Positions 1 through 64,000 of a DNA stretch of 64,000 nucleotides are shown piece after piece. The stretch is from the NCBI GenBank assembly GCA_016869975.1, contig VGCZ01000004.1, forward strand, positions 1 through 64,000. The letters run 5' to 3'. The DNA comes from Alphaproteobacteria bacterium (GTDB lineage Bacteria; Pseudomonadota; Alphaproteobacteria; Reyranellales; Reyranellaceae). A program made the translations under genes and the position numbers. The notes beneath the pieces were generated by a model. It worked only from the letters and a program-made list of their open reading frames with translations, searched no databases and had not been told where the DNA came from. How positions within the stretch are numbered: position 1 is the first letter of the stretch; the number at the start of each line of letters is the position of its first letter.

Positions 1-13
1 GGGGGACAACGCC

Positions 14-1813
14 ATGACGCCCGTCGTGTTCGAGGGCTGCACCGGCTGGCTGCATTCGGCCGCGGGCAATCGCGGGGTGATCATCTGCGCCGCACAGGGT
101 TACGAGGAGCTGTGCACGCATCGCCCGATGCGCGGCCTGGCCGAGCGCTTCGCCGAAGCCGGTCTGCCGACCCTGCGCTTCGACTATCCCGGCACCGGCG
201 ACTCGATGGGCGACGAGCACGATCCCGCGCGCGTACGGGCCTGGCTCGAGTCGATCCAAGGCGCTTCGCGTTACCTGCGCGAACAGGTCGGCGTCGAGGA
301 GATCGCCATCGTCGGATTGCGCATCGGCGCCTTGCTCGGCGCCATCGCTGCGGAGGAGCTCGGTGACGTCGACGCCCTGGTGCTGATGGCACCGCCGGTC
401 TCGGGCCGCGGCTATGTGCGCGAGATCCAGGCCCTATCGTCCGTGTTCATGCCGACGCCCGAGGGCGCGCCGCCGCCGGCCGATCCCGATACCCTACAGG
501 CTACCGGCTTCCTGCTGTCGGCCTCGACCGTCTCCGACCTCAAAGCGCTCAACCTCCAGAAGCTGGCGCGCCGCCCGGCGAAGCGCGTGATGCTGCTGCA
601 TCGCCCCGACGCGCCGCCGGAGGCGACGCTGGCCGCTCGCCTGCGAGACCTCGGCGCCACGGTCGATGACATGACGTTCGATGGCTTCAAGGAACTGATG
701 ACGGAGGTGTGCTATGGCCAAAGCCTGCCGCTCGCCTTGTTCGAACGCCTCACCCGATGGCTGGCGCAGGGCGCGAAGACGGCAGATCGCCCCGTTGTTC
801 CGGCCGGCGCCGCGCGCTTGACGCTCGACGCCGTCGATGAGGAGGCGGTGACATTCGGTGACGCCAACAAGCTTTTCGGCGTGCTCTGCCGGCCTCTCGC
901 GCCCCGCCGCGAGGGCGCCACGCCCACGGTGCTGTTTCTCAATACCGGCCATCACCACCATGTTGGCTTCGGCCGCATGGCCGTGACCATGGCGCGCCGG
1001 CTGGCGGCCGACGGTATCCCGTCCCTGCGCTTCGATGTCGCCGGGCTGGGTGACAGCGGCGTCACGTCGGGCCGGGCTGAGGGCACGATCTACTCGACCG
1101 AATCCTGCGCCGACGTCAGCGCCGCCATCTCGATGCTCGAAGCGCGCGGCTACCACGCCCCTGTGGTGTTCGGCCATTGCTCGGGCGCCCATATGGCCTT
1201 TCACGCGACGCTCCGCGACGATCGGATCGCCGCACAGATGCTGATCAACCTCCAGGTCTTCATCTGGGGCGAGAATGATACGCTTGAGACCGTGATCCGC
1301 GCGCGCCGCCGAAGCGGTCGCGAGCTCCTCACCGACGCTTGGCGTGCGATCCGCCAACCCGAGATCTGGTCCCGCCTGCTCCGCGGCGAGCGCCGCGACC
1401 GCGAGGTGGCGCGCGCTCTGGTCGGCCGTGCCGTCCGTATCGCGCGCGACAAGCTGGCGCATGTCGGCAACCGGTTGCTCGGCGCCCGCGTGCCGATCAG
1501 CCCGGTCGAGGGTTGGTTCCGCGCAGTCGACGCACGCGGCGCGCGCACCTTGCTGGTCTACAGTGCCGGCGATGACGGGCTGATCGAGCGCGACCTGCAT
1601 CTCGGCGCGGGCGGCCGCGCGCTCGCCGCCCTGCCGACGGTGCAGACCCGCATTCTCCCGAGCGCCGACCACGTGCTCTCCACGCGCGACGCGCAGGAAC
1701 GGGTCTTGGCGATGTTGGCGGGCTTCCTGGCTGAGTTGCCAGCCAGGCCAGCGGCGGGCCAGACATATCGGCAGCAGCCGAACACGGCGACGCCACGCCT
1801 AGCCGCCGAATAA
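14..1813 (+). CDS. Fused two-domain alpha/beta hydrolase
   Basis: 599 aa with two consecutive alpha/beta-hydrolase domains (about residues 1-265 and 275-580). Each carries the RFDxxGxGDS-type oxyanion/turn motif (RFDYPGTGDS and RFDVAGLGDS). The nucleophile elbow is GLRIG (Arg103 at the usual Ser position) in the first domain and GHCSG (Cys389) in the second. From memory these resemble exosortase A-associated hydrolases type 2 (GLRxGALLA) and type 1 (Cys elbow), normally two separate genes; here they appear joined. A His-rich turn (NTGHHHH) precedes the second domain, as in type 1 proteins. No exosortase gene is in the window. The ATG at 14 follows a purine-rich GGGGGAC, but the frame is open to the window edge, so a longer start cannot be excluded. 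The substrate is unknown; esterase, thioesterase or acyltransferase activity is possible. Confidence 0.75.
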   Translation: MTPVVFEGCTGWLHSAAGNRGVIICAAQGYEELCTHRPMRGLAERFAEAGLPTLRFDYPGTGDSMGDEHDPARVRAWLESIQGASRYLREQVGVEEIAIVGLRIGALLGAIAAEELGDVDALVLMAPPVSGRGYVREIQALSSVFMPTPEGAPPPADPDTLQATGFLLSASTVSDLKALNLQKLARRPAKRVMLLHRPDAPPEATLAARLRDLGATVDDMTFDGFKELMTEVCYGQSLPLALFERLTRWLAQGAKTADRPVVPAGAARLTLDAVDEEAVTFGDANKLFGVLCRPLAPRREGATPTVLFLNTGHHHHVGFGRMAVTMARRLAADGIPSLRFDVAGLGDSGVTSGRAEGTIYSTESCADVSAAISMLEARGYHAPVVFGHCSGAHMAFHATLRDDRIAAQMLINLQVFIWGENDTLETVIRARRRSGRELLTDAWRAIRQPEIWSRLLRGERRDREVARALVGRAVRIARDKLAHVGNRLLGARVPISPVEGWFRAVDARGARTLLVYSAGDDGLIERDLHLGAGGRALAALPTVQTRILPSADHVLSTRDAQERVLAMLAGFLAELPARPAAGQTYRQQPNTATPRLAAE

Positions 1814-1831
1814 TCTGCTATACCCGAGACC

Positions 1832-1990
1832 ATGTCCCGGGTGCTCATCGCTGTCCTGGCTGTCGCCACCGTGCTGGCCGCCGCCGTGCTTGGCTACCTC
1901 CTGCACAAGAGCGCGCAGGAACTCGCCCAGCCCAACCCCGCGCGCGCCAAGGTCGTGTTCCCTTACCCCGAGGTCGTCCGCGACCAGTAA
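1832..1990 (+). CDS. Small single-pass membrane protein, unknown function
   Basis: 52-aa reading frame starting 18 nt after the double hydrolase on the same strand. Residues 4-24 form one hydrophobic helix (VLIAVLAVATVLAAAVLGYLL), followed by a short polar tail rich in Pro and Ala. It may be a membrane anchor or signal-anchor peptide cotranscribed with the hydrolase. No family is recognised. Support is the transmembrane-like N-terminus, the close spacing and the fit to the space before the convergent gene; the upstream Shine-Dalgarno is weak. Confidence 0.5.
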   Translation: MSRVLIAVLAVATVLAAAVLGYLLHKSAQELAQPNPARAKVVFPYPEVVRDQ

Positions 1991-2021
1991 TGTGTCCCTT
2001 ATCACTGGCGAAGGTAGAGCA

Positions 2022-3848
2022 TCAGCTCAACGCGCCGCGTAGCAGAGCGGCGTAGAGGCGATCGCGTAGGCCGCCAGGCTGGGCCAGCGCCATGCGCTCG
2101 ATACAGGCCTCAAAGTCGGGCGTGCGAGTGGCGCGCAGACCTCGCCACGCCAGATCGGCCAGCGCCAGCGGCGAGGCGCTGGCGGCCTTCAGACGCTGCA
2201 ACGCCGGGATCAGGCGCTGCTCGACTGCTGTGAAGTCCGTGCCGAAGGGAAACGCCGGCAGCAGGCCGCGGTCTCGCGCCGGCTTCAGCGCGCGCTCGAT
2301 CCGCTCGGGCGTGTTGTTGCGGAAGGCGGCGGGGATCTCGTAGGTCGACGCGATCTTGCCGGCGCTCCGGGCTTGGCGCAGCAGCTCGGCCTGGAAACGC
2401 GAATCGGTGATGGCGAGCATCGCCGCAACACACTCCGCGTCGGCCTTGCCGCGCAGATCGGCGACGCCGTACTCGGTGACGAAGATGTCGCGCAGGTGGC
2501 GCGGGATGGTGGTGTGACCGTAGTTCCAGACGATGTTGGAGACGGTCTTGCCGGCCAGGTCGCGCGTGGCGCTCAGAGTCAGGATCGAGCGCGCGCCGTC
2601 GAGCGCGAAGGCCTGGGCGACGAAATTGTACTGGCCGCCCACGCCGCTGACGACGCGGCCATCCTCCAGCGCGTCGGAGATCGCCGCGCCCAGCGCTGTG
2701 GCCATCAGCGCGTTGTTGACGAAGCGGCCATGCGCGCGCGCCGCGCGCTTGGCCGCCGTATCGCCGGAGAGGTCGTTGGGAAAGGTCACCGCCGTCATGG
2801 CGATGCGTGCACGCTCAGCGTCGCTCATGTCGCGCAACGCGGCATAGAAGTCGCGCGGGCCGAGGAAAAACGCGGCATGCAGCGCCACGCCGTCGATCTC
2901 GCGCTTCAGGATGCCGGCGCGCATGAGATGCAGGAAGCCGTCGACGAACATCTCGCTGCAGCCGTAAAGGCCGATGTCGAACGGCTCCAGCTCGCGCGGG
3001 AGGGCATGCTCTGCCGGCGTCAGCGTGCCCACGACCTCGCGATACGCCGCGTTGTCGCGCTGCCGCAGGCAGAGCGCATGGGTGACCCCGTCGCCGACCG
3101 AGCCGATGCCGATCTGCAGGGTACCGCCGTCGCGGATCAGCCGCGCGACGTGGAAACCCATGGCGAAGTCGGCTGAACCCAGCGGCGCCTTGGGCGGCGC
3201 GAACAGCGTGAAGGATCCTTCACGCGCCTCGAGCAGATGGGCGAAGGCGTCGGCGCCGATCTCAGCGTCGCCGCCCATGAACGGCAGGTGCTCGTTGACC
3301 TCGCCAACAAAGACGAAGTCGGGATCGCCGCCGCGCGCCTTCAAGAGATCGAGCGTCAGGTCGGGATTGCAGCTCAGGCTGAAACGATCACCGCGGCGCG
3401 CCACGAGCTGGGCGGCGACGTTGACGCCGCAATCCACCAGATAGCGACCGACATGGGTGTAATTGGCGGAGATGTAGTCCCTCTGCGCGACCTCGACGCC
3501 CAGCCAGCGGCCGGCGAGCATGAAGAACTCGTGCACGGTGACGTTGGCCGGCAACTTGCCGGCACGACGATCGCTGGCATAGTCGAGCGCGACATAGCCG
3601 CCGAAGACGCGCTCGACGACCGGCGCCAGAAAGCGGCGTTCCATGTCGCTGCCGGGGCGCGGCACTTCCAGCGACAGCGCGGTGAAGATGGTGAGGCTGA
3701 GCGAGGCATCGGCACGCGCGCGGGCATAGAGCGCATTGGCGATACGGTTGGCCTTGCCCAACCCCAGCGGCAGGGCGAGCACGATCCTCTTGCCGACGCG
3801 CGCGATGATGGCGTCGACGATGGCTTCGGCGTTGTCGTGGATCACCAT
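2022..3848 (-). CDS. Acetyl-CoA hydrolase/CoA-transferase family protein
   Basis: 608 aa. It transfers CoA between acyl-CoA and a carboxylate, or hydrolyses acyl-CoA. Family marks seen are LQIGIGSVGDGVTHAL in the middle and, in the C-terminal half, SGVGGQYNFVAQA and VTEYGVADLRGKADAE, all typical of the acetyl-CoA hydrolase/4-hydroxybutyrate CoA-transferase family. The protein is longer than the usual 430-500 aa and has an insert in the N-terminal half. I use the ATG at 3848 (MVIHDNAEA), although the frame stays open to 3977. The ATG at 3848 overlaps the TGA of the upstream DCC gene by 7 nt (ATGGTGA), which indicates translational coupling and argues against the longer start. The acyl group is not predictable. 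Confidence 0.8.
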   Translation of the reverse strand: MVIHDNAEAIVDAIIARVGKRIVLALPLGLGKANRIANALYARARADASLSLTIFTALSLEVPRPGSDMERRFLAPVVERVFGGYVALDYASDRRAGKLPANVTVHEFFMLAGRWLGVEVAQRDYISANYTHVGRYLVDCGVNVAAQLVARRGDRFSLSCNPDLTLDLLKARGGDPDFVFVGEVNEHLPFMGGDAEIGADAFAHLLEAREGSFTLFAPPKAPLGSADFAMGFHVARLIRDGGTLQIGIGSVGDGVTHALCLRQRDNAAYREVVGTLTPAEHALPRELEPFDIGLYGCSEMFVDGFLHLMRAGILKREIDGVALHAAFFLGPRDFYAALRDMSDAERARIAMTAVTFPNDLSGDTAAKRAARAHGRFVNNALMATALGAAISDALEDGRVVSGVGGQYNFVAQAFALDGARSILTLSATRDLAGKTVSNIVWNYGHTTIPRHLRDIFVTEYGVADLRGKADAECVAAMLAITDSRFQAELLRQARSAGKIASTYEIPAAFRNNTPERIERALKPARDRGLLPAFPFGTDFTAVEQRLIPALQRLKAASASPLALADLAWRGLRATRTPDFEACIERMALAQPGGLRDRLYAALLRGALS

Positions 3849-4210
3849 CGGCCCTTCGCCCTGTTGCGCCGGTAGAGCCAGCGCGCGAAGAGATTGTACG
3901 CGAGCTGGCCAAGCTGGCGCAGGCCGGGCAGTCGCGCCAGCGCGCCCAGCCAGCGCTGCCCCCTCGTGCGCGACCACAGCCGCTCGAAGGCGTCGACTCC
4001 GACACCGATCGAACCGTCAGCCTCCTTGACATGCAGCCGCTCGCGGATTGCCTCCAGCGGCGCGCCAACCTCCGCAGCGCGCTCCGGCTGGCTGTGTACG
4101 TCGATCCATTCGACATCGGTGGCGCCGCAGGCTTGCATGCGCTCGCGCTGCCCCTCGATCCCGGCGCGGCACACCGGACAGGCGCTGTTGTAGTAGACCT
4201 TGGCGGTCAT
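3842..4210 (-). CDS. DUF393 / thiol-disulfide oxidoreductase DCC family protein
   Basis: 122 aa with the N-terminal beta strand and Cys pair of the DCC family (YYNSACPVCRAGI, CxxC at residues 11-14), then a short thioredoxin-like region with a WIDVHS segment and a basic C-terminus. Family members are small redox-like proteins of unsettled function. It overlaps the following CoA hydrolase/transferase by 7 nt, so the two are probably made together. Upstream lies a full-length hairpin repeat. Confidence 0.8.
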   Translation of the reverse strand: MTAKVYYNSACPVCRAGIEGQRERMQACGATDVEWIDVHSQPERAAEVGAPLEAIRERLHVKEADGSIGVGVDAFERLWSRTRGQRWLGALARLPGLRQLGQLAYNLFARWLYRRNRAKGRW

Positions 4211-4250
4211 GCGCCGACGTTACCGGGCGAAATAGGCCGGAGCGACCCTC

Positions 4251-4319
4251 CTGTCATTCCGAGCGCGGCGAGGAATCTTGGTGAGAACACTGGATTCCTC
4301 GCTGTGCTCGGAATGACAG
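4251..4319. repeat. Family A intergenic hairpin repeat, full length
   Basis: Two inverted arms, CTGTCATTCCGAGCG...AGGAATC (4251-4277) and GATTCCTCGCTGTGCTCGG...ACAG (4293-4319), around a 15-nt loop. They would form a long hairpin. Related copies lie near 8553, 10226, 21814, 27149, 32687, 37258 and 47163, always between genes. Confidence 0.9.
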
Positions 4320-4344
4320 GAAACACTCGCCTGCATACGGCGCG

Positions 4345-5424
4345 TTACCGCCACGGCTCGACCAGGACCTTGGTGTGGCGTTCGGGGTTGCCGAGTTCCG
4401 CGAAGGCGTTCCTGACACCATCGACGCCGACCTTGCCGGTGATCAGCGGCGCCACGTCGACCTGGCCCTCGGCGATCAGCCGCAGCGAACGGGCGAACTC
4501 CTCAGGCGTGTAGCCCAGCACGTACTGGACGTTGAGCTCCTTGCTGATGCCAAACATCGGCTCGGTCCGGTCGGGTTCCATGCAGACGCCGACCACGACG
4601 ATGCGCGCACCGCGCGGCACGCCCTCGAAAATCTGTTGCAGGACGCCGGGCACGCCGACGCATTCGAAGACGAGCGCCGGCTTGGTCAGCACCTGGCTGC
4701 CCATGATCGGCGCCACGGGCTTGGCGTCGGCCGGCAGCGCCGCGTGCCGGGCCCAGGCCGTGTGCGCCGAGCCTTCCGCGGGATCGACGACGATGTCGGC
4801 GCCCATCTTCCGCGCCAGCTCCCGCCGCGTCGGTGAATAATCGGCGGCGACGATCGGCCCGATCTTCTTCAGCTTCAGCGCCGCGATCACTGCCAGGCCG
4901 ACGGGGCCACAGCCGATCACCAAGGGCACCTCGTCGCCGGTGATGCGCGCCATCTCCACGGCATGCACACCCACCGCCAGCGGCTCGGTCAGCGCCGCGA
5001 GGTCGGTCGACAGCCCGTTGGGCACCGGGATGAGGAACGACTCGGTGAGCACCATGCGCTCGCCATAGCCGCCGGGGAAATCGTTGGAGTAGCCGACGCC
5101 GGTGATGCCGTCGGGAACGCGCATCACAGGGATCGAGCACACCCGCGTGCCAGGCTTGAGCGCTTTGGTGGTGCGCGGCCCGTAGTCGATCACCTCGCAG
5201 ACGAACTCGTGGCCGAAGACGACGTCGCGCTTCAGGTCAAAGCGCGGCTTGCCGGTCATGCGCACGCTGACATCGACCATGTGATGTGCGTGCTTGGCCG
5301 CATGCAGGTCGGAGCCGCAGATGCCGCAGGCCAAGGTCTTGACCAGCACCTGGCCATCCGTCGGCACCGGATCGGCGAGTTCGCCGGCGACGATGTCACC
5401 GTCGCGGAAGATGGCGGCACGCAT
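4345..5424 (-). CDS. Zinc-dependent medium-chain alcohol dehydrogenase
   Basis: 359 aa NAD(P)-dependent dehydrogenase of the MDR superfamily. The catalytic zinc site is visible as CGICGSDLH (Cys at about residue 34) and GHEF (His near 71). The nucleotide-binding fold begins at VPLVIGCGPVGLAVIAALK. The four-Cys structural zinc loop is absent: the segment after GTRVCSIPVM has no Cys cluster. GGAGGGACC lies just upstream of the ATG. The gene is divergent from the gamma-glutamyltransferase-family gene, with 82 nt between starts. The substrate is probably an alcohol or polyol but is not predictable. Confidence 0.85.
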   Translation of the reverse strand: MRAAIFRDGDIVAGELADPVPTDGQVLVKTLACGICGSDLHAAKHAHHMVDVSVRMTGKPRFDLKRDVVFGHEFVCEVIDYGPRTTKALKPGTRVCSIPVMRVPDGITGVGYSNDFPGGYGERMVLTESFLIPVPNGLSTDLAALTEPLAVGVHAVEMARITGDEVPLVIGCGPVGLAVIAALKLKKIGPIVAADYSPTRRELARKMGADIVVDPAEGSAHTAWARHAALPADAKPVAPIMGSQVLTKPALVFECVGVPGVLQQIFEGVPRGARIVVVGVCMEPDRTEPMFGISKELNVQYVLGYTPEEFARSLRLIAEGQVDVAPLITGKVGVDGVRNAFAELGNPERHTKVLVEPWR

Positions 5425-5506
5425 GGCTGGTCCCTCCGTGAGATCGTTGCTTCACGCTAGCGCTGACTGCCATGCTCGGTCGACAAGGATCGGGGGAGAA
5501 TTTCGT

Positions 5507-7210
5507 ATGCCGCGACAGGATTGGCGCAAGCGCGCCGGTACGCCGTTCACGTGCGAGAAGCGGCCGGCCATGGGCACCAAGGGCATGGTGGTCACCAACC
5601 ACCCGCTGGCCTCGGCAGCCGGCGCGGAGATCCTGGCCGCGGGCGGCAATGCCTTCGACGCGGCGATCGCTTCGCTGTTCACGCTCAGCGTCGTCGAGCC
5701 GATGATGGTCGGCATATTCGGCGGCGGCATGGCGCATCTGCGTTTCGCCAACGGCAAGCACACAGTGATCGATGGCATGAGCACCGCGCCGCTGGCGGCG
5801 CGGCCCGACACCTATCGGCCGGTGTCGGACAAGATGCCCGACTACATGGAGACAGTAGGCCGCGAGAACGCTGTCGGCATCAAGTCTGTCGCGGCGCCGG
5901 GCAACCTCAAGGCGTGGTGCGAGATCCTCGCGCGCTTCGGCACCTTCTCGCTGGCCGACGTGATGGAGCCGGCGATCCGCCATGCCTCGCGCGGCTTCGC
6001 CGTCTCGGCCTATCTCCAGGAATGCGCCTCCGATGTCGCCGCTGACATGGCGCGCGACCGCGAGATCTCCAAGCTCTACCAGCCCGGCGGCAGGCCGATC
6101 CAGAAGGGCACGCGTCTGGTGCAAGGTGACTACGCCGAGACCCTGCGGACCATCGCCAGGAAAGGCCCCGGCGTGTTCTACGGCGGTGCGCTGGGCCGCG
6201 CCATCGTCGATCACTTCGCGCGCAAGGGCGGCCTGATCGCGATGCAGGATCTCACCGGCTTCAAGGTGATCGAGCGCAAGCCGGTGCGCGGCACGTATCG
6301 CGGTTTCGACATTGTGGGTCCGCCGCCGCCGACCTCGGGCGGCGTGCATGTCATTCAGATGCTCAACATTCTGGAGCACTACGATCTCGCCCGCCTGGGC
6401 TTCGGCACGCCGGACACGCTGCACCTGCTGGCCGAAGCGTTGAAGATCGCCTTCGCCGACCGCAACGCGGCCACCGCCGATCCGGCCTTCGTGAAGGTGC
6501 CGGTGGCAAAGCTGATCTCCAAGCGCTACGCCGACAACCGCCAGGCGCGTATCGACCTCAAGCGCGCGCAGGCCTGGCAGACCGGTCTGATCCGGCCGGA
6601 ATCGGCCAACACCACGCATCTCACCGTGGCCGATTCCTTCGGCAACGTGGCGGCGATGACGCAGACGATCAACAACCTGTTCGGCTCGCGCATCATCGTG
6701 CCGGGCACCGGCATCATCCCCAACAACTACATGAACCTGTTCGACCCGCATCCCGGCCACACCTTGTCGATCGCGCCGGGCAAGCGGGTGACCTCCTCGA
6801 TGTCGCCGCTGATGGCGCTGAAGGACGGCACGCTGCGCTACGCGCTGGGCCTGCCCGGTGGCCTGCGCATCTTCGGCTCGGCGATGCAGGCGCTGATCAA
6901 TCTGATCGACCACGGCATGTCGCTGCAGGAGGCGGTCGAGGCGCCGCGCGTTTGGACGCAGGGCGGCCCGGTCGAGGTCGAGAACGAGGTGCCGAAGACA
7001 GTGCGCGACGCGCTGGCCAGGCGCGGCCACGAGATGCTGCCGCTGCCGCATATCGGCGGCGGCATGAACGCCATCCAGTTCAACGACGACGGCTCGACAT
7101 TGGGTGCGGCCTGCTGGCGCGCCGACGGCGTGCCAATCGGCCTGGGCGGCGGCCCGGCCCGCCCCGGCACCCGCTTCTGGCCCGACAGGACACGGCCCAA
7201 GCCGCGATAG
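5507..7210 (+). CDS. Gamma-glutamyltransferase-family Ntn hydrolase
   Basis: 567 aa. It is made as a proenzyme cleaved before the nucleophile Thr369 in the conserved NTTHLTVAD motif (TTH), giving large and small subunits. Other family marks are GGNAFDAAIA near the N-terminus, PPPTSGGVHVIQMLN, and SSMSPLMAL...LPGG in the small subunit. No signal peptide is seen, so it is probably cytoplasmic. The start at 5507 has GGGGGAGAA upstream; the frame continues to 5294 but that stretch overlaps the divergent gene. Cytoplasmic members include oxamate amidohydrolase HpxW and cephalosporin acylases as well as GGT. Because hpxXYZ homologues lie at 58.9-60.9 kb, an HpxW-like role is worth considering. Confidence 0.85.
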   Translation: MPRQDWRKRAGTPFTCEKRPAMGTKGMVVTNHPLASAAGAEILAAGGNAFDAAIASLFTLSVVEPMMVGIFGGGMAHLRFANGKHTVIDGMSTAPLAARPDTYRPVSDKMPDYMETVGRENAVGIKSVAAPGNLKAWCEILARFGTFSLADVMEPAIRHASRGFAVSAYLQECASDVAADMARDREISKLYQPGGRPIQKGTRLVQGDYAETLRTIARKGPGVFYGGALGRAIVDHFARKGGLIAMQDLTGFKVIERKPVRGTYRGFDIVGPPPPTSGGVHVIQMLNILEHYDLARLGFGTPDTLHLLAEALKIAFADRNAATADPAFVKVPVAKLISKRYADNRQARIDLKRAQAWQTGLIRPESANTTHLTVADSFGNVAAMTQTINNLFGSRIIVPGTGIIPNNYMNLFDPHPGHTLSIAPGKRVTSSMSPLMALKDGTLRYALGLPGGLRIFGSAMQALINLIDHGMSLQEAVEAPRVWTQGGPVEVENEVPKTVRDALARRGHEMLPLPHIGGGMNAIQFNDDGSTLGAACWRADGVPIGLGGGPARPGTRFWPDRTRPKPR

Positions 7211-7212
7211 TT

Positions 7213-7238
7213 CCCTCTCCCCGCAAGCGGGGAGAGGG
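7213..7238. repeat. Family B hairpin repeat
   Basis: CCCTCTCCCCGC AA GCGGGGAGAGGG, a perfect 12-bp stem between the convergent ends of the GGT-family and MFS genes. It could act as a bidirectional barrier, but there is no T-tract on either side. Confidence 0.85.
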
Positions 7239-7241
7239 CGA

Positions 7242-8453
7242 TCAACGAACCCTCAGCTTCGCTGAGAGCGCGATGGTGAGCGCGAGGCCGACGAGCGCCA
7301 TGATCAGCACGGCGTCGCGCGGGCTCGACACGTCGGCCAGCACACCGGCGAGCAGCACGCCCAGCGGTCCTGTGCCGATGCACACGGTGACGATGCCCAT
7401 CAGGCGCGAGCGCATCTCGGGCGGCGCCTCGGTCAGCATCAGGGTGGATTGCATGTTGCTGAAGCCCGCGGTGCCCAGCCCGCCGAGCACCAGCACGGCG
7501 ACCGCCAGCCAGTAGGACGGCGAGATCGCCATCACCAGCAGCGCCACGAAGAACAGCGCCGAGCCGCCGACGAAGGTCAGACGCCGGTCGACGCGCACCA
7601 GGCCGGAGGCTAGCAGCATGCCGCCGGTCAGCGCGCCGATCGGCTCGGCGGCGGCCAGCACGCCGACCAGGGTTGGCGAGACCTTGAACTCGCCGCTACC
7701 GATCGGCGCGATCAGGCCCGAGTAACAGAAGGCGAAGGCGTTGACGACGATGGTGATGACGAAGACCAGCAGGATCAGCGCGTTGGTCCGCGCGAAGCGC
7801 AGGCCGGCGGCGATGTCGGTGAAGATGCCGCCCAGCGCCAGCTTGCGCGTCTCCTGCGCGTAGGCGAAGCCGAGTATGGCGCCGCCACAGATGAACTGGA
7901 CCGCCGAGGAGATGCCATAGGCGCCGGCCATGCCCAGCAGCTCGAAGGTCACGCCGCCGAGCAGCGGGCCGATCATGCGCGTGGCAGCGCCGGTCATCGA
8001 ATCGAGCGCGATCGCCGGCACCATGCGCGCCGGCCCGGCCGCCTCGCCCACCATGCGCCGGCGGGTCGGCATTTCGGTCGACCACATCGTGCCCGAGATG
8101 AAGCCGCCGACGACGATGTGCCAGAGCGCCAGCTGGCCGGTGGCGGCGAGGGTCGCGAGGATGGCCGAGATCGACGCCGGGATCAGCAGGGCGGCGAGGA
8201 AGACGTGCTTGCGGTTGACCGCCTCCGCCACCGCGCCGGCGAAGGCGCCGAACAGCAATTGCGGCAACTGGCGCGCGGCGGCCACGGCGGCGGCGGCGAG
8301 GCCCGAGCCGGTGACCTCGTAGGCGTACAGGCCGGCCGCGAGCAGCTCGAGCCAACGCATCGCGTTGGTGAAGCCGCCGGCCAGCCACAGCCGCACGAAA
8401 TCGCTGGATGACAGCAAATCGCGCGTCCGCCAGCGCTCCTCCTCACTTTTCAT
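7242..8453 (-). CDS. MFS transporter
   Basis: 403 aa with about 11-12 hydrophobic helices and a short soluble N-terminus (MKSEEERWRTRDLL). It resembles the enterobactin-exporter/TMEM-like MFS_3 branch: GGFTNAMRWLELLAAGLYAYEVTGS opens the first helix, and AVNRKHVF fits the loop between helices 2 and 3. The ATG at 8453 is preferred over the open frame to 8525 because AGTGAGGAGG-like purines and the helix pattern fit it. The substrate is unknown. It converges on the GGT-family gene with a hairpin between. Confidence 0.8.
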   Translation of the reverse strand: MKSEEERWRTRDLLSSSDFVRLWLAGGFTNAMRWLELLAAGLYAYEVTGSGLAAAAVAAARQLPQLLFGAFAGAVAEAVNRKHVFLAALLIPASISAILATLAATGQLALWHIVVGGFISGTMWSTEMPTRRRMVGEAAGPARMVPAIALDSMTGAATRMIGPLLGGVTFELLGMAGAYGISSAVQFICGGAILGFAYAQETRKLALGGIFTDIAAGLRFARTNALILLVFVITIVVNAFAFCYSGLIAPIGSGEFKVSPTLVGVLAAAEPIGALTGGMLLASGLVRVDRRLTFVGGSALFFVALLVMAISPSYWLAVAVLVLGGLGTAGFSNMQSTLMLTEAPPEMRSRLMGIVTVCIGTGPLGVLLAGVLADVSSPRDAVLIMALVGLALTIALSAKLRVR

Positions 8454-8552
8454 TGCCGCCGAGGCTAGCACGCCGCACGGCGGAACCGCGACATGGCGCC
8501 CATGCTCGGATCGCGCGACTCGCACGCCGCCGCCGCGCTAGGCTGCGCGTCA

Positions 8553-8583
8553 CTGTCATTCCTCGCTGCGCTCGGAATGACAG
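8553..8583. repeat. Family A hairpin repeat, miniature form
   Basis: CTGTCATTCC - TCGCTGCGCTC - GGAATGACAG: the outer 10-bp arms of the family A element with the inner part collapsed to one 11-nt segment. It lies 21 nt before the SDR start at 8605. Confidence 0.85.
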
Positions 8584-8604
8584 GAGTGGCGGGAGGAAAC
8601 AGCA

Positions 8605-9408
8605 ATGAACAGACTCGACGGCAAGATCGCGTTCCTGTCGGGCGCGGCGCGTGGCATCGGCGCGGAGACGGCCAAGCTGATGGCCAAGGCCGGCGCAAAG
8701 GTGGCGATCGGCGACATCCTCGACGAGAAGGGCCGCGAGACAGTGCGCGCCATCGAGAAGGAGGGCGGCGAGGCGCTCTATGTCCATCTCGACGTTACCA
8801 GCGAAGCCGAATGGCAGGCGGCGCTCGACGCCACGGTGAAGCGCTTCGGCGGGCTCGACATCCTGGTCAACAACGCCGGCATGTTTCTCGGCAAGGGCAG
8901 CGAGGAGGCGACCTTGGCCGAATGGCATCGCCTGTGCGGTATCAACCTCACCGGCGTGTTCCTCGGCACCAAGCTGGCGATCCCGGCGTTGCGCGAACGG
9001 GCCAAGACCAGCCCGCAGGGCAGCGTCATCGTCAACCTCGCCTCGATCGCCGGCCTCGTGGGCTCGCAGCTCGATCCGCTCTATTCCATGACCAAGGGCG
9101 GCGTGACTCTGTTCACCAAGTCGACGGCGCTGGAGTTCGCGCGCAAGGGCTATCGCATCCGCGTCAACTCGATCCATCCCGGCGTCATCGACACCGACAT
9201 GGGCGCGCAGACCTTCGTCGCGCGCGCCCGCTTCGCCGGCACCAACGACGTCGAGGCGGCCCGGCAGACCTCGGTGGCTTATCATCCGATGGGAAGGCTG
9301 GGCGTGCCGATGGATATCGCCAACGGCATCGTGTTCCTCGCATCCGACGACGCCGGCTTCATGACCGGCTCGGGCCTGGTCATGGACGGCGGCATCACCG
9401 CGCAGTGA
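8605..9408 (+). CDS. SDR family oxidoreductase
   Basis: 267 aa classical short-chain dehydrogenase/reductase. The cofactor motif is GAARGIG (about residues 13-19), the NNAG motif follows LDILVNNAGMF, and the catalytic Ser-Tyr-Lys is seen in NLASIAGLVG and YSMTKGG. A GGGAGGAAAC Shine-Dalgarno precedes the ATG. It is the first of three same-strand genes (SDR, SDR, flavin monooxygenase) separated only by hairpin repeats, probably one catabolic unit. The substrate is unknown; the form resembles 3-alpha-hydroxysteroid or cyclic-alcohol dehydrogenases. Confidence 0.85.
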   Translation: MNRLDGKIAFLSGAARGIGAETAKLMAKAGAKVAIGDILDEKGRETVRAIEKEGGEALYVHLDVTSEAEWQAALDATVKRFGGLDILVNNAGMFLGKGSEEATLAEWHRLCGINLTGVFLGTKLAIPALRERAKTSPQGSVIVNLASIAGLVGSQLDPLYSMTKGGVTLFTKSTALEFARKGYRIRVNSIHPGVIDTDMGAQTFVARARFAGTNDVEAARQTSVAYHPMGRLGVPMDIANGIVFLASDDAGFMTGSGLVMDGGITAQ

Positions 9409-9417
9409 GATCAAGCT

Positions 9418-9443
9418 CCCTCTCCCCGCATGCGGGGAGAGGG
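9418..9443. repeat. Family B hairpin repeat
   Basis: CCCTCTCCCCGC AT GCGGGGAGAGGG, a perfect inverted repeat between two SDR genes; the following GAGATGAGAAGGAGA supplies the ribosome-binding site of the next gene. Confidence 0.85.
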
Positions 9444-9461
9444 AGATGAGAAGGAGACAGC

Positions 9462-10223
9462 ATGAGCCACGACAGGGTCGCGATCGTCACCGGCGCCTTC
9501 GGCGGCATGGGTGTGGCGTTCACGCGCAAGCTGCTCGACGAGGGCTGGCGCGTTGCGCGCTTCGATCTGCGGCAGGCGATCGACGCCGCGCCGCCCACCA
9601 ACGACGACAAGCGGGTCATGGTGGCGGCATGCGATGTGGCCGACTACGCCAGCGTCGAGCGCTCGGTCGCCGCGGTGCGGGAGCGCTTCGGCAAGGTCGA
9701 CGCGGTCGTCAACGGCGCCGGCATCGTCGCCAACATCGCCTCGATCGCCAAGATGGACCCGGCGAAATGGGCCTGGGAGCTGGGTGTGAATCTCAGCGGC
9801 CCGTTTCACATGATCAAGGCCACGGCGCCCGCCATGGCCGCGTCCGGCTGGGGCCGCTTCGTCAACATCTCCTCGCAGGCGGCGCAGGTCGGCCTGCGCT
9901 ACCAGTCCGCCTATTGCGCCAGCAAGGCGGGGCTGCTCGGGCTGATGCGCGTGGTGGTGGCCGAGTACGGCCACAAGGGCGTGACCTGCAACACGCTGCT
10001 GCCCGGCCTGATCGCCACGCCCAAGGTGCTGGGCATGCCGCCCGAGATCCTGCAGCGCGCCGTCGAAGGCATTCCCACCGGACGGCCGGGCACGGTCGAG
10101 GAGATGGCCGAGATGGCCGCTTTCCTGATGACCGACAAGGCCGGCTTCATCAACGGCGCCAGCATCGACGTCGACGGCGGCAGGCACGTGCAGATCAGCG
10201 ACCTCACGAGGAAGCGGCAGTAA
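9462..10223 (+). CDS. SDR family oxidoreductase (3-oxoacyl-ACP reductase-like)
   Basis: 253 aa classical SDR with TGAFGGMG cofactor motif (residues 10-17), VVNGAGIV in place of NNAG, Ser in NISSQAAQVG and YCASKAG as the catalytic Tyr-Lys. The C-terminal MTDKAGFINGASIDVDGG is typical of FabG-like proteins. AGAAGGAGA lies upstream of the ATG. It is the second gene of the 8.6-11.6 kb run. It is related to but not a copy of its upstream neighbour. The substrate is unknown. Confidence 0.85.
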   Translation: MSHDRVAIVTGAFGGMGVAFTRKLLDEGWRVARFDLRQAIDAAPPTNDDKRVMVAACDVADYASVERSVAAVRERFGKVDAVVNGAGIVANIASIAKMDPAKWAWELGVNLSGPFHMIKATAPAMAASGWGRFVNISSQAAQVGLRYQSAYCASKAGLLGLMRVVVAEYGHKGVTCNTLLPGLIATPKVLGMPPEILQRAVEGIPTGRPGTVEEMAEMAAFLMTDKAGFINGASIDVDGGRHVQISDLTRKRQ

Positions 10224-10225
10224 CC

Positions 10226-10291
10226 GTCATCCCGAGCGCAGCGAGGGATCTAGTCGTCACCCTGGATTCCTCGCTACGCTCGGAATGACAG
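10226..10291. repeat. Family A hairpin repeat, full length
   Basis: Arms GTCATCCCGAGCG...GGGATC (10226-10250) and GGATTCC...GGAATGACAG (10264-10291). One arm carries the CATCCC/GGGATC variant and the other CATTCC/GGATTCC, so the stem holds G-T pairs or mismatches. Confidence 0.85.
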
Positions 10292-10312
10292 AGCAGCGCA
10301 AAGGAGACACCC

Positions 10313-11611
10313 ATGAAATTCGGCCTGCTCTACGAGCATCAGCTTCCCCGCCCGTGGACCAATGGCGCGGAGCTCCGGCTGTTCCACGAGGCGCTGGCGC
10401 AGGTCGAACTCGCCGACCGGCTGGGCATCGACTATGTCTGGGAGGTCGAGCATCACTTCCTCGAGGAGTACGCGCATTCCTCGGCGCCCGAGGTGTTCCT
10501 CGCGGCCTGCGCCGCAAGGACGAAGAGCATCCGCATCGGCCACGGCGTGGTGCTGGCGCCGCCCGGTTACAACCACCCCGCCCGTGTCGCCGAGCGCATC
10601 GGCACCTTGGACCTGATCGCCTCGGGTCGCGTCGACTGGGGCACCGGCGAGTCGGCCTCGCGCGTCGAGCTCGAGGGCTTCGGCATTTCGCCCGACGACA
10701 AGAAGGCGATGTGGCGCGAGGCGGTCGAGCAGACCGCCAACATGATGGTGATGGAGCCCTATCCCGGCTTCAACGGCCGCTACTTCTCGATGCCGCCGCG
10801 CAACATCGTGCCCAAGCCCTACCAGACGCCGCATCCGCCGATCTGGGTGGCGTGCTCGCGCCGCGAGACGATTCACGCCGCCGCCCGAGCCGGCATCGGC
10901 GCGCTGACCTTCGCCTTCGTCGATCCCGCCGAGGCCGGCAAATGGGCGAAGGAGTACTACGAGATCATCAAATCAGTGGACTGCGTGCCGATCGGCCACA
11001 CGGTGAACGCCAACGTCGCGATGGTCACGGGCTTCTCCTGCCACGAGGACGCGGCCGAAGCGAAACGGCGCGGCGCCGAGGGCTTCCAGTTCTTCGGCTA
11101 CTCTCTCGGTCACTACTATGTCTACGGCTCGCACCAGCCCGGCGTCACCAATGTCTGGGACCGCTTCGAGATCGCCAAATCAGGCCTGCCCGAAGTCGGC
11201 CACGGCAGCGGCATCGGCACGCCCGCGCAGCTCACCCAGCACCTCCAGCGCTACCAGCACGCTGGCGTCGACCAGGTGATCTTCATCCAGCAGGGCGGCC
11301 GCAACAAACACGAGCACATCTGCGACTCGCTGAACCTGTTCGCGCAGAAGGTCATGCCGACCTTGAAGAAGGACGCCACCGCCCGCGAAGCCAAGAAGCA
11401 GGCCGAGCTGGCGCCGTTCATATCAGCGGCACTGAAGCGCAAGAAGAAGATGGCGCCGATCGCCCGCGAGGCGATCCCCGTCGTCTCGGCCTTCGGCCGC
11501 ACCGTGCTCAACACCGGCCAGGCCACCGAAGGCCCGACCCACCACCTCAACGCCGACATCACCGTGATGATGAACGACCCGGCGGAGAAGAAGGCGCAGG
11601 CGGCGGAATAG
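10313..11611 (+). CDS. LLM-class flavin-dependent monooxygenase
   Basis: 432 aa member of the bacterial luciferase-like superfamily, using reduced FMN or F420 with O2 as the family does. The TIM-barrel pattern is clear: WEVEHHFLEEYAHSSAPEVFL (the His-His of luciferase-like proteins), RIGHGVVLAPPGYNHPARVAERI and DWGTGESASRVELEGF. The last 60 or so residues form a Lys/Ala-rich extension beyond the barrel, longer than in most members. AAAGGAGACA precedes the ATG. As the third gene after two SDRs it probably oxidises the same compound or its product. Confidence 0.85.
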   Translation: MKFGLLYEHQLPRPWTNGAELRLFHEALAQVELADRLGIDYVWEVEHHFLEEYAHSSAPEVFLAACAARTKSIRIGHGVVLAPPGYNHPARVAERIGTLDLIASGRVDWGTGESASRVELEGFGISPDDKKAMWREAVEQTANMMVMEPYPGFNGRYFSMPPRNIVPKPYQTPHPPIWVACSRRETIHAAARAGIGALTFAFVDPAEAGKWAKEYYEIIKSVDCVPIGHTVNANVAMVTGFSCHEDAAEAKRRGAEGFQFFGYSLGHYYVYGSHQPGVTNVWDRFEIAKSGLPEVGHGSGIGTPAQLTQHLQRYQHAGVDQVIFIQQGGRNKHEHICDSLNLFAQKVMPTLKKDATAREAKKQAELAPFISAALKRKKKMAPIAREAIPVVSAFGRTVLNTGQATEGPTHHLNADITVMMNDPAEKKAQAAE

Positions 11612-11720
11612 GCCCGGAACAGCCCCCTCAGGCGCAGCCGGGAGCGAAAGCGGCGTCGGGGGCGCGAGTCCTTCAGTCTGGCGGCGCCCGCGCGACACCT
11701 GCCGCGCGGATCGCCGCGAT

Positions 11721-12581
11721 CTAGGCGACGGGGGCGGATTCGGACGCCGGGTCGCCGGCGATCCGGCTGTGCACCATCCGGCGCGGCTCGGCCATGTTCC
11801 AGGGCATCGCCCGGTGCATCAGGCAGCGGTTGTCCCAGATCACGGTGTCGCCGGACGTCCATCTGTGTGCGTACACGCGCGGCGGCCTGCAGGCGTCGGC
11901 CGCGAGCTTGTCCAGGAAGCGTTCGGACTCCTCGAACTCCATGCCCGGAATGCCATAGGCGTGCCGGCCGATATTCAGCGATTTGCGTCCGGTCTCTGGA
12001 TGCGCCTTGACCAGCGGGCGAAGCGGCGCCGGACCGTCGTGCAGGCCGTAGCCGTGATACTCGCTGCCCTCTCGCTTGACGTGGCCGAGCTTCGACTGGC
12101 TGTAGTGGAGCGAGTGATAGGCCGAGAGCGCGTCCACCTTCGACCGGGTCGTCGCGTCCAGGGCCTCGTAAGCGGCGCGCATGTCGGCCCATTCCGTCTC
12201 GCCGCCGGCGCTGGGAACGATCTCCGCGCTAAACACCGCGCCCTTGGCCTGGACGGGCATGTAGGTGCTGTCGGCGTGCCAGATCATGTTGCCCTTCATG
12301 ATCTTGACGGCATCGTCGTCGCTCGACTCGATGCGCAACGTGCCGTCGGGCTTGATGTTCGAGAGAACCGACAACTCGAGTTCCAGCGGTCCGAATCGCT
12401 TGGCGAATGCGATCTGCTCGGCGCGGGACAGACTCTGCGCCGGGAAGACGAGCAAGGCGTACTGGAGCCAGGCTTCGTGCAGCATACGCAGCGTCGCGTC
12501 GTCGATGCTTGCAAGCTTCACACCGGTGATGACCGCACCGAACGTGGCGTCGATCGGGTGGACATCGAATGCGCGAGCCAT
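11721..12581 (-). CDS. TauD/TfdA family Fe(II)/2-oxoglutarate dioxygenase
   Basis: 286 aa. The iron-binding facial triad is visible as WHADSTYMP (HxD) and the distal His in WDNRCLMHRA; the following Arg in EPRRMVHSR fits the 2-oxoglutarate carboxylate contact. Family enzymes hydroxylate substrates such as taurine, 2,4-D or alkyl sulfates. The ATG at 12581 has GGGAGGCC upstream; the frame remains open to 12917 but that extension is basic, low-complexity and overlaps the divergent Bug-type gene. A second TauD-type gene lies at 24812. The 109 nt before the flavin monooxygenase end contain nothing I recognise. Confidence 0.85.
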   Translation of the reverse strand: MARAFDVHPIDATFGAVITGVKLASIDDATLRMLHEAWLQYALLVFPAQSLSRAEQIAFAKRFGPLELELSVLSNIKPDGTLRIESSDDDAVKIMKGNMIWHADSTYMPVQAKGAVFSAEIVPSAGGETEWADMRAAYEALDATTRSKVDALSAYHSLHYSQSKLGHVKREGSEYHGYGLHDGPAPLRPLVKAHPETGRKSLNIGRHAYGIPGMEFEESERFLDKLAADACRPPRVYAHRWTSGDTVIWDNRCLMHRAMPWNMAEPRRMVHSRIAGDPASESAPVA

Positions 12582-12768
12582 GTGGCCTCCCCTGACCGGA
12601 AACGCCGGACAGCGGAGCAGTCTAGACGCCCGGAGCGCGGTGGCGACATGTGCGGCAGGCAACCCAGCCCCGCCCTCCCCGGAGCGGACGCCGCACTCCC
12701 GAGCATTGCCGTCCTCGAGCGTGCCGGGTTGAAATCGGCGACAGACGGTTGATGCGAGGGAGCGATCG

Positions 12769-13755
12769 ATGAAGGGACCAACACGGCGCGCATCCATGTC
12801 GGGCGTGGCCGCTGCGCTTGCGACGTTGTCTGTGCCAGCGCCTCTCGTCGCCCAGTCCTGGCCATCCAAACCGATCCGCTTCCTGGTGACCTTCCCGCCC
12901 GGCGGCATCATGGACACGTTCTCGCGACACTACGCCGAGGCGCTGTCGCCGAAGCTCGGCCAGCAGATCATCGTCGACTTCAAGTCCGGCGCCTCGGGCG
13001 CGATCGGCGCGGTGGAGGTCAAACAATCGGCGCCAGACGGCTACACGCTCATGTGGACCATCTCCACCACGATGATCATGAACAAGGTGACGATGAAGTC
13101 GCTGCCCTACGATCCGGACAAGGATTTCGTCCCGGTCGCGTACATGGGGGCGGGCGCCCTGCCAATGCTGGTGGCGAGCGCCGTTCCAGCCACGAATCTC
13201 AAGGAGTTCGTCGCGTTCGCGCGCTCCAACAAGGTCAGCATGGGCACCTATGGCGTCGGTTCCTACGGGCACATCGCCGTCGAGGAACTGAACCGCGAAT
13301 TCGGACTCTCGATGGAAGCAGTGCACTACCGCGGCGAAACCCCGATGTGGACCGATCTCGCCGCCGGGACGATCCATGCCGCCTCGGGCAGCTACCTCAG
13401 CGCTTCGCGCGTGCTGCAGGCGGGGCACGGGCGCGCCATCGCCGTGCCGACGAACACGCGCATGCGCAAGCTGCCCGATGTGGCGACCTTCATGGAGCAG
13501 GGCGTCAAGTCCAAGGCGTTCCAGATCCTGGGTTGGATCGGCATGTTCGCGCCCGCCGGCGTACCGCAACCGATTGTCGACCGGCTCTCCGACCTCATGG
13601 TCGAAGCGGGCAAGACCGAGAAGATCCGCACGATGCTCGATACGTTCGGCATCGATCGCGCGGCCGAGGACCAGCATTTCTTTCGCAAGATCATCGCCGA
13701 CGAAGGCCCGATCTGGATCGAGTTGGTCAAGAGCCTCGGCCTGACGCCCCAGTAG
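12769..13755 (+). CDS. Bug/TctC-type tripartite tricarboxylate transporter substrate-binding protein
   Basis: 328 aa periplasmic receptor. The N-terminus has a Tat-like signal (TRRASMSGVAAALATLSVP) with probable cleavage after PLVAQ. The mature start SWPSKPIRFLVTFPPGG is the Bug-family signature, and GASGAIGAVEVKQSAPDGYT is the second typical block. No TctA/TctB membrane genes are near, as is common for orphan Bug receptors. GCGAGGGAG lies just before the ATG. The ligand is probably a carboxylate or a related small molecule. It lies divergent from the TauD-like gene, with 187 nt between; no clear site was seen there. Confidence 0.85.
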   Translation: MKGPTRRASMSGVAAALATLSVPAPLVAQSWPSKPIRFLVTFPPGGIMDTFSRHYAEALSPKLGQQIIVDFKSGASGAIGAVEVKQSAPDGYTLMWTISTTMIMNKVTMKSLPYDPDKDFVPVAYMGAGALPMLVASAVPATNLKEFVAFARSNKVSMGTYGVGSYGHIAVEELNREFGLSMEAVHYRGETPMWTDLAAGTIHAASGSYLSASRVLQAGHGRAIAVPTNTRMRKLPDVATFMEQGVKSKAFQILGWIGMFAPAGVPQPIVDRLSDLMVEAGKTEKIRTMLDTFGIDRAAEDQHFFRKIIADEGPIWIELVKSLGLTPQ

Positions 13756-13762
13756 CCGATGG

Positions 13763-14662
13763 TCAGCCGATAAACGCCTTCACCGTCTCCACGAACGCAT
13801 CCAGCCGGTCGTGGTGCACCCAATGCCCGGCGTTGTCGAACGACACCACCTTGGCGGTGCCGAACTTGGCGATGCGGCCGTCGTCCTGCGGGTTCGAGGC
13901 CCAGCTCTCCTTGCCGTAGACCAGCAGGGTCGGACAGGCGATGCGCGTCCACAGGTGTTCGATGTCGTCCTGGGTCATGTCGTAGGGTTGCCAGGCACGC
14001 ACGTAGTTGTCGAACTTCCAGCTATAGGTGCCATCCTCGTTCTGGTTCACGCCGTGCTCGGTGAGGTGGCGCGCCTGCGCGGGGGAGAGATGCTTGTTCT
14101 CCTCCTGCATGCGCGCGAAGGCTTCCTCGATGCTGGCGTAGCGCCGCGGCAGGCGGCCGGAAAGCTTGCGCACCTCGTCGACCCATCCCCGCATGCGCTC
14201 GTCGATGGTCTTTTTCTGCCGCTCGGCCAGCATGCGCGGCGAGGGCCCCAGCCCCTCGATCGCCACCAGCTTGCGCACGTTCTCGGGATAGACGCCGGCG
14301 TAGCGCAGCGAGATGTTACCACCAAGCGAATGCGCCACGATGGTCACCGGCGCGAGGTGTTGCTGATGGATCAGCTGCGCGAGGTCGTAGACATGGGCGG
14401 CCATGGCGTAGTTGCCGTCGGGCGACCATTGGCTGTCGCCGTGGCCGCGCAGATCGGGGGCGATGATGTGCCAGTCCTTGCGCAGGCGTTCGGCCACCCA
14501 GTCCCAGTTGCGGCAATGGTCGCGCCCGCCATGCACCAGCAGCAGCGGCGGCGCCCCGGGGTTGCCCCAGTCGACGTAATGCAGGCGCAGGCGCTGCGAG
14601 AAATAGACCCGCGAGGTCGGGCCGATGGTGGTGTCGGGCGTGTTGGTCATGGCCTGTGTCAT
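13763..14662 (-). CDS. Alpha/beta hydrolase
   Basis: 299 aa single-domain alpha/beta hydrolase. Seen are the oxyanion HGG (LLLVHGGRDHCRNWDW), DLRGHGDSQW, the nucleophile elbow AHSLGG (Ser near residue 111), and the catalytic His in NAGHWVHHDR. Family members include C-C hydrolases, epoxide hydrolases and esterases; the HGxRDHCRNWD segment resembles the MhpC/DhaA-like branch. Its end is 7 nt from the convergent Bug gene. The ATG at 14662 or the one five codons later could be used. The substrate is unknown. Confidence 0.85.
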   Translation of the reverse strand: MTQAMTNTPDTTIGPTSRVYFSQRLRLHYVDWGNPGAPPLLLVHGGRDHCRNWDWVAERLRKDWHIIAPDLRGHGDSQWSPDGNYAMAAHVYDLAQLIHQQHLAPVTIVAHSLGGNISLRYAGVYPENVRKLVAIEGLGPSPRMLAERQKKTIDERMRGWVDEVRKLSGRLPRRYASIEEAFARMQEENKHLSPAQARHLTEHGVNQNEDGTYSWKFDNYVRAWQPYDMTQDDIEHLWTRIACPTLLVYGKESWASNPQDDGRIAKFGTAKVVSFDNAGHWVHHDRLDAFVETVKAFIG

Positions 14663-14688
14663 AGCGCAAGACGATGCGGCCGTCTTTA

Positions 14689-14729
14689 CCCCCTCTCCCC
14701 GCTTGCGGGGAGAGGGTTGGGGTGAGGGG
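14689..14729. repeat. Family B repeat with extended right arm
   Basis: CCCTCTCCCCGC TT GCGGGGAGAGGG followed by TTGGGGTGAGGGG. It lies in the 219-nt gap between divergent genes and is paired with an inverted partner at 14772-14813. Confidence 0.85.
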
Positions 14730-14771
14730 CTGATTCGAGTGGCGCACCAACACCCTGCCCAACCTGGGACT

Positions 14772-14813
14772 CCCCCTCACCCCGACCCTCTCCCCGCTCG
14801 CGGGAAGAGGGAG
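14772..14813. repeat. Family B repeat, inverted partner
   Basis: CCCCCTCACCCCGACCCTCT followed by CCCCGCTCGCGGGAAGAGGG. This is the family B element in the opposite orientation to the copy at 14689-14729, so the two could also pair with each other over about 40 nt across a 42-nt spacer. Confidence 0.8.
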
Positions 14814-14881
14814 GAAGGCGCCGTGTTTCCCTTGGACGGCTTTTCGCTCTACTTTCGGCCCGACGACAAGAAAGCGGATCG

Positions 14882-15970
14882 ATGGACCTCAGCAACGAAT
14901 ATCAGTGCCTGCATGAATTCGTGAAGGCGGCGCGTACCAGGCTCAATCCCAACATCTGGGACTACCTGATCGGCGCCACCGAGAGCGAGACGACGATGAA
15001 GCGCAACCGGCTGGCGCTGGACATGCTGGGCTTCAAGCCGCGCGTGCTGCGCGACGTGTCGAAGATCGAGGCCACCGGTTCCTTCCTCGATCGCAAGCTC
15101 AGGCTGCCGGTGCTGCTGGCGCCGGTGGGCTCGCTGGAGTCGTTCGATCCCGGCGCCGGCGTCACCGTGGCCAAGGCCTGCGAGATGTTCGGCTGCGGCA
15201 TGCTCTTGAGCTCGGTGACCACGGTCGAGATGGAGCGCGTGGCGAAGTCGTCCTCGGCGCTGAAGGTCTATCAGCTCTATGTGCGCGGCGACGACAAATG
15301 GGTGGCCGAGCGCGTGCAACGCGCCGTCGATTGCGGCTTCGACGCCTTCTGCATCACCGTCGACACCGCGGTCTACAGCAGGCGCGAGCGCGACATCGCC
15401 AAGCGCTTCATCAAGTCGTGGCGCGCCAACGCCACCGGCCAGGATTTCCAGGCCGCCTTCGCCTGGGACAACGTCAAGCGCGTGCGCGAGAGATTCCCCG
15501 ACGTGAAGCTGATGCTCAAAGGCATCAACACCGCCGAGGACGCGACGATGGCCTGCGACATGGGCGTACACACCGTCTACGTCTCCAACCATGGCGGCCG
15601 CCAGCTCGACCATGGCCGTGGCTCCCTCGATGCCATGCGCGAGGTGGTGGGCGCGATCGGCGGGCGCGCCAAGATCGTCATGGATGGCGGCATCAGCCGC
15701 GGCACCGACGTTGTGAAGGCGATCGCGCTGGGCGCCGACGCCGTGGGCATCGGCCGGCTCTACTGCTACGGCTTGGCGGTCGCCGGCGCCGAGGGCGTGG
15801 TGCGCGTGCTCGAGTTGCTCGAGGAAGAGGTCAAGGAGTGCCTCGGCCTGCTCGGGCTGGACTCGCTGTCGAAAGTCGACCCCTCCTATCTCTGCCCCGC
15901 CAGCCCGGTCGTGCTGCCGCACGTCCACAGCGCGTTCCCGCTGCTGAACCTGCAGGACGAGGGCTATTAG
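14882..15970 (+). CDS. FMN-dependent alpha-hydroxy-acid oxidase/dehydrogenase
   Basis: 362 aa of the lactate/glycolate/mandelate oxidase family. It oxidises 2-hydroxy acids to 2-oxo acids with FMN. The catalytic His is in SNHGGRQLDHGRG (His237) with the conserved Arg, and the phosphate-binding MDGGISRGTDVVKAIALGADAV follows. LLAPVGS near residue 80 is the usual FMN-contact strand. The Shine-Dalgarno is weak (AAGAAAG). A second, different member lies at 49334. The GMC flavoprotein follows 79 nt downstream. Confidence 0.85.
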   Translation: MDLSNEYQCLHEFVKAARTRLNPNIWDYLIGATESETTMKRNRLALDMLGFKPRVLRDVSKIEATGSFLDRKLRLPVLLAPVGSLESFDPGAGVTVAKACEMFGCGMLLSSVTTVEMERVAKSSSALKVYQLYVRGDDKWVAERVQRAVDCGFDAFCITVDTAVYSRRERDIAKRFIKSWRANATGQDFQAAFAWDNVKRVRERFPDVKLMLKGINTAEDATMACDMGVHTVYVSNHGGRQLDHGRGSLDAMREVVGAIGGRAKIVMDGGISRGTDVVKAIALGADAVGIGRLYCYGLAVAGAEGVVRVLELLEEEVKECLGLLGLDSLSKVDPSYLCPASPVVLPHVHSAFPLLNLQDEGY

Positions 15971-15977
15971 CCCTTAC

Positions 15978-16002
15978 TCCCCTCTCCCCTCGCGGGAGAG
16001 AT
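15978..16002. repeat. Family B repeat, degenerate
   Basis: CCCCTCTCCCCTCGCGGGAG followed by AGATG; a short stem CTCTCCC/GGGAGAG between the hydroxyacid oxidase and GMC genes. Confidence 0.65.
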
Positions 16003-16049
16003 GAGAGATACGAACCGCGACCGACTCTATTTCCCACAACACCGAGCCC

Positions 16050-17678
16050 ATGATGTCCCAATTCGACTACATCGTCGTCGGTGCCGGGTCTTCCGGTGCC
16101 ACCCTCGCCGCGCGGCTGAGCGAAAGCGGCGCGCATCGCGTGCTGCTGCTCGAGGCCGGCACCGAGGGCTCCGGCTACTTCTGGTCGCGCATCCCGGTCG
16201 GCGTGTCCAAGATGATCGACCTGCCCGCCGTCAACTGGTGCTTCTCGTCGGAACCGGACGAAGGCTCCGGCGGCCGCCGCATCGAGGTGCCGCGCGGCAA
16301 GATGCTGGGCGGCTCGAGCTCGATCAACGGCATGGTCTATATCCGGGGCCAGGCACAGGACTACGACCACTGGGCGCAGCTCGGCAATCGCGGCTGGAGC
16401 TGGCAGGACGTGCTGCCGGTCTACAAGCGCATGGAGAATTACGACGGCGGCTCGGACGAATTGCGCGGGCGCGGCGGGCCGCTGCGCATCACCGACACGC
16501 CGCGCCACAAGGTGCCGCTGCTCGAGAAGATCATCGAGGCGGCGGGCAAGATCGGCCTGCCGTTCAACGCCGACCTCAACGGCGCGACCCAGGAAGGCAT
16601 CGGCATGTCGCAGGTGACCATCGCCAAGGGTCGCCGGCAGAGCACGGCCTATTGCTACCTCGACCCGGCGCGCGGGCGCGCGAACCTCGTGATCGAGCGC
16701 GGCGCGATGGCGCAGGCCTTGATCCTCGAAGGCAAAAGATGCGTCGGCGTGCGCTACGCGCTGGGCGGGCAGACGCGCGAGGCCAGGGCGACGCGCGAGG
16801 TCATCGTCAGCTCGGGCTCGATCAACTCGCCCAAGCTGCTCGAGCTGTCGGGCATCGGCCAGCCCGCGCATCTCGCGTCGGTCGGCGTCGCGCCGGTGCA
16901 CGAGCTGAAGGGCGTCGGCGAGAATCTGCGCGACCACTACTCGCCGCGCGTCCGCTTCGCCATCACCGGGCGCAACCTCACTTTCAACGAGAACGCGCGC
17001 GGCTGGCGCGGCGCGCGCGAGGCGATCAAGTACGCGCTGTGGGGCGAGGGCTTCCTCGCCTCGACCTCGGTGCCGATCCGCCTGTATTTCCGCACGCGGC
17101 CAGGTCTGGAAACGCCCGACGCCACGGTCTCCATCGCACCCTTCCTCTACGAGCGCGTCGGCCGCGAGCGGCGCATCTCCAGGCGCAGCGGCATCACCAT
17201 GAATGTCAACGTGCTGCGCTCGGAGAGCACCGGCTCGGTCCATGTGAAGTCGGCCGATCCCGCCGAAGCCCCGGCCATCCGCTTCAACTTCCTGTCGGCG
17301 CGCGCCGATCGCGAGGGCGTGCTGGCGGCGATCCGCAAGGGCCGCGAGCTGATGGCGACCTCGCCGCTGAAGGAGATCACCGGCGAGGAGATCGCGCCTG
17401 GTGCCGCGCGGCAGACCGACGAGGAGATCCTGGACTGGGTGCGCAAGACGGCCGAGACGACCTACCACCCGGTCGGCACCTGCAAGATGGGCAACGACCC
17501 GATGGCCGTGGTCGATCCGGAGTTGCGGGTGCACGGCATCGCGGGCTTGCGCGTCGCCGACGCCTCGATCATGCCGACGCTGACGTCGGGCAACACCAAC
17601 GCGCCTTGCATCATGATCGGCGAGAAATGCGCCGCGATGGTGCTGGAAGCCGCCGCGCGCGATCGCAAGGCGGCGTAG
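16050..17678 (+). CDS. GMC-family FAD oxidoreductase (choline dehydrogenase-like)
   Basis: 542 aa. It oxidises alcohols with FAD. The N-terminal dinucleotide motif is YIVVGAGSSGATLAARLSE (residues 7-25), then GKMLGGSSSINGMVYIRG (GMC signature 1) and EVIVSSGSINSPKLLELSGIG (signature 2). The active-site His is in YHPVGTCKMG and the second active-site residue is Asn in SGNTNAP. Length and motifs agree with choline/alcohol dehydrogenases. ATG at 16050 or 16053 is possible. With the upstream hydroxyacid oxidase it may oxidise an alcohol-to-acid series, which is inference from position. Confidence 0.88.
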   Translation: MMSQFDYIVVGAGSSGATLAARLSESGAHRVLLLEAGTEGSGYFWSRIPVGVSKMIDLPAVNWCFSSEPDEGSGGRRIEVPRGKMLGGSSSINGMVYIRGQAQDYDHWAQLGNRGWSWQDVLPVYKRMENYDGGSDELRGRGGPLRITDTPRHKVPLLEKIIEAAGKIGLPFNADLNGATQEGIGMSQVTIAKGRRQSTAYCYLDPARGRANLVIERGAMAQALILEGKRCVGVRYALGGQTREARATREVIVSSGSINSPKLLELSGIGQPAHLASVGVAPVHELKGVGENLRDHYSPRVRFAITGRNLTFNENARGWRGAREAIKYALWGEGFLASTSVPIRLYFRTRPGLETPDATVSIAPFLYERVGRERRISRRSGITMNVNVLRSESTGSVHVKSADPAEAPAIRFNFLSARADREGVLAAIRKGRELMATSPLKEITGEEIAPGAARQTDEEILDWVRKTAETTYHPVGTCKMGNDPMAVVDPELRVHGIAGLRVADASIMPTLTSGNTNAPCIMIGEKCAAMVLEAAARDRKAA

Positions 17679-17690
17679 GCGAGTCTTGCT

Positions 17691-17720
17691 CTCTCTCTCC
17701 CCGCTTGCGGGGAGAGAGAG
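17691..17720. repeat. Family B hairpin repeat
   Basis: CTCTCTCTCCCCGC TT GCGGGGAGAGAGAG: a 14-bp stem between the convergent GMC and CurA-like genes. It is a compensated variant in which both arms carry the CTCTCT/AGAGAG change. Confidence 0.85.
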
Positions 17721-17727
17721 GCAGCGG

Positions 17728-18750
17728 CTACTTCGGGTCCGGCCCGAGCTTCACCAGCAGCTTGCCGAAATTCTCGCCGCGTAGCAGGCCGATGAAGGCA
17801 CGCGGCGCGCGCTCGATGCCCTCGACCACGTCCTCGCGATACTTGAGCTTGCCCGCCTTGATCCAGTCGGCCATGCGCTTGAGCGCCACCGGCCAGTGCT
17901 GCGCGAAATCAGTGACGATGAAGCCGCGCGCCGTGACGCGCTTGCCGACGAACGTGCCGAGCAGGCGCGGCCCCATCGGCGCGGTCTCGTTGTACTGCGC
18001 GATCGAGCCGCACAGCGCCACGCGGGCGAAGAAGTTGAGGTTGCGCAGCACCGCGTCGCCCACGACGCCGCCGACATTCTCGAAATAGACGTCGATGCCG
18101 TCGGGACAGGCGGCGCGCAGCGCCGCGTCGAGATCGTTGGCCGCCTTGTAGTCGACGCAGGAATCGAAGCCGAGCTCCTTGACGACGAAGTCGCACTTGG
18201 CCTTGCCGCCGGCGACGCCGACGACGCGGCAGCCCATGATCTTGCCGATCTGGCCGACCACCTGCCCCACCGCACCCGAGGCGGCGCTAACGACGATGGT
18301 CTCGCCCGCAACCGGCTTGCCGCATTCGAGCAGGCCGAAATAGGCAGTCATGCCGGGCATGCCGAGGATACCGTTGGCGGTCGAGATCGGCGCGATGGCG
18401 GGATCGATCCTGCGCAGCTCGGCCGCACGCGCCACGCCGTACTCCTGCCAACCCAGCCGCCCCTCGACAATCTCGCCGACCTTGATCGTGGGGTCGTTCG
18501 ACTTCACCACCTCGCCGACGACACCCCCGGTCATGACAGCGCCGATCGCCACCGGCGGCGAGTACGAGGCCACGTCGCGCATGCGTCCGCGCATGTAGGG
18601 ATCGAGCGACATGTAGACCACGCGCACCAGCACCTCGAGCGGACCGGGCTCGGGCACGGCGTAGTGCTCGACGCGAAAGTCGCTCTCGGCCGGCTCGCCA
18701 GGGGGACGATTCAGCAGCACGACGCGGCGGGCTTTGGCGGGAACGCTCAT
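17728..18750 (-). CDS. NADP-dependent CurA/leukotriene B4 dehydrogenase-like reductase
   Basis: 340 aa zinc-free medium-chain reductase acting on alpha,beta-unsaturated carbonyls. Typical features are SLDPYMRGRM near residue 52, the cofactor fold VSAASGAVGQVVGQIGKIMG (AASGAVG) and the family segment DVYFENVGGVVGDAVL. The C-terminal REDVVEGIERAPRAFIGLLRGENFGKLLVKL is diagnostic of the group. No zinc ligands are seen. The region 18751-19013 upstream holds a family C hairpin, a short AATACG...CGTATT inverted repeat (18974-19004) and no gene. Confidence 0.87.
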   Translation of the reverse strand: MSVPAKARRVVLLNRPPGEPAESDFRVEHYAVPEPGPLEVLVRVVYMSLDPYMRGRMRDVASYSPPVAIGAVMTGGVVGEVVKSNDPTIKVGEIVEGRLGWQEYGVARAAELRRIDPAIAPISTANGILGMPGMTAYFGLLECGKPVAGETIVVSAASGAVGQVVGQIGKIMGCRVVGVAGGKAKCDFVVKELGFDSCVDYKAANDLDAALRAACPDGIDVYFENVGGVVGDAVLRNLNFFARVALCGSIAQYNETAPMGPRLLGTFVGKRVTARGFIVTDFAQHWPVALKRMADWIKAGKLKYREDVVEGIERAPRAFIGLLRGENFGKLLVKLGPDPK

Positions 18751-18868
18751 GGGGGATCAGGCTCCGAGGCAGTTGGCGAAGGTCAAGACGCGAAGCCCAA
18801 GCGTAGCGTCTCGGTCCCCGTCCCCTCCACCCCCTTTAGGGCAAGGCGGTCACATATGAAGCTTGGTC

Positions 18869-18893
18869 TACCTTCCCCCGGAGGGGGAAGGTA
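18869..18893. repeat. Family C hairpin repeat
   Basis: TACCTTCCCCC G GAGGGGGAAGGTA-type near-perfect inverted repeat in the divergent region before the terminase-like gene. Further copies are at 30086, 34033, 44379, 44495 and 55995. Confidence 0.85.
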
Positions 18894-19013
18894 AGCGGTG
18901 TGTGTTCAGCGGATACGGCCTAACGCCTGTCTCCCAACGACTTCCTGCCTCCATAAGACGCTCCTAGAAGCGAAATACGGGGTGTTTTCTGAAGTGGGCG
19001 TATTCTGCTCGGC

Positions 19014-19958
19014 ATGAGCGACCAAAACACACCCCTCCCGCCTCTTTCACCCCGCCACGAGCGCTTCGTCCTGGAGTACCTCCGCGACGGCAACGCCACC
19101 CAGGCCTATATCCGCGCCGGATACTCCCGACGCGGCGCCCAGCCCAGCGCGTCGCGGTTGCTGCGCCAACCGCATATCGAAGCCGCCATCGCCGCCGGCC
19201 AGCAACGCATCGCCGCCGCGCTGGAGATCTCCGTCGAGCGCCTCGGGCGCGAATACGCCAGGATCGCCTTCGCCAATATCGACGACTTCGTGCGCGTCGA
19301 GGCCGATGGCCGCCTGCGCGTCGATCTGGACAAAGCCAGCCAGGCGCAGCGCGCCGGCATCGTCGAACTGAAGATCGCCAACCATAGCAAACCAGAGCAA
19401 ACCGTGACCCTGAAGCTGGGCAAGCTGAAGGCGCTGGAGATGCTGACGCACCGCGTCGGGCTGTTCGCCCGGAAACCCGAGCCGGTGCCGACGGCGCGGG
19501 ACGACGACACCTACAAGGAGGCCTTCGAGAAGATGGAGGAGGACTGGGAGGACACGATACAGCTGCTGGGCGAGACGGCGGCGGAACTCGACAAGACGCG
19601 GGCGGCGCTGGCGGCGGCCGAGGCCAGGCTCGCGGCCGCCGTCCCGGTCACGCCGCCCGGTCGACCCCAAGCTCATGCCGAGGCGGCCGCCGCGCCGCCT
19701 CCTCGGGGCGAGGGCGAGATCGCGGGCGAATGCCCCGCCACCGCGCCCGAGGAGCCGCCGCCGATCATGCTCAAGGGCATGGGGCCGCCCTATCCGCCGA
19801 AGCAGGTGTCGCAGCCACCGTCGCAGTCGCCACCGCAGCCGGAGCCGCTGGTCGCCGGCGCCGGAAATGGGCGGATCTTCTGGAACACCGAGCGCAAGCC
19901 GCCGCCAGGCCCCACCTGGCACGACATCATCCGTAACTCCAAGTTCCCGGGATGGTGA
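19014..19958 (+). CDS. Orphan phage terminase small subunit-like protein
   Basis: 314 aa. Residues about 10-150 match the Terminase_2 small-subunit pattern: HERFVLEYLRDGNATQAYIR, a helix-turn-helix type DNA-binding start, then AGYSRRGAQPSASRLL and EYARIAFANIDDFVRV. Residues about 160-205 are coiled-coil-like and Ala/Glu-rich. Residues 205-290 are a low-complexity Pro-rich tail, and the last 25 end in PTWHDIIRNSKFPGW. Phage small subunits recognise packaging sites and are usually 150-200 aa without such a tail. No large terminase, portal, capsid or integrase gene is beside it, so it may be a phage remnant or a domesticated DNA-binding protein. Base composition is like its neighbours. Confidence 0.75.
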   Translation: MSDQNTPLPPLSPRHERFVLEYLRDGNATQAYIRAGYSRRGAQPSASRLLRQPHIEAAIAAGQQRIAAALEISVERLGREYARIAFANIDDFVRVEADGRLRVDLDKASQAQRAGIVELKIANHSKPEQTVTLKLGKLKALEMLTHRVGLFARKPEPVPTARDDDTYKEAFEKMEEDWEDTIQLLGETAAELDKTRAALAAAEARLAAAVPVTPPGRPQAHAEAAAAPPPRGEGEIAGECPATAPEEPPPIMLKGMGPPYPPKQVSQPPSQSPPQPEPLVAGAGNGRIFWNTERKPPPGPTWHDIIRNSKFPGW

Positions 19959-20088
19959 GGCCATCGCCGACTCCTCTAGCCTCTCCTCGAGGCCGCGCTC
20001 GCGCGCCGGGAGGCTCCGCCTCCCCGCACGCGGCGTTGCGGCGACAGGCATCGCGAGTCAATCTGCGCCCCGACAAAAGGAGTGAATC

Positions 20089-21780
20089 ATGAGCGTGGCG
20101 ACGGACGGCACCAAGGGCGCCAACACCATCACCGGGCGCAGCGCCTTCCTGGCGCTGCTCAAGGACGAGGGCGTGACGACCCTGTTCGGCAATCCCGGCA
20201 CCACCGAGCTGCCGATCATGCACGCACTTAGCGAGCATCCCGATCTCGGCTACGTGCTGGGCCTGCAGGAGGCGATCGTCATCGCCATGGCCGACGGTTT
20301 CACCCGCGCCTCGGGCAGGCTGACCTCGTGCAATGTCCATGTCGCGCCCGGCCTGGGCAACGCCATCGGCGCGATCTACACGGCGATGATGTCGGGCACG
20401 CCGATGATCGTCACCGCCGGCCAGCAGGAGCAGGGTCACGGCCTGACCGAGCCGCTGCTCTACGCGCCGCTGGTGCCGATCGCGACGCCGGTCGTGAAAT
20501 GGGCCACCGAGGTGACGCGCATCGAGGATCTGCCGCGCATCATGCGCCGCGCCGCCAAGATCGCCACCACGGCGCCGACCGGTCCGGTGTTCATCTCGCT
20601 GCCCGGCGACATCCTCAACGACGAAGCGCCGCTCGATCTCGGCGAGTCGACGCGCGTCGACACCGCCGTGCGTCCCTCGGACACGGCGCTCGAGGCCTTC
20701 GCACGCCGGCTGCTGGCGGCCAAGTCGCCGGTGATCGTCGCCGGCACCGAGATCGTCACCTCGGACGCGCTGGCCGAGGCGGCGCGCTTCGCCGAGCTGC
20801 TGGGCGCGCCGGTGTGGCAGCAGACGGTCAATACCGGTGCCCATTTCCTCTCCGAGCATCCCTGCTTCATGGGCTCGCTCAACCGCAACCAGCGCGCGGT
20901 GCGCGATATCCTGGCGCCACACGACCTGCTGCTCTGTCTCGGCGCCGACGTGCTGCAGATGTCGGTCTACAGCGAGATCGAGCCGCTGCCGGTCGACACG
21001 CGCGTGCTGCAGATCGGCCTGCGCGACTGGGAGATGGGCAAGAACTTCCCGGCCGAGATCGCCCTGCGCGCCGACGTCAAGGAGACGCTCAAGGCGCTGA
21101 TCCCGGTGCTTGAGCGGCTGGGCGGCGCGACGCTCGCCTCGAAGGCGCGCACCTCGATCGCCGGCCTGTCGGCCAAGAACTGGAGCGCCAAGCGCGAGGC
21201 CAAGCGCCAGCAGACGGCGTTGCGCGCCGAGGCCAGCCCGATGCATCCGGAATGGGTGATGATGCGGCTGTCGGAGCGGCTGCCGGCGGACGCGATCGTC
21301 GTCGACGAGGGCCTGACCAGCGCCAACAGCCTGGTGAGCTACTGGCCGTTCCGCGACCGCTACTCGTATTTCGGCAATGTCAGCGGCGGCATCGGCTGGG
21401 GCATCGCTGCGGCGGTCGGCGTGCAGCTGGCGCAACCCAAGCGGCGCGTGGTCGCGGTGATCGGTGACGGCAGCTCGATGTACAGCATCCAGGCGATCTG
21501 GAGCGCGGCGCACTACAAGCTGCCGGTGACCTTCCTGATCGCCAACAACGGCGGCTACCAGATCCTCAAGGACCGGCTGAAGCTGTTCCACGGCAACGAC
21601 AAGCCGATCGGCATGGATTTCCGCGACCCGCCGATCGACTTCTCCGGCCTCGCGCGTTCCTTCGGCCTCACCGCCCGCCGCGCCACCACGGCGCTGGAAT
21701 TCGACGCCGCGCTCGACGCGGCGATGGCCAAGACCGATGGCCCCACCTTGATCGAAGCGATGGTCGGCAAGGCAACCTGA
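20089..21780 (+). CDS. Thiamine pyrophosphate-dependent decarboxylase (benzoylformate decarboxylase-like)
   Basis: 563 aa with the three-domain layout of the acetolactate synthase/benzoylformate decarboxylase family. The N-terminal pyrimidine domain holds FGNPGTTELPIMHAL and GLQEAIVIAMADGF (the Glu that activates ThDP). The C-terminal TPP motif is GDGSSMYSIQAIWSAAHYKL with the paired IANNGGYQ Mg site. FGNPGTTELP is characteristic of benzoylformate decarboxylase rather than acetolactate synthase. It probably decarboxylates a 2-oxo acid. AAAAGGAGTG gives a strong ribosome-binding site. The 130 nt upstream contain nothing I recognise. Confidence 0.85.
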   Translation: MSVATDGTKGANTITGRSAFLALLKDEGVTTLFGNPGTTELPIMHALSEHPDLGYVLGLQEAIVIAMADGFTRASGRLTSCNVHVAPGLGNAIGAIYTAMMSGTPMIVTAGQQEQGHGLTEPLLYAPLVPIATPVVKWATEVTRIEDLPRIMRRAAKIATTAPTGPVFISLPGDILNDEAPLDLGESTRVDTAVRPSDTALEAFARRLLAAKSPVIVAGTEIVTSDALAEAARFAELLGAPVWQQTVNTGAHFLSEHPCFMGSLNRNQRAVRDILAPHDLLLCLGADVLQMSVYSEIEPLPVDTRVLQIGLRDWEMGKNFPAEIALRADVKETLKALIPVLERLGGATLASKARTSIAGLSAKNWSAKREAKRQQTALRAEASPMHPEWVMMRLSERLPADAIVVDEGLTSANSLVSYWPFRDRYSYFGNVSGGIGWGIAAAVGVQLAQPKRRVVAVIGDGSSMYSIQAIWSAAHYKLPVTFLIANNGGYQILKDRLKLFHGNDKPIGMDFRDPPIDFSGLARSFGLTARRATTALEFDAALDAAMAKTDGPTLIEAMVGKAT

Positions 21781-21813
21781 ATTGCCGCCCGCCGGAGGGA
21801 GAAAGTAGACCCA

Positions 21814-21840
21814 CTGTCATCCCGAGCGCAGCGAGGGATC
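21814..21840. repeat. Family A repeat, single arm
   Basis: CTGTCATCCCGAGCGCAGCG followed by AGGGATC. Only the left arm is present and the right arm is missing, so no long hairpin can form. It lies 110 nt upstream of the haem peroxidase gene. Confidence 0.8.
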
Positions 21841-21950
21841 CAGTGCCGGCCTATGTCCGTCGCCACGTGCGGCGCGATTCGCCTTAGCGTCCGCGACCGG
21901 CAGTTGTACGATCCCGCATAGTCGGCTGGCTGCGAGCGGCGGGGGAAATC

Positions 21951-23510
21951 ATGCTGGAGAACGTACCAAGCTGGCTGTTGCGGCTGGCGCTCTGGGTTGT
22001 GAGCAAATCCGAATGGCTGAGCGACAAGCTCAACCGCTTCGCGATCAACAGCGCGGTCGAGGTCTGCCGCACGCGTCCGCATCCCTGGAGCACGGCGCAC
22101 GACTACGTATCGTGGACATCGCTCACCGACATGCGCTGGAGCGCGCGCCATCTGCCGGCCGTTCGTCTCGACGGGCTGCCGGCGCCCGAGACACTGCGGG
22201 AAATGTTCCGGGCACCCGGCACCGGGCAGCGCCCGTGCGAAAAATCGACCTGCCTGTTTCCCGCCTTCGCGCAGTACCTGACCGACGGCTTCATTCGGAC
22301 CCGCTCGCAACAGGAAGGCGAACCCGACGACGTCCGGCGTCAGAACACCTCGAACCACCAGATCGATCTGTGCCCGCTCTACGGCCGGACACCGGCGCAG
22401 ACCGCGATTCTGCGGCTGCGCGACGACACCGCGGGTCGGCGCGGTCGGCTCAAATCGCAAATCCTCCACGGCGAGGAGTACGCGCCGTTCCTGCTGGAGA
22501 ACGACGCCGTCAAGGCGGAGTTCGCCGGGCTGGATGCGCCGCTCGGCCTGTCGAAGGTCCAGGATCCAGCTCAACGGGCGGTGATCTTCGCCTTCGGCGG
22601 CGATCGGGCGAACGCCACGGCGCAGGTGGCGATGCTCAATACGCTGTTCCTGCGCGAGCACAACCGCGTCGCCGGCGAGATCGAGCGCCTCAACCCCGCA
22701 TGGGACGACGACCATGTCTTCGAGGTCGCCCGCAACATCGTGATCGTCCTGTTCATCAAGATCGTGGTCGAGGAGTACATCAACCACATCGCGCCGCTGC
22801 CGGTTCGCCTGCGCGCCGACCCGAGAGTGGCCTGGACCGCGGACTGGAACCGGCCCAACTGGATCACGACCGAGTTCAGCCTGCTGTACCGGTGGCACTC
22901 GCTCATTCCCGACACCATCGTCTGGAAGGACAAGAGCTATCCCGTCGGCGCGACGCCGCTGAACAATCGCCCGTTGCTTGAGGCCGGCCTGACGCGCGCC
23001 TTCATCGACATGAGCACCCAACGCGCTACGCGTCTGGGCGCCTTCAACACCGCCGCCGCGTTGGTCGACCTCGAGATCCTCGCCATCCGCCAGGGGCGCG
23101 CCTGCGATGTCGCGCCTTTCTGGAGGTACTGCGAATACGTCGGCTTGCCCGTGCCGCGCTCCTTCGAGGACATCACCAAGGATGCCGGCGTCGTCGCGTT
23201 CCTGAGGCAAGCGTATGGCGATGTCTCAAAAGTCGATTTCTACGTCGGCCTGTTCGCCCAGGAGACGGTGAAGAACTCGCCGCTGCCGCCCCTGACCCTG
23301 CGCATGGTCGCGGTCGACGCATTCTCCCAGGCGCTGACCAATCCGCTGTTGTCGGAACACGTCTTCAAGGAGGAGACGTTCACGCCGTTCGGCTGGACGA
23401 CCATCAGCCAGACATCGACGTTGCGCGACGTCGTCGCCCGCAACAGCGCGACGCCGCTCGGCGACGCGCGCATATCGATGACGCGCGCCGGCTGGAAGCA
23501 CGCCTGGTAG
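21951..23510 (+). CDS. Cyclooxygenase-like haem peroxidase with altered distal residue
   Basis: 519 aa of the animal haem peroxidase superfamily, with block-by-block similarity to prostaglandin H synthase. The N-terminal 45 residues are amphipathic like the membrane-binding helices. STAHDYVSW matches NSAHDYISW. FAQYLTDGF matches FAQHFTHQF: Gln108 is kept, but the distal-His position is Asp112. FLREHNRVAGEIERLNPAW and EYINHIA match the core helices. LLYRWHSLIPDT carries the equivalents of the catalytic Tyr385 (Tyr313) and proximal His388 (His316). DAFSQALTNPLLS has Ser459 at the aspirin-site serine. No signal peptide or EGF domain is present. I infer a fatty-acid oxygenase with weak or absent peroxidase half-reaction. 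It is monocistronic, with a purine-rich GGCGGGGGAAATC before the ATG. Confidence 0.82.
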   Translation: MLENVPSWLLRLALWVVSKSEWLSDKLNRFAINSAVEVCRTRPHPWSTAHDYVSWTSLTDMRWSARHLPAVRLDGLPAPETLREMFRAPGTGQRPCEKSTCLFPAFAQYLTDGFIRTRSQQEGEPDDVRRQNTSNHQIDLCPLYGRTPAQTAILRLRDDTAGRRGRLKSQILHGEEYAPFLLENDAVKAEFAGLDAPLGLSKVQDPAQRAVIFAFGGDRANATAQVAMLNTLFLREHNRVAGEIERLNPAWDDDHVFEVARNIVIVLFIKIVVEEYINHIAPLPVRLRADPRVAWTADWNRPNWITTEFSLLYRWHSLIPDTIVWKDKSYPVGATPLNNRPLLEAGLTRAFIDMSTQRATRLGAFNTAAALVDLEILAIRQGRACDVAPFWRYCEYVGLPVPRSFEDITKDAGVVAFLRQAYGDVSKVDFYVGLFAQETVKNSPLPPLTLRMVAVDAFSQALTNPLLSEHVFKEETFTPFGWTTISQTSTLRDVVARNSATPLGDARISMTRAGWKHAW

Positions 23511-23574
23511 GCGCATGGCGAGAAGGCCGGAGCGATAGTTGGCGATGCGCGGTGAGGTCCAAGGCTATCGCTTC

Positions 23575-23606
23575 ACTCCCTCTCCCCGTCTGCGGGCAGA
23601 GGGAGT
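23575..23606. repeat. Family B hairpin repeat, diverged
   Basis: ACTCCCTCTCCCCGTC and TGCGGGCAGAGGGAGT form a long stem with one or two mismatches, between the convergent haem peroxidase and ketopantoate-reductase-like genes. Confidence 0.8.
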
Positions 23607-23611
23607 TTCGC

Positions 23612-24676
23612 TCACCCCCCCAGCAACGCCGGCGCGGCCTTGACCTCCTGGCGTTCGACCTTCTTGACGATCTCGGTCAGCTTGACGTGCGCCGGTGCCT
23701 TCACCCCGATGTAGGCGCCGCGCTCGGCGATGTAGCCGTTCATGAACTCGATCTCGGTGCGGCGGCCCTTGCGGATGTCCTGGGCCATAGAGGGGCGCTG
23801 GATGTCGGCGCGCGGGTTGGGGTTGGTGTTCGAGCCGGGGCGCAGGATGGCCTCGATCTCGTCGAGCGCCGCCTTGTCGTTCTCCGAGGCGCGCGCCAGG
23901 GTCTCGGGCTCCATCTTGCCGATCTTCTCGATGTGGTAGCCCAGCGCCTGACCGATGCGCACCGCCTCGCCGCCGAGCTGGATCGAGAAACGGCGGATGG
24001 TGTCGTTGCGGTCGCAGTCCGAGCCCGTGAGACCCGTGGCGGCCGAGACGCCGTTCTTCATGCCGTTCTGGCACAGCTTGGACCAGCGCTCGCCCCAGAG
24101 GTTCGTGGTCGTCTTGGCGCTGTCGATCATGCCGACCATCTCGCGCAGCTCCTCGACGCGCTTGGTGATGCGGCCATGGACTTCGCCGACACGGAAGACG
24201 GTGTGCTTGTCGCCGCCTTTGGCGACGGTGCGGCGGATGGTGGCCGGCTCGTACATGTCGACGGAGATCAGCGAGGCGACCATGCCCACGGTCTTGCCCC
24301 AGCCGACGACTCCGGCGATGCGCTCCTCGTTGAGGCAGTTCTGCAGCGAGACGACGAAGCCGTCGGGCGACAGATACTGCCGGATCATCGCCGTCGCCCA
24401 TTCGGTGTCGTAGGACTTCACGGCGACGAAGGCGATGTCGATCGGCTTCTGGCGGCTGAGATCCTGCAGCTCGGTGAGGTGCATGGTCTTGGCCTTGGTG
24501 ACGGTGAACTTCTCCTCCGGCGTCACGCCATCGAGCAGCAGGCCGCGCGTGCGGATGGCCTCGATGTTCTCCGGCCACATGTCGATCAGGGTCACGTCGT
24601 GGCCGTTCTGCGCCAGATAGCCGCCGACATAGCCACCCAGCGCGCCGACGCCAACCACCGCGATCCGCTTGCCCAT
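23612..24676 (-). CDS. 2-dehydropantoate 2-reductase (ApbA/PanE) family protein
   Basis: 354 aa NADPH-dependent ketoacid reductase family. The N-terminal Rossmann motif is VVGVGALGGYVGGYLAQNGH (residues 7-26, GxGxxG), AVKSYDTEWA is the usual domain hinge strand, and LWGERWSKLCQNGMKN carries the conserved Lys and Asn of PanE-like proteins. It is longer than biosynthetic PanE (about 300 aa), with a C-terminal RADIQRPSMAQDIRKGRRTE segment that matches the PSMxQDxxxGRxTE signature. It may act in catabolism rather than pantothenate synthesis. GGGAGGACATC precedes the ATG at 24676. Confidence 0.85.
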   Translation of the reverse strand: MGKRIAVVGVGALGGYVGGYLAQNGHDVTLIDMWPENIEAIRTRGLLLDGVTPEEKFTVTKAKTMHLTELQDLSRQKPIDIAFVAVKSYDTEWATAMIRQYLSPDGFVVSLQNCLNEERIAGVVGWGKTVGMVASLISVDMYEPATIRRTVAKGGDKHTVFRVGEVHGRITKRVEELREMVGMIDSAKTTTNLWGERWSKLCQNGMKNGVSAATGLTGSDCDRNDTIRRFSIQLGGEAVRIGQALGYHIEKIGKMEPETLARASENDKAALDEIEAILRPGSNTNPNPRADIQRPSMAQDIRKGRRTEIEFMNGYIAERGAYIGVKAPAHVKLTEIVKKVERQEVKAAPALLGG

Positions 24677-24811
24677 GATGTCCTCCCGATCCTTCGGGCG
24701 GAGCCTAGCCTCGCCCGGCCTCGGTGCGGAAGGCATGTTCGTCGGGGCTGCCATGCCATAGGTCAGCGTCAGGGCCATGGTAGTCTGACGGCGTACAGAA
24801 AGGGATCGCCG

Positions 24812-25663
24812 ATGGCCTACGAAACGATCGAGGTGAAGCCGCTGGCCGGCGCGTTGGGCGCCGAGGTTGGCGGCGTGAAGCTGACGAAGGTGCAGGACAA
24901 CCGCACCTGGGACGAGATCAACCGCGCCTTCCTCGACCACAAGGTGCTGGTGTTCCGCGACCAGGGCCTGAGCCCCGACGACATCATGGCCGTGGGCGGC
25001 CGCTTCGGCGAGCCGACCTACTATCCGTTCGTGACAGGGATGGAGGGCTATCCCTACATCTTCGAGGTCATCAAGGAGCCCAGTGAGACGCGTAATTTCG
25101 GCGGCGGCTGGCACTCCGACACGACCTATCTGCAGAAGCCGCCGCTCGCCACGCTGCTCTACGCCGTCGAGACGCCGAACGCCGGCGGCGACACGGTGTT
25201 CGCCAATACCACGGCGGCCTATGACGCGCTCAGCGACGGCATGAAGACCTTGATCGCGCCGCTGAAGGGCATCTACAGCGCCGGACTGAAGCGCTCCGGC
25301 GGCCGCGCCAACATCCACCGCCAGGTCGGCGCGATGAAGATCCAGAACGCCGAGCAGGCCGACACCTACGAGGCGATCCATCCCATCGCGCGCACCCATC
25401 CCGGCACCGGCCGCAAGGCGCTCTATGTCAGCAAGGGCCACACCATCCGCATCGAAGGCATGACCGAAGACGAGAGCCGGCCGCTGATCGACTACCTCGC
25501 CGATCACTCGACGCGGCTGGAGTTCACCTGCCGCGTGCGCTGGGAGCCGGGCACGCTCACGGTGTGGGACAATCGCTGCACCCAGCACAACGCGATCAAC
25601 GACTATCACGGCCAACGCCGGCGCATGCGGCGACTCACGGTGGGCGCGCAGGTGCCGGCTTAG
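24812..25663 (+). CDS. TauD/TfdA family Fe(II)/2-oxoglutarate dioxygenase
   Basis: 283 aa. Iron ligands are seen in WHSDTTYLQKPP (HxD) and in CTQHNAIND (distal His), with Arg in RRMRRLTV as the probable 2-oxoglutarate contact. The opening PLAGALGAEVGGVKL is the usual TauD start. AAAGGGATCGCC precedes the ATG at 24812; the frame continues upstream only as antisense of the ketopantoate-reductase-like gene. It is followed 62 nt downstream by an oxaloacetate-decarboxylase-type gene, possibly cotranscribed. Confidence 0.87.
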   Translation: MAYETIEVKPLAGALGAEVGGVKLTKVQDNRTWDEINRAFLDHKVLVFRDQGLSPDDIMAVGGRFGEPTYYPFVTGMEGYPYIFEVIKEPSETRNFGGGWHSDTTYLQKPPLATLLYAVETPNAGGDTVFANTTAAYDALSDGMKTLIAPLKGIYSAGLKRSGGRANIHRQVGAMKIQNAEQADTYEAIHPIARTHPGTGRKALYVSKGHTIRIEGMTEDESRPLIDYLADHSTRLEFTCRVRWEPGTLTVWDNRCTQHNAINDYHGQRRRMRRLTVGAQVPA

Positions 25664-25672
25664 TTTTCATGT

Positions 25673-25696
25673 CCCCCTCTCCCCTCGCGGGAGAGG
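25673..25696. repeat. Family B repeat, degenerate
   Basis: CCCCCTCTCCCCTCGCGGGA followed by GAGG; short stem CCTCTCCC/GGGAGAGG between the TauD-like and lyase genes. Confidence 0.65.
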
Positions 25697-25725
25697 CCAG
25701 CAAGAACAAAGGGAGCTTCCAAACA

Positions 25726-26586
25726 ATGAACTGGAGCGACCGGCGCCGGCGGTTCCGCGCCATCCTCAACGGTGCGCGCTGCGTGCATCCCGGCTCGGTG
25801 GTCGACGCGATCTCCGCGCGCATCGCCGAGGATCTCGGCTTCGAGGTTGGCATGTTCGCGGGCTCGACCGCTTCGCTCACCGTGCTGGGCGCGCCTGATC
25901 TGATCGTGCTGACCTTGAGCGAGTTCGCCGCGCAGGCCTATCGCATCAACCGTGCCGGCAATCTGCCGCTGCTGGTCGACGCCGACCACGGCTACGGCAA
26001 CGCGCTCAACGTCAAGCGCACGGTCGAGGAGCTGGAGACGTCGGGTGTCGCGGCACTCAGCATCGAGGACACGCTGCTGCCGCGCGCCTATGGCGAGAAG
26101 CAGCCGAGCCTGATCTCGATCGAAGAGGGCGTCGGCAAGATGAGGGGCGCGCTCGCCGGGCGGCAGGATCCCGACCTCGTGATCTGCGGCCGCACCAGCG
26201 CCGTGCAGATCAGCTCAGTCGAGGACTGTATCGCGCGCTGCCAAGCCTACGAGGCCGTTGGTGTCGACGCGCTCTTCTTGGTCGGCCTGCGCACCCGCGC
26301 GCAGCTCGAGGCGATCTCCTCGGCCACCAAGCTGCCGATCGTGCTGGGCGGCGGCGGGCCGGAACTCAGCGACCGCGACTATCTCGCCAGCAAACGCGTG
26401 CGCGTGGCGCTGCAGGGTCATCAGCCGATCATGGCCGCGATCCAGGCGACCTACGAGACCCTCAAGGCGCTGCGCGACGGCACACCGCCCGCGAAGCTCA
26501 CCGGCCTGGCCACCGCCGAGATGATGAAACGCGTTACCCGCGACGCCGACTACGAGCGCTGGACGAAGGAGTTTCTGGGCGGTTGA
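25726..26586 (+). CDS. Isocitrate lyase/PEP mutase superfamily protein, oxaloacetate decarboxylase type
   Basis: 286 aa TIM-barrel lyase. DADHGYGNALNV, SIEDTLLPRAYGEK and EEGVGKMRGALAGRQDP match the Pseudomonas PA4872-type oxaloacetate decarboxylase almost word for word; the Asp-Asp-Glu set binds Mg2+. In this subfamily the isocitrate lyase active-site Cys loop is absent, as here. Its reaction would be oxaloacetate to pyruvate and CO2. An AAAGGGAG motif lies upstream of the ATG at 25726. Its stop codon abuts the stop of the convergent DUF1772 gene. Confidence 0.85.
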   Translation: MNWSDRRRRFRAILNGARCVHPGSVVDAISARIAEDLGFEVGMFAGSTASLTVLGAPDLIVLTLSEFAAQAYRINRAGNLPLLVDADHGYGNALNVKRTVEELETSGVAALSIEDTLLPRAYGEKQPSLISIEEGVGKMRGALAGRQDPDLVICGRTSAVQISSVEDCIARCQAYEAVGVDALFLVGLRTRAQLEAISSATKLPIVLGGGGPELSDRDYLASKRVRVALQGHQPIMAAIQATYETLKALRDGTPPAKLTGLATAEMMKRVTRDADYERWTKEFLGG

Positions 26587-27021
26587 TCAGCGATACGACG
26601 CCCAGAAGAAGAATGCGGTGCCGATCACGCCGAGCACCGTGCGCACCGCGTGCAGGGTGCCCCAGCGGCGGATCATCTCGGTGGTCGCCGGGCTGGCATC
26701 CGCTTCGCCCATCGCCATCAGGCGCTTGTTGAGCGGCATCATGACGAGCAGCGTGTAGGGCCAGTTGGCCAGCATCACCAGCGCGCCGGCGAGCCATTGC
26801 CAGCCCCGCACATCCCACCACGCGACCATGCCCAGCGCGAAGGCGATGGCCGCCAGCGGCGCCTGCATCGCGTAGCCGCGACGATAGGCCGGCTGCCACT
26901 GCAGGAGGACGGCGCGGTCGTCGAGCGCCAGTCGCGATGGCTGTTCGCCGACGCTGATGTAAAACGCCGCGCCGGTGAACAGGGCAGCGGAGATCAGGGC
27001 AAGCGAGGACGGCAGTATCAT
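26587..27021 (-). CDS. DUF1772 / anthrone oxygenase-like membrane protein
   Basis: 144 aa with four hydrophobic segments (about residues 5-25, 52-70, 75-95, 122-142). The NWPYTLLVMMPLNKRLM segment and WGTLHAVRTVLGVIGTAFF near the C-terminus match the DUF1772 pattern, in which a conserved Asn-rich NxxL loop and Trp-His pair recur. A few fungal relatives are anthrone oxygenases; bacterial roles are unknown. Its stop lies directly against the lyase stop. Confidence 0.78.
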   Translation of the reverse strand: MILPSSLALISAALFTGAAFYISVGEQPSRLALDDRAVLLQWQPAYRRGYAMQAPLAAIAFALGMVAWWDVRGWQWLAGALVMLANWPYTLLVMMPLNKRLMAMGEADASPATTEMIRRWGTLHAVRTVLGVIGTAFFFWASYR

Positions 27022-27148
27022 GCCGATCTCGTACCCGGAAACGTGGCTGCCGGGTACGACTCATTATCCTCCGACCGTGCGACTCGCTTCACTCGGCGTG
27101 CGAATGAATCTCGTCGGCGCTAGCGCACGCCCAGGCAGGTTGGATTTG

Positions 27149-27209
27149 CTGTCATCGCGAGCGCAGCGAGGGATCTAGGCTAGATCCCTCGCTGCGCTCG
27201 GGATGACAG
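27149..27209. repeat. Family A hairpin repeat, full length
   Basis: Arms CTGTCATCGCGAGCGCAGCG.. (27149-27175) and GATCCCTCGCTGCGCTCGGG.. (27183-27209) with a 7-nt loop: a nearly perfect 27-bp stem downstream of the minus-strand amidohydrolase gene. Confidence 0.9.
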
Positions 27210-27237
27210 CGGTGATTCAACGCGCCTAGATATCGCG

Positions 27238-28923
27238 CTAGCGCACAAGCTTGCCCGGCAAGGCGCCGGTGTGCGCGTCGTCGCGGAGCGTCTCGACGCC
27301 GGCGACGAAGACGTGGCGATATCCCTCCGCGCGCTGCACCAGCCGTTTGCCGCCAGCCGGCAGATCGTAGGCAACCTTGGGCTTCAGCACGCGCAGGCGA
27401 TCGAAGTCGATCACGTTGATATCGGCCTTCAATCCCGGCGCCAGCAATCCGCGATCCGACAGGCCATAGGCCATCGCCGTGTCGCGCGCCTGTCGCTTGA
27501 CCAGGAATTCCAGCGGCAGCTTGGCGCCGCGCGTGCGATCGCGGCCCCAATGGGTCAGCAGGGTCGTCGGCGAGCTGGCATCGCAGATCGTGCCGACATG
27601 CGCGCCGCCATCGGCGACGCCGAGCACGGTGGCCTCGTCGGTCAGCATCTCGCGCACGACCTCGAGATCGCCGCCGCTGTAGTTCTCGAAGGGATGCAGC
27701 AGCAGGCCGGTGCCGTCGTCGGCCATCATCAACTCGAGGGCCAGCTCGCGCGCGTCGCGGCCAGCGCGCTTGGCCATGGCCGCCACGCTCATGCCGGCGT
27801 CGGGCTCGTAATCCGGCCGGTCGCCCAGCGGATAGACGCGATCGAGCGTGATGCCCAGGCGCGCCACCTTGCCTTCCGGCGGCGGCGCGATCAGCGCACG
27901 GCGCAGCTCGGCATCGGCGCGGATCCTGGCCACGCGCTCCGGGTGCGGCAGCTTCGCCAGCGCCTTCCAGGCGTCGCTGATCAGGAACGGATGCACCGAG
28001 GTGTCGAGCCCCATCAGCACGCCGATGGCGCGCGAGCCGACCTGCGCGTTGGCCTCCAGGCCGGCGGCGCGCGCGGCGTGGATCTGCCCCAAGGTCTCGC
28101 GCCACAGGTCGGGCTCGGCCTGCACCTGCACCAGCAGGCAGGACAGCGGCCGGCCGGCGATCTCCGCCGCCGCGCGCAGCGCCTCGAACTCGCCCGGGCC
28201 GAAATCGGAGTTGACCTCCAGCACGCCGCGGCCGGCACGCTTCATGGCGCGGGCCAGCGCGAAGAGCTCGGGCTCGCGCGCCGAGAGGCTGGGCGTGAGC
28301 CGACCGTCGCGCGCCTTGTGCTTGGTGGTGCGCGAGGTGGTGAAGCCCAGGGCGCCCGACCGCAGCGCCTCCTCGAGCAGCGCGCCCATGCGCTCCATTT
28401 CGGCCTCGCCGGGCGCCTCGGCATGCTCGGCGCCGCGTTCGCCCATGACGTAGAAGCGTAGAGCGGCGTGCGGCACCTGGGCGCCGATGTCGATGGCCCG
28501 CGGCATCGCCGCCAGCGCGTCAAGATATTGCGGGAAAGACTCCCAGTCGAACGACACGCCCTCGGCCAGCACCGTGCCGGGGATATCCTCGACGCCTTCC
28601 ATCAGGTTGATCAGGTAGTCGGTGCTGCCCTTGCGCACCGGCGCGAAGCCGACGCCGCAGTTACCGAACACCGCCGTGGTCACGCCATGCCACGACGAGG
28701 GCGTCAGGTAGGGATCCCAGGTCGCCTGGCCGTCGTAATGCGTGTGGATGTCGACGAAGCCCGGCAGCACCAGCAGGCCATCGGCGTCGATGACGCGCCT
28801 GGCCGCGCCGACATCCTTGCCGACGGCAACGATCACGCCGCCGGCCACCGCTACGTCGGCGGTGCACTTGGGCGCACCGGTGCCGTCGATCACCGTGCCG
28901 CCGCGAATCACCAGATCATGCAT
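27238..28923 (-). CDS. D-aminoacylase/N-acyl-D-amino-acid deacylase-type amidohydrolase
   Basis: 561 aa metal-dependent amidohydrolase. The start MHDLVIRGGTVIDGTGAP, the metal site HTHYDGQATWDP (HxH) and FGNCGVGFAPV with the bridging Cys are characteristic of COG3653 D-aminoacylases. GVADGGAHVGTICDAS carries the catalytic Asp. The two downstream His normally expected on strands 5-6 are not obvious: the matching segments read LEVNSDF and LVQVQAE. Metal content or substrate may therefore differ from classical D-aminoacylase. The ATG at 28923 is chosen because it begins the conserved fold; the frame extends to 28950. The upstream acyl-CoA dehydrogenase is on the same strand, 80 nt away. Confidence 0.82.
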   Translation of the reverse strand: MHDLVIRGGTVIDGTGAPKCTADVAVAGGVIVAVGKDVGAARRVIDADGLLVLPGFVDIHTHYDGQATWDPYLTPSSWHGVTTAVFGNCGVGFAPVRKGSTDYLINLMEGVEDIPGTVLAEGVSFDWESFPQYLDALAAMPRAIDIGAQVPHAALRFYVMGERGAEHAEAPGEAEMERMGALLEEALRSGALGFTTSRTTKHKARDGRLTPSLSAREPELFALARAMKRAGRGVLEVNSDFGPGEFEALRAAAEIAGRPLSCLLVQVQAEPDLWRETLGQIHAARAAGLEANAQVGSRAIGVLMGLDTSVHPFLISDAWKALAKLPHPERVARIRADAELRRALIAPPPEGKVARLGITLDRVYPLGDRPDYEPDAGMSVAAMAKRAGRDARELALELMMADDGTGLLLHPFENYSGGDLEVVREMLTDEATVLGVADGGAHVGTICDASSPTTLLTHWGRDRTRGAKLPLEFLVKRQARDTAMAYGLSDRGLLAPGLKADINVIDFDRLRVLKPKVAYDLPAGGKRLVQRAEGYRHVFVAGVETLRDDAHTGALPGKLVR

Positions 28924-29003
28924 CGCCCGCTCCCGCTCAGCCGGCGCCATTCTACGCGAGGTCGCGGGCGATTGCCCCGCCGTTCGGGCATGCCTGCCCG
29001 TTG

Positions 29004-30071
29004 TCAGCGACCGGCGATGAAATCCCGGCCCAGGCGCGCCAATCGCGCCTGTCGCGGGCCCTGCGCAATGGTCTGGGAGAAGGCGATGTCGGCGAGCGCC
29101 AGGTCGACATCGCGCGGCGCGTCCGCCGTGAGATTCGCGCGCAGATCGCGCAAGTGCCGCAGCAAGCGCGCCGCCTCGAGTCGCACGCCGATCACCAAGT
29201 CGCCATCGGGACGACCGCTGGCATCGAGCGACTGCGCGGCGGCTCGCGCCGCCTGCCGCATCAGCGCCAGCGCGGCGGCGAATTCGCCCGCCGCCGCCTC
29301 ATCCTGGCTGGCCATCGCCAGCGCGCGCGCGACGAAGCCGCAGATGCCGGCGGACCCCGAGGCGCCGACCGCGTCCTCGACGTCGCGGAACGGCAGCGCC
29401 ATCGTTTCGTAGGCCTCGTTCGGCAGGCCGAGCATCGCACTCGCCGGGACGCGACACCCCGTCAATCGCAGCCGGCAATGCGGCGAGGGTCGGAGCGCGC
29501 CGAAGGGATCCATCGGCAGGATCTCGAGCCCCGCCGTCGACTTCGGCACGAGGAAAGCGCTGTAGCGCTTGCGGCCGTCCTCGACAGCGGTGATCGCCAA
29601 GACGATGAAGACATCGGCCAGCGGCCCGTTGGTGACGTAGGCCTTCTCGCCGTCGATCACCACGCCGTCGCCATCGCGAGTCGCCGTCGTCTTGAGATGC
29701 TTGGGATGCGCGCCGGCGCCCGGCTCGGAGATCGCCACAGCCAAAGTGAGCTTTCCCGTAGCCAAACCCGGTAGCAGTGCCGCCTTCTGCGCCTCGTTGC
29801 CGAAGCCATCGATGAAATACCGCCCGACGAGTTGATGGCCGGCCCACGACATGGCGAAGCCGACGCAACCGCCATGGCCGACCAGGTCATGCTCCGCCCG
29901 CGCGATATCGGCATAACCGCCGCCGTCGCCACCGAATCGCGCCGGCAGGCCAATACGGAACAGCCCCGCCTCCGCCAACGCACGCCACGCCTCACGCGGA
30001 AAATCATCCGACGCCGCGAAACTCCGCCCGGCGACATGACGCAAGGCGAACTCGGTCATGGACGTGGTCAT
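29004..30071 (-). CDS. Acyl-CoA dehydrogenase family protein, short form
   Basis: 355 aa, shorter than the usual 380-400. The central flavin-contact motif LAVAISEPGAGAHPKHLKTTA is clear, and AYVTNGPLADVFIVLA is the usual beta-domain strand. The C-terminal helical domain is poorly conserved and lacks the YEGT/YGGT segment that carries or neighbours the catalytic Glu; it ends RLARLGRDFIAGR. It may be a non-dehydrogenating member or a partner subunit. It is first in position after the ACAD at 30122, separated by a family C hairpin. Confidence 0.78.
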   Translation of the reverse strand: MTTSMTEFALRHVAGRSFAASDDFPREAWRALAEAGLFRIGLPARFGGDGGGYADIARAEHDLVGHGGCVGFAMSWAGHQLVGRYFIDGFGNEAQKAALLPGLATGKLTLAVAISEPGAGAHPKHLKTTATRDGDGVVIDGEKAYVTNGPLADVFIVLAITAVEDGRKRYSAFLVPKSTAGLEILPMDPFGALRPSPHCRLRLTGCRVPASAMLGLPNEAYETMALPFRDVEDAVGASGSAGICGFVARALAMASQDEAAAGEFAAALALMRQAARAAAQSLDASGRPDGDLVIGVRLEAARLLRHLRDLRANLTADAPRDVDLALADIAFSQTIAQGPRQARLARLGRDFIAGR

Positions 30072-30085
30072 CGGTCACCTTCTTC

Positions 30086-30109
30086 TACCTTCCCCCGGAG
30101 GGGGAAGGT
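30086..30109. repeat. Family C hairpin repeat
   Basis: TACCTTCCCCCGGAGGGGGA followed by AGGT. Near-perfect inverted repeat between two acyl-CoA dehydrogenase genes. Confidence 0.85.
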
Positions 30110-30121
30110 CAAGACTCCGCG

Positions 30122-31282
30122 CTACTTCACCGCCTCCAGGGTTCGGCGCGCGATGACCATGCGATGCACCTCGCTGGGGCCCTCGTAGACGCGCATGGTG
30201 CGTACCTTCTGCATCATCAGCTGCAGCGGCAGCTCCTTGGTGACGCCCATGGCGCCGAAGGTCTGCATCGCGTGGTCGATCACCTCGGTGGCCATCTCGG
30301 TAGCGAAGACCTTGATCATCGAGGCCTCGGTGCGCACATCGCGGCGATCGTCGAGCTTCTCGGCGGCGTCCATCACCATCAGGCGGCAGGCGTGGATCTT
30401 GGTCGCCGCCTCGGCGATCCACCACTGGATGGCCTGGCGGTCGGCGAGCTTCTGCCCGAAGGTCACGCGCTGCTTGGCGTGGCCGCACATCATCTCCAGC
30501 GCGCGCCGTGCCATGCCGATACACCAGGCGCCCATCTGCAGGCGACGGATGGTCAGGCGCAGCTGCATGGGCGCGAAGCCCTGGCCGACGCGGCCCAGCA
30601 CCTGCTCGTTGGGCACGCGGCAATTCTCGAACACCACCTCGTAGGTGCGCTGGCCGGCCAGCATCGGGATCTCGCGCGCGATGATGAAGCCGGGCGTGCC
30701 CTTCTCGACGATGAAGGCGGTGACGCCGGCATGGCGCCCGTCGGTGCCGGTGCGCGCCATCACAATGGTGAAGTCGGCGTAGGGCACGCGGCTGATCCAG
30801 ATCTTGCGCCCGTTGATCACCCAGGAATCGCCCTCCTGCGTCGCGCGCGTGGTCATGCCGGCCGGATCGCCGCCGGCGCCCGGCTCGGAGATCGCGATCG
30901 CCGAATGCGCCTCGCCGGCGGCGTAGGGATTCATGTAGCGGATCTTCTGCTCCGGGCTCGCCACCGCCATCAGCATGTGCAGGTTGGGCGAGTCCGGCGG
31001 GAAGGTGAAGGGCACGCAGGTACGGCCGAGCTCCTCGTTGATCGGCATCAGGGCCACGGCCGGCAGGTTGGCGCCGCCGATCTCTTCCGGCGCGTCGAGC
31101 GCCCACAGGCCGAGCTCCTTGCACTTCTTCAGCAGCGGCGCCTCTTCCGCGTCGGTCAGCGACACCTTCTGGCCGGCGATCTCGCGCGCCAGGATGTTCT
31201 TCTCCAGCGGCATCAGCTCGTTGTCGACGAACTTCGCCACCACGTCGCGCAGCATCCTGTGTTCTTCGAGCATATCGGCCAT
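30122..31282 (-). CDS. Acyl-CoA dehydrogenase
   Basis: 386 aa, full length. It introduces the alpha-beta double bond into an acyl-CoA using FAD. Flavin-binding SAIAISEPGAGGDPAGMTTR and WVINGRKIWIS are standard. The C-terminal MRVYEGPSEVHRMVIAR keeps the catalytic Glu of the YEG motif, and MQTFGAMGVTKELPL precedes it. CGGAGGGAACG gives a strong ribosome-binding site. The MFS gene 21 nt upstream on the same strand may be cotranscribed. Confidence 0.9.
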   Translation of the reverse strand: MADMLEEHRMLRDVVAKFVDNELMPLEKNILAREIAGQKVSLTDAEEAPLLKKCKELGLWALDAPEEIGGANLPAVALMPINEELGRTCVPFTFPPDSPNLHMLMAVASPEQKIRYMNPYAAGEAHSAIAISEPGAGGDPAGMTTRATQEGDSWVINGRKIWISRVPYADFTIVMARTGTDGRHAGVTAFIVEKGTPGFIIAREIPMLAGQRTYEVVFENCRVPNEQVLGRVGQGFAPMQLRLTIRRLQMGAWCIGMARRALEMMCGHAKQRVTFGQKLADRQAIQWWIAEAATKIHACRLMVMDAAEKLDDRRDVRTEASMIKVFATEMATEVIDHAMQTFGAMGVTKELPLQLMMQKVRTMRVYEGPSEVHRMVIARRTLEAVK

Positions 31283-31303
31283 CGTTCCCTCCGGTTCAGG
31301 ACT

Positions 31304-32659
31304 TCAGCGTAGCAGCCACGGACCACGCCGCGAAACCGCCGCGAGCAGCATCAAGGCCGGCAGCGAGGCGGCAAAAAGGAATGTCGCATGGAAGCCGGCG
31401 ACGAAATCGCGTGCGCCGTCGGAGGCGATGGTGAAGACCAGCGTGAGGCCCGCCGCGCCCAGCACCACGCCCAGCGTGCGGGTCAGGTTGGCGAGGCTGC
31501 CGGCGACGCCGCGATTCTCGCGCGGCAGCGTTGCTGTGACGATGTCGAGATAAGCGACCTGCAGCAGGCCGATGGAAACGCCCTGCAGCGTCAGCGTCCC
31601 GACCATCATCCACACCGGCGGCGAGGCGCCCCAGTTCGCCGTCGAGAGCAGGCCGGCCGACATCAGCGCGCAGGCGAGCAGCGTGGTGGGGTAGCGGCCC
31701 ATCGCCGCCGAGACTCGCGCGCCCAGCGACGAGCCGATCGCGGCGCCGAGCGGCCCCGTCGCAAGCACGAAGCCACCGAGCAACGAGCCCAGCAACGTCT
31801 GGCGCGCGAGAAAATAGGGCACCAGCAGCAGGGCGGAGAAGCCCGCCAGGTTGACCAGCGCGTTCAGGAGGTTGAGCAGCGAAAAGTCGAACGAGCGGAA
31901 AACGCCCAGCGGCAGCATCGGTGCGCGGAAGCGGCGCTCGCGCTGGACGAACGCGGCAAGGCCGAACAGCGCGACCACCGCGAGGCCAACAGCGAGCGGC
32001 GTGTCGCCACGCCCGGCGCGATTCAGCGCCAGCAGCAGCGCGACAAGAGTCGCCGCCAGCAGCACCGCGCCGAGCGTGTCAAAGGGTTCGCGCACCGAGG
32101 CGCGCGGCGGCGTCGGCAGGTCGCGCAGCAGCAGCAGCGGAATCAACGCGATCGGCACACGGAACCAGAAGACGCCCGGCCAGCCAAACTCCTGCACCAG
32201 CAGACCGCCCAGCGAGGGCCCGAGCGCGCCACCCAGCGCCAGCATGGTGGCGTAGGCGCCCAGCACGCGGGCGCGGCGTTCCTCGGCGAACAACGAGGTG
32301 ATCAGGGCCGGGCCGCAGGACAATGTCAGGGCGGCACCGACGCCCTGCAGCACGCGCGCCGCCAGCAGCCATTCAAAGATCGGCGCCAGGGCGCACAGCG
32401 CGAAGGCCACGGCCACGCAGGCCAGCCCCAGGCGGAAGACCAGCGCGTACCCCGCGAGATCGCCCATCCGGCCGAAGGCCAGCATCAGCGAGGAATGCGC
32501 CAGCATGTAGCAGATCACCACCCACTGGATGGCGTCGATCGGCAGCCCGAAGGATCCGGTGATCGATGGGAAGGCGATGTTGACCGCCGCGTCGAACGGC
32601 ACCGTCGCCGAACCCAGCCCGAGCAGCGCCGCCTGGGCGAGCGCGCGGCGGTTGCTCAC
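31304..32659 (-). CDS. MFS transporter, DHA2 (EmrB/QacA) type
   Basis: 451 aa with about 14 hydrophobic helices, the number typical of DHA2 drug:H+ antiporters. Motif A variant is AFGRMGDLAGYALVFRLG and motif C-like GALGPSLGGLLVQEFGWPGVFW is present. The start codon is GTG (GTGAGCAAC), with AGGAC upstream. It is placed between a full-length family A hairpin and the acyl-CoA dehydrogenase gene. The exported compound is unknown. Confidence 0.82.
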   Translation of the reverse strand: MSNRRALAQAALLGLGSATVPFDAAVNIAFPSITGSFGLPIDAIQWVVICYMLAHSSLMLAFGRMGDLAGYALVFRLGLACVAVAFALCALAPIFEWLLAARVLQGVGAALTLSCGPALITSLFAEERRARVLGAYATMLALGGALGPSLGGLLVQEFGWPGVFWFRVPIALIPLLLLRDLPTPPRASVREPFDTLGAVLLAATLVALLLALNRAGRGDTPLAVGLAVVALFGLAAFVQRERRFRAPMLPLGVFRSFDFSLLNLLNALVNLAGFSALLLVPYFLARQTLLGSLLGGFVLATGPLGAAIGSSLGARVSAAMGRYPTTLLACALMSAGLLSTANWGASPPVWMMVGTLTLQGVSIGLLQVAYLDIVTATLPRENRGVAGSLANLTRTLGVVLGAAGLTLVFTIASDGARDFVAGFHATFLFAASLPALMLLAAVSRRGPWLLR

Positions 32660-32686
32660 AGAGTCGTCCTGAACGAAGCGACCTCG

Positions 32687-32755
32687 CTGTCATTCCGAGC
32701 GCAGCGAGGAATCCAGGCTGTCTCGCTGGACTCCTCGCTGCGCTCGGAATGACAG
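32687..32755. repeat. Family A hairpin repeat, full length
   Basis: Arms begin CTGTCATTCCGAGCGCAGCG and end CGCTGCGCTCGGAATGACAG, with a short central loop around 32718-32727. It lies between two minus-strand genes. Confidence 0.9.
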
Positions 32756-32786
32756 GGGAACATGTGCTCCCATCAAGTCGGCAAGG

Positions 32787-34013
32787 TCATTTGGTCTTGC
32801 CGAGCTGGTTGAACGGCACGTCCTTGTCGACGCGCACGTCCTGCGGCAGGCCGAGCACGCGTTCGGCGACGATGTTGCGCAGGATCTCGTCGGTGCCGCC
32901 GGCGATGCGGAAGCCGGCGCCGCCGATCCATTGCGCCTGGAAGCCGCCGGAACCCGGCACGTCCGACGTCATGATGCCGGCCGGGCCCATCAGCTCCATC
33001 GCCAGGGCGCCGAGGTCCTGCATCTTGGGCGCGGCGACGACCTTGATGATCGAGGACTCCGGTCCCGGCGTCTGGCCGCGCGACATCGCCGTCAGCGTGC
33101 GGTAGCGCGTGTATTTCAGGCCCTGCGCCTGGACGTACCAGTCGGCGATCTTCGACCGTACATGGCCGTTGCGGATCGCCGGGCCGTCCTCCAGCTCGGT
33201 GCCGCGCGCCAGCTCGAGCAGCTCGTCGACGTCGAGGCCGCCCGAGGGCATGCCGACGGCGAGACGCTCGTTCATCAACGTGGTCAGCGCCGCCTTCCAG
33301 CCGTCGCCGACCTTGCCCAGGCGCTGGCTGTCGGGCACGCGCACATTGGTGAAGAACACCTCGTTGAAATTGGCGCCACCGGAGATCTGCTTGATCGGCC
33401 GCGCCTCGACGCCCGGGCTCTTCATGCTCAGGAAGAACATGGTGAGACCCTGGTGCTTGGGCACGTTGGGGTCCGTGCGGGTGATGATGATGCCCCAGTC
33501 GCTGTAATGCGCGCCCGAGGTCCAGACCTTCTGGCCGTTGATGATCCAGTCGTCGCCGTCGCGCTCCGCCTTGGTGCGGATGCCGGCGACGTCGGAGCCG
33601 GCGGCCGGCTCGGAGAAGAGCTGGCACCACACCTCCTCGCCGTAGAGCGCCGGCTTGACGTGGCGCGTGAGCTGCTCCTTGGTCGCGTAGGCCATCATCG
33701 TGGGAATGCACATGCCCAGGCCGATATCGAAGAAGCCCAGCGGCACGAGGAAGTTCGACTCCTCCTGCTGGTAGATCACCTGCTGGATCGGCGAGCCGCC
33801 CATGCCGCCGTATTCCTTGGGCCAGGTGATACGCGCATAGCCGGCGGCCGCCTTCTTGGCCTGCCATTCCTTGGCCGCCCTCAAGAGGCCGGGATCGTCG
33901 ACGCGGGCGCGATAGGCCTGCTTGTCGTCGCTCTTGCGCTTGGCGTTGGCCTCGAGCCACTTGCGCACTTCGGCGCGGAAGGCGGCTTCCTCTGATGTAT
34001 CGTTGAAGTCCAT
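32787..34013 (-). CDS. Acyl-CoA dehydrogenase (heteromer-type alpha subunit candidate)
   Basis: 408 aa. Flavin-contact CQLFSEPAAGSDVAGIRTKA and WIINGQKVWTSGAHYSDWGI are clear. The C-terminal motif is GFRIAGGTDEILRNIVAERV, with Gly rather than Glu at the YEG position, as in FadE enzymes that use a Glu elsewhere. The next gene upstream (34091) encodes another ACAD without a GGTxE motif. Such side-by-side pairs resemble the alpha2beta2 acyl-CoA dehydrogenases of steroid side-chain degradation. ATG at 34013 has AAAGGG upstream. Confidence 0.87.
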   Translation of the reverse strand: MDFNDTSEEAAFRAEVRKWLEANAKRKSDDKQAYRARVDDPGLLRAAKEWQAKKAAAGYARITWPKEYGGMGGSPIQQVIYQQEESNFLVPLGFFDIGLGMCIPTMMAYATKEQLTRHVKPALYGEEVWCQLFSEPAAGSDVAGIRTKAERDGDDWIINGQKVWTSGAHYSDWGIIITRTDPNVPKHQGLTMFFLSMKSPGVEARPIKQISGGANFNEVFFTNVRVPDSQRLGKVGDGWKAALTTLMNERLAVGMPSGGLDVDELLELARGTELEDGPAIRNGHVRSKIADWYVQAQGLKYTRYRTLTAMSRGQTPGPESSIIKVVAAPKMQDLGALAMELMGPAGIMTSDVPGSGGFQAQWIGGAGFRIAGGTDEILRNIVAERVLGLPQDVRVDKDVPFNQLGKTK

Positions 34014-34032
34014 GGGGTCTGCCCTTTTCTTC

Positions 34033-34056
34033 TACCTTCCCCCGGAGGAGGAAGGT
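34033..34056. repeat. Family C hairpin repeat
   Basis: TACCTTCCCCCGGAGGAGGA followed by AGGT, one mismatch in the stem; between the paired acyl-CoA dehydrogenase genes. Confidence 0.8.
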
Positions 34057-34090
34057 GGCGCGTAGCGCCGGATGGGGGATGCGCGTCACA

Positions 34091-35215
34091 TCAAGCGGCG
34101 TTCTTGCGCTCCAGCCGCGTGACCAGCTTGTCCTTCCACGCCAGCGGCCCGCCGATCGCCAGCGACAGCAAGCGCGAGCGCCGGTAGTGGAACTGCGTGT
34201 CGGCCTCCCAGGTGAAGCCGATGCCGCCATGGGTCTGGATGTTTTCCTTGGCGGCGAAGTCGTAGGCCTCGGTGGCGGCAATACGCGCGGCGGCCGCGGC
34301 GATCGGCAGGTCAGCGCCGCCCTCCGACAGCATCATCGCGCCGTAATAGGCGTTGGAGCGCGCCAGCTCGAGCTTGACGTACATGTCGGCGATCTTGTGC
34401 TTGATCGCCTGGTACGAGCCGATCTGCCGCCCGAAGGCCTGGCGCTGCAGGGCGTAGTCGCGCGCCATCCACATCGCCGACTCCGCGCCACCGATCTGCT
34501 CGAAGGCCATCGGCACCGCCGCCACGTCGTACAGGGTCTCGAGCTGGCTCCAGCCCGCGCCTTCCGCGCCGAGCAATTCACCGGCGGCGCCGTTAAAGGC
34601 GATACGCGCGTGCTTGCGCGCCGGATCGACGGTCTTCACCACCTCGCGCGTCACGCCCGCACCCGCCAGGTCGACGATCGCCATGGAGAGCGAGCGGTCG
34701 CCCGAGCCGCCGGTGTTGACCAGCACGATGGCGAAGGTCGCCGCGGTGCCGTCGGCCACCGGCAGCTTCTCGCCGTTGACCTTGCCGCCGCCGAAGCTCG
34801 TGCGCACGTTGCGCGGCGAGGGCGCCTGCGGGCCTTCGCCGGTGGCGATGGTGCCGATCGCCGCGCCGCTCGCCAGCTTGGGCAACCACGCCTTCTTCTG
34901 CGCCTCGCTGCCGAACAGCTTGAGCGCCTCGGTGGCGAGGTACACGGACGATGCGAAGGGCACCGCGGCGCAGGCGCGACCCAGCTCCTCGGCGACGACG
35001 CACAGCTCCAGCGCGCCCATGCCGGCGCCGCCATACTCCTCAGGGATGGTAGCAGCGGTGACGCCGAGCTCGACGAGGCCTTTCCAGACCTCCTCGGCAT
35101 AGGCCTCGTCGCCCTCCAGGACGCGGCGCGTGGTCTTGTACGGACTCTTGTCCGCCAGGAACTTGCGCACCTGCTCCTTGAGCATCTTCTGGTCGTCGGA
35201 GAAATCGAAGTTCAT
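34091..35215 (-). CDS. Acyl-CoA dehydrogenase (heteromer-type beta subunit candidate)
   Basis: 374 aa. The N-terminal helical domain (MNFDFSDDQKMLKEQVRKFL) and PEEYGGAGMGALELCVVAEELG are standard. The flavin-contact region is weak: GTIATGEGPQAPS replaces the usual TEPxAGSD. The C-terminus has QTHGGIGFTWEADTQFHYRR and no YEGT or GGT motif. These are the marks of the subunit that pairs with a second ACAD in heterotetramers. The start at 35215 is the first ATG at the conserved N-terminus; the frame extends to 35281. Confidence 0.85.
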   Translation of the reverse strand: MNFDFSDDQKMLKEQVRKFLADKSPYKTTRRVLEGDEAYAEEVWKGLVELGVTAATIPEEYGGAGMGALELCVVAEELGRACAAVPFASSVYLATEALKLFGSEAQKKAWLPKLASGAAIGTIATGEGPQAPSPRNVRTSFGGGKVNGEKLPVADGTAATFAIVLVNTGGSGDRSLSMAIVDLAGAGVTREVVKTVDPARKHARIAFNGAAGELLGAEGAGWSQLETLYDVAAVPMAFEQIGGAESAMWMARDYALQRQAFGRQIGSYQAIKHKIADMYVKLELARSNAYYGAMMLSEGGADLPIAAAAARIAATEAYDFAAKENIQTHGGIGFTWEADTQFHYRRSRLLSLAIGGPLAWKDKLVTRLERKNAA

Positions 35216-35320
35216 CGCACGATCCCGTTCTGGTTGGACGCGATTGTGCCGCCACGACACCCGCCGCCGCAACGGCGACAAATCCCCGCGTTCCGCAGCC
35301 TGACCGCAGGCCGAAATGCC

Positions 35321-36172
35321 CTAGGCTGTGGCGACCGCAATCGTGGCGGCGGTGTCGAAATACTCGTAGAAGGCGATGGCCTGGCCGTCGGCGGAAAATC
35401 GCCACGAATCGGATTTGAGCGAGCGTGCGATCTTGCCGGTGCGGCGGTGCCTCCAGGCGACTTCACACAAGGCCACGACCTTGTCGCCTTGCGCGATGTA
35501 GTCCTTTACCACGTAGTCCACCATCTCCCAGTCCGCCGCGATGTCGGCGAAATACTGGGCCACTTCCGCTTTGTTGCTGGCGTTGCGACTGAACTTCAGC
35601 TCGTCGATGGCGGCACCCATCGAGCCGAACTCGACCGTATCGGCGAAAAGCGACACCCAATGCGCCGCCGCCGCCATGACCGCCTTGTCGTCGCCCTTGC
35701 TGGCGGACCACTTGCCATACGCCTTGCGCAGGATCTCGGTGTTGCGCTCCTCGACGCTCGGCGCCGCGGCGACTGCCGCCGCCGTGTCATAGTGCTCGGC
35801 GAACTCGACGGCTTTGCCCTCGGCGTTGAACCGCCACGAATCGGCCTTCAGCGACTCGAGCTTTCGGCCGGTCTCTTTGTGGTGGTAGACGATGTGACAT
35901 AGAGCGACGACGCGATCGCCCTGGGCGACCATGTGCTGAACCGTGTAGCGTTCCATCCGCAGCTCGGCGGCCAGGATGGTGAAATAGGCTTGCAGCGCGG
36001 CCTTGGTCTTGCGGGTGCCGGTATAGGGCACGCCCGTCGCCGCTGAACGGAAGTCGATCTCGTCGGCGAACAGATCCAGCCAGTGCGCAGCGCTGGCGGC
36101 GTTGCCCTTCTCGCCGTCCCACAGCGCATAACCCTTGCGCAACGCTTCGACATTGCGTTCTTCCTGCGTCAT
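35321..36172 (-). CDS. Tandem SnoaL/NTF2-like double-domain protein
   Basis: 283 aa made of two copies of one NTF2/SnoaL-like domain. EERNVEALRKGYALW (from residue 4) and EERNTEILRKAYGKW (from residue 141) start the copies, giving a period of 137 residues. HWLDLFADEIDF/HWVSLFADTVEF and DSWRFNAEGKAVEFAEHYDT/DSWRFSADGQAIAFYEYFDT also repeat. NTF2-fold proteins act as small-molecule isomerases, hydrolases or binding proteins, often as homodimers. This may be a covalent dimer. No catalytic residues are assigned. The start ATG at 36172 precedes the repeat; the frame opens further to 36199. Confidence 0.75.
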   Translation of the reverse strand: MTQEERNVEALRKGYALWDGEKGNAASAAHWLDLFADEIDFRSAATGVPYTGTRKTKAALQAYFTILAAELRMERYTVQHMVAQGDRVVALCHIVYHHKETGRKLESLKADSWRFNAEGKAVEFAEHYDTAAAVAAAPSVEERNTEILRKAYGKWSASKGDDKAVMAAAAHWVSLFADTVEFGSMGAAIDELKFSRNASNKAEVAQYFADIAADWEMVDYVVKDYIAQGDKVVALCEVAWRHRRTGKIARSLKSDSWRFSADGQAIAFYEYFDTAATIAVATA

Positions 36173-36265
36173 CGGTTGCCTCCCCGGTGCGATACGCACG
36201 CGAGGAGGCTAGCCGAATGCCGCACACCACGCCACGCCGGGTTGTGGCGCGGCGTGTCCGTGCAA

Positions 36266-37165
36266 TCAGTCGAGATCCATGCCGTCCATGCCGGCGTTCT
36301 TGCGCGCCTTGGCGACCATGTCCTTGACGATCGGGCCGAGCGTCGCGGGATCGGCGACCTGGGCGATCGTCGGGCCCTTGTGCCAGCCTTCGGCCACCGC
36401 GATCTGACCGCCGCCGGCCTGGAAGACGCGGCCGGTAATGTCGCCGGACTCCTCGCTTGCCAGCCACACCGCGATCGGCGCCACCCACTTGGGATCGCGC
36501 CGCTCCAGATCCTCCGGCGAGTACTGCCGCAGATCGGCGGTCATGCGCGTATAGGCCGAGGGCGAGATCGAGTTCACCGTCACGCCATACCGGCGCATCT
36601 CCCGCGCGGCGATCACGGTGAAGGCGGCGATGCCGGCCTTGGCGGCGCCGTAGTTGGTCTGGCCCACGTTGCCGTAGATGCCCGATACCGAGGTCGTGGT
36701 CAGCAGGCGGCCGTGCACCGGCTGGCCGGTTTCCTTGAACTTGTCGCGCCAATAGGCGCAGGCGTGGCGCGCCGGCGCGAAGGTGCCCTTGAGATGCACC
36801 TTGATCACGCCGTCCCATTCCTCCTCGGTCATGTTGGTCAGCATGCGGTCGCGCAGGATGCCGGCGTTGGAGAGCACGATGTCGAGCTTGCCGAAAGTCG
36901 AGATCGCCTGGTCGACCATGCGCTTGGCGCCATTCCAGTCGGAGACGTCGTCGCCGTTGACCACGGCCTGGCCGCCCATGGCCTTGATCTCCTCGGCCAC
37001 CTTCTGCGCCGGCGTCATGTCGGCGCCTTTGCCGTCGCGCTCGCCGCCGAGGTCGTTCACGACGACCTTGGCGCCGTGCTTGGCCAGCAACAGCGCGTGC
37101 TCGCGTCCCACGCCGCGCGCCGCACCGGTGACCAGCGCCACGCGCCCTTCGCACAACCTCGCCAT
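36266..37165 (-). CDS. SDR, 3-hydroxyacyl-CoA dehydrogenase-like (MFE type)
   Basis: 299 aa classical SDR resembling the dehydrogenase unit of peroxisomal multifunctional enzyme 2. Cofactor motif TGAARGVGREHALLLAKHGA is followed by VVVNDLGGERDGKGAD, the loop typical of that group. NAG is in VLSNAGILRD, and the catalytic Tyr-Lys in YGAAKAG. It probably oxidises a (3R)-hydroxyacyl-CoA, in step with the nearby acyl-CoA dehydrogenases. GGAGGGAACCC lies upstream of the ATG. Confidence 0.87.
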   Translation of the reverse strand: MARLCEGRVALVTGAARGVGREHALLLAKHGAKVVVNDLGGERDGKGADMTPAQKVAEEIKAMGGQAVVNGDDVSDWNGAKRMVDQAISTFGKLDIVLSNAGILRDRMLTNMTEEEWDGVIKVHLKGTFAPARHACAYWRDKFKETGQPVHGRLLTTTSVSGIYGNVGQTNYGAAKAGIAAFTVIAAREMRRYGVTVNSISPSAYTRMTADLRQYSPEDLERRDPKWVAPIAVWLASEESGDITGRVFQAGGGQIAVAEGWHKGPTIAQVADPATLGPIVKDMVAKARKNAGMDGMDLD

Positions 37166-37257
37166 GGGTTCCCTCCGTTGATTGGTGGGTCACAGACTGG
37201 CGCGGACGGACCCGCCCTTTCAACCGGGACTTTCCGTCACGCGATACCCGAGCCCCC

Positions 37258-37286
37258 GTCATCCCGAGCGCGGCGAGGGATGACAG
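37258..37286. repeat. Family A repeat, miniature form
   Basis: GTCATCCC - GAGCGCGGCGA - GGGATGAC: perfect 8-bp stem. It overlaps the region just upstream of the AraC-type gene and contains the GAGGGA that could serve as ribosome-binding site for a start at 37289. Confidence 0.8.
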
Positions 37287-37339
37287 GCATGTGCAATCCC
37301 GATCAAGCGCACATCGGCGGCCGGGCCTATACCAGCGCC

Positions 37340-38170
37340 ATGGATCCCGTCGACAAAGCCCTGTGGTTCATCGAGAGCCACTTCGCCGAGGAGCTGAGCC
37401 TCGACGACATCGCCGCGATCGCCGGCGTGTCGCGCTTCCAGCTGGTGCGCGCCTTCGGCTACGCCACGGGAACCTCGGTCATGCGCTATGTCCGCGCGCG
37501 GCGGCTGACCGAAGCCGCCCGTGCGCTGGCCGGCGGCGCGCCCGACATCCTCGCCGTGGCGCTCGACGCCGGCTACGGCTCGCACGAAGCCTTCACCCGC
37601 GCCTTCCGCGACCAGTTCGGCGTGACGCCGGAATCCGTCCGCGCCGATCGCAGCCTCGCCCACCTCCAACCGATGGAGCCGATCCTCATGACCGAGACAC
37701 CGACCGACACGCTCGAGCCACCACGCTTCGAGACCACGCCGGCCTTGCTGATCGCGGGCCTTGGCGAGCGCTACAGCCACGACGGCGGCGCCGGCATCCC
37801 GGCCCTGTGGCAGCGCTTCAACGAGCAGATCGATGACGTCCCGGGCAAGGTCGGCGACGTGGCCTACGGTGTCTGCTTCAACACCGACGATTCCGGCGGC
37901 TTCGACTACATCGCCGGCGTAGCCGTGCGCGACTTCGCCGAGCTGCCCAAGGACTATGCGCGCGTGCGCATTCCGCCACAGCGCTACGCCGTCTTCACCC
38001 ACCGCGAGCACATCTCGACCATCCGCCGCACGGTCACGACGATCTGGAGCAAGTGGCTGCCCGCCTCCGGCTTCCAGGCCGCCGACGCGCCGTTCTTCGA
38101 GCGCTATGGTCCCGAGTTCGACGGCCGCACCGGCCTGGGTGGCTTCGAGATTTGGCTGGCGATCAAGTGA
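37340..38170 (+). CDS. AraC-family regulator with GyrI-like effector domain
   Basis: 276 aa. The first 105 residues are the paired helix-turn-helix of AraC/XylS proteins (LDDIAAIAGVSRFQLVRAFG and IAxxAGYxSxEAFTRAFRDQFGVTP). Residues 130-276 form a GyrI-like (SOUL/BacI) ligand domain, ending GGFEIWLAIK. The architecture is that of Rob/SoxS-like regulators that sense small amphipathic compounds. The start is uncertain: ATG 37340 begins at the conserved domain, while ATG 37289, nine nt after GAGGGA in the miniature repeat, would add 17 residues. Targets are unknown; the convergent CoA-transferase operon is adjacent. Confidence 0.83.
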   Translation: MDPVDKALWFIESHFAEELSLDDIAAIAGVSRFQLVRAFGYATGTSVMRYVRARRLTEAARALAGGAPDILAVALDAGYGSHEAFTRAFRDQFGVTPESVRADRSLAHLQPMEPILMTETPTDTLEPPRFETTPALLIAGLGERYSHDGGAGIPALWQRFNEQIDDVPGKVGDVAYGVCFNTDDSGGFDYIAGVAVRDFAELPKDYARVRIPPQRYAVFTHREHISTIRRTVTTIWSKWLPASGFQAADAPFFERYGPEFDGRTGLGGFEIWLAIK

Positions 38171-38260
38171 CGTTGGAACCGCCGGCCGCTTCTGAAGTCG
38201 CCCGGCCCCTCACCGCTCGTCGACGGCTGCGACGCGGCACAGCGGGCGCCGCTGTCACAG

Positions 38261-40486
38261 CTACTGCGCCACCGCCCGCGTGCCGATGACGCCCTCCGCG
38301 GCGAGCTTGTCGAGTTCGGCGCGCGTCAAACCGAGATCGCCGCCCAGCACGACCTCGTTGTGTTCGCCCAAGGTCGGCGCCGGCGCCCACAGTGGCGGCG
38401 GCGCGCCGTCGAGGCGGTAGGGCGCGAGCGGCGCCACGTGATTGCCGATGAAGCGCCGCTCGGCGCGGCGCCAGAAGCCCGAGGCCACAAGTTGCGGATC
38501 GTCGAGCAATTCCTGCGCCGCATGGATCGGGCCCGACGCCACGCCGGCCGCCTGGAACGTCGCGACGATCGTGTCGCGCGATCTTCCGGCGGACCATCGG
38601 CGCACCGCGTCTTCCATCGCGCGCTGATCGAGCGTGGTCGCAGCGCCGACGATGCGCGCGACGGCGGCCCACTGCGCATTCGTCTCGGCGGACACCGCCC
38701 ACCACGTGCCGGTCTCGCCACCGACCATGCGCAGTTTCGACAGCGGATGGCGGCTGCCATCGCGTGCCAGCAGCGCCTGCTGCGTCGACTGCGCGACGAT
38801 GGCGTCGGCGCCGAGCTGAAACAGGCATTCGACCTGTCCGAGATCGATCACCGCACCGGCGCGGCTATGCTTGCGGCCATAGAGCGCGATCAGGCAGGCG
38901 ATGGCGCCATAGATTCCGCCGATCGGATCGCCATAGGCGACGTGCTGCATGGTCGGCGGTCCGTCAGGCTCGCCGTTGGCGAAAGGCAGGCCCGAGGCTT
39001 GCTCGACCGTCGAGCCGTAGGCGCGGAAGCCGCTCCACGGCCCGCTGGCGCCGAAGGCGCCCATGGAGATCGCGATCAGGCCGGGCACCGCTTCGGTCAT
39101 CGCCTTGGGTCCGATGCCGAGCCGGTCGAGCACGCCCGGTGCATAGTTCTCGATCATCACGTCGGAGCGTGCCGCGAGGCGGCGCACGAGCGCGACGCCC
39201 TTCTCGGCCTTCAGGTCGAGCGTCACGCCGCGCTTGTTGCGGTTGACCATGAGAAACGCGTGGCGCGTCTCGTAGGGCGGCGGATCGCCATCGATGATGC
39301 CGTCGAAGCCGCGCCACCAGTCATAATGTGCGCACGACTCGACCTTGACGATGTCGGCGCCGAGATCGGCGAAGTGCCGCGCCGCCAGGGGGCCGGCCCA
39401 ACCCATGGTGAGGTCCAGCACGCGGATTCCTTCGAGCGGCAACGCCGGCGTGCTCGCGCGCGGCGCGGGCGTCGATGGATCGGCGGCGCCGGTCTCGATG
39501 TGGAACGGCATGCTCGGCCCGAAGGCGTGCACGCCAGGCACCGGTACGAAGCTGGCGCGGCCCTGCCAATGCAGGGTGCGCGGCAGATCGGCCAGGCTGG
39601 GCACCGGTGCCATGGGAATGCGCCGGCGCTGGCCCTCCTCCAGCAGCCACTTCGCCGGCTTGGCGCGCAGGGCCGGGACCAGAATGGGATCGAGTTCGTC
39701 GGCGCGATCCTGGCGCTGCAACGAGGTGGCGTTGCGTTTGTCCTCCGCCAGCTCCGGCCGGCCGATCATGTCGCAGAACGCGGCCCATTGCGGCGGCGTC
39801 AGCGCCGTGACGCCGATCCAGCCGTCGCTGGCCTGGTAGATGCCACCGGGGAACGTCGGCGTGAAGCGATTGACGCCGCGACGTATCACCTTGTCGCCGG
39901 TGAGCGCCAGCGCCGCGGCGCTGCTCTCGGAGAAGCACATATTGGCGGTGAGAATGTCGACGTCGACGCGCCGGCCGCTCCAGCCATTGTCGCGGCCAAT
40001 AATCGCGCCCAGGGCGGCAATGAACGCCGTGACGCCGGCCACCACCTGTGGCGCGTGCCCGCGCGGCAGCATCGGCCGGCCGTCCTTCGGACCGGTGCCA
40101 TAGGCCACGCCGCTCATCGCCTGGATCACCGCGTCGCTGCCGGTCCAGTCACGGTACGGGCCATCCGGCGTGAACCAGGTGAGGCCGACACGGACCGTGT
40201 CGGCGGCGCGCGCCGCGTCTGCCATGGCGATGTCGGCCGCGCTCTGGCCGGCGATGATCAGGTCGAGCGCGCCGGCGGCCGCGATGCTGTCGACGCGCCG
40301 CTTGCCGCGGTCGAGCCACACGGCGTAGGCCTCGCTCGCCTTGCCGCCATAACCGACGCCGGTCGCATCGGCCGCCCCGAGCTGAAACACCGTGGCGCCG
40401 TGCTTGGCGAACAGACGGCCGCAATAGCGCGCGGCCACGCCGCCGGGCATCTCCAGCACGCGCAAGCCGGCGAGTGGCGCGACCAT
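38261..40486 (-). CDS. Double-length CaiB/BaiF (family III) CoA-transferase
   Basis: 741 aa, about twice the family size. Two CaiB/BaiF-like domains follow one another. Domain 1 (1 to about 335) starts PLAGLRVLEMPGGVAARYCG and has GRRVDVDIL with the catalytic Asp. Domain 2 (about 345 to the end) starts PLEGIRVLDLTMGWAGPLAARHFADLGADIVKVE and has GAVIDLGQVECLF. Domain 2 also keeps NRNKRGVTLDLKAEKG. The enzyme moves CoA from an acyl-CoA donor to a carboxylate acceptor. It is the last gene of the ABC-importer operon: its ATG shares one base with the TGA of the preceding ATPase gene. It may activate the imported acid. Confidence 0.87.
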   Translation of the reverse strand: MVAPLAGLRVLEMPGGVAARYCGRLFAKHGATVFQLGAADATGVGYGGKASEAYAVWLDRGKRRVDSIAAAGALDLIIAGQSAADIAMADAARAADTVRVGLTWFTPDGPYRDWTGSDAVIQAMSGVAYGTGPKDGRPMLPRGHAPQVVAGVTAFIAALGAIIGRDNGWSGRRVDVDILTANMCFSESSAAALALTGDKVIRRGVNRFTPTFPGGIYQASDGWIGVTALTPPQWAAFCDMIGRPELAEDKRNATSLQRQDRADELDPILVPALRAKPAKWLLEEGQRRRIPMAPVPSLADLPRTLHWQGRASFVPVPGVHAFGPSMPFHIETGAADPSTPAPRASTPALPLEGIRVLDLTMGWAGPLAARHFADLGADIVKVESCAHYDWWRGFDGIIDGDPPPYETRHAFLMVNRNKRGVTLDLKAEKGVALVRRLAARSDVMIENYAPGVLDRLGIGPKAMTEAVPGLIAISMGAFGASGPWSGFRAYGSTVEQASGLPFANGEPDGPPTMQHVAYGDPIGGIYGAIACLIALYGRKHSRAGAVIDLGQVECLFQLGADAIVAQSTQQALLARDGSRHPLSKLRMVGGETGTWWAVSAETNAQWAAVARIVGAATTLDQRAMEDAVRRWSAGRSRDTIVATFQAAGVASGPIHAAQELLDDPQLVASGFWRRAERRFIGNHVAPLAPYRLDGAPPPLWAPAPTLGEHNEVVLGGDLGLTRAELDKLAAEGVIGTRAVAQ

Positions 40487-41451
40487 CAGTTCGACTCCAG
40501 CAGATGGCAGGCGGCGCTATGCGTGGCGCCGAGATCGCGCCAGCCCGGGAACTCGGTGTTGCACACCGGCCTTGCGTGCGGGCAGCGCGGATGGAACTTG
40601 CAGCCCGAGGGCGGCGCCATGGCGCTGGCGATCTCGCCGCGGATCGCATCAACCGGTGCGCGGTGATCCGGATCGGGCCGCGGCACCGAGGCGAGCAGCG
40701 CCTGGGTATAGGGATGACGGGGATGGGCGAAAACCTCGCTGGTCGGCCCGGCCTCGACCATGTTGCCGAGATACATTACTCCCACACGTGTGCTGAAATG
40801 CTCCACCAGCGCCAGGTCGTGGGCGATGATCAGATAGGTCAGGCGGAAACGCTCCTGGATGTCGGCCAGCAGATTGAGGATCTGCGCGCGGATCGACACG
40901 TCGAGCGCCGAGATCGGCTCGTCGAGCACGATGCAGCGCGGGTTGAGCGCCAGGGCGCGGGCGATGGCGACGCGCTGACGCTGACCGCCGCTGAACTCGT
41001 GCGGGAAGAGATCGGCCGCCGTCTTCGGCAGGCCAACGACGTCGAGCACCTCCTCGACGCGCTGGCGTAACTCGGCGCGCTCGGGCCGGCCATGCGCGAG
41101 GATCGGCTCGGCGATGATGGTGCGCACGCGCAGTCGCGGATTGAGGGAGGCGTAAGGGTCCTGGAAGACCGTCTGTACCTCGCGGCGATAGGCTTTCACC
41201 CCGGCGCTACCAAGCGACGCCAGGTCCTCACCGTTGAACAGGATGGAGCCAGCGGTCGGCCGCTCCAGCATCAGCACCAGCTTGGCGATGGTAGTCTTGC
41301 CGCAACCCGATTCGCCGACCAGCGCGAAGGTCTCGCCCTCTTCCACCGCGAAGCTGACTCCGTCGACCGCTTTGACCGTGCCAGCCGCGCGCAGCAAGCC
41401 GCCGCCGACGCGGAAATACTTCTTCAGGTCGCGCACCTCGAGCAGTCTCAT
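40486..41451 (-). CDS. ABC importer ATPase, OppF/DppF type
   Basis: 321 aa. Walker A GESGCGKTT begins at Gly46; the signature is FSGGQRQRVAIARAL; Walker B is CIVLDEPISALD. The C-terminal oligopeptide-HPY region has the Cys cluster CKFHPRCPHARPVC that can bind an iron-sulfur cluster in some homologues. It works with the OppD-type ATPase encoded just upstream, overlapping it by ATGA. ATG 41451 is chosen because of this coupling. Confidence 0.9.
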   Translation of the reverse strand: MRLLEVRDLKKYFRVGGGLLRAAGTVKAVDGVSFAVEEGETFALVGESGCGKTTIAKLVLMLERPTAGSILFNGEDLASLGSAGVKAYRREVQTVFQDPYASLNPRLRVRTIIAEPILAHGRPERAELRQRVEEVLDVVGLPKTAADLFPHEFSGGQRQRVAIARALALNPRCIVLDEPISALDVSIRAQILNLLADIQERFRLTYLIIAHDLALVEHFSTRVGVMYLGNMVEAGPTSEVFAHPRHPYTQALLASVPRPDPDHRAPVDAIRGEIASAMAPPSGCKFHPRCPHARPVCNTEFPGWRDLGATHSAACHLLESN

Positions 41452-42440
41452 GCCACCGCTCCGGGGCCGGGATGCCAGCACGCGGTGACGTGGCCGGGCG
41501 CGAGCTCGACCTGCGGCGGATAGTCGGCGTCGCACTTGGCGGTGCGGCGCGGGCAGCGCGGCGCGAAGCGGCAGCCCACCGGCGGATCGATCAGGCTGGG
41601 CGGCTGCCCGGCGATCGCGTAAAGGCGGCGCTTGCGCTGGCCCAGATGCGGGATCGAGTTCAGCAACGCCTGGGTGTAGGGATGCGCCGCGGCTCGGTAC
41701 ATGGTGCGCACGTCACCGACCTCGACGATGCGGCCGGCATACATCACCGCGATGCGATCGCAGATCGAGGCGGCGACACCCAGATCATGGGTGATCAGGA
41801 TGATGCCCAACCCACTGTCGCGCTGCAGCTCACGGAACAACTCGATCATCTGCACCTGGATGGTGACGTCGAGGTTGCTGGTCGGCTCGTCGGCGATCAG
41901 CAGGCGCGGCGCGCAAGCGATCGCCATGGCCGAGACTACGCGCTGGCGCATGCCGCCGCTGAACTGGTGCGGGTAGTTGTCGAGCCGCTTCTCCGGCGAG
42001 GGAATGCGCACGCGGCTCAGCACCTTGACGACGGCGTCGCGCACGGCGCGCGCGCCCTGGGCGAGCTTGTGGTAGCGGAACGGTGCGCCGACCTGGTCGC
42101 CCACGGTGAAGACCGGGTTGAGCGAGGTCATGGGATCCTGCGACACCATCGAGACGCGCCGGCCGCGCCAGTCGCGCGCCATCTCGTCCTCGGGAAGGCT
42201 CGTGAGGTCGGTGCCGTCTAGCCAGACGTTGCCGTCGACGATGCGACCGCTCTGCTTGGGCAGCAGACGCATGATCGACAGGCTGGTCATGCTCTTGCCC
42301 GAGCCCGATTCTCCCACGAGCCCCAAAGTCTCGCCCTCGTCGACATGCAGGCTCACGCCGTCGACGGCCTTCAGCACACCGCGCTTGAGAAAGAGATGCG
42401 TGCGCAGATTCTCGACGCGCAGGAGAGCCTGGCGGCTCAT
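41448..42440 (-). CDS. ABC importer ATPase, OppD/DppD type
   Basis: 330 aa. Walker A is GESGSGKSM near residue 44, the Q loop is [14 protein letters not shown], the signature FSGGMRQRV, and Walker [14 protein letters not shown]. It ends with the HPY region [14 protein letters not shown]. It overlaps the OppF-type gene by four bases (ATGA). The operon has a 139-nt gap upstream that contains a family D hairpin. Confidence 0.9.
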
Positions 42441-42451
42441 AGCGTTCCCAA

Positions 42452-42557
42452 CCTCATGTTGAGGAGGCCGCACAGCGGCCGTCTCGAAGCATGGGCAACA
42501 CAATCAGTGCTATAGCCCACCCTTCGAGACGTGCCCTGCGGTCGCTCCTCGGGGTGA
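42452..42557. repeat. Family D long hairpin between permease and ATPase genes
   Basis: Inner arms CGTCTCGAAG (42480-42489) and CTTCGAGACG (42522-42531) are perfect. Outer arms CTCATGTTGAGGAG and CTCCTCGGGGTGAG pair imperfectly. This CTCGAAG...CTTCGAG...GCTCCTCGGGGTGAG element is of a kind I associate with alphaproteobacterial intergenic repeats. It sits inside an operon, so it may attenuate expression of the ATPase and CoA-transferase genes. Confidence 0.75.
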
Positions 42558-42579
42558 GTTTGGTGAGTGAACACGCCGC

Positions 42580-43467
42580 TCACAACTGCCGCCGCTTGGG
42601 ATCGAAAGTGTCGCGCAGCCAGTCGCCGATCATATTGGCCGACAGGCAGGTGATCATGATGGCGATGCCGGGCATGGTGATCGCCCACCACGCGTTGGTG
42701 ATGTAGTTGCGGGCATCCGACAGCATGAGACCCCAGGACACATCGGGGGCCTGGATGCCCAGCCCGAGGAAGCTCAGCGAGGCCTCGAAGATGATCACCT
42801 GACCGACCTGCAAGGTGGCGAGCACCAACAGGGTGTTCATGATGTTGGGCAATAGGTGGCGGAAGAAGATAGTGGCGGTGCCGCAGCCCGCGACCTTGGC
42901 TAAGGCCACGTAGTCGCGTTCCTTCAGCGACAGGATCTCGCCGCGCACGATACGCGCGTACCACGTCCAGTAGGTGACGATGATGACGATCACCACGGTG
43001 TCGAAATCTGCGCCGAAGACGGCGGCGATCACCAGGGCCAGGGCAAGCGCCGGGATCGACATCTGGATGTCGACCAGGCGCATAATGATGGCGTCGACCA
43101 CGCCGCCGAAATAGCCGGAGATCATGCCGATCAGCCCGCCGATGGCGCCGGCGAAGACGATGGCGTAGAGCGCCGAGACCAGCGACACACGGGCGCCCGC
43201 GATGATGCGGCTCAGGATATCGCGGCCGAGATTATCGGTGCCCAGCAGGTAGGCCCATTCGCCCTTCGGCTCCCAGACGGGCGGGCGGAAGGCCGCGGCG
43301 AGGTTCAGGCCATTGGGATCGTGCGGCGCGACGTTCTCGCCGAAGGCCGCGGCGATCACCACCAGCGCGAGGATCACCATGGAGATCCACGGCATCCCGC
43401 GGCCGCGCAGGCGCGTCAGCAGTCCGCGAGGCGGTAAGGTCGGGGCGACGGTCGCGTCAGCGGTCAT
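42580..43467 (-). CDS. ABC importer permease, DppC type
   Basis: 295 aa with an N-terminal helix (WISMVILALVVIAAAFGENV), then five more helices. The family loop EYxxxAR-type coupling motif is seen as EILSLKERDYVALAKVAGCGTATIFFRHLLPN. GTDNLGRDILSRIIAGARVS is the DppC opening signature. It overlaps the DppB-type gene by 11 nt. Confidence 0.9.
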   Translation of the reverse strand: MTADATVAPTLPPRGLLTRLRGRGMPWISMVILALVVIAAAFGENVAPHDPNGLNLAAAFRPPVWEPKGEWAYLLGTDNLGRDILSRIIAGARVSLVSALYAIVFAGAIGGLIGMISGYFGGVVDAIIMRLVDIQMSIPALALALVIAAVFGADFDTVVIVIIVTYWTWYARIVRGEILSLKERDYVALAKVAGCGTATIFFRHLLPNIMNTLLVLATLQVGQVIIFEASLSFLGLGIQAPDVSWGLMLSDARNYITNAWWAITMPGIAIMITCLSANMIGDWLRDTFDPKRRQL

Positions 43468-44377
43468 AGCGGATGCGTGGATCGATGAAGCCGTAAGACA
43501 GGTCGACCAGCAGGTTCGAGGTCACGAACAGGATCGAGGTCAGCAGCACGCCGACCTGCACGACGGGGAAGTCGCGCGAGAACACCGCCTCGACGACGGT
43601 GCGGCCGACTCCCGGCCAGGCGAACACCGTCTCGACGACGAAGGCGCCGCCCAGCATGGCGGCGAAGTAGACGCCGAGGATGGTGACCAGCGGGATCGCC
43701 GCGTTGCGCAGCGCGTATTTCCATACCAGCACGCGTTCGCTGGCGCCCACGGCGCGGCCCATGCGGATGTAGTCGCTGTCGAGCACGTCGAGCATCGCCG
43801 AGCGCACGATGCGCGTCTGCGCCGCCACGGGATACCAGCCCAGCGCGATGGCGGGCATCAGCACATGCGCGGCCGAGCCGGTGCCGTAGGCCGGCAGCAC
43901 GTCGAGATGGATTGCGAAGATCAGCACCAGCAGCAGGCCGACCCAGAAATTGGGCATCGCCTGGCCGAGCATGGCGAAGCCCTTGCCCAAGGTGTCGATC
44001 AGCGAGCCGCGATAAACAGCCGAGAGCACGCCGAAAGGCACGGCGAGCAGGATGGAGAAGGCCAGCGCCGCCAGCGCCAGGCCGATGGTCGCCGGCAGGC
44101 GGTCGAGCACGAGTTCCAAAGCCGGCGCCTGCCAGCGATAGGATTTGCCGAAGTCGCCGCCCAGCGCCTTTCCGGCGAAGATCAGGTACTGCTTCCACAC
44201 CGGCTCGTTGAGCCCCATCTCCTGACGCACCTGCTCGATCAGCGCCGGCGGCGCCTCGGTCGGCAGCAGCAGCACGATGGGATCGCCGCTCAGCCTGGAG
44301 ATGAAGAAGATCACGATGCTGGCGCCGACGATGCTGATCAGCCCCTGCAGCACGCGGCGGAGGAAGTAGCCGGTCAC
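43457..44377 (-). CDS. ABC importer permease, DppB type
   Basis: 306 aa beginning with GTG (GTG ACC GGC TAC TTC). It has six predicted helices. The coupling motif is MLDVLDSDYIRMGRAVGASERVLVWKYALRNA, and the C-terminus ETVFAWPGVGRTVVEAVFSRDFPVVQ is typical of DppB. A longer ATG frame reaches 44479 but translates the family C repeats. In the repeat, GGGGGAAGGTA lies directly before the GTG, so the hairpin probably supplies the ribosome-binding site. Confidence 0.87.
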   Translation of the reverse strand: MTGYFLRRVLQGLISIVGASIVIFFISRLSGDPIVLLLPTEAPPALIEQVRQEMGLNEPVWKQYLIFAGKALGGDFGKSYRWQAPALELVLDRLPATIGLALAALAFSILLAVPFGVLSAVYRGSLIDTLGKGFAMLGQAMPNFWVGLLLVLIFAIHLDVLPAYGTGSAAHVLMPAIALGWYPVAAQTRIVRSAMLDVLDSDYIRMGRAVGASERVLVWKYALRNAAIPLVTILGVYFAAMLGGAFVVETVFAWPGVGRTVVEAVFSRDFPVVQVGVLLTSILFVTSNLLVDLSYGFIDPRIRYDR

Positions 44378-44378
44378 T

Positions 44379-44404
44379 ACCTTCCCCCACTCGCGGGGGA
44401 AGGT
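44379..44404. repeat. Family C hairpin repeat at a start codon
   Basis: ACCTTCCCCCACTCGCGGGG followed by GAAGGT. It abuts the GTG start of the DppB-type permease on the minus strand. Confidence 0.85.
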
Positions 44405-44494
44405 GCCCGAAGGGCGCATGGAGGTGGCGGCATAGCGGCCAAATGCAAGTGGCGGCGGTGTCGCACCAACCACCCCCATCCGGCGCTTCGCGCC

Positions 44495-44520
44495 ACCTTC
44501 CCCCGCCAGCGGGGGAAGGT
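44495..44520. repeat. Family C hairpin repeat
   Basis: ACCTTCCCCCGCCAGCGGGG followed by GAAGGT; between the receptor gene and the permease gene, about 90 nt from the preceding copy. Confidence 0.85.
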
Positions 44521-44537
44521 AGTTGGCGGTGTACCTC

Positions 44538-46103
44538 TCACTTCTTCACGACCACTTCCTGCATGCCGCGCCAGTAGCCGGGGTACGGCCAGCCGGTGAA
44601 GTCGAGCTTGTCGGTGCGCCAGGCGAAGGTGACCATCGGCCGGTAGGTCGGCACGCCGCCCAGCACCTTCTCGTGCTTGTAGCGCGCGATTTTGCGCGCC
44701 AGCGCGGCGCGCTTCTCGGGATCCATGGTGAGCTTCAGCTCCGCGATCATCGTGTCGGCCTCGGCGTCCGAGGTGGTCGAGTAGCTGCCCCAGCCCTTGC
44801 CCGGCACGAAGGTGTGCACATGGCCGGCCCAGGCGGTGCCCGGATCGCCCGGCAGGTTCTGGCTCCACATATGGCTGAAGACGCCGTCCATTTCCGGCGG
44901 CGCGTTCCGGCCCATGCGCGCGAGGTTGAGCCATGCGGCGTATTCCATGCCCTGCACCCTGCAGCGGATGCCGGCCTGGGTAAGGTAGGCGAACATCGCC
45001 TCGCCGACCTCCTTCACGTTGGGCTCGCGCGGCGTGGTGAGGTTGTAACAGGGAATCTCGAAGCCCTGCGGGAAACCCGCCTGGCGCAACAGGTCGCGCG
45101 CCTTCTTCGGATCGTATGCATAGGGCTTCAGCTCGGGGTCGTAGCCGACGCCGCCTTTGCCGACCTGCACGTAGCGCTCGCCCTGGCCGAACAGCACGCT
45201 CTTGATGATGGCGTCGACGTCGATGGCGTGCGCCGCCGCCTGGCGCACGCGCACGTCGCGGAACGGCGACTTCTCCTGGTGCGTGTTGAAGTTCAGGAAC
45301 AGGTTGTTGCCGGTGACGACGGTCAGCGTCTTCACACCAGGCATCTTCCTGAACTCCTCGACCATCGACAGCGGCACGGCGTCGAGGAAGTCTATGGCGC
45401 CGGTCTTGAACGCTGCCACGCGGGTGAGGTCCTCGGGGATGACCTTGATCACCAGCTTCTCGGCCTTGGGCCGATGGTCCTTGTTCCAGTAGTCGGCGAA
45501 GGCCTCGAAGCGGATCTCGTCCTTCACCGTGCGCGAGACGAACTTCCACGGGCCGGTACCGACCGGCGCCTTGCCGAACTCCGCCTCGCCGACGCGCTCG
45601 TAATAGGCCTTGGGCACCGCCCAGAGCTGCAGGAAGTTGGCGATGTAGTTGCCGTCGGCTTGCTTGAAGCGGATGCGGAAGTGGTGGTCGTCGACGATCT
45701 CGAATCGCTCGACCTCGGCCTGGTTGTGCGACCAGCGCGAGATCTTGGGATCGCGCATCTTGTTGTAGGCGAACTCGAAATCGGCCGAGGTCAGCGGATC
45801 GCCGTTGTGGAACTTCACGCCCTTGCGCAGGCGCACGTCGATGAACGGCTTGCCGTTCTCCTCCTGGACGCTCCACGACTCGGCCAGCCAGTTCACCACG
45901 CGCTGCTCGGGATTCACCCGCACCAGCTGCTCGAACATCTGGCCCATGAAGTAGTGGTCGACCCCAGCCGAGTACTTCACCGGATCGAGCATCGTCGATT
46001 CGGCGCCGAAGCCGGCGGTGACCGTGCCGGTCCCCTGCCCCGATGCCGCCATCGGCGCCAACGCCAGGACCGCGGCGAGACCGAGCACACTCCTGCGGAT
46101 CAT
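44538..46103 (-). CDS. ABC importer substrate-binding protein (SBP_bac_5, peptide/nickel type)
   Basis: 521 aa periplasmic receptor. Signal sequence MIRRSVLGLAAVLALAPMAA, with probable cleavage after ASG. The SBP_bac_5 marks are RKGVKFHNGDPLTSADFEFAYNKMRDP and NTHQEKSPFRDVRVRQAAAHAIDVDAI. The ATG at 46103 follows CGGAGGAAACAG; a longer frame to 46160 lacks a signal peptide. It is first in the 46.1-38.3 kb operon (receptor, two permeases, two ATPases, double CoA-transferase). The ligand may be a short acid or peptide; no clear evidence in sequence. Confidence 0.88.
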   Translation of the reverse strand: MIRRSVLGLAAVLALAPMAASGQGTGTVTAGFGAESTMLDPVKYSAGVDHYFMGQMFEQLVRVNPEQRVVNWLAESWSVQEENGKPFIDVRLRKGVKFHNGDPLTSADFEFAYNKMRDPKISRWSHNQAEVERFEIVDDHHFRIRFKQADGNYIANFLQLWAVPKAYYERVGEAEFGKAPVGTGPWKFVSRTVKDEIRFEAFADYWNKDHRPKAEKLVIKVIPEDLTRVAAFKTGAIDFLDAVPLSMVEEFRKMPGVKTLTVVTGNNLFLNFNTHQEKSPFRDVRVRQAAAHAIDVDAIIKSVLFGQGERYVQVGKGGVGYDPELKPYAYDPKKARDLLRQAGFPQGFEIPCYNLTTPREPNVKEVGEAMFAYLTQAGIRCRVQGMEYAAWLNLARMGRNAPPEMDGVFSHMWSQNLPGDPGTAWAGHVHTFVPGKGWGSYSTTSDAEADTMIAELKLTMDPEKRAALARKIARYKHEKVLGGVPTYRPMVTFAWRTDKLDFTGWPYPGYWRGMQEVVVKK

Positions 46104-46361
46104 CTGTTTCCTCCGTCGTTCGTTGCGGCGACGGCAGCACGCGCCGCGACGGGGTGTCAAATGTCGCTTGCCGGCAGTTCTACAATGCAGATGTCGTGGT
46201 CACGCATGGACTCCCCGCGCGGGCGAACGCGCGCAGACGGTACTGGCAATGAGGGCTTTCATCCTGCCCGCACAGCGACACTGCCGCGTCGGCGCTTGCG
46301 ACTCCCCGCGTCGGGCGGGCTAAGATGCGTCCGACACAGATCATCCAGCGGGAGGGAACAG
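46104..46361. other. Divergent intergenic region, no gene
   Basis: 258 nt between the divergent receptor and enoyl-CoA hydratase genes. It contains no coding frame with support and no clear operator palindrome. It should hold promoters for both directions. Confidence 0.6.
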
Positions 46362-47156
46362 ATGAGCGCGGAACCCGTGAAGGCCGGAGCGGCCAAGCAG
46401 GACATCGGCATCAGCAGCGAGGGCCATGTCGGCGTCGTCGAAATCCAGCGGCCGCCGCACAACTACTTCGACAATGCGTTGATCAACCAGATCGCCGACG
46501 CCTACGAGGCGTTCGACCGCGACGACAACATCCGCGCCATCGTGCTGTGCGCCGAGGGAAAGTCGTTCTGCGCCGGCGCCGATTTCACCAACCGCCCGCA
46601 GACCGGCGCGGCCGAGACCGGCAAGCACCTCTACAAGGAAGCCACCCGCATCTTCCGGGCCAAGAAGCCGCAGGTCGCCGCCGTGCAGGGCGCCGCGATT
46701 GGTGGCGGGCTGGGCCTGGCGCTGTCGGCCGACTTCCGCGTCACCTGCGAGGAGGCGCGCTTCTCCGCCAACTTCACGCGGCTCGGCTTCCATCCCGGCT
46801 TCAGCCTCACCTACACCTTGCCGCGGCTCGTGGGGCAGCAGAAGGCCAACTTGCTATTCTACACCGGCCGTCGCGTGACCGGCGGCGAGGCGGTGGCGAT
46901 GGGCATGGCCGACGTGCTGGTGCCGCTGGCCGACGTACGCAAGGGCGCGATGGCGCTGGCGAAGGAAATCGCCGAGTCCGCGCCGCTCGCCGTGCTGTCG
47001 ACGCGCGAGACCATGCGCCGCGGCTTCGCCGACGAGGCCGAGCGCGCCACCGAGCGCGAACTGGTCGAGCAGGACTGGACGCGCAAGACCGCCGACTTCA
47101 AGGAAGGCGTCAAGAGCTGGGCCGAGCGGCGGCCGGGCAACTTCCAGAAGCGCTGA
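46362..47156 (+). CDS. Enoyl-CoA hydratase/isomerase family protein
   Basis: 264 aa crotonase. HNYFDNALINQIADAYEAFD is the substrate-entry helix; SFCAGADF and QGAAIGGGLGLALSADFR give the oxyanion hole. The region FTRLGFHPGFSLTYTLPRLVG contains His/Pro in place of the catalytic Glu pair of classical hydratases, so the exact reaction is open. GGGAGGGAACAG precedes ATG 46362. Followed by an SDR on the same strand. Confidence 0.85.
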   Translation: MSAEPVKAGAAKQDIGISSEGHVGVVEIQRPPHNYFDNALINQIADAYEAFDRDDNIRAIVLCAEGKSFCAGADFTNRPQTGAAETGKHLYKEATRIFRAKKPQVAAVQGAAIGGGLGLALSADFRVTCEEARFSANFTRLGFHPGFSLTYTLPRLVGQQKANLLFYTGRRVTGGEAVAMGMADVLVPLADVRKGAMALAKEIAESAPLAVLSTRETMRRGFADEAERATERELVEQDWTRKTADFKEGVKSWAERRPGNFQKR

Positions 47157-47162
47157 CGTTCC

Positions 47163-47229
47163 CGTCATCCCGAGCGAACGCGAGGGATCTCCTGTAACGG
47201 GGAGATTTTTCGCCGTGCTCGGAATGACG
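47163..47229. repeat. Family A hairpin repeat, diverged
   Basis: CGTCATCCCGAGCGAACGCG.. and ..CGCCGTGCTCGGAATGACG. The outer arms pair and the centre (TCTCCTGTAACGGGGAGA) forms its own small hairpin, unlike the other copies. Confidence 0.8.
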
Positions 47230-47248
47230 ATTTCAAGGAGACACCATC

Positions 47249-48043
47249 ATGGGTCAGGTCGACGGCAAGGTCGCCCTCGTCACCGGCGGCGCGTCGGGCA
47301 TCGGCGAGGCGTGTTCGCTCACGCTCGCGCGCGAAGGCGCGCGCGTGGTCATCACCGACATCGACGACACGCGCGGCAAGGCGCTCGCCGCCAAGATCGG
47401 CGGCGGCGCAATCTACCTGAACCACGACGTGGTCTCCGAGCAGCGCTGGATCGAGGTCGTGGCCGAGGTCGAGAAGAAATGCGGCCGGCTCGACGTGCTG
47501 GTGTCCAACGCCGGCATCGGCATCGCCACCTCGATCTTCGAGATGACCCTGGCCGACTGGCAGCGCCAGCAGGCGATCAACCTCGATGGCGTTTTTCTGT
47601 CGGTGAAGCACTCGGTGCCGCTGATGCGCAAGGGTGGCGGCGGCTCGATCATCATGATGTCCTCGGTCGCCGGCCTGCGCGGCGCGCCCGGGCTGGCTGC
47701 CTATGCCGCGACCAAGGGCGGCGTGCGGCTGTTCGCCAAGTCGGTGGCGCTGGAATGCGCCGCCGCCGGCGACAACATCCGTGTCAACTCAATGCATCCC
47801 GGCATCATCGCCACGCCGATCTGGGGCAAGATCCCGACCGGCGCGCACGGCATGGGCCACAACGCGCCGATCGATCCCTACGAGCGTGCGAAGATCGCCG
47901 TGCCGCTGTCGCGCGCCGGAGAGGCGCAGGACATCGCCAATGGCGTGCTATGGCTGGCCAGCGACGCCTCGAGCTACGTCACCGGCATGGAGATGGTGAT
48001 CGACGGCGGCATGATGGCCGGAAATCCCTGGCGCCGCTTCTGA
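47249..48043 (+). CDS. SDR family oxidoreductase
   Basis: 264 aa classical SDR: TGGASGIGEA cofactor motif (residues 12-21), VLVSNAGIGIA, Ser in SSVAGLRGAPG and YAATKGG catalytic Tyr-Lys. The C-terminus GMEMVIDGGMMAG is usual for the family. AAGGAGACACC precedes the ATG. It lies 11 nt before the DOPA-dioxygenase-like gene and is probably cotranscribed with it. Confidence 0.87.
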   Translation: MGQVDGKVALVTGGASGIGEACSLTLAREGARVVITDIDDTRGKALAAKIGGGAIYLNHDVVSEQRWIEVVAEVEKKCGRLDVLVSNAGIGIATSIFEMTLADWQRQQAINLDGVFLSVKHSVPLMRKGGGGSIIMMSSVAGLRGAPGLAAYAATKGGVRLFAKSVALECAAAGDNIRVNSMHPGIIATPIWGKIPTGAHGMGHNAPIDPYERAKIAVPLSRAGEAQDIANGVLWLASDASSYVTGMEMVIDGGMMAGNPWRRF

Positions 48044-48054
48044 AGGAGCCTGCC

Positions 48055-48399
48055 GTGGCGACCGAGATCAGCGACATCAAGGACTGGCACGCCCACGTCT
48101 ATTTCGACGCCAACAGCAAGGATGCCGCGCTCAAGCTGCGCGGCATCATCGTCGCGCGCTTCGTCGCCGAGATGGGTCGCGTGCATTCCGGGCCGATCGG
48201 CCCGCATCCTCGCTGTAGCTACCAGGTCGCATTCCCGCCCGCGATGTTCGCCGAGTTCGTTCCCTGGCTGGCGCTGAACCGCGGCGACCTCGTGGTCCTC
48301 GTCCACCCCAACACCGGCCGCGACCTCACAGACCACCGCGACCGCGCCATATGGCTCGGCGAGAAGGTCGACCTCGAATTGTCCATCCTGAGGGACTGA
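48055..48399 (+). CDS. DOPA 4,5-dioxygenase family protein
   Basis: 114 aa with a GTG start (GTGGCGACCGAG) and GAAGGAGCC upstream, overlapping the stop region of the SDR. DWHAHVYFDANSKDAALKLR, RVHSGPIGPHPRCSYQVAF and VLVHPNTGRDLTDH match the PF08883-like family; the His of HAHVYF, GPHP and VHPNTG are candidate iron ligands. Plant and fungal homologues cleave DOPA to betalamic acid precursors; bacterial roles are unknown. A nearby SDR and crotonase suggest aromatic or acid catabolism. Confidence 0.82.
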   Translation: MATEISDIKDWHAHVYFDANSKDAALKLRGIIVARFVAEMGRVHSGPIGPHPRCSYQVAFPPAMFAEFVPWLALNRGDLVVLVHPNTGRDLTDHRDRAIWLGEKVDLELSILRD

Positions 48400-48403
48400 A
48401 TCC

Positions 48404-48883
48404 ATGCAGGACCTGCTGCCCATCGCGGCGCGCATCGGCGAGCGGCTGAAGGCGCGTGGCGAGACGATCGCCGTCGCCGAGTCCTCGATCGGCGGGCTGG
48501 TCTCGGCGGCGCTGCTCTCGGTGCCCGGCGCCTCGGCCTACTACATCGGCGGCGCGGTGATCTACACGCGCGCCGCCGGCGACGCGCTGCTGATGATCCC
48601 GCCGGAGGCGCGCGAGGGCCTGCGCGCCTCGACCGAGCCCTACGCCATGCTGATGGCCCGCACCATCCGGCAGCGGCTGGGCACGACCTGGGGCATCGCC
48701 GAAACCGGCGCCAGCGGCCCGACCGGTAACCGCTACGGCGACGCCGCCGGCCATGCCTGCATCGCGCTGAGCGGGCCCACCGAGCGCAGCATCACAATCG
48801 AGACGGGCAAGCCCGACCGCGTCGGCAATATGCGGACATTTGCTGAGGCGGCCCTTACCCTGCTTGGAGCGGAATTACGCTAG
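48404..48883 (+). CDS. CinA C-terminal domain (PncC-like) family protein
   Basis: 159 aa, consisting only of the CinA C-terminal domain (nicotinamide-mononucleotide amidase type). AVAESSIGGLVSAALLSVPGAS corresponds to the AESCTGG nucleotide-site motif with SIGG in place of CTGG; YYIGGAVIYTRAA and GASGPTGNRYGDA complete the fold. Several key positions differ from PncC, so activity is uncertain. It lies 4 nt after the DOPA-dioxygenase-like gene. Confidence 0.8.
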   Translation: MQDLLPIAARIGERLKARGETIAVAESSIGGLVSAALLSVPGASAYYIGGAVIYTRAAGDALLMIPPEAREGLRASTEPYAMLMARTIRQRLGTTWGIAETGASGPTGNRYGDAAGHACIALSGPTERSITIETGKPDRVGNMRTFAEAALTLLGAELR

Positions 48884-48900
48884 GGAACGCTACTCATGCG

Positions 48901-49070
48901 ATACTTTAATCATTGAAAGACCTAGGCATTTCGATTTTGTCCAATCTTTTGTGAGTCTTGGTGAATATCTCTTGCTTTAACGTTAAAATCACGATATCTT
49001 GCTTCTTGTTGACGTTTAGACATTCAATCCGTTTCGATATTCAACAAGCAATATTTTGCAGGGGATACCG
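48901..49070. other. AT-rich island upstream of pilin gene
   Basis: By my count 60 of 170 bases are G or C (about 35%), against roughly two thirds elsewhere. It contains the palindrome TTTAACGTTAAA (48976-48987) and a candidate promoter. No coding frame is supported in it. Confidence 0.85.
48972..49000 (+). promoter_or_regulatory. Candidate sigma70-type promoter with palindromic operator for the pilin gene
   Basis: TTGCTT (48972-48977) and TATCTT (48995-49000) are separated by 17 nt. TTTAACGTTAAA (48976-48987) lies in the spacer and could be a repressor site. The transcript would have a leader of about 65 nt before the ATG at 49073. Visual match only. Confidence 0.35.
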
Positions 49071-49072
49071 TG

Positions 49073-49234
49073 ATGACCATTCTCAAGAGCATTCTTCGTG
49101 ACGAGTCCGGCGCCACCGCCATCGAGTACGGCCTGATCGCCGCCCTGATCTCGATCGCCGCCATCACCGCGTTCAGCACGGTGGGCACCAAGCTCAGCGC
49201 CCTGATGATGAACACCTCCAACAAGCTGAACTAG
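49073..49234 (+). CDS. flp: Flp-family type IVb pilin
   Basis: 53 aa. The prepilin processing site and hydrophobic helix are seen as ESGATAIEYGLIAALISIAA, with Gly13 before the cleavage point and Glu18 as the conserved +5 Glu, followed by Tyr. The mature peptide would be the structural unit of a tight-adherence (Tad) pilus. No tad/cpa secretion genes are in the window, so assembly machinery must lie elsewhere. AGGGGATACC lies upstream of the ATG. The neighbouring 170 nt are strongly AT-rich and a terminator follows. Such lone flp genes outside tad loci are common in Alphaproteobacteria. Confidence 0.87.
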   Translation: MTILKSILRDESGATAIEYGLIAALISIAAITAFSTVGTKLSALMMNTSNKLN

Positions 49235-49290
49235 TCGGACGCGGAACACCGCGCCGAACAGTCTGGGGAAATCAATCGCGCAAGCTGATG

Positions 49291-49325
49291 GCCGGCGCCG
49301 CGAAGGTGGCGCCGGCGTCGCTTTT
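49291..49325 (+). terminator. Rho-independent terminator after the pilin gene
   Basis: Perfect stem GCCGGCGCC (49291-49299) / GGCGCCGGC (49308-49316) with an 8-nt loop, then GTCGCTTTT. The T-run lies on the plus side, so it serves the pilin transcript. Confidence 0.75.
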
Positions 49326-49333
49326 ATGACCGG

Positions 49334-50500
49334 CTACACCCGCGCGTTGCGGCGGCGGTCGTCGTCCCACATCAGGTAGTGCGGCCCCAGCGCGGCAAGG
49401 TCGGGCGCGCCGATCTGCGCCATCACCAGATCGACCTCGCGGCGGAAGATGCCCAGCGCTTTGGTGGCACCGGCCGTACCACCGGCCGCCGCGCCGTAGA
49501 GCGTCGGGCGGCCCATGAAGATGAACTTCGCGCCCATGCAAAGCGCGGTGATCACGTCGGCGCCGCGGCGCACGCCGCCGTCGAGCATCAGGGTCATCTT
49601 GTCGCCGACCGCCTCGACGATCGCCGGCAGCACGTCGAGCGGCGAGGGCGCGCGATCGAGCTGCCGCGCGCCATGGTTGGACACCATGATGCCGTCGACG
49701 CCGACCGACTGCGCGCGCAGCGCGTCGTCGGGATGCATGATGCCCTTGATGACGAACTTGCCCGGCCACAGGCGGCGGAAATTCTCGACGTCCTTCCAGG
49801 TCACCGAGGTCGGGGTCTGGGTGGCGACGAAAGCCGCGACGTCGTCGGCGCTGGCGCCCTTGGGCGCGTAGGGTTGCCAGTTGGAGAACATCGGCGTGCC
49901 GGTGCGCATGTACTCCATCATCCAGCCGGGATGGCGCAGCGCCTCGAACTTGGTCGCCCAGGTCATGCGCAGCGGCCGCGAGAAGCCGTTGCGCGAGTTG
50001 CGCTCGCGGTTCGAGCCGATCGGCACGTCGACGGTCATCGCCAGGGTCTTCAGCCCGGCGTCCTTGACGCGGCGGATCATGTCCTCGGAAATGCCGCGGT
50101 CCTTGGCGGTGTAGAGCTGATACCAGCCATGGTCGGGGGCGAGCTTGCCAAGGTCCTCGATCGAGCCGGTGCTGGCACCGGACATGATGAAAGGCACGTT
50201 GGCGTCGCGCGCCGCCTCGGCCAGCATCAGATCGGCGCCCGGGCGGAACAGGCCGGCCAGCCCAGTGGGGGCGATGCCGAAGGGGCTGGAATAGGCGCGG
50301 CCGAACAGCACCGCGCTCTGGTCGCGCTTGCTGACGTCGACCATGTAGCGCGGCACCAGCTCGCGGCGGCTAAAGGCATTCTCGCAGCCGTCGAGACCTT
50401 TCTCGTCGTCGACGCCGCCCTCAATGAAGTCGAAGGCGATCTTGGGCAGGCGTCGCTTGGCCGCCTTGCGCAGATCCTCGATGTTGATCACGCCGTCCAC
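49334..50500 (-). CDS. FMN-dependent alpha-hydroxy-acid dehydrogenase
   Basis: 388 aa with a GTG start (GTGGACGGCGTG) preceded by GGGAGAAACGCGC. It oxidises a 2-hydroxy acid. The start DGVINIEDLRKAAKRRLPKIAFDFIEGG is the lactate/mandelate dehydrogenase opening. SPFGIAPTGLAGLFRPGADL gives the FMN contact and MVSNHGARQLDRAPSP carries the active-site His and Arg. MLDGGVRRGADVITALCMGAKFI binds the phosphate. A longer frame reaches 50878 but overlaps the GntR gene on the other strand. It is divergent from the GntR gene by 133 nt, so it may be its target. Confidence 0.87.
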   Translation of the reverse strand: MDGVINIEDLRKAAKRRLPKIAFDFIEGGVDDEKGLDGCENAFSRRELVPRYMVDVSKRDQSAVLFGRAYSSPFGIAPTGLAGLFRPGADLMLAEAARDANVPFIMSGASTGSIEDLGKLAPDHGWYQLYTAKDRGISEDMIRRVKDAGLKTLAMTVDVPIGSNRERNSRNGFSRPLRMTWATKFEALRHPGWMMEYMRTGTPMFSNWQPYAPKGASADDVAAFVATQTPTSVTWKDVENFRRLWPGKFVIKGIMHPDDALRAQSVGVDGIMVSNHGARQLDRAPSPLDVLPAIVEAVGDKMTLMLDGGVRRGADVITALCMGAKFIFMGRPTLYGAAAGGTAGATKALGIFRREVDLVMAQIGAPDLAALGPHYLMWDDDRRRNARV

Positions 50501-50593
50501 GCGCGTTTCTCCCGTCGGTCTTGTCGGGCCATTCTTGCCCGGACCGGCCGCCCGTCCAAGGGGGGACGACGCATGGGAGCCAACGGCCCGCGT

Positions 50594-50620
50594 CTTGCGT
50601 AGACTGGCCCGGAACGCAAG
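50594..50620. promoter_or_regulatory. Candidate operator: 7-bp inverted repeat before the GntR gene
   Basis: CTTGCGT and ACGCAAG are perfect inverted arms around 13 nt, ending 13 nt before the GntR start, in the region shared with the divergent hydroxyacid dehydrogenase. Possibly an autoregulatory site; unproven. Confidence 0.4.
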
Positions 50621-50633
50621 CATCAGGGGTTCG

Positions 50634-51320
50634 ATGTCGATCGCCAGCCCGATCGTGCCGATCATCGACGACGAGTCCGCGACGCGCGCCGAGAGCATCC
50701 GCCGGCGGCTGGCCGATGAGATCATCACCGGCCGACTGCAGCCCGGCACGCGCCTGGACGAGGTCGGCACGGCCGAGCGCTTCGCCGTATCGCGCACCCC
50801 CGTGCGCGAGGCCCTGAACCAGCTGGTCGGCATCGGCCTGGCGCAGCGCCAGGGCCGCGGCGTGGTGGTGGCGGTCATGGCGCCTGCCGTGGTCGGAGAA
50901 GCCTTCGAGCTGATGGCCGACCTCGAGGCGCTGTGCGCCCACTACGCGGCGCGGCGCATGACGCCGCTCGAACGGCGCCTGCTGGCGGAAATCCACGAAC
51001 GGTCATGCCAGGCGATGCGCTTTGGCGCGCGCGAGGATTACGACGCACTGAATACCGAGTTCCACGCCGCGATCTACCGCGGCAGCCACAATCGACCGCT
51101 GGAGGAGGCCGCGCACGCCGCGCGCCGCCGTGTCGCGCCCTATCGCACTGGCCAGTTCAACGTTTCCGGTCGCCTCGCCAGGTCCTTCGGCGAGCACGCC
51201 CTGGTGGTCGAGGCGATCCAGCGAGGAGAGGCGGCCAAGGCCGCCGCGCATATGCGAGCCCACGTGCGCACCGTGAGCGACGCGTCACTCGCCTATGTCG
51301 CCGAAGCGCGCGCGAGATAG
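50634..51320 (+). CDS. GntR-family transcriptional regulator, FCD (FadR) type
   Basis: 228 aa. The N-terminal winged helix is RRRLADEIITGRLQPGTRLD and FAVSRTPVREALNQLVGIGL. The FCD ligand domain (residues 80-220) has the metal-binding pattern, with Asp/His in DYDALNTEFHAAIYRGSHN and FGEHALVVEAIQRGEAAKAAAHMRAH. FadR-type regulators usually respond to carboxylic or amino acids. Its end overlaps the AtzF-like gene tail to tail by 28 nt. Given the hpx-type operon divergent to atzF, it is the obvious candidate regulator. ATG 50634 begins the family fold. Confidence 0.87.
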   Translation: MSIASPIVPIIDDESATRAESIRRRLADEIITGRLQPGTRLDEVGTAERFAVSRTPVREALNQLVGIGLAQRQGRGVVVAVMAPAVVGEAFELMADLEALCAHYAARRMTPLERRLLAEIHERSCQAMRFGAREDYDALNTEFHAAIYRGSHNRPLEEAAHAARRRVAPYRTGQFNVSGRLARSFGEHALVVEAIQRGEAAKAAAHMRAHVRTVSDASLAYVAEARAR

Positions 51321-53134
51321 CCGCGCCAGCCGCCGCAGGCCGAGATGTCCTCCGCGCCCTCGGCGCCGGCCGCTTCGCAGAGAAAGCCCTTCACCTTGCG
51401 GCCGTCGGCCAGCGTGACGTCGCCGAGGCCGAGCGGCGAGGGGATGCGCGCCAGGAAGGCGCCAACGGCCTCGGTCGGCACGCGCCAGATCTCGCCGTCG
51501 ATCGCGACGCCATCCTTCGGCACGCGCACCAGCCCGGGCCGCGCGACGCCGGCGCCAGGCAAGCGATAGAAGCGATAGATCGGCGCCGTCGCACAGGCCG
51601 AGTCGAAGCGCGCGCCCACGGCCAGCAGCTCGCGGTTGAGCGGCAGGTCGCGCATATGCGCGCCGACCACGACGATCGGCATGTCGGGATAGCTCGGCGC
51701 GGCGCCCGACGATTCGGCCGGCGGCAACGCCACGCTGGTCGCGCCCATCGTGCCGCCGACATCTCGATGGAACGCCTCGCCGATCGCCGCGAGGCGGCCT
51801 TCGCGGAAGGCCGGCGCGATCAGCGTGACACCGGCGGGCAGCCCATCGGCGCGAAAGCCCGCCGGCACGGCGAGCGCCGAGAGATCGAGCTGGTTCACGA
51901 AGTTCGTGTAGTGGCCGAGGTTGCTGTTGAGCCGCACCGGGTCGGCCAGCACCTCGGCGACGCGGTAGATCGTGCCCGAGGTCGGCACCGCCAGCACCTC
52001 GCAGTCGGAGAAGATCGCCTCGGCGTGACGGCGCAAGGCACGCAGCCGGTCGCGCGCACGATAGACTTCGACCGCCGTGGCCTTGCGACCGCTGTCGATG
52101 ATGGTGCGCGTGACCGGGTGCATGGTGTCGCCACGCGCAGCGATGAAGGCGTCGATCGCCGTGGTTCGCTCGGCCGCGCCGGCGGGGCTGTAGAGCACCG
52201 CCGCGGCCTCGGCGAGCGGCGCATAGTCGATCTCGACCAAGGTGGCGCCCAGACGCCGCAGGCGATCGAGCGACCGGGCGTAGACCTCGGCGGCTTGGCC
52301 ATCGCCAAAGAACTCGCGTTGGTCGGGTTTCGGCACGGCGCAGCGGAAGCGCCCGGGCGGCGCGGTGAGATCGGCGACGAAGCCCGCCGGCGCGGCCCGC
52401 GAATAGATGTCGGCGGCGTCGAAGCCCATGGCGGCGCGCAGCACGGCGAGGCTGTCACCGACAGTCAGCGCGAAGACCGAGACCACGTCGAGCGCACGGC
52501 ATGCCGGCACGACGCCCGACGTCGACAGCAGGCCGATGCTCGGTTTCAGCCCGACGATATTGTTGAAACCCGCCGGCACGCGACCCGAGCCGGCTGTGTC
52601 CGTGCCCAGGGCAAAGCTCACGAGGCCCGAAGACACCGCCACCGCCGACCCCGCGCTCGATCCGCCCGGCAGGTACTCGGCGTCGAACGGATTACGCGCC
52701 ACGCCATAGGGTGAGCGTACGCCGACCAGACCTGTCGCGAACTGGTCGAGATTGGTCTTGCCGATGACGAGCGCGCCCGCCGCCGTCAGCCGCTCGACGA
52801 CGGTGGCCGATTGCGCGGGCGCGTAGGCGAAGGCAGGACACGCCGCCGTCGTCGACAGCCCGGCGACGTCGATGTTGTCCTTCACCGCGAAGGGCACGCC
52901 GAACAACGGCAGCCGCTCGAGGATCGACCGGTCGGCGGCCAGCGCCCGGTCGAGCCCGGCGGCGGCCGACCGCAACGCCTCGTCCGCGACGCGGCTGATC
53001 CACACCGCGTCCTCGCCGGCCGCCGCGATCCGGGCCAGCACCGCTTCGACCACAGTAGAGGGCTTGCGGTGCCCCTCGCTGTAGTCCTGGCGCAGGCGCT
53101 CGATATCCAGGCTCTCACGCACCGACGTCATCAC
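51293..53134 (-). CDS. atzF: Allophanate hydrolase AtzF-like
   Basis: 613 aa. The amidase domain (1 to about 450) has the Lys in FAVKDNIDVAG, PGGSSAGSAVAV with the cis-Ser and nucleophile-Ser loop, and GTDTAGSGRVPAGFNN. The C-terminal domain (about 480-613) has PDMPIVVVGAHMRDLPLNREL and GEIWRVPTEAVGAFLA, typical of the gamma-glutamylcyclotransferase-like C-domain of AtzF and urea amidolyase. It hydrolyses allophanate to ammonia and CO2 (allophanate from biuret, urea carboxylase or carboxybiuret). It is divergent from the ABC importer receptor (213 nt). The length matches AtzF. Confidence 0.88.
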   Translation of the reverse strand: MMTSVRESLDIERLRQDYSEGHRKPSTVVEAVLARIAAAGEDAVWISRVADEALRSAAAGLDRALAADRSILERLPLFGVPFAVKDNIDVAGLSTTAACPAFAYAPAQSATVVERLTAAGALVIGKTNLDQFATGLVGVRSPYGVARNPFDAEYLPGGSSAGSAVAVSSGLVSFALGTDTAGSGRVPAGFNNIVGLKPSIGLLSTSGVVPACRALDVVSVFALTVGDSLAVLRAAMGFDAADIYSRAAPAGFVADLTAPPGRFRCAVPKPDQREFFGDGQAAEVYARSLDRLRRLGATLVEIDYAPLAEAAAVLYSPAGAAERTTAIDAFIAARGDTMHPVTRTIIDSGRKATAVEVYRARDRLRALRRHAEAIFSDCEVLAVPTSGTIYRVAEVLADPVRLNSNLGHYTNFVNQLDLSALAVPAGFRADGLPAGVTLIAPAFREGRLAAIGEAFHRDVGGTMGATSVALPPAESSGAAPSYPDMPIVVVGAHMRDLPLNRELLAVGARFDSACATAPIYRFYRLPGAGVARPGLVRVPKDGVAIDGEIWRVPTEAVGAFLARIPSPLGLGDVTLADGRKVKGFLCEAAGAEGAEDISACGGWRGYLARASAT

Positions 53135-53222
53135 GCTTCCCCGTTCGCAGTGCCAAGTCCGTAATCAAGCCCTGTGCCACGCCCCAAAGGCACCGCGGCC
53201 TCAGATGAAGCCCAAAAATTAG

Positions 53223-53263
53223 GCATACCGCGCTTTAATGTATGCAGACTGTCCGCACAGACA
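53223..53263. promoter_or_regulatory. Candidate GntR operators between atzF and the importer operon
   Basis: Two inverted repeats lie in the divergent promoter region. One is GCATAC-N11-GTATGC (53223-53245). The other is TGTC-N6-GACA (53250-53263), and a further CAGACA lies at 53265-53270. FCD-type GntR operators are often short GTAT/ATAC or TGTC/GACA palindromes. The site is placed to control both transcripts. Confidence 0.4.
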
Positions 53264-53347
53264 TCAGACAACCCTGTGAATCAACAGGAGAGGCGCTGGC
53301 ACATCCCTTGCTGCCTGCCGGTCGGGGCAGACGGGAGATCCAGCATC

Positions 53348-54949
53348 ATGAAGCGCCGCACTTTTCTCGCATCTTCGAGCGCCTTGGCCACGTCGATGGC
53401 GGCGCCGGCGGTGTTCTCGCCGCTGAAGGCGCAATCGCGGCAGGAGACGCTGTTGATCGTCGCCGAGAACACGCCCAACATGATGGACATCCACGGCGTG
53501 GGCGCCAACCGGCCGTCCTACGAGGTGTCGTGGAACACCCATGACCGGCTGATGACTTACGGCGTGAAGAAGGACGCCAGCGGCCAGGACCACTACGACT
53601 ATTCCAAGCTCGAACCCGAACTCGCGACCGACTGGAACGTCACGCCGACCTCGGCGACCTTCAAGCTGCGCAAGGACGCGAAGTTCCACGACGGCACGCC
53701 GATCACAGCCAAGGACGTGAAGTGGTCGTTCGACCGCGCCGTCACGGTGGGCGGCTTCCCGACGTTCCAGATGCGCGCCGGCTCGCTGGAGAAGCCCGAG
53801 CAGTTCGTCGCCGTCGACGACCACACCTTCCGCGTCGACTTCGTACGCGCCGACAAGCTCACCATGCCGGATATGGCGGTGCCGGTGCCGGTGGTCATGC
53901 ACTCCGAGCTCTGCAAGAAAAACGCGACGGCTACAGATCCGTGGGCGATGGAGTGGACGAAGAACAACCTCGCCGGTGGCGGCGCCTACAAGATCGAGCG
54001 CTGGCAGCCCGGCCAGGAGGTCGTCTACGCGCGCAACGACGAGTGGAAGAACGGGCCGATGCCCAAGATCCGCCGCGTGATCCTGCGCATCATCCCCAGC
54101 GCCGGCAACCGCCGCGCGCTCCTGGAGCGTGGCGATGCCGATATCTCCTTCGACCTCGGCTCCAAGGACTTCTCCGAGCTCAAGGCCTCGCCCAAGCTGA
54201 CCATCGTCGGCACGCCGGTCGAGAACGCCATGCAGTACATCGGCATGAATGTGAAGCAGAAGCCCTTCGACAATGTGAAGGTGCGACAGGCGGTGGCCTA
54301 CGCCATCCCCTACCAGAAGATTCAGGAGGCCGTGATGTTCGGCCAGTCGATCCCGCTCTATGGCGGCGCCGACAACAAGGCCAAGGGCACGAACTGGCCG
54401 CAGAAGCACGGCTACAACACCGACATCGCCAAGGCCAAGGCGCTGCTGGCCGAGGCGGGCTACGCCAATGGCTTTGAGACCACGCTGAGCTTCGATCTCG
54501 GGCTCGCCGGCATCAACGAGCCGCTCACCATCCTGCTGCAGGAAAGCCTCGGCCAGATCGGCATCAAGGCGACGATCAACAAGATCCCCGGCGCCAATTG
54601 GCGCGCCGAGCTCTTGAAGAAGAACATGCCGATGATCACCAACACCTTCGGTGGCTGGCTGAACTACGCCGAGTACTTCTTCTACTGGTGCTATCACGGC
54701 CAAAATGCCGTGTTCAACACGATGAGCTACCAGAACCCCGCGATGGACGCGCTGATCGACAAGGCGCGCTTCACGACAGGGCCGGAGTACGAGGCGGCGG
54801 TGAAGGGCTTCGTCGACGCCGCCTTCGAGGAGGTGCCGCGCATCCCGCTGTTCCAGCCGCTGCTCAACGTGGCGATGCAGAAGAACGTCACCGGCTACCG
54901 CTACTGGTTCCACCGCCAGCTCGACTACCGCCAGCTCGTCAAGAGCTGA
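53348..54949 (+). CDS. ABC importer substrate-binding protein (SBP_bac_5), Tat-exported
   Basis: 533 aa. The N-terminus MKRRTFLASSSALATSMAAP is a twin-arginine signal (RRTFLA), unusual beside the Sec signal of the other receptor in this window. The SBP_bac_5 marks are LRKDAKFHDGTPITAKDVKWSF and KQKPFDNVKVRQAVAYAIPYQKI. It heads an operon of two permeases, two ATPases and the hpxXYZ set. Ligand is inferred, from the operon, to be oxalurate or a related ureide/amide. ATG 53348 is used because the signal begins there. Confidence 0.88.
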   Translation: MKRRTFLASSSALATSMAAPAVFSPLKAQSRQETLLIVAENTPNMMDIHGVGANRPSYEVSWNTHDRLMTYGVKKDASGQDHYDYSKLEPELATDWNVTPTSATFKLRKDAKFHDGTPITAKDVKWSFDRAVTVGGFPTFQMRAGSLEKPEQFVAVDDHTFRVDFVRADKLTMPDMAVPVPVVMHSELCKKNATATDPWAMEWTKNNLAGGGAYKIERWQPGQEVVYARNDEWKNGPMPKIRRVILRIIPSAGNRRALLERGDADISFDLGSKDFSELKASPKLTIVGTPVENAMQYIGMNVKQKPFDNVKVRQAVAYAIPYQKIQEAVMFGQSIPLYGGADNKAKGTNWPQKHGYNTDIAKAKALLAEAGYANGFETTLSFDLGLAGINEPLTILLQESLGQIGIKATINKIPGANWRAELLKKNMPMITNTFGGWLNYAEYFFYWCYHGQNAVFNTMSYQNPAMDALIDKARFTTGPEYEAAVKGFVDAAFEEVPRIPLFQPLLNVAMQKNVTGYRYWFHRQLDYRQLVKS

Positions 54950-54961
54950 GGCTTCGGCTCG

Positions 54962-55975
54962 ATGCTCGGCCAGATCCTGTCGCGCCTGGCGACGGCCGTG
55001 CCGAGCGTCATCGGCGTGGTGATCGTCACCTTCATGCTCACGCGCCTGCTGCCGGGCGATCCCGCGGCTTACTTCGCGGGATTGGCCGCCACGCCGCAGG
55101 CGATCGCCGAGATCCGCGGCAAGCTCGGCCTCGACAAGTCGCTGCCCGAGCAGTTCATCGTCTATGTCGGCGACCTGCTGAGCGGCAATCTCGGGACCTC
55201 GCTGTCGACCGGCCAGCCGGTCGTCACCGAGATCGCCACCCGCCTGCCCGCCTCGGCCGAGCTCACGCTGGTGGCGCTCATAGTCTCCGCTGGCATCGCC
55301 ATCCCGCTGGGTGTGCTGGCGGCGGTGAAACAGGGATCGTGGATCGATCACCTCTGCCGCGTCGTCACCACGGCGGGTGTGTCGCTGCCGGTGTTCTTCA
55401 CCGGCCTGCTGTTCGCCTACGTCTTCTACTACTTGCTGCAGATCGCTCCGGCGCCCACCGGCAGGCTCGACATTTTCGTCTCGCCACCGACGCACATCAC
55501 CGGCTTCTACCTGATCGACAGCGCGCTCACCGGCAACGGCGAGGCGTTCTGGGGCAGCCTGCGGCAGCTCGCGCTGCCGGCCTCGGCGATGGCGATCTTC
55601 TCGCTGGCGCCTCTGGCGCGCATGACCCGCGGCTCGATGCTCTCGGTGCTGGGCAGCGACTTCATCCGCACCGCGCGCGCCAGCGGCCTGGCGCCGCGCA
55701 CGGTCGTGTTCACCTACGCCTTCCGCAACGCCGTGCTGCCGGTGATCACCACGCTCGGCATGGTGTTCTCCTTCCTGCTCGGCGCCAACGTGCTGGTCGA
55801 GACCGTGTTCGCCTGGCCGGGCATCGGGCTTTATGCCGTCAATGCGCTGATCACCTCGGACTATGCGCCGGTGCAGGGCTTCGTGCTGACCATGGCGGTG
55901 CTCTACATCACGCTCAACCTGATAATCGACGTCGTCTACGGCCTGGTCGATCCGCGCGTGAGACTCGACACGTGA
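54962..55975 (+). CDS. ABC importer permease, DppB type
   Basis: 337 aa, starting 12 nt after the receptor stop. Six helices; GDLLSGNLGTSLSTGQPV is the DppB periplasmic loop, the coupling motif is SDFIRTARASGLAPRTVVFTYAFRNA, and ETVFAWPGIGLYAVNALITSDY is a family signature. Pairs with the DppC-type permease next. Confidence 0.9.
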   Translation: MLGQILSRLATAVPSVIGVVIVTFMLTRLLPGDPAAYFAGLAATPQAIAEIRGKLGLDKSLPEQFIVYVGDLLSGNLGTSLSTGQPVVTEIATRLPASAELTLVALIVSAGIAIPLGVLAAVKQGSWIDHLCRVVTTAGVSLPVFFTGLLFAYVFYYLLQIAPAPTGRLDIFVSPPTHITGFYLIDSALTGNGEAFWGSLRQLALPASAMAIFSLAPLARMTRGSMLSVLGSDFIRTARASGLAPRTVVFTYAFRNAVLPVITTLGMVFSFLLGANVLVETVFAWPGIGLYAVNALITSDYAPVQGFVLTMAVLYITLNLIIDVVYGLVDPRVRLDT

Positions 55976-55994
55976 GGGCGGTGACAACCCCGAC

Positions 55995-56023
55995 TACCCT
56001 CCCCCGCCCAGCGGGGGAAGGTA
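55995..56023. repeat. Family C hairpin repeat
   Basis: TACCCTCCCCCGCCCAGCGG followed by GGGAAGGTA. It lies inside the operon between two permease genes, 13 nt before the start at 56037, so it may affect the ratio of the permeases. Confidence 0.85.
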
Positions 56024-56036
56024 TCTGGAACTGAGC

Positions 56037-56882
56037 ATGCTCCCCCTCCTGCGCCATGCCCGCTACGTCCTGTCGGAGAATCCGGTCACGGCGTTCGCCT
56101 TCGGCCTGTTCGCGATGTTCCTGCTCGCGGCGATCCTCGGCCCGCTGATCGCGCCCTTCGATCCGCTGGCGACCAACACCAGCCTCGCCTTGAAGCCGCC
56201 CTCGGCGGCGCATTGGTTCGGCACCGACCAGCTCGGCCGCGACATCTTCAGCCGCGTGCTGGTGGCCACCCGGATCGACCTCACCATCGCCTTCGCCTCG
56301 GTGATCCTCGCCTTCCTGCTCGGCGCGGTTTCCGGTGTCGCCGCCGGCTATTTCGGGGGATGGTCGGATCGCATCGTCGGCCGGCTCGCCGACACCATCA
56401 TGGCCTTCCCGCTCTTCGTGCTCGCCATGGGCATCGTCGCCGCGCTGGGCAACACGGTCACCAACATTGTCATCGCCACGGCGATCATCAACTTCCCGCT
56501 CTACGCCCGTGTCGCGCGCGCCGAGGCCAATATCCGGCGCGACGTCGGCTTCGTCGAAGCGGCGCGCCTGTCCGGCAATGGCGAGGCGCGCGTACTGTTC
56601 GGCCATATCCTGCCCAACATCATGCCGATCATGATGGTGCAGATGTCGCTGACCATGGGCTACGCCATCCTCAACGCGGCGGGCCTGTCGTTCATCGGCT
56701 TGGGCGTGCGCCCGCCGGCGCCCGAATGGGGCATCATGGTCGCCGAGGGCGCCAACTTTATCCAATCAGGCGAATGGTGGATCGCGCTGTTCCCCGGCGC
56801 GACGCTGATGCTGGCGGTGTTCTGCTTCAACCTGCTGGGCGACGGGCTGCGCGACATCATCGACCCCCGGAAACGCACATGA
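56037..56882 (+). CDS. ABC importer permease, DppC type
   Basis: 281 aa. WFGTDQLGRDIFSRVLVATRIDL and NIRRDVGFVEAARLSGNGEARVLFGHILPNIM are the DppC signatures. Six helices. The start follows a family C repeat; CTGGAACTGAGC lies before the ATG and no strong Shine-Dalgarno is seen. Confidence 0.88.
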   Translation: MLPLLRHARYVLSENPVTAFAFGLFAMFLLAAILGPLIAPFDPLATNTSLALKPPSAAHWFGTDQLGRDIFSRVLVATRIDLTIAFASVILAFLLGAVSGVAAGYFGGWSDRIVGRLADTIMAFPLFVLAMGIVAALGNTVTNIVIATAIINFPLYARVARAEANIRRDVGFVEAARLSGNGEARVLFGHILPNIMPIMMVQMSLTMGYAILNAAGLSFIGLGVRPPAPEWGIMVAEGANFIQSGEWWIALFPGATLMLAVFCFNLLGDGLRDIIDPRKRT

Positions 56883-56892
56883 GTAAACGCAC

Positions 56893-57861
56893 ATGAGCGC
56901 CGCGCCCGCGCTCGCCGTCGAGGATCTGTGTGTCGAGTTCCGCACGCGCTCCGGCGTGGTCAAGGTGCTCGACCAGGTCGGCTTCAGCATCGCCAAGGGC
57001 GAGACGGTGGCGCTGGTTGGCGAAAGCGGCTCGGGCAAGTCGGTCACCGCCTTCGCGGTCATGGGCATTCTCGACGCCGCCGGCCGCGTAACGTCAGGGA
57101 CGGCGATGTTCGGCGGCTCCGACCTGCTGGCCCTGCCCGAACGCGAGCTGGCCGAGCTGCGCGGCCGCGAGCTGTCGATGATCTTCCAGAACCCGCGCAC
57201 GGCGCTCAATCCGATCCGCCGCGTCGGCGAGCAGATCGCCGACGTGCTGGTGCGCCATGGCGGCGCCACACGCGCCAAGGCGCCGGCGCTGGCGATCGAG
57301 ATGCTGAAGAAGGTGCGCATCCCCGATCCCGAGCGCCGCGCGAAGGCGTATCCCTTCGAGCTGTCGGGCGGCATGTGCCAACGCGTGATGATCGCCATCG
57401 CCATCGCCTGCCGGCCCAGTCTGCTGATCGCCGACGAACCGACCACCGGCCTCGACGTCACGACGCAGGCGGTGATCATGGACCTGATCGCCGAGCTGGC
57501 GCGCGAGATCGGCACCGCGACGCTCTTCATCACCCATGACCTGACGCTCGCGGCCGAGTATTGCGACCGCATCATTGTCATGCACGCCGGCCACGTCGTC
57601 GAGAGCGCACCCAGCGCCACGCTGTTCAGCGCCGCGCGCCACCCGTACTCCGCGCGCTTGCTGGCGGCCACACCCGGCGAGAGCGGCGCGCTGGCATCGC
57701 TGGCGTCGATCCCGGGCTCGCTGCCCGATCTGCGCCGCGCCGACCTGCCGAGCTGCCGCTACAGCGAACGCTGCGAGCGCCGCCTCGACGCCTGCGCCGA
57801 ACCCTTGCCGCGCACCGCGGTCGGCGAAGCGCACATCGTCGCCTGTCGGAATCCGCTATGA
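56893..57861 (+). CDS. ABC importer ATPase, OppD/DppD type
   Basis: 322 aa. Walker [11 protein letters not shown] (about residue 40), Q loop MIFQNPRTALNP, signature LSGGMCQRVMIA (Cys in place of the usual Arg), Walker [14 protein letters not shown]. The C-terminal Cys cluster CRYSERCERRLDAC is present. It overlaps the next ATPase by ATGA. Confidence 0.9.
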   Translation: MSAAPALAVEDLCVEFRTRSGVVKVLDQVGFSIAKGETVALVGESGSGKSVTAFAVMGILDAAGRVTSGTAMFGGSDLLALPERELAELRGRELSMIFQNPRTALNPIRRVGEQIADVLVRHGGATRAKAPALAIEMLKKVRIPDPERRAKAYPFELSGGMCQRVMIAIAIACRPSLLIADEPTTGLDVTTQAVIMDLIAELAREIGTATLFITHDLTLAAEYCDRIIVMHAGHVVESAPSATLFSAARHPYSARLLAATPGESGALASLASIPGSLPDLRRADLPSCRYSERCERRLDACAEPLPRTAVGEAHIVACRNPL

Positions 57862-58934
57862 GCGTGCCACTGCTGGACATCGCCGAGCTACGCAAGCACT
57901 TCGAGGTCGGCGCCAAACGCGGTGCGTGGCGACGGTTCCGCGATCGGCTCAGCGGCAAGGATGCGCCCACGCCCAAGCTGCATGCAGTCGACGATGTCAG
58001 CCTGACCATCGGGCGCGGCGAGACCGTGGGGCTGGTGGGCGAGTCGGGCTGTGGCAAGTCCACCCTGGTGCGGCTGATCAACCGCCTGCTCGATCCCACC
58101 GACGGCGTGATCCGCCTGGGCGCCACCGAGCTGTCACTGTTCCGCGCCCGAGATTTCGCGGCCAACGAGAATCGCGCACGCATCCAGATGGTGTTCCAGG
58201 ACGCTGGTGATTCACTCAATCCCCGCTACACCGCGTTCGACGCCATCGCCGATCCCTTGCGGCGGCTGAAGCGCGTCGGCGGCGACGCACTTGTCGCGCG
58301 GGTCGACGCTCTCGCCGACATGACCGGCCTGCCGCGTGAGCTGCTGAGCCGCTTTCCGCACCAGCTCTCCGGCGGCCAGAAGGCGCGCGTCGGCATCGCC
58401 CGCGCCATCGCCGTCGAGCCCGAGCTCTTGATCCTCGACGAGCCCACGGCAGCGCTCGATGTTTCGGTGCAGGTCGTGATCCTGCAGCTGCTCGAGGATC
58501 TCAAGGCGCGGCTGGGCATGAGCTACCTTTTCGTCAGCCACGACCTCAACGTCGTGCGCCTGCTGTGCGATCGCGTGCTGGTGATGTATCTCGGCAAGAT
58601 CGTCGAGGCCGGGCCGGCGGCCGAGGTCTTCGCCCGGCCACTGCATCCCTATACGCGCGCGCTGATCTCGGCGATCCCGCAGGCCGACCCGGCGCGGCGC
58701 GCCGGTCGTCTGCGCCTGTCGGGCGAGCCACGCAGCCCGATCGATCCGGACCCCCATGTCTGCCGTTTCCACGGCCGCTGCCCGATCGGTACCACGGTCT
58801 GCGCCCAGTCCGCGCCGGCCCTGCGCCGCATGACGCCCAGCCGCGATGTCGCTTGCCACTTCGCCGACACGGCCGTCACCCTGAACACGGTGCAAGATTC
58901 TTCGCCCGCGAAAAATGGATCGGGAGAACCATGA
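57858..58934 (+). CDS. ABC importer ATPase, OppF/DppF type
   Basis: 358 aa. Walker A GESGCGKSTL, Q loop MVFQDAGDSLNPRY, signature LSGGQKARVGIARAI, Walker B LLILDEPTAALDVSVQ. The C-terminus has CRFHGRCPIGTTVC. It overlaps both the preceding ATPase gene and the following hpxX by ATGA, which indicates coupling of transport and catabolism. Confidence 0.9.
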   Translation: MSVPLLDIAELRKHFEVGAKRGAWRRFRDRLSGKDAPTPKLHAVDDVSLTIGRGETVGLVGESGCGKSTLVRLINRLLDPTDGVIRLGATELSLFRARDFAANENRARIQMVFQDAGDSLNPRYTAFDAIADPLRRLKRVGGDALVARVDALADMTGLPRELLSRFPHQLSGGQKARVGIARAIAVEPELLILDEPTAALDVSVQVVILQLLEDLKARLGMSYLFVSHDLNVVRLLCDRVLVMYLGKIVEAGPAAEVFARPLHPYTRALISAIPQADPARRAGRLRLSGEPRSPIDPDPHVCRFHGRCPIGTTVCAQSAPALRRMTPSRDVACHFADTAVTLNTVQDSSPAKNGSGEP

Positions 58935-59119
58935 TGCAGCCTGAGGACGATACGGGCGCGTATGTCGACGCCATGGCAAGGGTCATTGGCCTGCCGATAG
59001 ACCCCGTCGCGCGCGACAAGGTGATCGCCAACGTCGAGGTGGCGCGCACCATCGCCGGCCTGGCCCTCGCGGCGCCGCTGCCGGACGCCACCGAGAACGC
59101 GCCGGTGTTCGAGCCATGA
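58931..59119 (+). CDS. hpxX: HpxX/AtzG-like small subunit (DUF4089)
   Basis: 62 aa. YVDAMARVIGLPIDPVARDKVIANV and ARTIAGLALAAPLPDATENAPVF match the DUF4089/AtzG family (about 60-70 aa). In AtzE-AtzG, this small protein stabilises the amidase and completes its structure. It overlaps the ATPase upstream and the amidase downstream by ATGA, so three proteins are coupled. Symbol taken from the Klebsiella hpx cluster; AtzG-like is the alternative name. Confidence 0.85.
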   Translation: MMQPEDDTGAYVDAMARVIGLPIDPVARDKVIANVEVARTIAGLALAAPLPDATENAPVFEP

Positions 59120-60513
59120 GCGTCGATCCGACATCGGCGCAGGCCACCGCATCCGACGTCGCGCGGGCGGTGCGGGTAAAGCGCGTCACCGCCTCGGCCG
59201 TGATCGAAGCCGCGCTGGCGCGCATCGCCGCGCGCGATGGCGTGTTCAACGCCTTCACCACGGTGACCGCGGAGCGCGCGCGCAAGAAGGCCGCGACGAT
59301 CGACGAGACCATCGCGGCGGGTGGCGATCCCGGGCCGCTGGCCGGCGCGCCCTTTGCGGTGAAGAACCTGTTCGATATATCGGGCGTATCGACCCTGGCC
59401 GGCGCGAAGATCAACGCCGATCTGCCGCCCGCGCCGCGCGACGCGACCCTGATCGAGCGCATGGAGTTAGCCGGCGCCGTCCTGCTGGGCGGGCTGAACA
59501 TGGGCGAGTACGCCTACGACTTCACCGGCGAGAACAGCCATTACGGCCCCTCGCGCAACCCGCGCGATCCATCGCGCATGACCGGCGGATCGTCGGGTGG
59601 CTCGGGCGCCGCCGCCGCCGGCGGGCTGGTGCCGATCACGCTGGGTTCCGACACCAACGGCTCGATCCGCGTACCGTCCTCGCTCTGCGGCCTGTTCGGC
59701 CTGAAGCCGACCTATGGTCGCTTGAGCCGCGCGCGCAGCTTTCCCTTCGTCGACAGCCTCGACCATCTCGGCCCGCTGGCGCGCTCGACCGAGGATCTCG
59801 CGCTGTCGTTCGATGCCATGCAGGGACCAGACGAGGATGACCCGGTCTGCACCGAGCGACCGGCGATGCCGACCCTGCCGTTGCTTGACCAGGGCATCGG
59901 CGGCCTGCGCATCGCCGTGGCGGGCGACTATTTCGAGCGCCAGCTCGAACCGGTGGCTGCCGAGGCTGTGGCCAGTGTGGCCAAAGCGCTGGGCACCACA
60001 CGCAAGGTGGTGATCGCCAACGCCGCCGCCGCGCGCGGTTGCGCCTATGTCATCACCGCCTCCGAAGGCGGCACCTTGCACCTCGACCGCCTGCGCCAGC
60101 GGCCACAGGATTTCGACCCGGACACACGTGAGCGCTTCATGGCCGGCGCGCTGACGCCGGCCGCCTGGTACATCAAGGCGCAGCGCTTCCGTCGAGTCTT
60201 CCGCGCCCATACCCTGAAGCTGTTCGACGAGGTCGACGTGATCCTGGCGCCGGGGACGCCGACCACAGCGCCGTCGCTCGGCCAGAAGACGATGAGCATC
60301 GCCGGCGTCGACATGCCAGTGCGGGCCAATCTCGGCATATTCACCCAGCCGATCTCCTTCATCGGCCTGCCCGTGGTGGCGGTGCCGATCCAGCGGCCAG
60401 AGGGGCTGCCGATCGGCGTGCAGGTGATCGCGCGGCCATTCAACGAGCAGGCGGCGCTGCGCGTCGCGGCCTGGCTGGAAAAGGAAGGAATCTCCGCCGC
60501 GCCGCCGGCGTAA
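59116..60513 (+). CDS. hpxY: HpxY/AtzE-family amidohydrolase
   Basis: 465 aa amidase-signature enzyme. FAVKNLFDISGVSTLAG carries the Lys of the catalytic Ser-cisSer-Lys triad, MTGGSSGGSGAAAAGGLVP the Ser pair, and LGSDTNGSIRVPSSLCGLFG the nucleophile region. ENSHYGPSRNPRDPSRMTGG is typical of AtzE (1-carboxybiuret hydrolase) and HpxY. It hydrolyses a urea/amide bond; in context probably oxalurate-derived. Partner HpxX/AtzG is the preceding gene with ATGA overlap. Confidence 0.88.
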   Translation: MSVDPTSAQATASDVARAVRVKRVTASAVIEAALARIAARDGVFNAFTTVTAERARKKAATIDETIAAGGDPGPLAGAPFAVKNLFDISGVSTLAGAKINADLPPAPRDATLIERMELAGAVLLGGLNMGEYAYDFTGENSHYGPSRNPRDPSRMTGGSSGGSGAAAAGGLVPITLGSDTNGSIRVPSSLCGLFGLKPTYGRLSRARSFPFVDSLDHLGPLARSTEDLALSFDAMQGPDEDDPVCTERPAMPTLPLLDQGIGGLRIAVAGDYFERQLEPVAAEAVASVAKALGTTRKVVIANAAAARGCAYVITASEGGTLHLDRLRQRPQDFDPDTRERFMAGALTPAAWYIKAQRFRRVFRAHTLKLFDEVDVILAPGTPTTAPSLGQKTMSIAGVDMPVRANLGIFTQPISFIGLPVVAVPIQRPEGLPIGVQVIARPFNEQAALRVAAWLEKEGISAAPPA

Positions 60514-60530
60514 ATGCTAAGAGGCACGGC

Positions 60531-60935
60531 ATGAGTCACGAGATCAACATCCCGGAGGTCGTCCGGGAAGTCACCGACGCGTTCTATCGCTACGAGACCG
60601 CGCTCAACACCAACGACGTCAAGACGCTCGACGAGTTGTTCTGGAAGAGCCCGCACACGCTGCGCTACGGCATCGGCGAGCAGCTCTACGGCCACGACGA
60701 GATCGCCGCCTTCCGCTCCGGCCGTGACCCCGCCTTTGTGCAGAATCGCGATCTGCTGAAGGTCTGGATCGTCACCTATGGCCGCGATTTCGGCACCGCC
60801 AATATCGAGTTCCGCCGCCACGGCGCCACCAAGACCGGCCGCCAGAGCCATACCTGGCTGCGCACGCAAGACGGCTGGCGCATCGTCGCCGCGCATGTCT
60901 CGCTGCTCGGTGAGACGACACCGATGCGCCCCTGA
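60531..60935 (+). CDS. hpxZ: Oxalurate catabolism protein HpxZ (DUF3225)
   Basis: 134 aa NTF2/SnoaL-like fold. TDAFYRYETALNTNDVKTLDELFWKSPHTLRYGIGEQLYGHDEIAAF and GRQSHTWLRTQDGWRIVAAHVSLL match HpxZ closely. The protein is needed for oxalurate use in Klebsiella, but its reaction is unproven. It follows hpxY after 17 nt, with AAGAGGCAC before the ATG. Confidence 0.87.
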   Translation: MSHEINIPEVVREVTDAFYRYETALNTNDVKTLDELFWKSPHTLRYGIGEQLYGHDEIAAFRSGRDPAFVQNRDLLKVWIVTYGRDFGTANIEFRRHGATKTGRQSHTWLRTQDGWRIVAAHVSLLGETTPMRP

Positions 60936-60943
60936 ATTCGCCC

Positions 60944-61921
60944 GTGAAGCTGCTGCTGACCCACACGCCGCAGTCGCGTCGTCAATACTACGGCGCCAAG
61001 CCGCTTCAGCTGCTGCGCGGCCTGGTCGAGCTGACAACATACGAGGGCGACACGCCACTCGACCCGCAAGGCCTGATCGCTGCCGCGCATGACGTCGAGT
61101 TGATCATCGTCGATCGCTCGACTTCCGTGCCAGGCGAGGTCTTCGCCGGCCTCCCCAACCTGCGCGCAGTGATGCGCACCGCCGTCGACATCCGCACCAT
61201 CGATGTCGAGGCCGCGTCGCGGGCCGGCATCCTGGTGACGCGCGCCGAGCCGGGATTCGTGCGGTCCGTCGTCGAGCTGGCGCTGGGCTTCCTCGTCGAT
61301 CTCTCGCGCGGCGTCTCGCGCGCCACCGCGTCCTATCACGCCGGCGAGATACCGGAGATCCGCGTCGGCCGCCAGCTCGCCGGCGGCACGGTGGGCATTA
61401 TCGGCTACGGCCGCATCGCGCGCTACCTGGCGCCGGTGCTCGCGAGCATCGGCATGACGGTGCTGGTGTCGGACCCGTACGCGCAGGTCGACGATCCGCG
61501 CTTCATCAAGCTGCCGATGGATGACCTGCTGGGGCGCGCCGACTATATCGTCTGCCTGGCCATCGCCAACGAGGAGACCGAGAACCTGCTCGATGCCGCG
61601 GCCTTCGCGCGCATGAAGCCGGACGCCTTCTTCGTCAATCTCTCGCGCGGCAACCTCGTCGACGAGGCGGCGCTTGCCGCCGCGCTCCGCGAGGGCCGCA
61701 TCGCCGGCGCCGCCATGGATGTCGGCCGAGCGCCCGACCAGATGCCCTCGCCCGAGCTGGCGCGCCTGCCCAACGTAATCGCGACGCCGCATATCGGCGG
61801 CCTGACGCCGCCGGCGAGCGAGAGCCAGGCAATGGACACGGTGCGTCAGGTCCAGGCGCTGCTGAAGGGCGAAGTACCGCCGGGTGCGGTCAACGCCGCA
61901 AGCTGGACGCGCCGACCGTAA
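60944..61921 (+). CDS. D-2-hydroxyacid dehydrogenase family protein
   Basis: 325 aa with a GTG start (GTGAAGCTGCTG) eight nt after hpxZ. The NAD-binding motif is GGTVGIIGYGRIARYLAPVL (GxGxxA/G), and the catalytic Arg/Glu/His appear in NLSRGNLVDEAAL, the following Asp/Glu region and PHIGGLTP. It belongs to the 3-phosphoglycerate/glyoxylate reductase family. In this operon it could reduce or oxidise a 2-oxo acid from ureide breakdown. It is the last gene of the operon; the next gene is convergent. Confidence 0.85.
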   Translation: MKLLLTHTPQSRRQYYGAKPLQLLRGLVELTTYEGDTPLDPQGLIAAAHDVELIIVDRSTSVPGEVFAGLPNLRAVMRTAVDIRTIDVEAASRAGILVTRAEPGFVRSVVELALGFLVDLSRGVSRATASYHAGEIPEIRVGRQLAGGTVGIIGYGRIARYLAPVLASIGMTVLVSDPYAQVDDPRFIKLPMDDLLGRADYIVCLAIANEETENLLDAAAFARMKPDAFFVNLSRGNLVDEAALAAALREGRIAGAAMDVGRAPDQMPSPELARLPNVIATPHIGGLTPPASESQAMDTVRQVQALLKGEVPPGAVNAASWTRRP

Positions 61922-61953
61922 CACCTGAGCAAGAATCGCGGCGCCGATACAGC

Positions 61954-62340
61954 TCAGGTGCCGCCGCTGCCGTAGAGTCGCGTCAGGACCTCCAGCAGGT
62001 GGCCGTCGGGACTCTCGAAATACATGCCGCGGCCGCCGTCATGGCGATTGATCTCGCCGGCCTTCTGGCGCGCGGGATCGGCCCAGTACGTCAGCCCGCG
62101 ATCCTTGATGCGCTGGAAGACGCCGTCGAACTCCGCCTCGCCGACCAGGAAGGCGTAGTGCTGCATCACGAGCCTGTCCGGATCGGTATGAAAATCGAGC
62201 GACACGCCGTTGGCGAGCTCGACGACATCGAAGACGCTGAACCGTGTCGCTGGCTGCAGGCCGAGAATTTCCGTGAGGAACGCCGCCGCCTTCTTCTGGT
62301 CGCGGCTCCAGACGATGGTGTGATTGAGTTGAACGCCCAT
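61954..62340 (-). CDS. VOC-family (glyoxalase/dioxygenase) protein
   Basis: 128 aa with the two beta-alpha-beta-beta-beta modules of the vicinal-oxygen-chelate fold. HTIVWSRDQKKAAAFLTEILGLQPA, VSLDFHTD and GRGMYFESPDGHLLEVLTRLYG are typical; His8, the central region and Glu (LLEVL) are metal-ligand candidates. GGAGGGTGGC precedes the ATG at 62340. The frame continues to 62388 but the conserved fold starts at MGVQLNHTIV. Function unknown. Confidence 0.83.
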   Translation of the reverse strand: MGVQLNHTIVWSRDQKKAAAFLTEILGLQPATRFSVFDVVELANGVSLDFHTDPDRLVMQHYAFLVGEAEFDGVFQRIKDRGLTYWADPARQKAGEINRHDGGRGMYFESPDGHLLEVLTRLYGSGGT

Positions 62341-62443
62341 GCCACCCTCCATCGCCCGGCATATGAGGCGGACGATGGGGCGGCGCAAGGCACGCGCCGG
62401 TGACCGCCGCCCGCGATATCGCGGCGGCGGTCACCGGCGGCGA

Positions 62444-62800
62444 CTAGGCGGCCGCCTGACGGCAGCGGGTCGGCGCGCCGGCGCGGCTGGTCGCGTACAT
62501 CACCTCGGTGGCCTCGAAGCTGCGCAGGGAGTGCGTGTCGGAGGCGTAGGAGAAGCCGGAGGGCGACGGGACCTGCGACAGGGTCGTCGCGGCGCCATTG
62601 GCCGCCGTCTGCACCGAAGCGGTCTGCGCGCGGCGGTCGAAGGTGACGATGATGTTCACGCCGTTGGCGCAAGCGTAGTTCTGGCGGCGCAGCTCGGGAT
62701 CGCCGCCCAACGGTGTGCCGGCCTGCTTCGTGGTGGTGGCGGTGCAAGCGCCCAGCGCCAACGCACCCAGGGCCAACCCCAGCAACATACCAGTCTTCAT
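62444..62800 (-). CDS. MliC-like lipoprotein
   Basis: 118 aa. Signal peptide and lipobox MKTGMLLGLALGALALGAC with Cys19 as the lipidated residue. The remainder resembles the MliC (C-type lysozyme inhibitor) family: NYACANGVNIIVTFDRRAQTAS, followed by a short beta-rich region and a second Cys near the end. GGAGGGGGTTCGCG is upstream. A longer frame reaches 62851 but adds a non-signal stretch. Confidence 0.75.
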   Translation of the reverse strand: MKTGMLLGLALGALALGACTATTTKQAGTPLGGDPELRRQNYACANGVNIIVTFDRRAQTASVQTAANGAATTLSQVPSPSGFSYASDTHSLRSFEATEVMYATSRAGAPTRCRQAAA

Positions 62801-62959
62801 CGCGAACCCCCTCCTTTGCGGCCTGGCCATCTCCTGCGCCCAGGCCATCACCCCGCCACCATGCCATGAGCGGCGGCGGCGCCGCTAGCCCCGATGGGCC
62901 TTGCCGACGGCCCCGTCAGCATGCCGATATGCCGCCGCCAGAGCATGGAGACAAAGCGC

Positions 62960-63775
62960 ATGGAACGGCGGATCGACACCGGCACCGACCAATTGCTGGC
63001 CACGCTACGCGAGGGCGTGCTGGTGATCACCCTGAACCGGCCCGAGGCGCGCAACACGCTCTCGGTCGAGCTCAGCACCGCGCTGCGCGCCATGATCAAG
63101 CTGGCCGGCGAAGACGCCGCCGTCCGCGCCGTCCTGCTGACCGGCGCCGGCAAGGCCTTCTGCGCCGGCGGCGACGTCAAGGGCATGGGCGAGAACCGCA
63201 AGACGACGCTGACCCCCGAGGAACGGCTGGCCGACCTCAAGTTCCGCCAGATGGCCTCGACCGGCGCGATCCTGGCGTTGCGCAAGCCGACCATCGCGGC
63301 GCTGCCTGGCCCTGCGGTCGGCGCCGGGCTGGCGCTGGCGCTCAGCTGCGACATCCGAATCGCCGCCACCTCGGCTTTCGTCAGCACCGGCTATTCGCGC
63401 GTGGCGCTGAGCGGCGACTACGGCATCGCCTGGCTGCTGACGCGCCTCGTCGGCACAGGCCGGGCGCGCGAGCTGATGTTCACCAATGCGCGGCTCGACG
63501 CTGCCGGCGCCGAGCGCATCGGCCTGGTCAACCGCGTCGTGCCCGACGCCGAGCTGAACGAGGCCGCTTTCGCCATGGCGCGCGAGCTGGCGGCGGGCCC
63601 GGCGATCGCGCTAGCGCTGATGAAGGACAATCTCGACCTCGCGCCGCACGTCGCCTATCGCGAGGCCGCCGACCAGGAAGCCGAGCGCATGGTCATGGGC
63701 CAGCGGACCGAGGATCACAAGGAGGCGGTGCGCGCCTTCATCGCCAAGCGCGCGCCGGTCTTCACCGGCACCTGA
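62960..63775 (+). CDS. Enoyl-CoA hydratase/isomerase family protein
   Basis: 271 aa crotonase. LNRPEARNTLSVELSTALRAMI, AFCAGGDVKGMG and LPGPAVGAGLALALSCDIR give the CoA-binding and oxyanion features. The region STGYSRVALSGDYGIAWLLTRLVG has Ser/Asp where classical hydratases have the second Glu. ATG 62960 follows GGAGACAAAGCGC; an upstream ATG in the same frame (62945) would place GGAG inside the coding region. Confidence 0.85.
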   Translation: MERRIDTGTDQLLATLREGVLVITLNRPEARNTLSVELSTALRAMIKLAGEDAAVRAVLLTGAGKAFCAGGDVKGMGENRKTTLTPEERLADLKFRQMASTGAILALRKPTIAALPGPAVGAGLALALSCDIRIAATSAFVSTGYSRVALSGDYGIAWLLTRLVGTGRARELMFTNARLDAAGAERIGLVNRVVPDAELNEAAFAMARELAAGPAIALALMKDNLDLAPHVAYREAADQEAERMVMGQRTEDHKEAVRAFIAKRAPVFTGT

Positions 63776-63823
63776 CGCCGGTGTGAGTGCCGCGCGAGCG
63801 GCCGATGCGGTAGACTCGTTCCC

Positions 63824-64000
63824 GTGTCGCCCGCGAACCGCCTGTCGCTGATCAAGCACGCCGTCGTTGTCCTCTCCCTGCTGCCGGCGGCCGAGCTGGT
63901 GCTGCGCTGGCAGATGGGCCGCATGGGCGCGCGACCAACCACCGAGGCGCTGTTGTGGACCGGCGACTGGGCGGTGGCCTTCCTGCTGATCACCTTGGCG
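63824..64000 (+). CDS. msrQ: MsrQ, haem-binding subunit of protein-methionine-sulfoxide reductase (partial)
   Basis: First 59 residues of a protein cut by the window end. Start is GTG (GTGTCGCCCGCG). LIKHAVVVLSLLPAAELVL and GDWAVAFLLITLA match MsrQ/YedZ: the His in the first helix and TGDW before the second. MsrQ is an inner-membrane b-type haem protein passing electrons to the periplasmic molybdoenzyme MsrP. The downstream part and MsrP are not in the window. Confidence 0.78.
   Translation, partial: MSPANRLSLIKHAVVVLSLLPAAELVLRWQMGRMGARPTTEALLWTGDWAVAFLLITLA

Follow-up and report, generated by a model that had tools for sequence, protein, structure and literature searches.

A linoleate 10S-dioxygenase (10S-DOX) of Nostoc punctiforme, reportedly described by Brash in 2014 and known to us through later descriptions, is the characterised bacterial enzyme with which the locus studied here can be compared. 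According to those later accounts, this enzyme (B2J5P4) converts oleate and linoleate to 10S-hydroperoxides (PMC13049297), was used to make reference 10S-HPODE (PMC9579011), and has a catalase-related lyase as its partner (PMC13049297, PMC9579011). The same accounts list Y305-I and DAFxQA among its motifs, give F143-T-D-S-F where cyclooxygenase (COX) has the distal motif F205-T-H-Q-F, and place Ala487 at COX Ser530 by structural comparison (PMC13049297).

In the window, by which we mean the whole 64,000-nucleotide stretch of alphaproteobacterial DNA analysed, we found an intact gene for a protein that belongs to the peroxidase-cyclooxygenase superfamily by its PF03098 (An_peroxidase) domain (E = 1.6e-44; 152.8 bits against a curated cut-off of 25); no second PF03098 protein was found in its own genome (4.84 Mb). 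Among proteins of solved structure it is closest to COX-1 and COX-2 (phmmer, E = 3e-47, residues 14-501), to which it is 29.6% identical over 459 aligned columns, and full-length bacterial relatives share 30-56% identity with it. NCBIfam holds no model for this protein, no signal peptide was apparent on inspection by eye, and no sigma-70-like promoter was found upstream of the gene. Taken as a whole, the evidence is best explained by an orphan enzyme of the bacterial linoleate 10S-DOX type, which very probably produces fatty-acid hydroperoxides by way of a radical on Tyr313.

Table 1. Positions in the window of the dioxygenase gene, its active-site codons and its two flanking genes.
Feature	Position	Strand	Basis or remark
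Thiamine-diphosphate enzyme, upstream neighbour	20089..21780	+	no known link to the oxygenase
COX-like, 10S-DOX-type haem fatty-acid dioxygenase CDS	21951..23510	+	519 aa; intact ATG ORF; Pfam and relatives
Gln108 (COX-1 Gln203)	22272..22274	+	alignment; invariant in the bacterial family alignment
Asp112, at the distal-His (His207) position	22284..22286	+	alignment; invariant in bacterial and phage relatives
Arg219, at COX-1 Val291; DOX-type distal Arg	22605..22607	+	alignment; Asn in Ruegeria, His in L035, otherwise kept
Tyr276 (Tyr348)	22776..22778	+	alignment
Tyr313, catalytic Tyr (Tyr385)	22887..22889	+	alignment
His316, proximal haem ligand (His388)	22896..22898	+	alignment
Ala457, at the Ser530 (aspirin) position, within the D-A-F-x-Q motif of 10S-DOX	23319..23321	+	phmmer and MAFFT
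Ketopantoate-reductase-like protein (ApbA), downstream neighbour	23612..24577	-	no known link to the oxygenase

The fold was modelled with AlphaFold2 from 11 window and locus sequences (pLDDT 66.5, pTM 0.74, with pLDDT below 50 at residues 297-317); an earlier run on 5 sequences (pLDDT 49.7) was set aside. Since the model is of moderate confidence, we use it for the fold and make no claim about side-chain geometry. All top Foldseek matches of the model were COX-1 or COX-2 (TM about 0.7), and VIA-align ranked COX (Z about 27-28.6) above DUOX (24-25) and above peroxidases and alpha-dioxygenases (20-22.6). Because the first residue of the model pairs with COX residue 88, the protein lacks the EGF domain, as had been proposed, but retains helices equivalent to part of the membrane-binding domain of COX. 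These results, together with the sequence alignment, support the original prediction that the protein is a fatty-acid oxygenase related to COX in which Asp takes the place of the distal His; clustering with peroxidases that lack a Tyr385 equivalent was not seen, the tyrosine being kept and the fold being nearer to COX than to peroxidases. A haem peroxidase or catalase-like detoxifier, which would reduce lipid hydroperoxides rather than act as an oxygenase, would fit the name of the Pfam domain, the position of Arg219 at the site of the distal Arg of mammalian peroxidases, and the gene downstream of the dioxygenase in two relatives (L033 and L034), whose start looks like KatG by eye. However, the distal His common to the peroxidases of the superfamily is missing in every member of the family, the oxygenase-site residues Tyr313 and Trp315 are invariant, and the peroxidase fold matches are weaker than those to COX, and we therefore regard a detoxifying role as improbable.

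Active-site residues were read from a MAFFT alignment of the protein with COX-1 and 19 bacterial relatives, in which Gln108, Asp112, Tyr276, Tyr313, Trp315 and His316 all fall in well-anchored blocks. Tyr313, His316 and Gln108 had been predicted to be kept and do align with Tyr385, His388 and Gln203; in addition, Trp315 corresponds to Trp387 and Tyr431 to Tyr504. The bacterial relatives all keep Asp112, Gln108, Tyr276, Tyr313, Trp315, His316 and Ala457. Ser459, previously taken for the serine of the aspirin site, falls on Lys532 in both the phmmer and the MAFFT alignments, and it is Ala457 that occupies the Ser530 column. The column of COX Arg120 holds Ala35 and the protein has no Arg counterpart; this loss and the presence of Arg219 were not mentioned in the original prediction. 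Arg66 was considered as an Arg120 equivalent and ruled out, as it aligns with Arg150. The protein thus combines the distal Asp, the catalytic Tyr, the central Tyr and the proximal His with Ala at Ser530 inside a D-A-F-x-Q motif, the set that marks bacterial enzymes of the 10S-DOX type.

A true prostaglandin-forming cyclooxygenase, performing the bis-oxygenation of arachidonate to PGG2 and having lost its peroxidase half, would likewise retain Tyr385, Tyr348, Trp387, Gln203 and His388, as this protein does. Yet of the further features of prostaglandin H synthase, the distal His207, Ser530 (here Ala457), Arg120 and the EGF domain are all missing, Gly526 is replaced by Val453 and Tyr355 is also lost, the terminal motif is of the 10S-DOX type, and arachidonate would not be expected in this bacterium, which together make prostaglandin formation very unlikely.

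The Asp that the original prediction placed at the distal-His position is borne out by the alignment, which puts no His there, and is, by sequence comparison, a signature of the family rather than a mutation of a single protein. It occurs, within T-D-G/S, in 18/18 other full-length bacterial relatives aligned and in the phage relatives described below (a 17-row family alignment plus L033-L035 and the phage copies), with His in this column only in a distant outgroup (L016). In the protein itself the motifs read L110-T-D-G-F and DAFSQA. The distal Asp is already present in the characterised Nostoc 10S-DOX and so is not new; since that enzyme makes 10S-hydroperoxides, a distal Asp does not preclude oxygenase activity. 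The proposed need for an external activator thus finds no support, given the activity of the Nostoc enzyme and the distal H203Q substitution in fungal 8R-DOX, which reduced catalysis and did no more (PMC13049297).

We propose that haem b would be bound by His316 and oxidised by a hydroperoxide, either a trace lipid peroxide or the enzyme's own product, with Asp112, probably together with Arg219, doing the acid-base work of COX His207. The resulting ferryl haem would generate a radical on Tyr313. To this radical an unsaturated fatty acid, probably C18, would lose an allylic or bis-allylic hydrogen before O2 adds; the peroxidase half-reaction being presumably weak, the fatty-acid hydroperoxide would be released intact. 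In the relatives it is probably handed to a catalase-related protein or a P450, and in the window such a partner would be either absent or unlinked. Arg219 sits where DOXs have a conserved Arg, at COX Val291 (PMC13049297). In B-class DyP peroxidases, a distal Asp deprotonates the peroxide, and an Arg preserves the cavity and perhaps aids heterolysis of the O-O bond (PMC6153280); since Asp and Arg make compound I there, such a pair is chemically workable, and by this analogy Asp112 and Arg219 could plausibly act as an activating couple in place of the distal His. Such a couple is the form in which the different peroxide chemistry of the original prediction may still apply. The idea is weakened by the fact that Arg219 is not universal, being replaced in the Ruegeria and L035 proteins.

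Catalase-related partners are frequent among the relatives, either as a domain or as a gene. In a Caulobacteraceae MAG (L002:1649-4315) and in Methylorubrum rhodesianum (L003:8915-11560) the dioxygenase and a catalase-related domain form a single in-frame fusion, and these ORFs are likely natural two-step oxylipin enzymes. The catalase-related gene adjoins that of the dioxygenase in L004, L012 and L020 (Paracoccus yeei), L014 (Methylobacterium currus), and L015 and L019 (Ruegeria), and lies about 1.9 kb from it in L026 (7690-12201), with a RoxA-like cytochrome c gene in between, a trio that possibly forms a lipid-oxidation cluster. On rhizobial plasmids, a P450 gene is found directly upstream of the dioxygenase (L009:5637-6914, Rhizobium gallicum; L010:5646-6926, Sinorhizobium medicae; L011:5604-6860, R. 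etli, with a weak Pfam match for the P450), recalling the fungal DOX-CYP fusions.

By the window copy, as by those of L001, L013, L018, L027 and L035, no second haem-protein partner was detected in the stretches read. Searching the window's own genome revealed no catalase-related homologue with a query that was positive in 4/4 control records, and the likeness of its P450s to the rhizobial partner P450 is only about 26%; the enzyme is therefore an orphan or has a partner of another kind. Pairing with a catalase-related lyase gene, a trait of the two-gene pathway rather than of the enzyme family, is missing here and is frequent, not universal, in the relatives. Further genes in the neighbourhood encode TauD, PEP mutase, a GMC oxidoreductase and acyl-CoA dehydrogenases. 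A 23-bp element, CATCCCGAGCGCAGCGAGGGATC, recurs 11 times in the window when up to 3 mismatches are allowed, against an expectation of 0. Several copies form inverted pairs, and one, at 21818-21840, lies between the thiamine-diphosphate enzyme gene and the dioxygenase. A stand-alone terminase-small-subunit-like protein (PF03592) is encoded at 19014-19958, and the genome has 9 PF03592 matches.

Homologues are rare: apart from two weak partial matches, the 76 order-level genomes searched yielded no other, and of full-length ones there were 2 others in 385 genomes of the class and 3 others in 398 genomes of the phylum. The gene was also found on plasmids, and this patchy spread suggests horizontal transfer. 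In the tree, the protein groups with L001, L026, L033 and L034 (support 98/94); when COX-1 and a far peroxidase were included as outgroups, the long branches joined and gave no firm root. A decaying or non-functional acquired gene might be suspected from its isolation within the order and the missing partner, but the ORF is intact, every active-site column is kept and orphan copies occur elsewhere too (L001, L013, L018, L027, L035), so we give decay very little credence.

The family also occurs in uncultivated phages. A family-profile scan of IMG/VR detected 8 contigs, and a scan with one phage copy added a ninth (loci L036-L043 and L047-L055 for the nine contigs together). The copies, such as those at L041:4977-6665 and L043:4968-6647, are 82-99% identical to one another, and the full-length ones (559-562 aa), which share 37-38% identity with the window protein, keep Gln108, Asp112, Arg219, Tyr276, Tyr313, Trp315, His316 and Ala457. 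Pairwise dN/dS values of 0.10-0.16 (NG86) indicate purifying selection. They form a single clade (support 100/100) whose nearest bacterial row is L027 (94/96). Two of the nine contigs were checked and are phages. G1207 encodes a terminase that matches phrog_15 (E = 2e-200) as well as a portal, a head protease and a major head protein, whereas G1208 has another terminase (phrog_38) and differs also in its portal (phrog_145) and its head protein (phrog_212). At least two unrelated phage types thus carry the dioxygenase. An endolysin gene (phrog_10051) lies downstream of the dioxygenase in L043, with a similar ORF in the same place in L042 (by eye). Upstream, L040-L043 encode a coiled-coil-like protein whose C-terminal part has one hydrophobic segment; its gene overlaps that of the dioxygenase through a TAATG stop-start in L040 and L041. 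There was no dioxygenase match among 50,697 isolate phages and no PHROGs match to the phage dioxygenase, the named significant matches in the BFVD structure library were giant-virus proteins (haem peroxidase, alpha-dioxygenase), and our literature search returned nothing on phage-borne cyclooxygenase-like enzymes or oxylipins. Lysis-linked lipid oxidation by the phage copies would be a guess. A wider scenario, in which a COX fold with a distinct, DyP-like start of the tyrosyl radical (compound I formed by Asp112 and Arg219) was captured by phages, some carrying it near lysis genes and possibly oxidising host membrane lipids, seems to us doubtful.

As far as our searches reach, the novelty lies in how the family is spread, in its pairing with two kinds of partner, in a possible Asp-Arg couple and in the phage copies. 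These findings extend the range of a COX relative from cyanobacteria to Alphaproteobacteria (rhizobia, Methylobacteriaceae, Paracoccus) and a planctomycete MAG, and tie the family to two second-step haem proteins, catalase-related and P450, echoing COX with thromboxane and prostacyclin synthases. They also offer a testable idea of how such oxygenases are activated without a distal His, and the phage copies, were a role to be demonstrated, would represent a novel type of cargo enzyme in phages.

Among the known systems, DyP peroxidases resemble the protein in their distal Asp-Arg couple by analogy only, their fold and superfamily being unrelated. Plant alpha-dioxygenases belong to the same superfamily and oxygenate fatty acids, at lower similarity in both sequence and fold (Z about 20.9 as compared with up to 28.6 for COX). 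The fungal DOX-CYP fusions (8R-, 9- and 10R-DOX) share with the family haem dioxygenase chemistry on C18 acids, an Arg at COX Val291 and the link to a hydroperoxide-using haem protein, but they keep the distal His and are fused to a P450, whereas the bacterial enzymes have Asp and a catalase-related or separate P450 partner. COX-1 and COX-2 have in common with the protein the fold, the catalytic Tyr, the proximal His, Tyr348, Trp387, Gln203 and N-terminal helices, which in the protein line up with those of the COX membrane-binding region, and differ from it at His207 (Asp), Val291 (Arg), Ser530 (Ala) and Arg120 (absent) and in having an EGF domain. The Nostoc 10S-DOX, compared here through its published motifs alone, differs in the catalase-related lyase gene, which neither adjoins the window gene nor was detected in its genome, and at three positions, where Phe143, Thr310 and Ile483 are replaced by Leu110, Ala281 and Val453. 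Since both COX and 10S-DOX carry Phe in the place of Leu110, and Thr310 of 10S-DOX is here Ala281, the position of oxygenation may differ. With the Nostoc enzyme the protein nevertheless shares the COX-like fold without an EGF domain, the Asp in T-D-S/G-F, the counterparts of Tyr385, Tyr348 and His388, the Ala at Ser530 and the DAFxQA motif.
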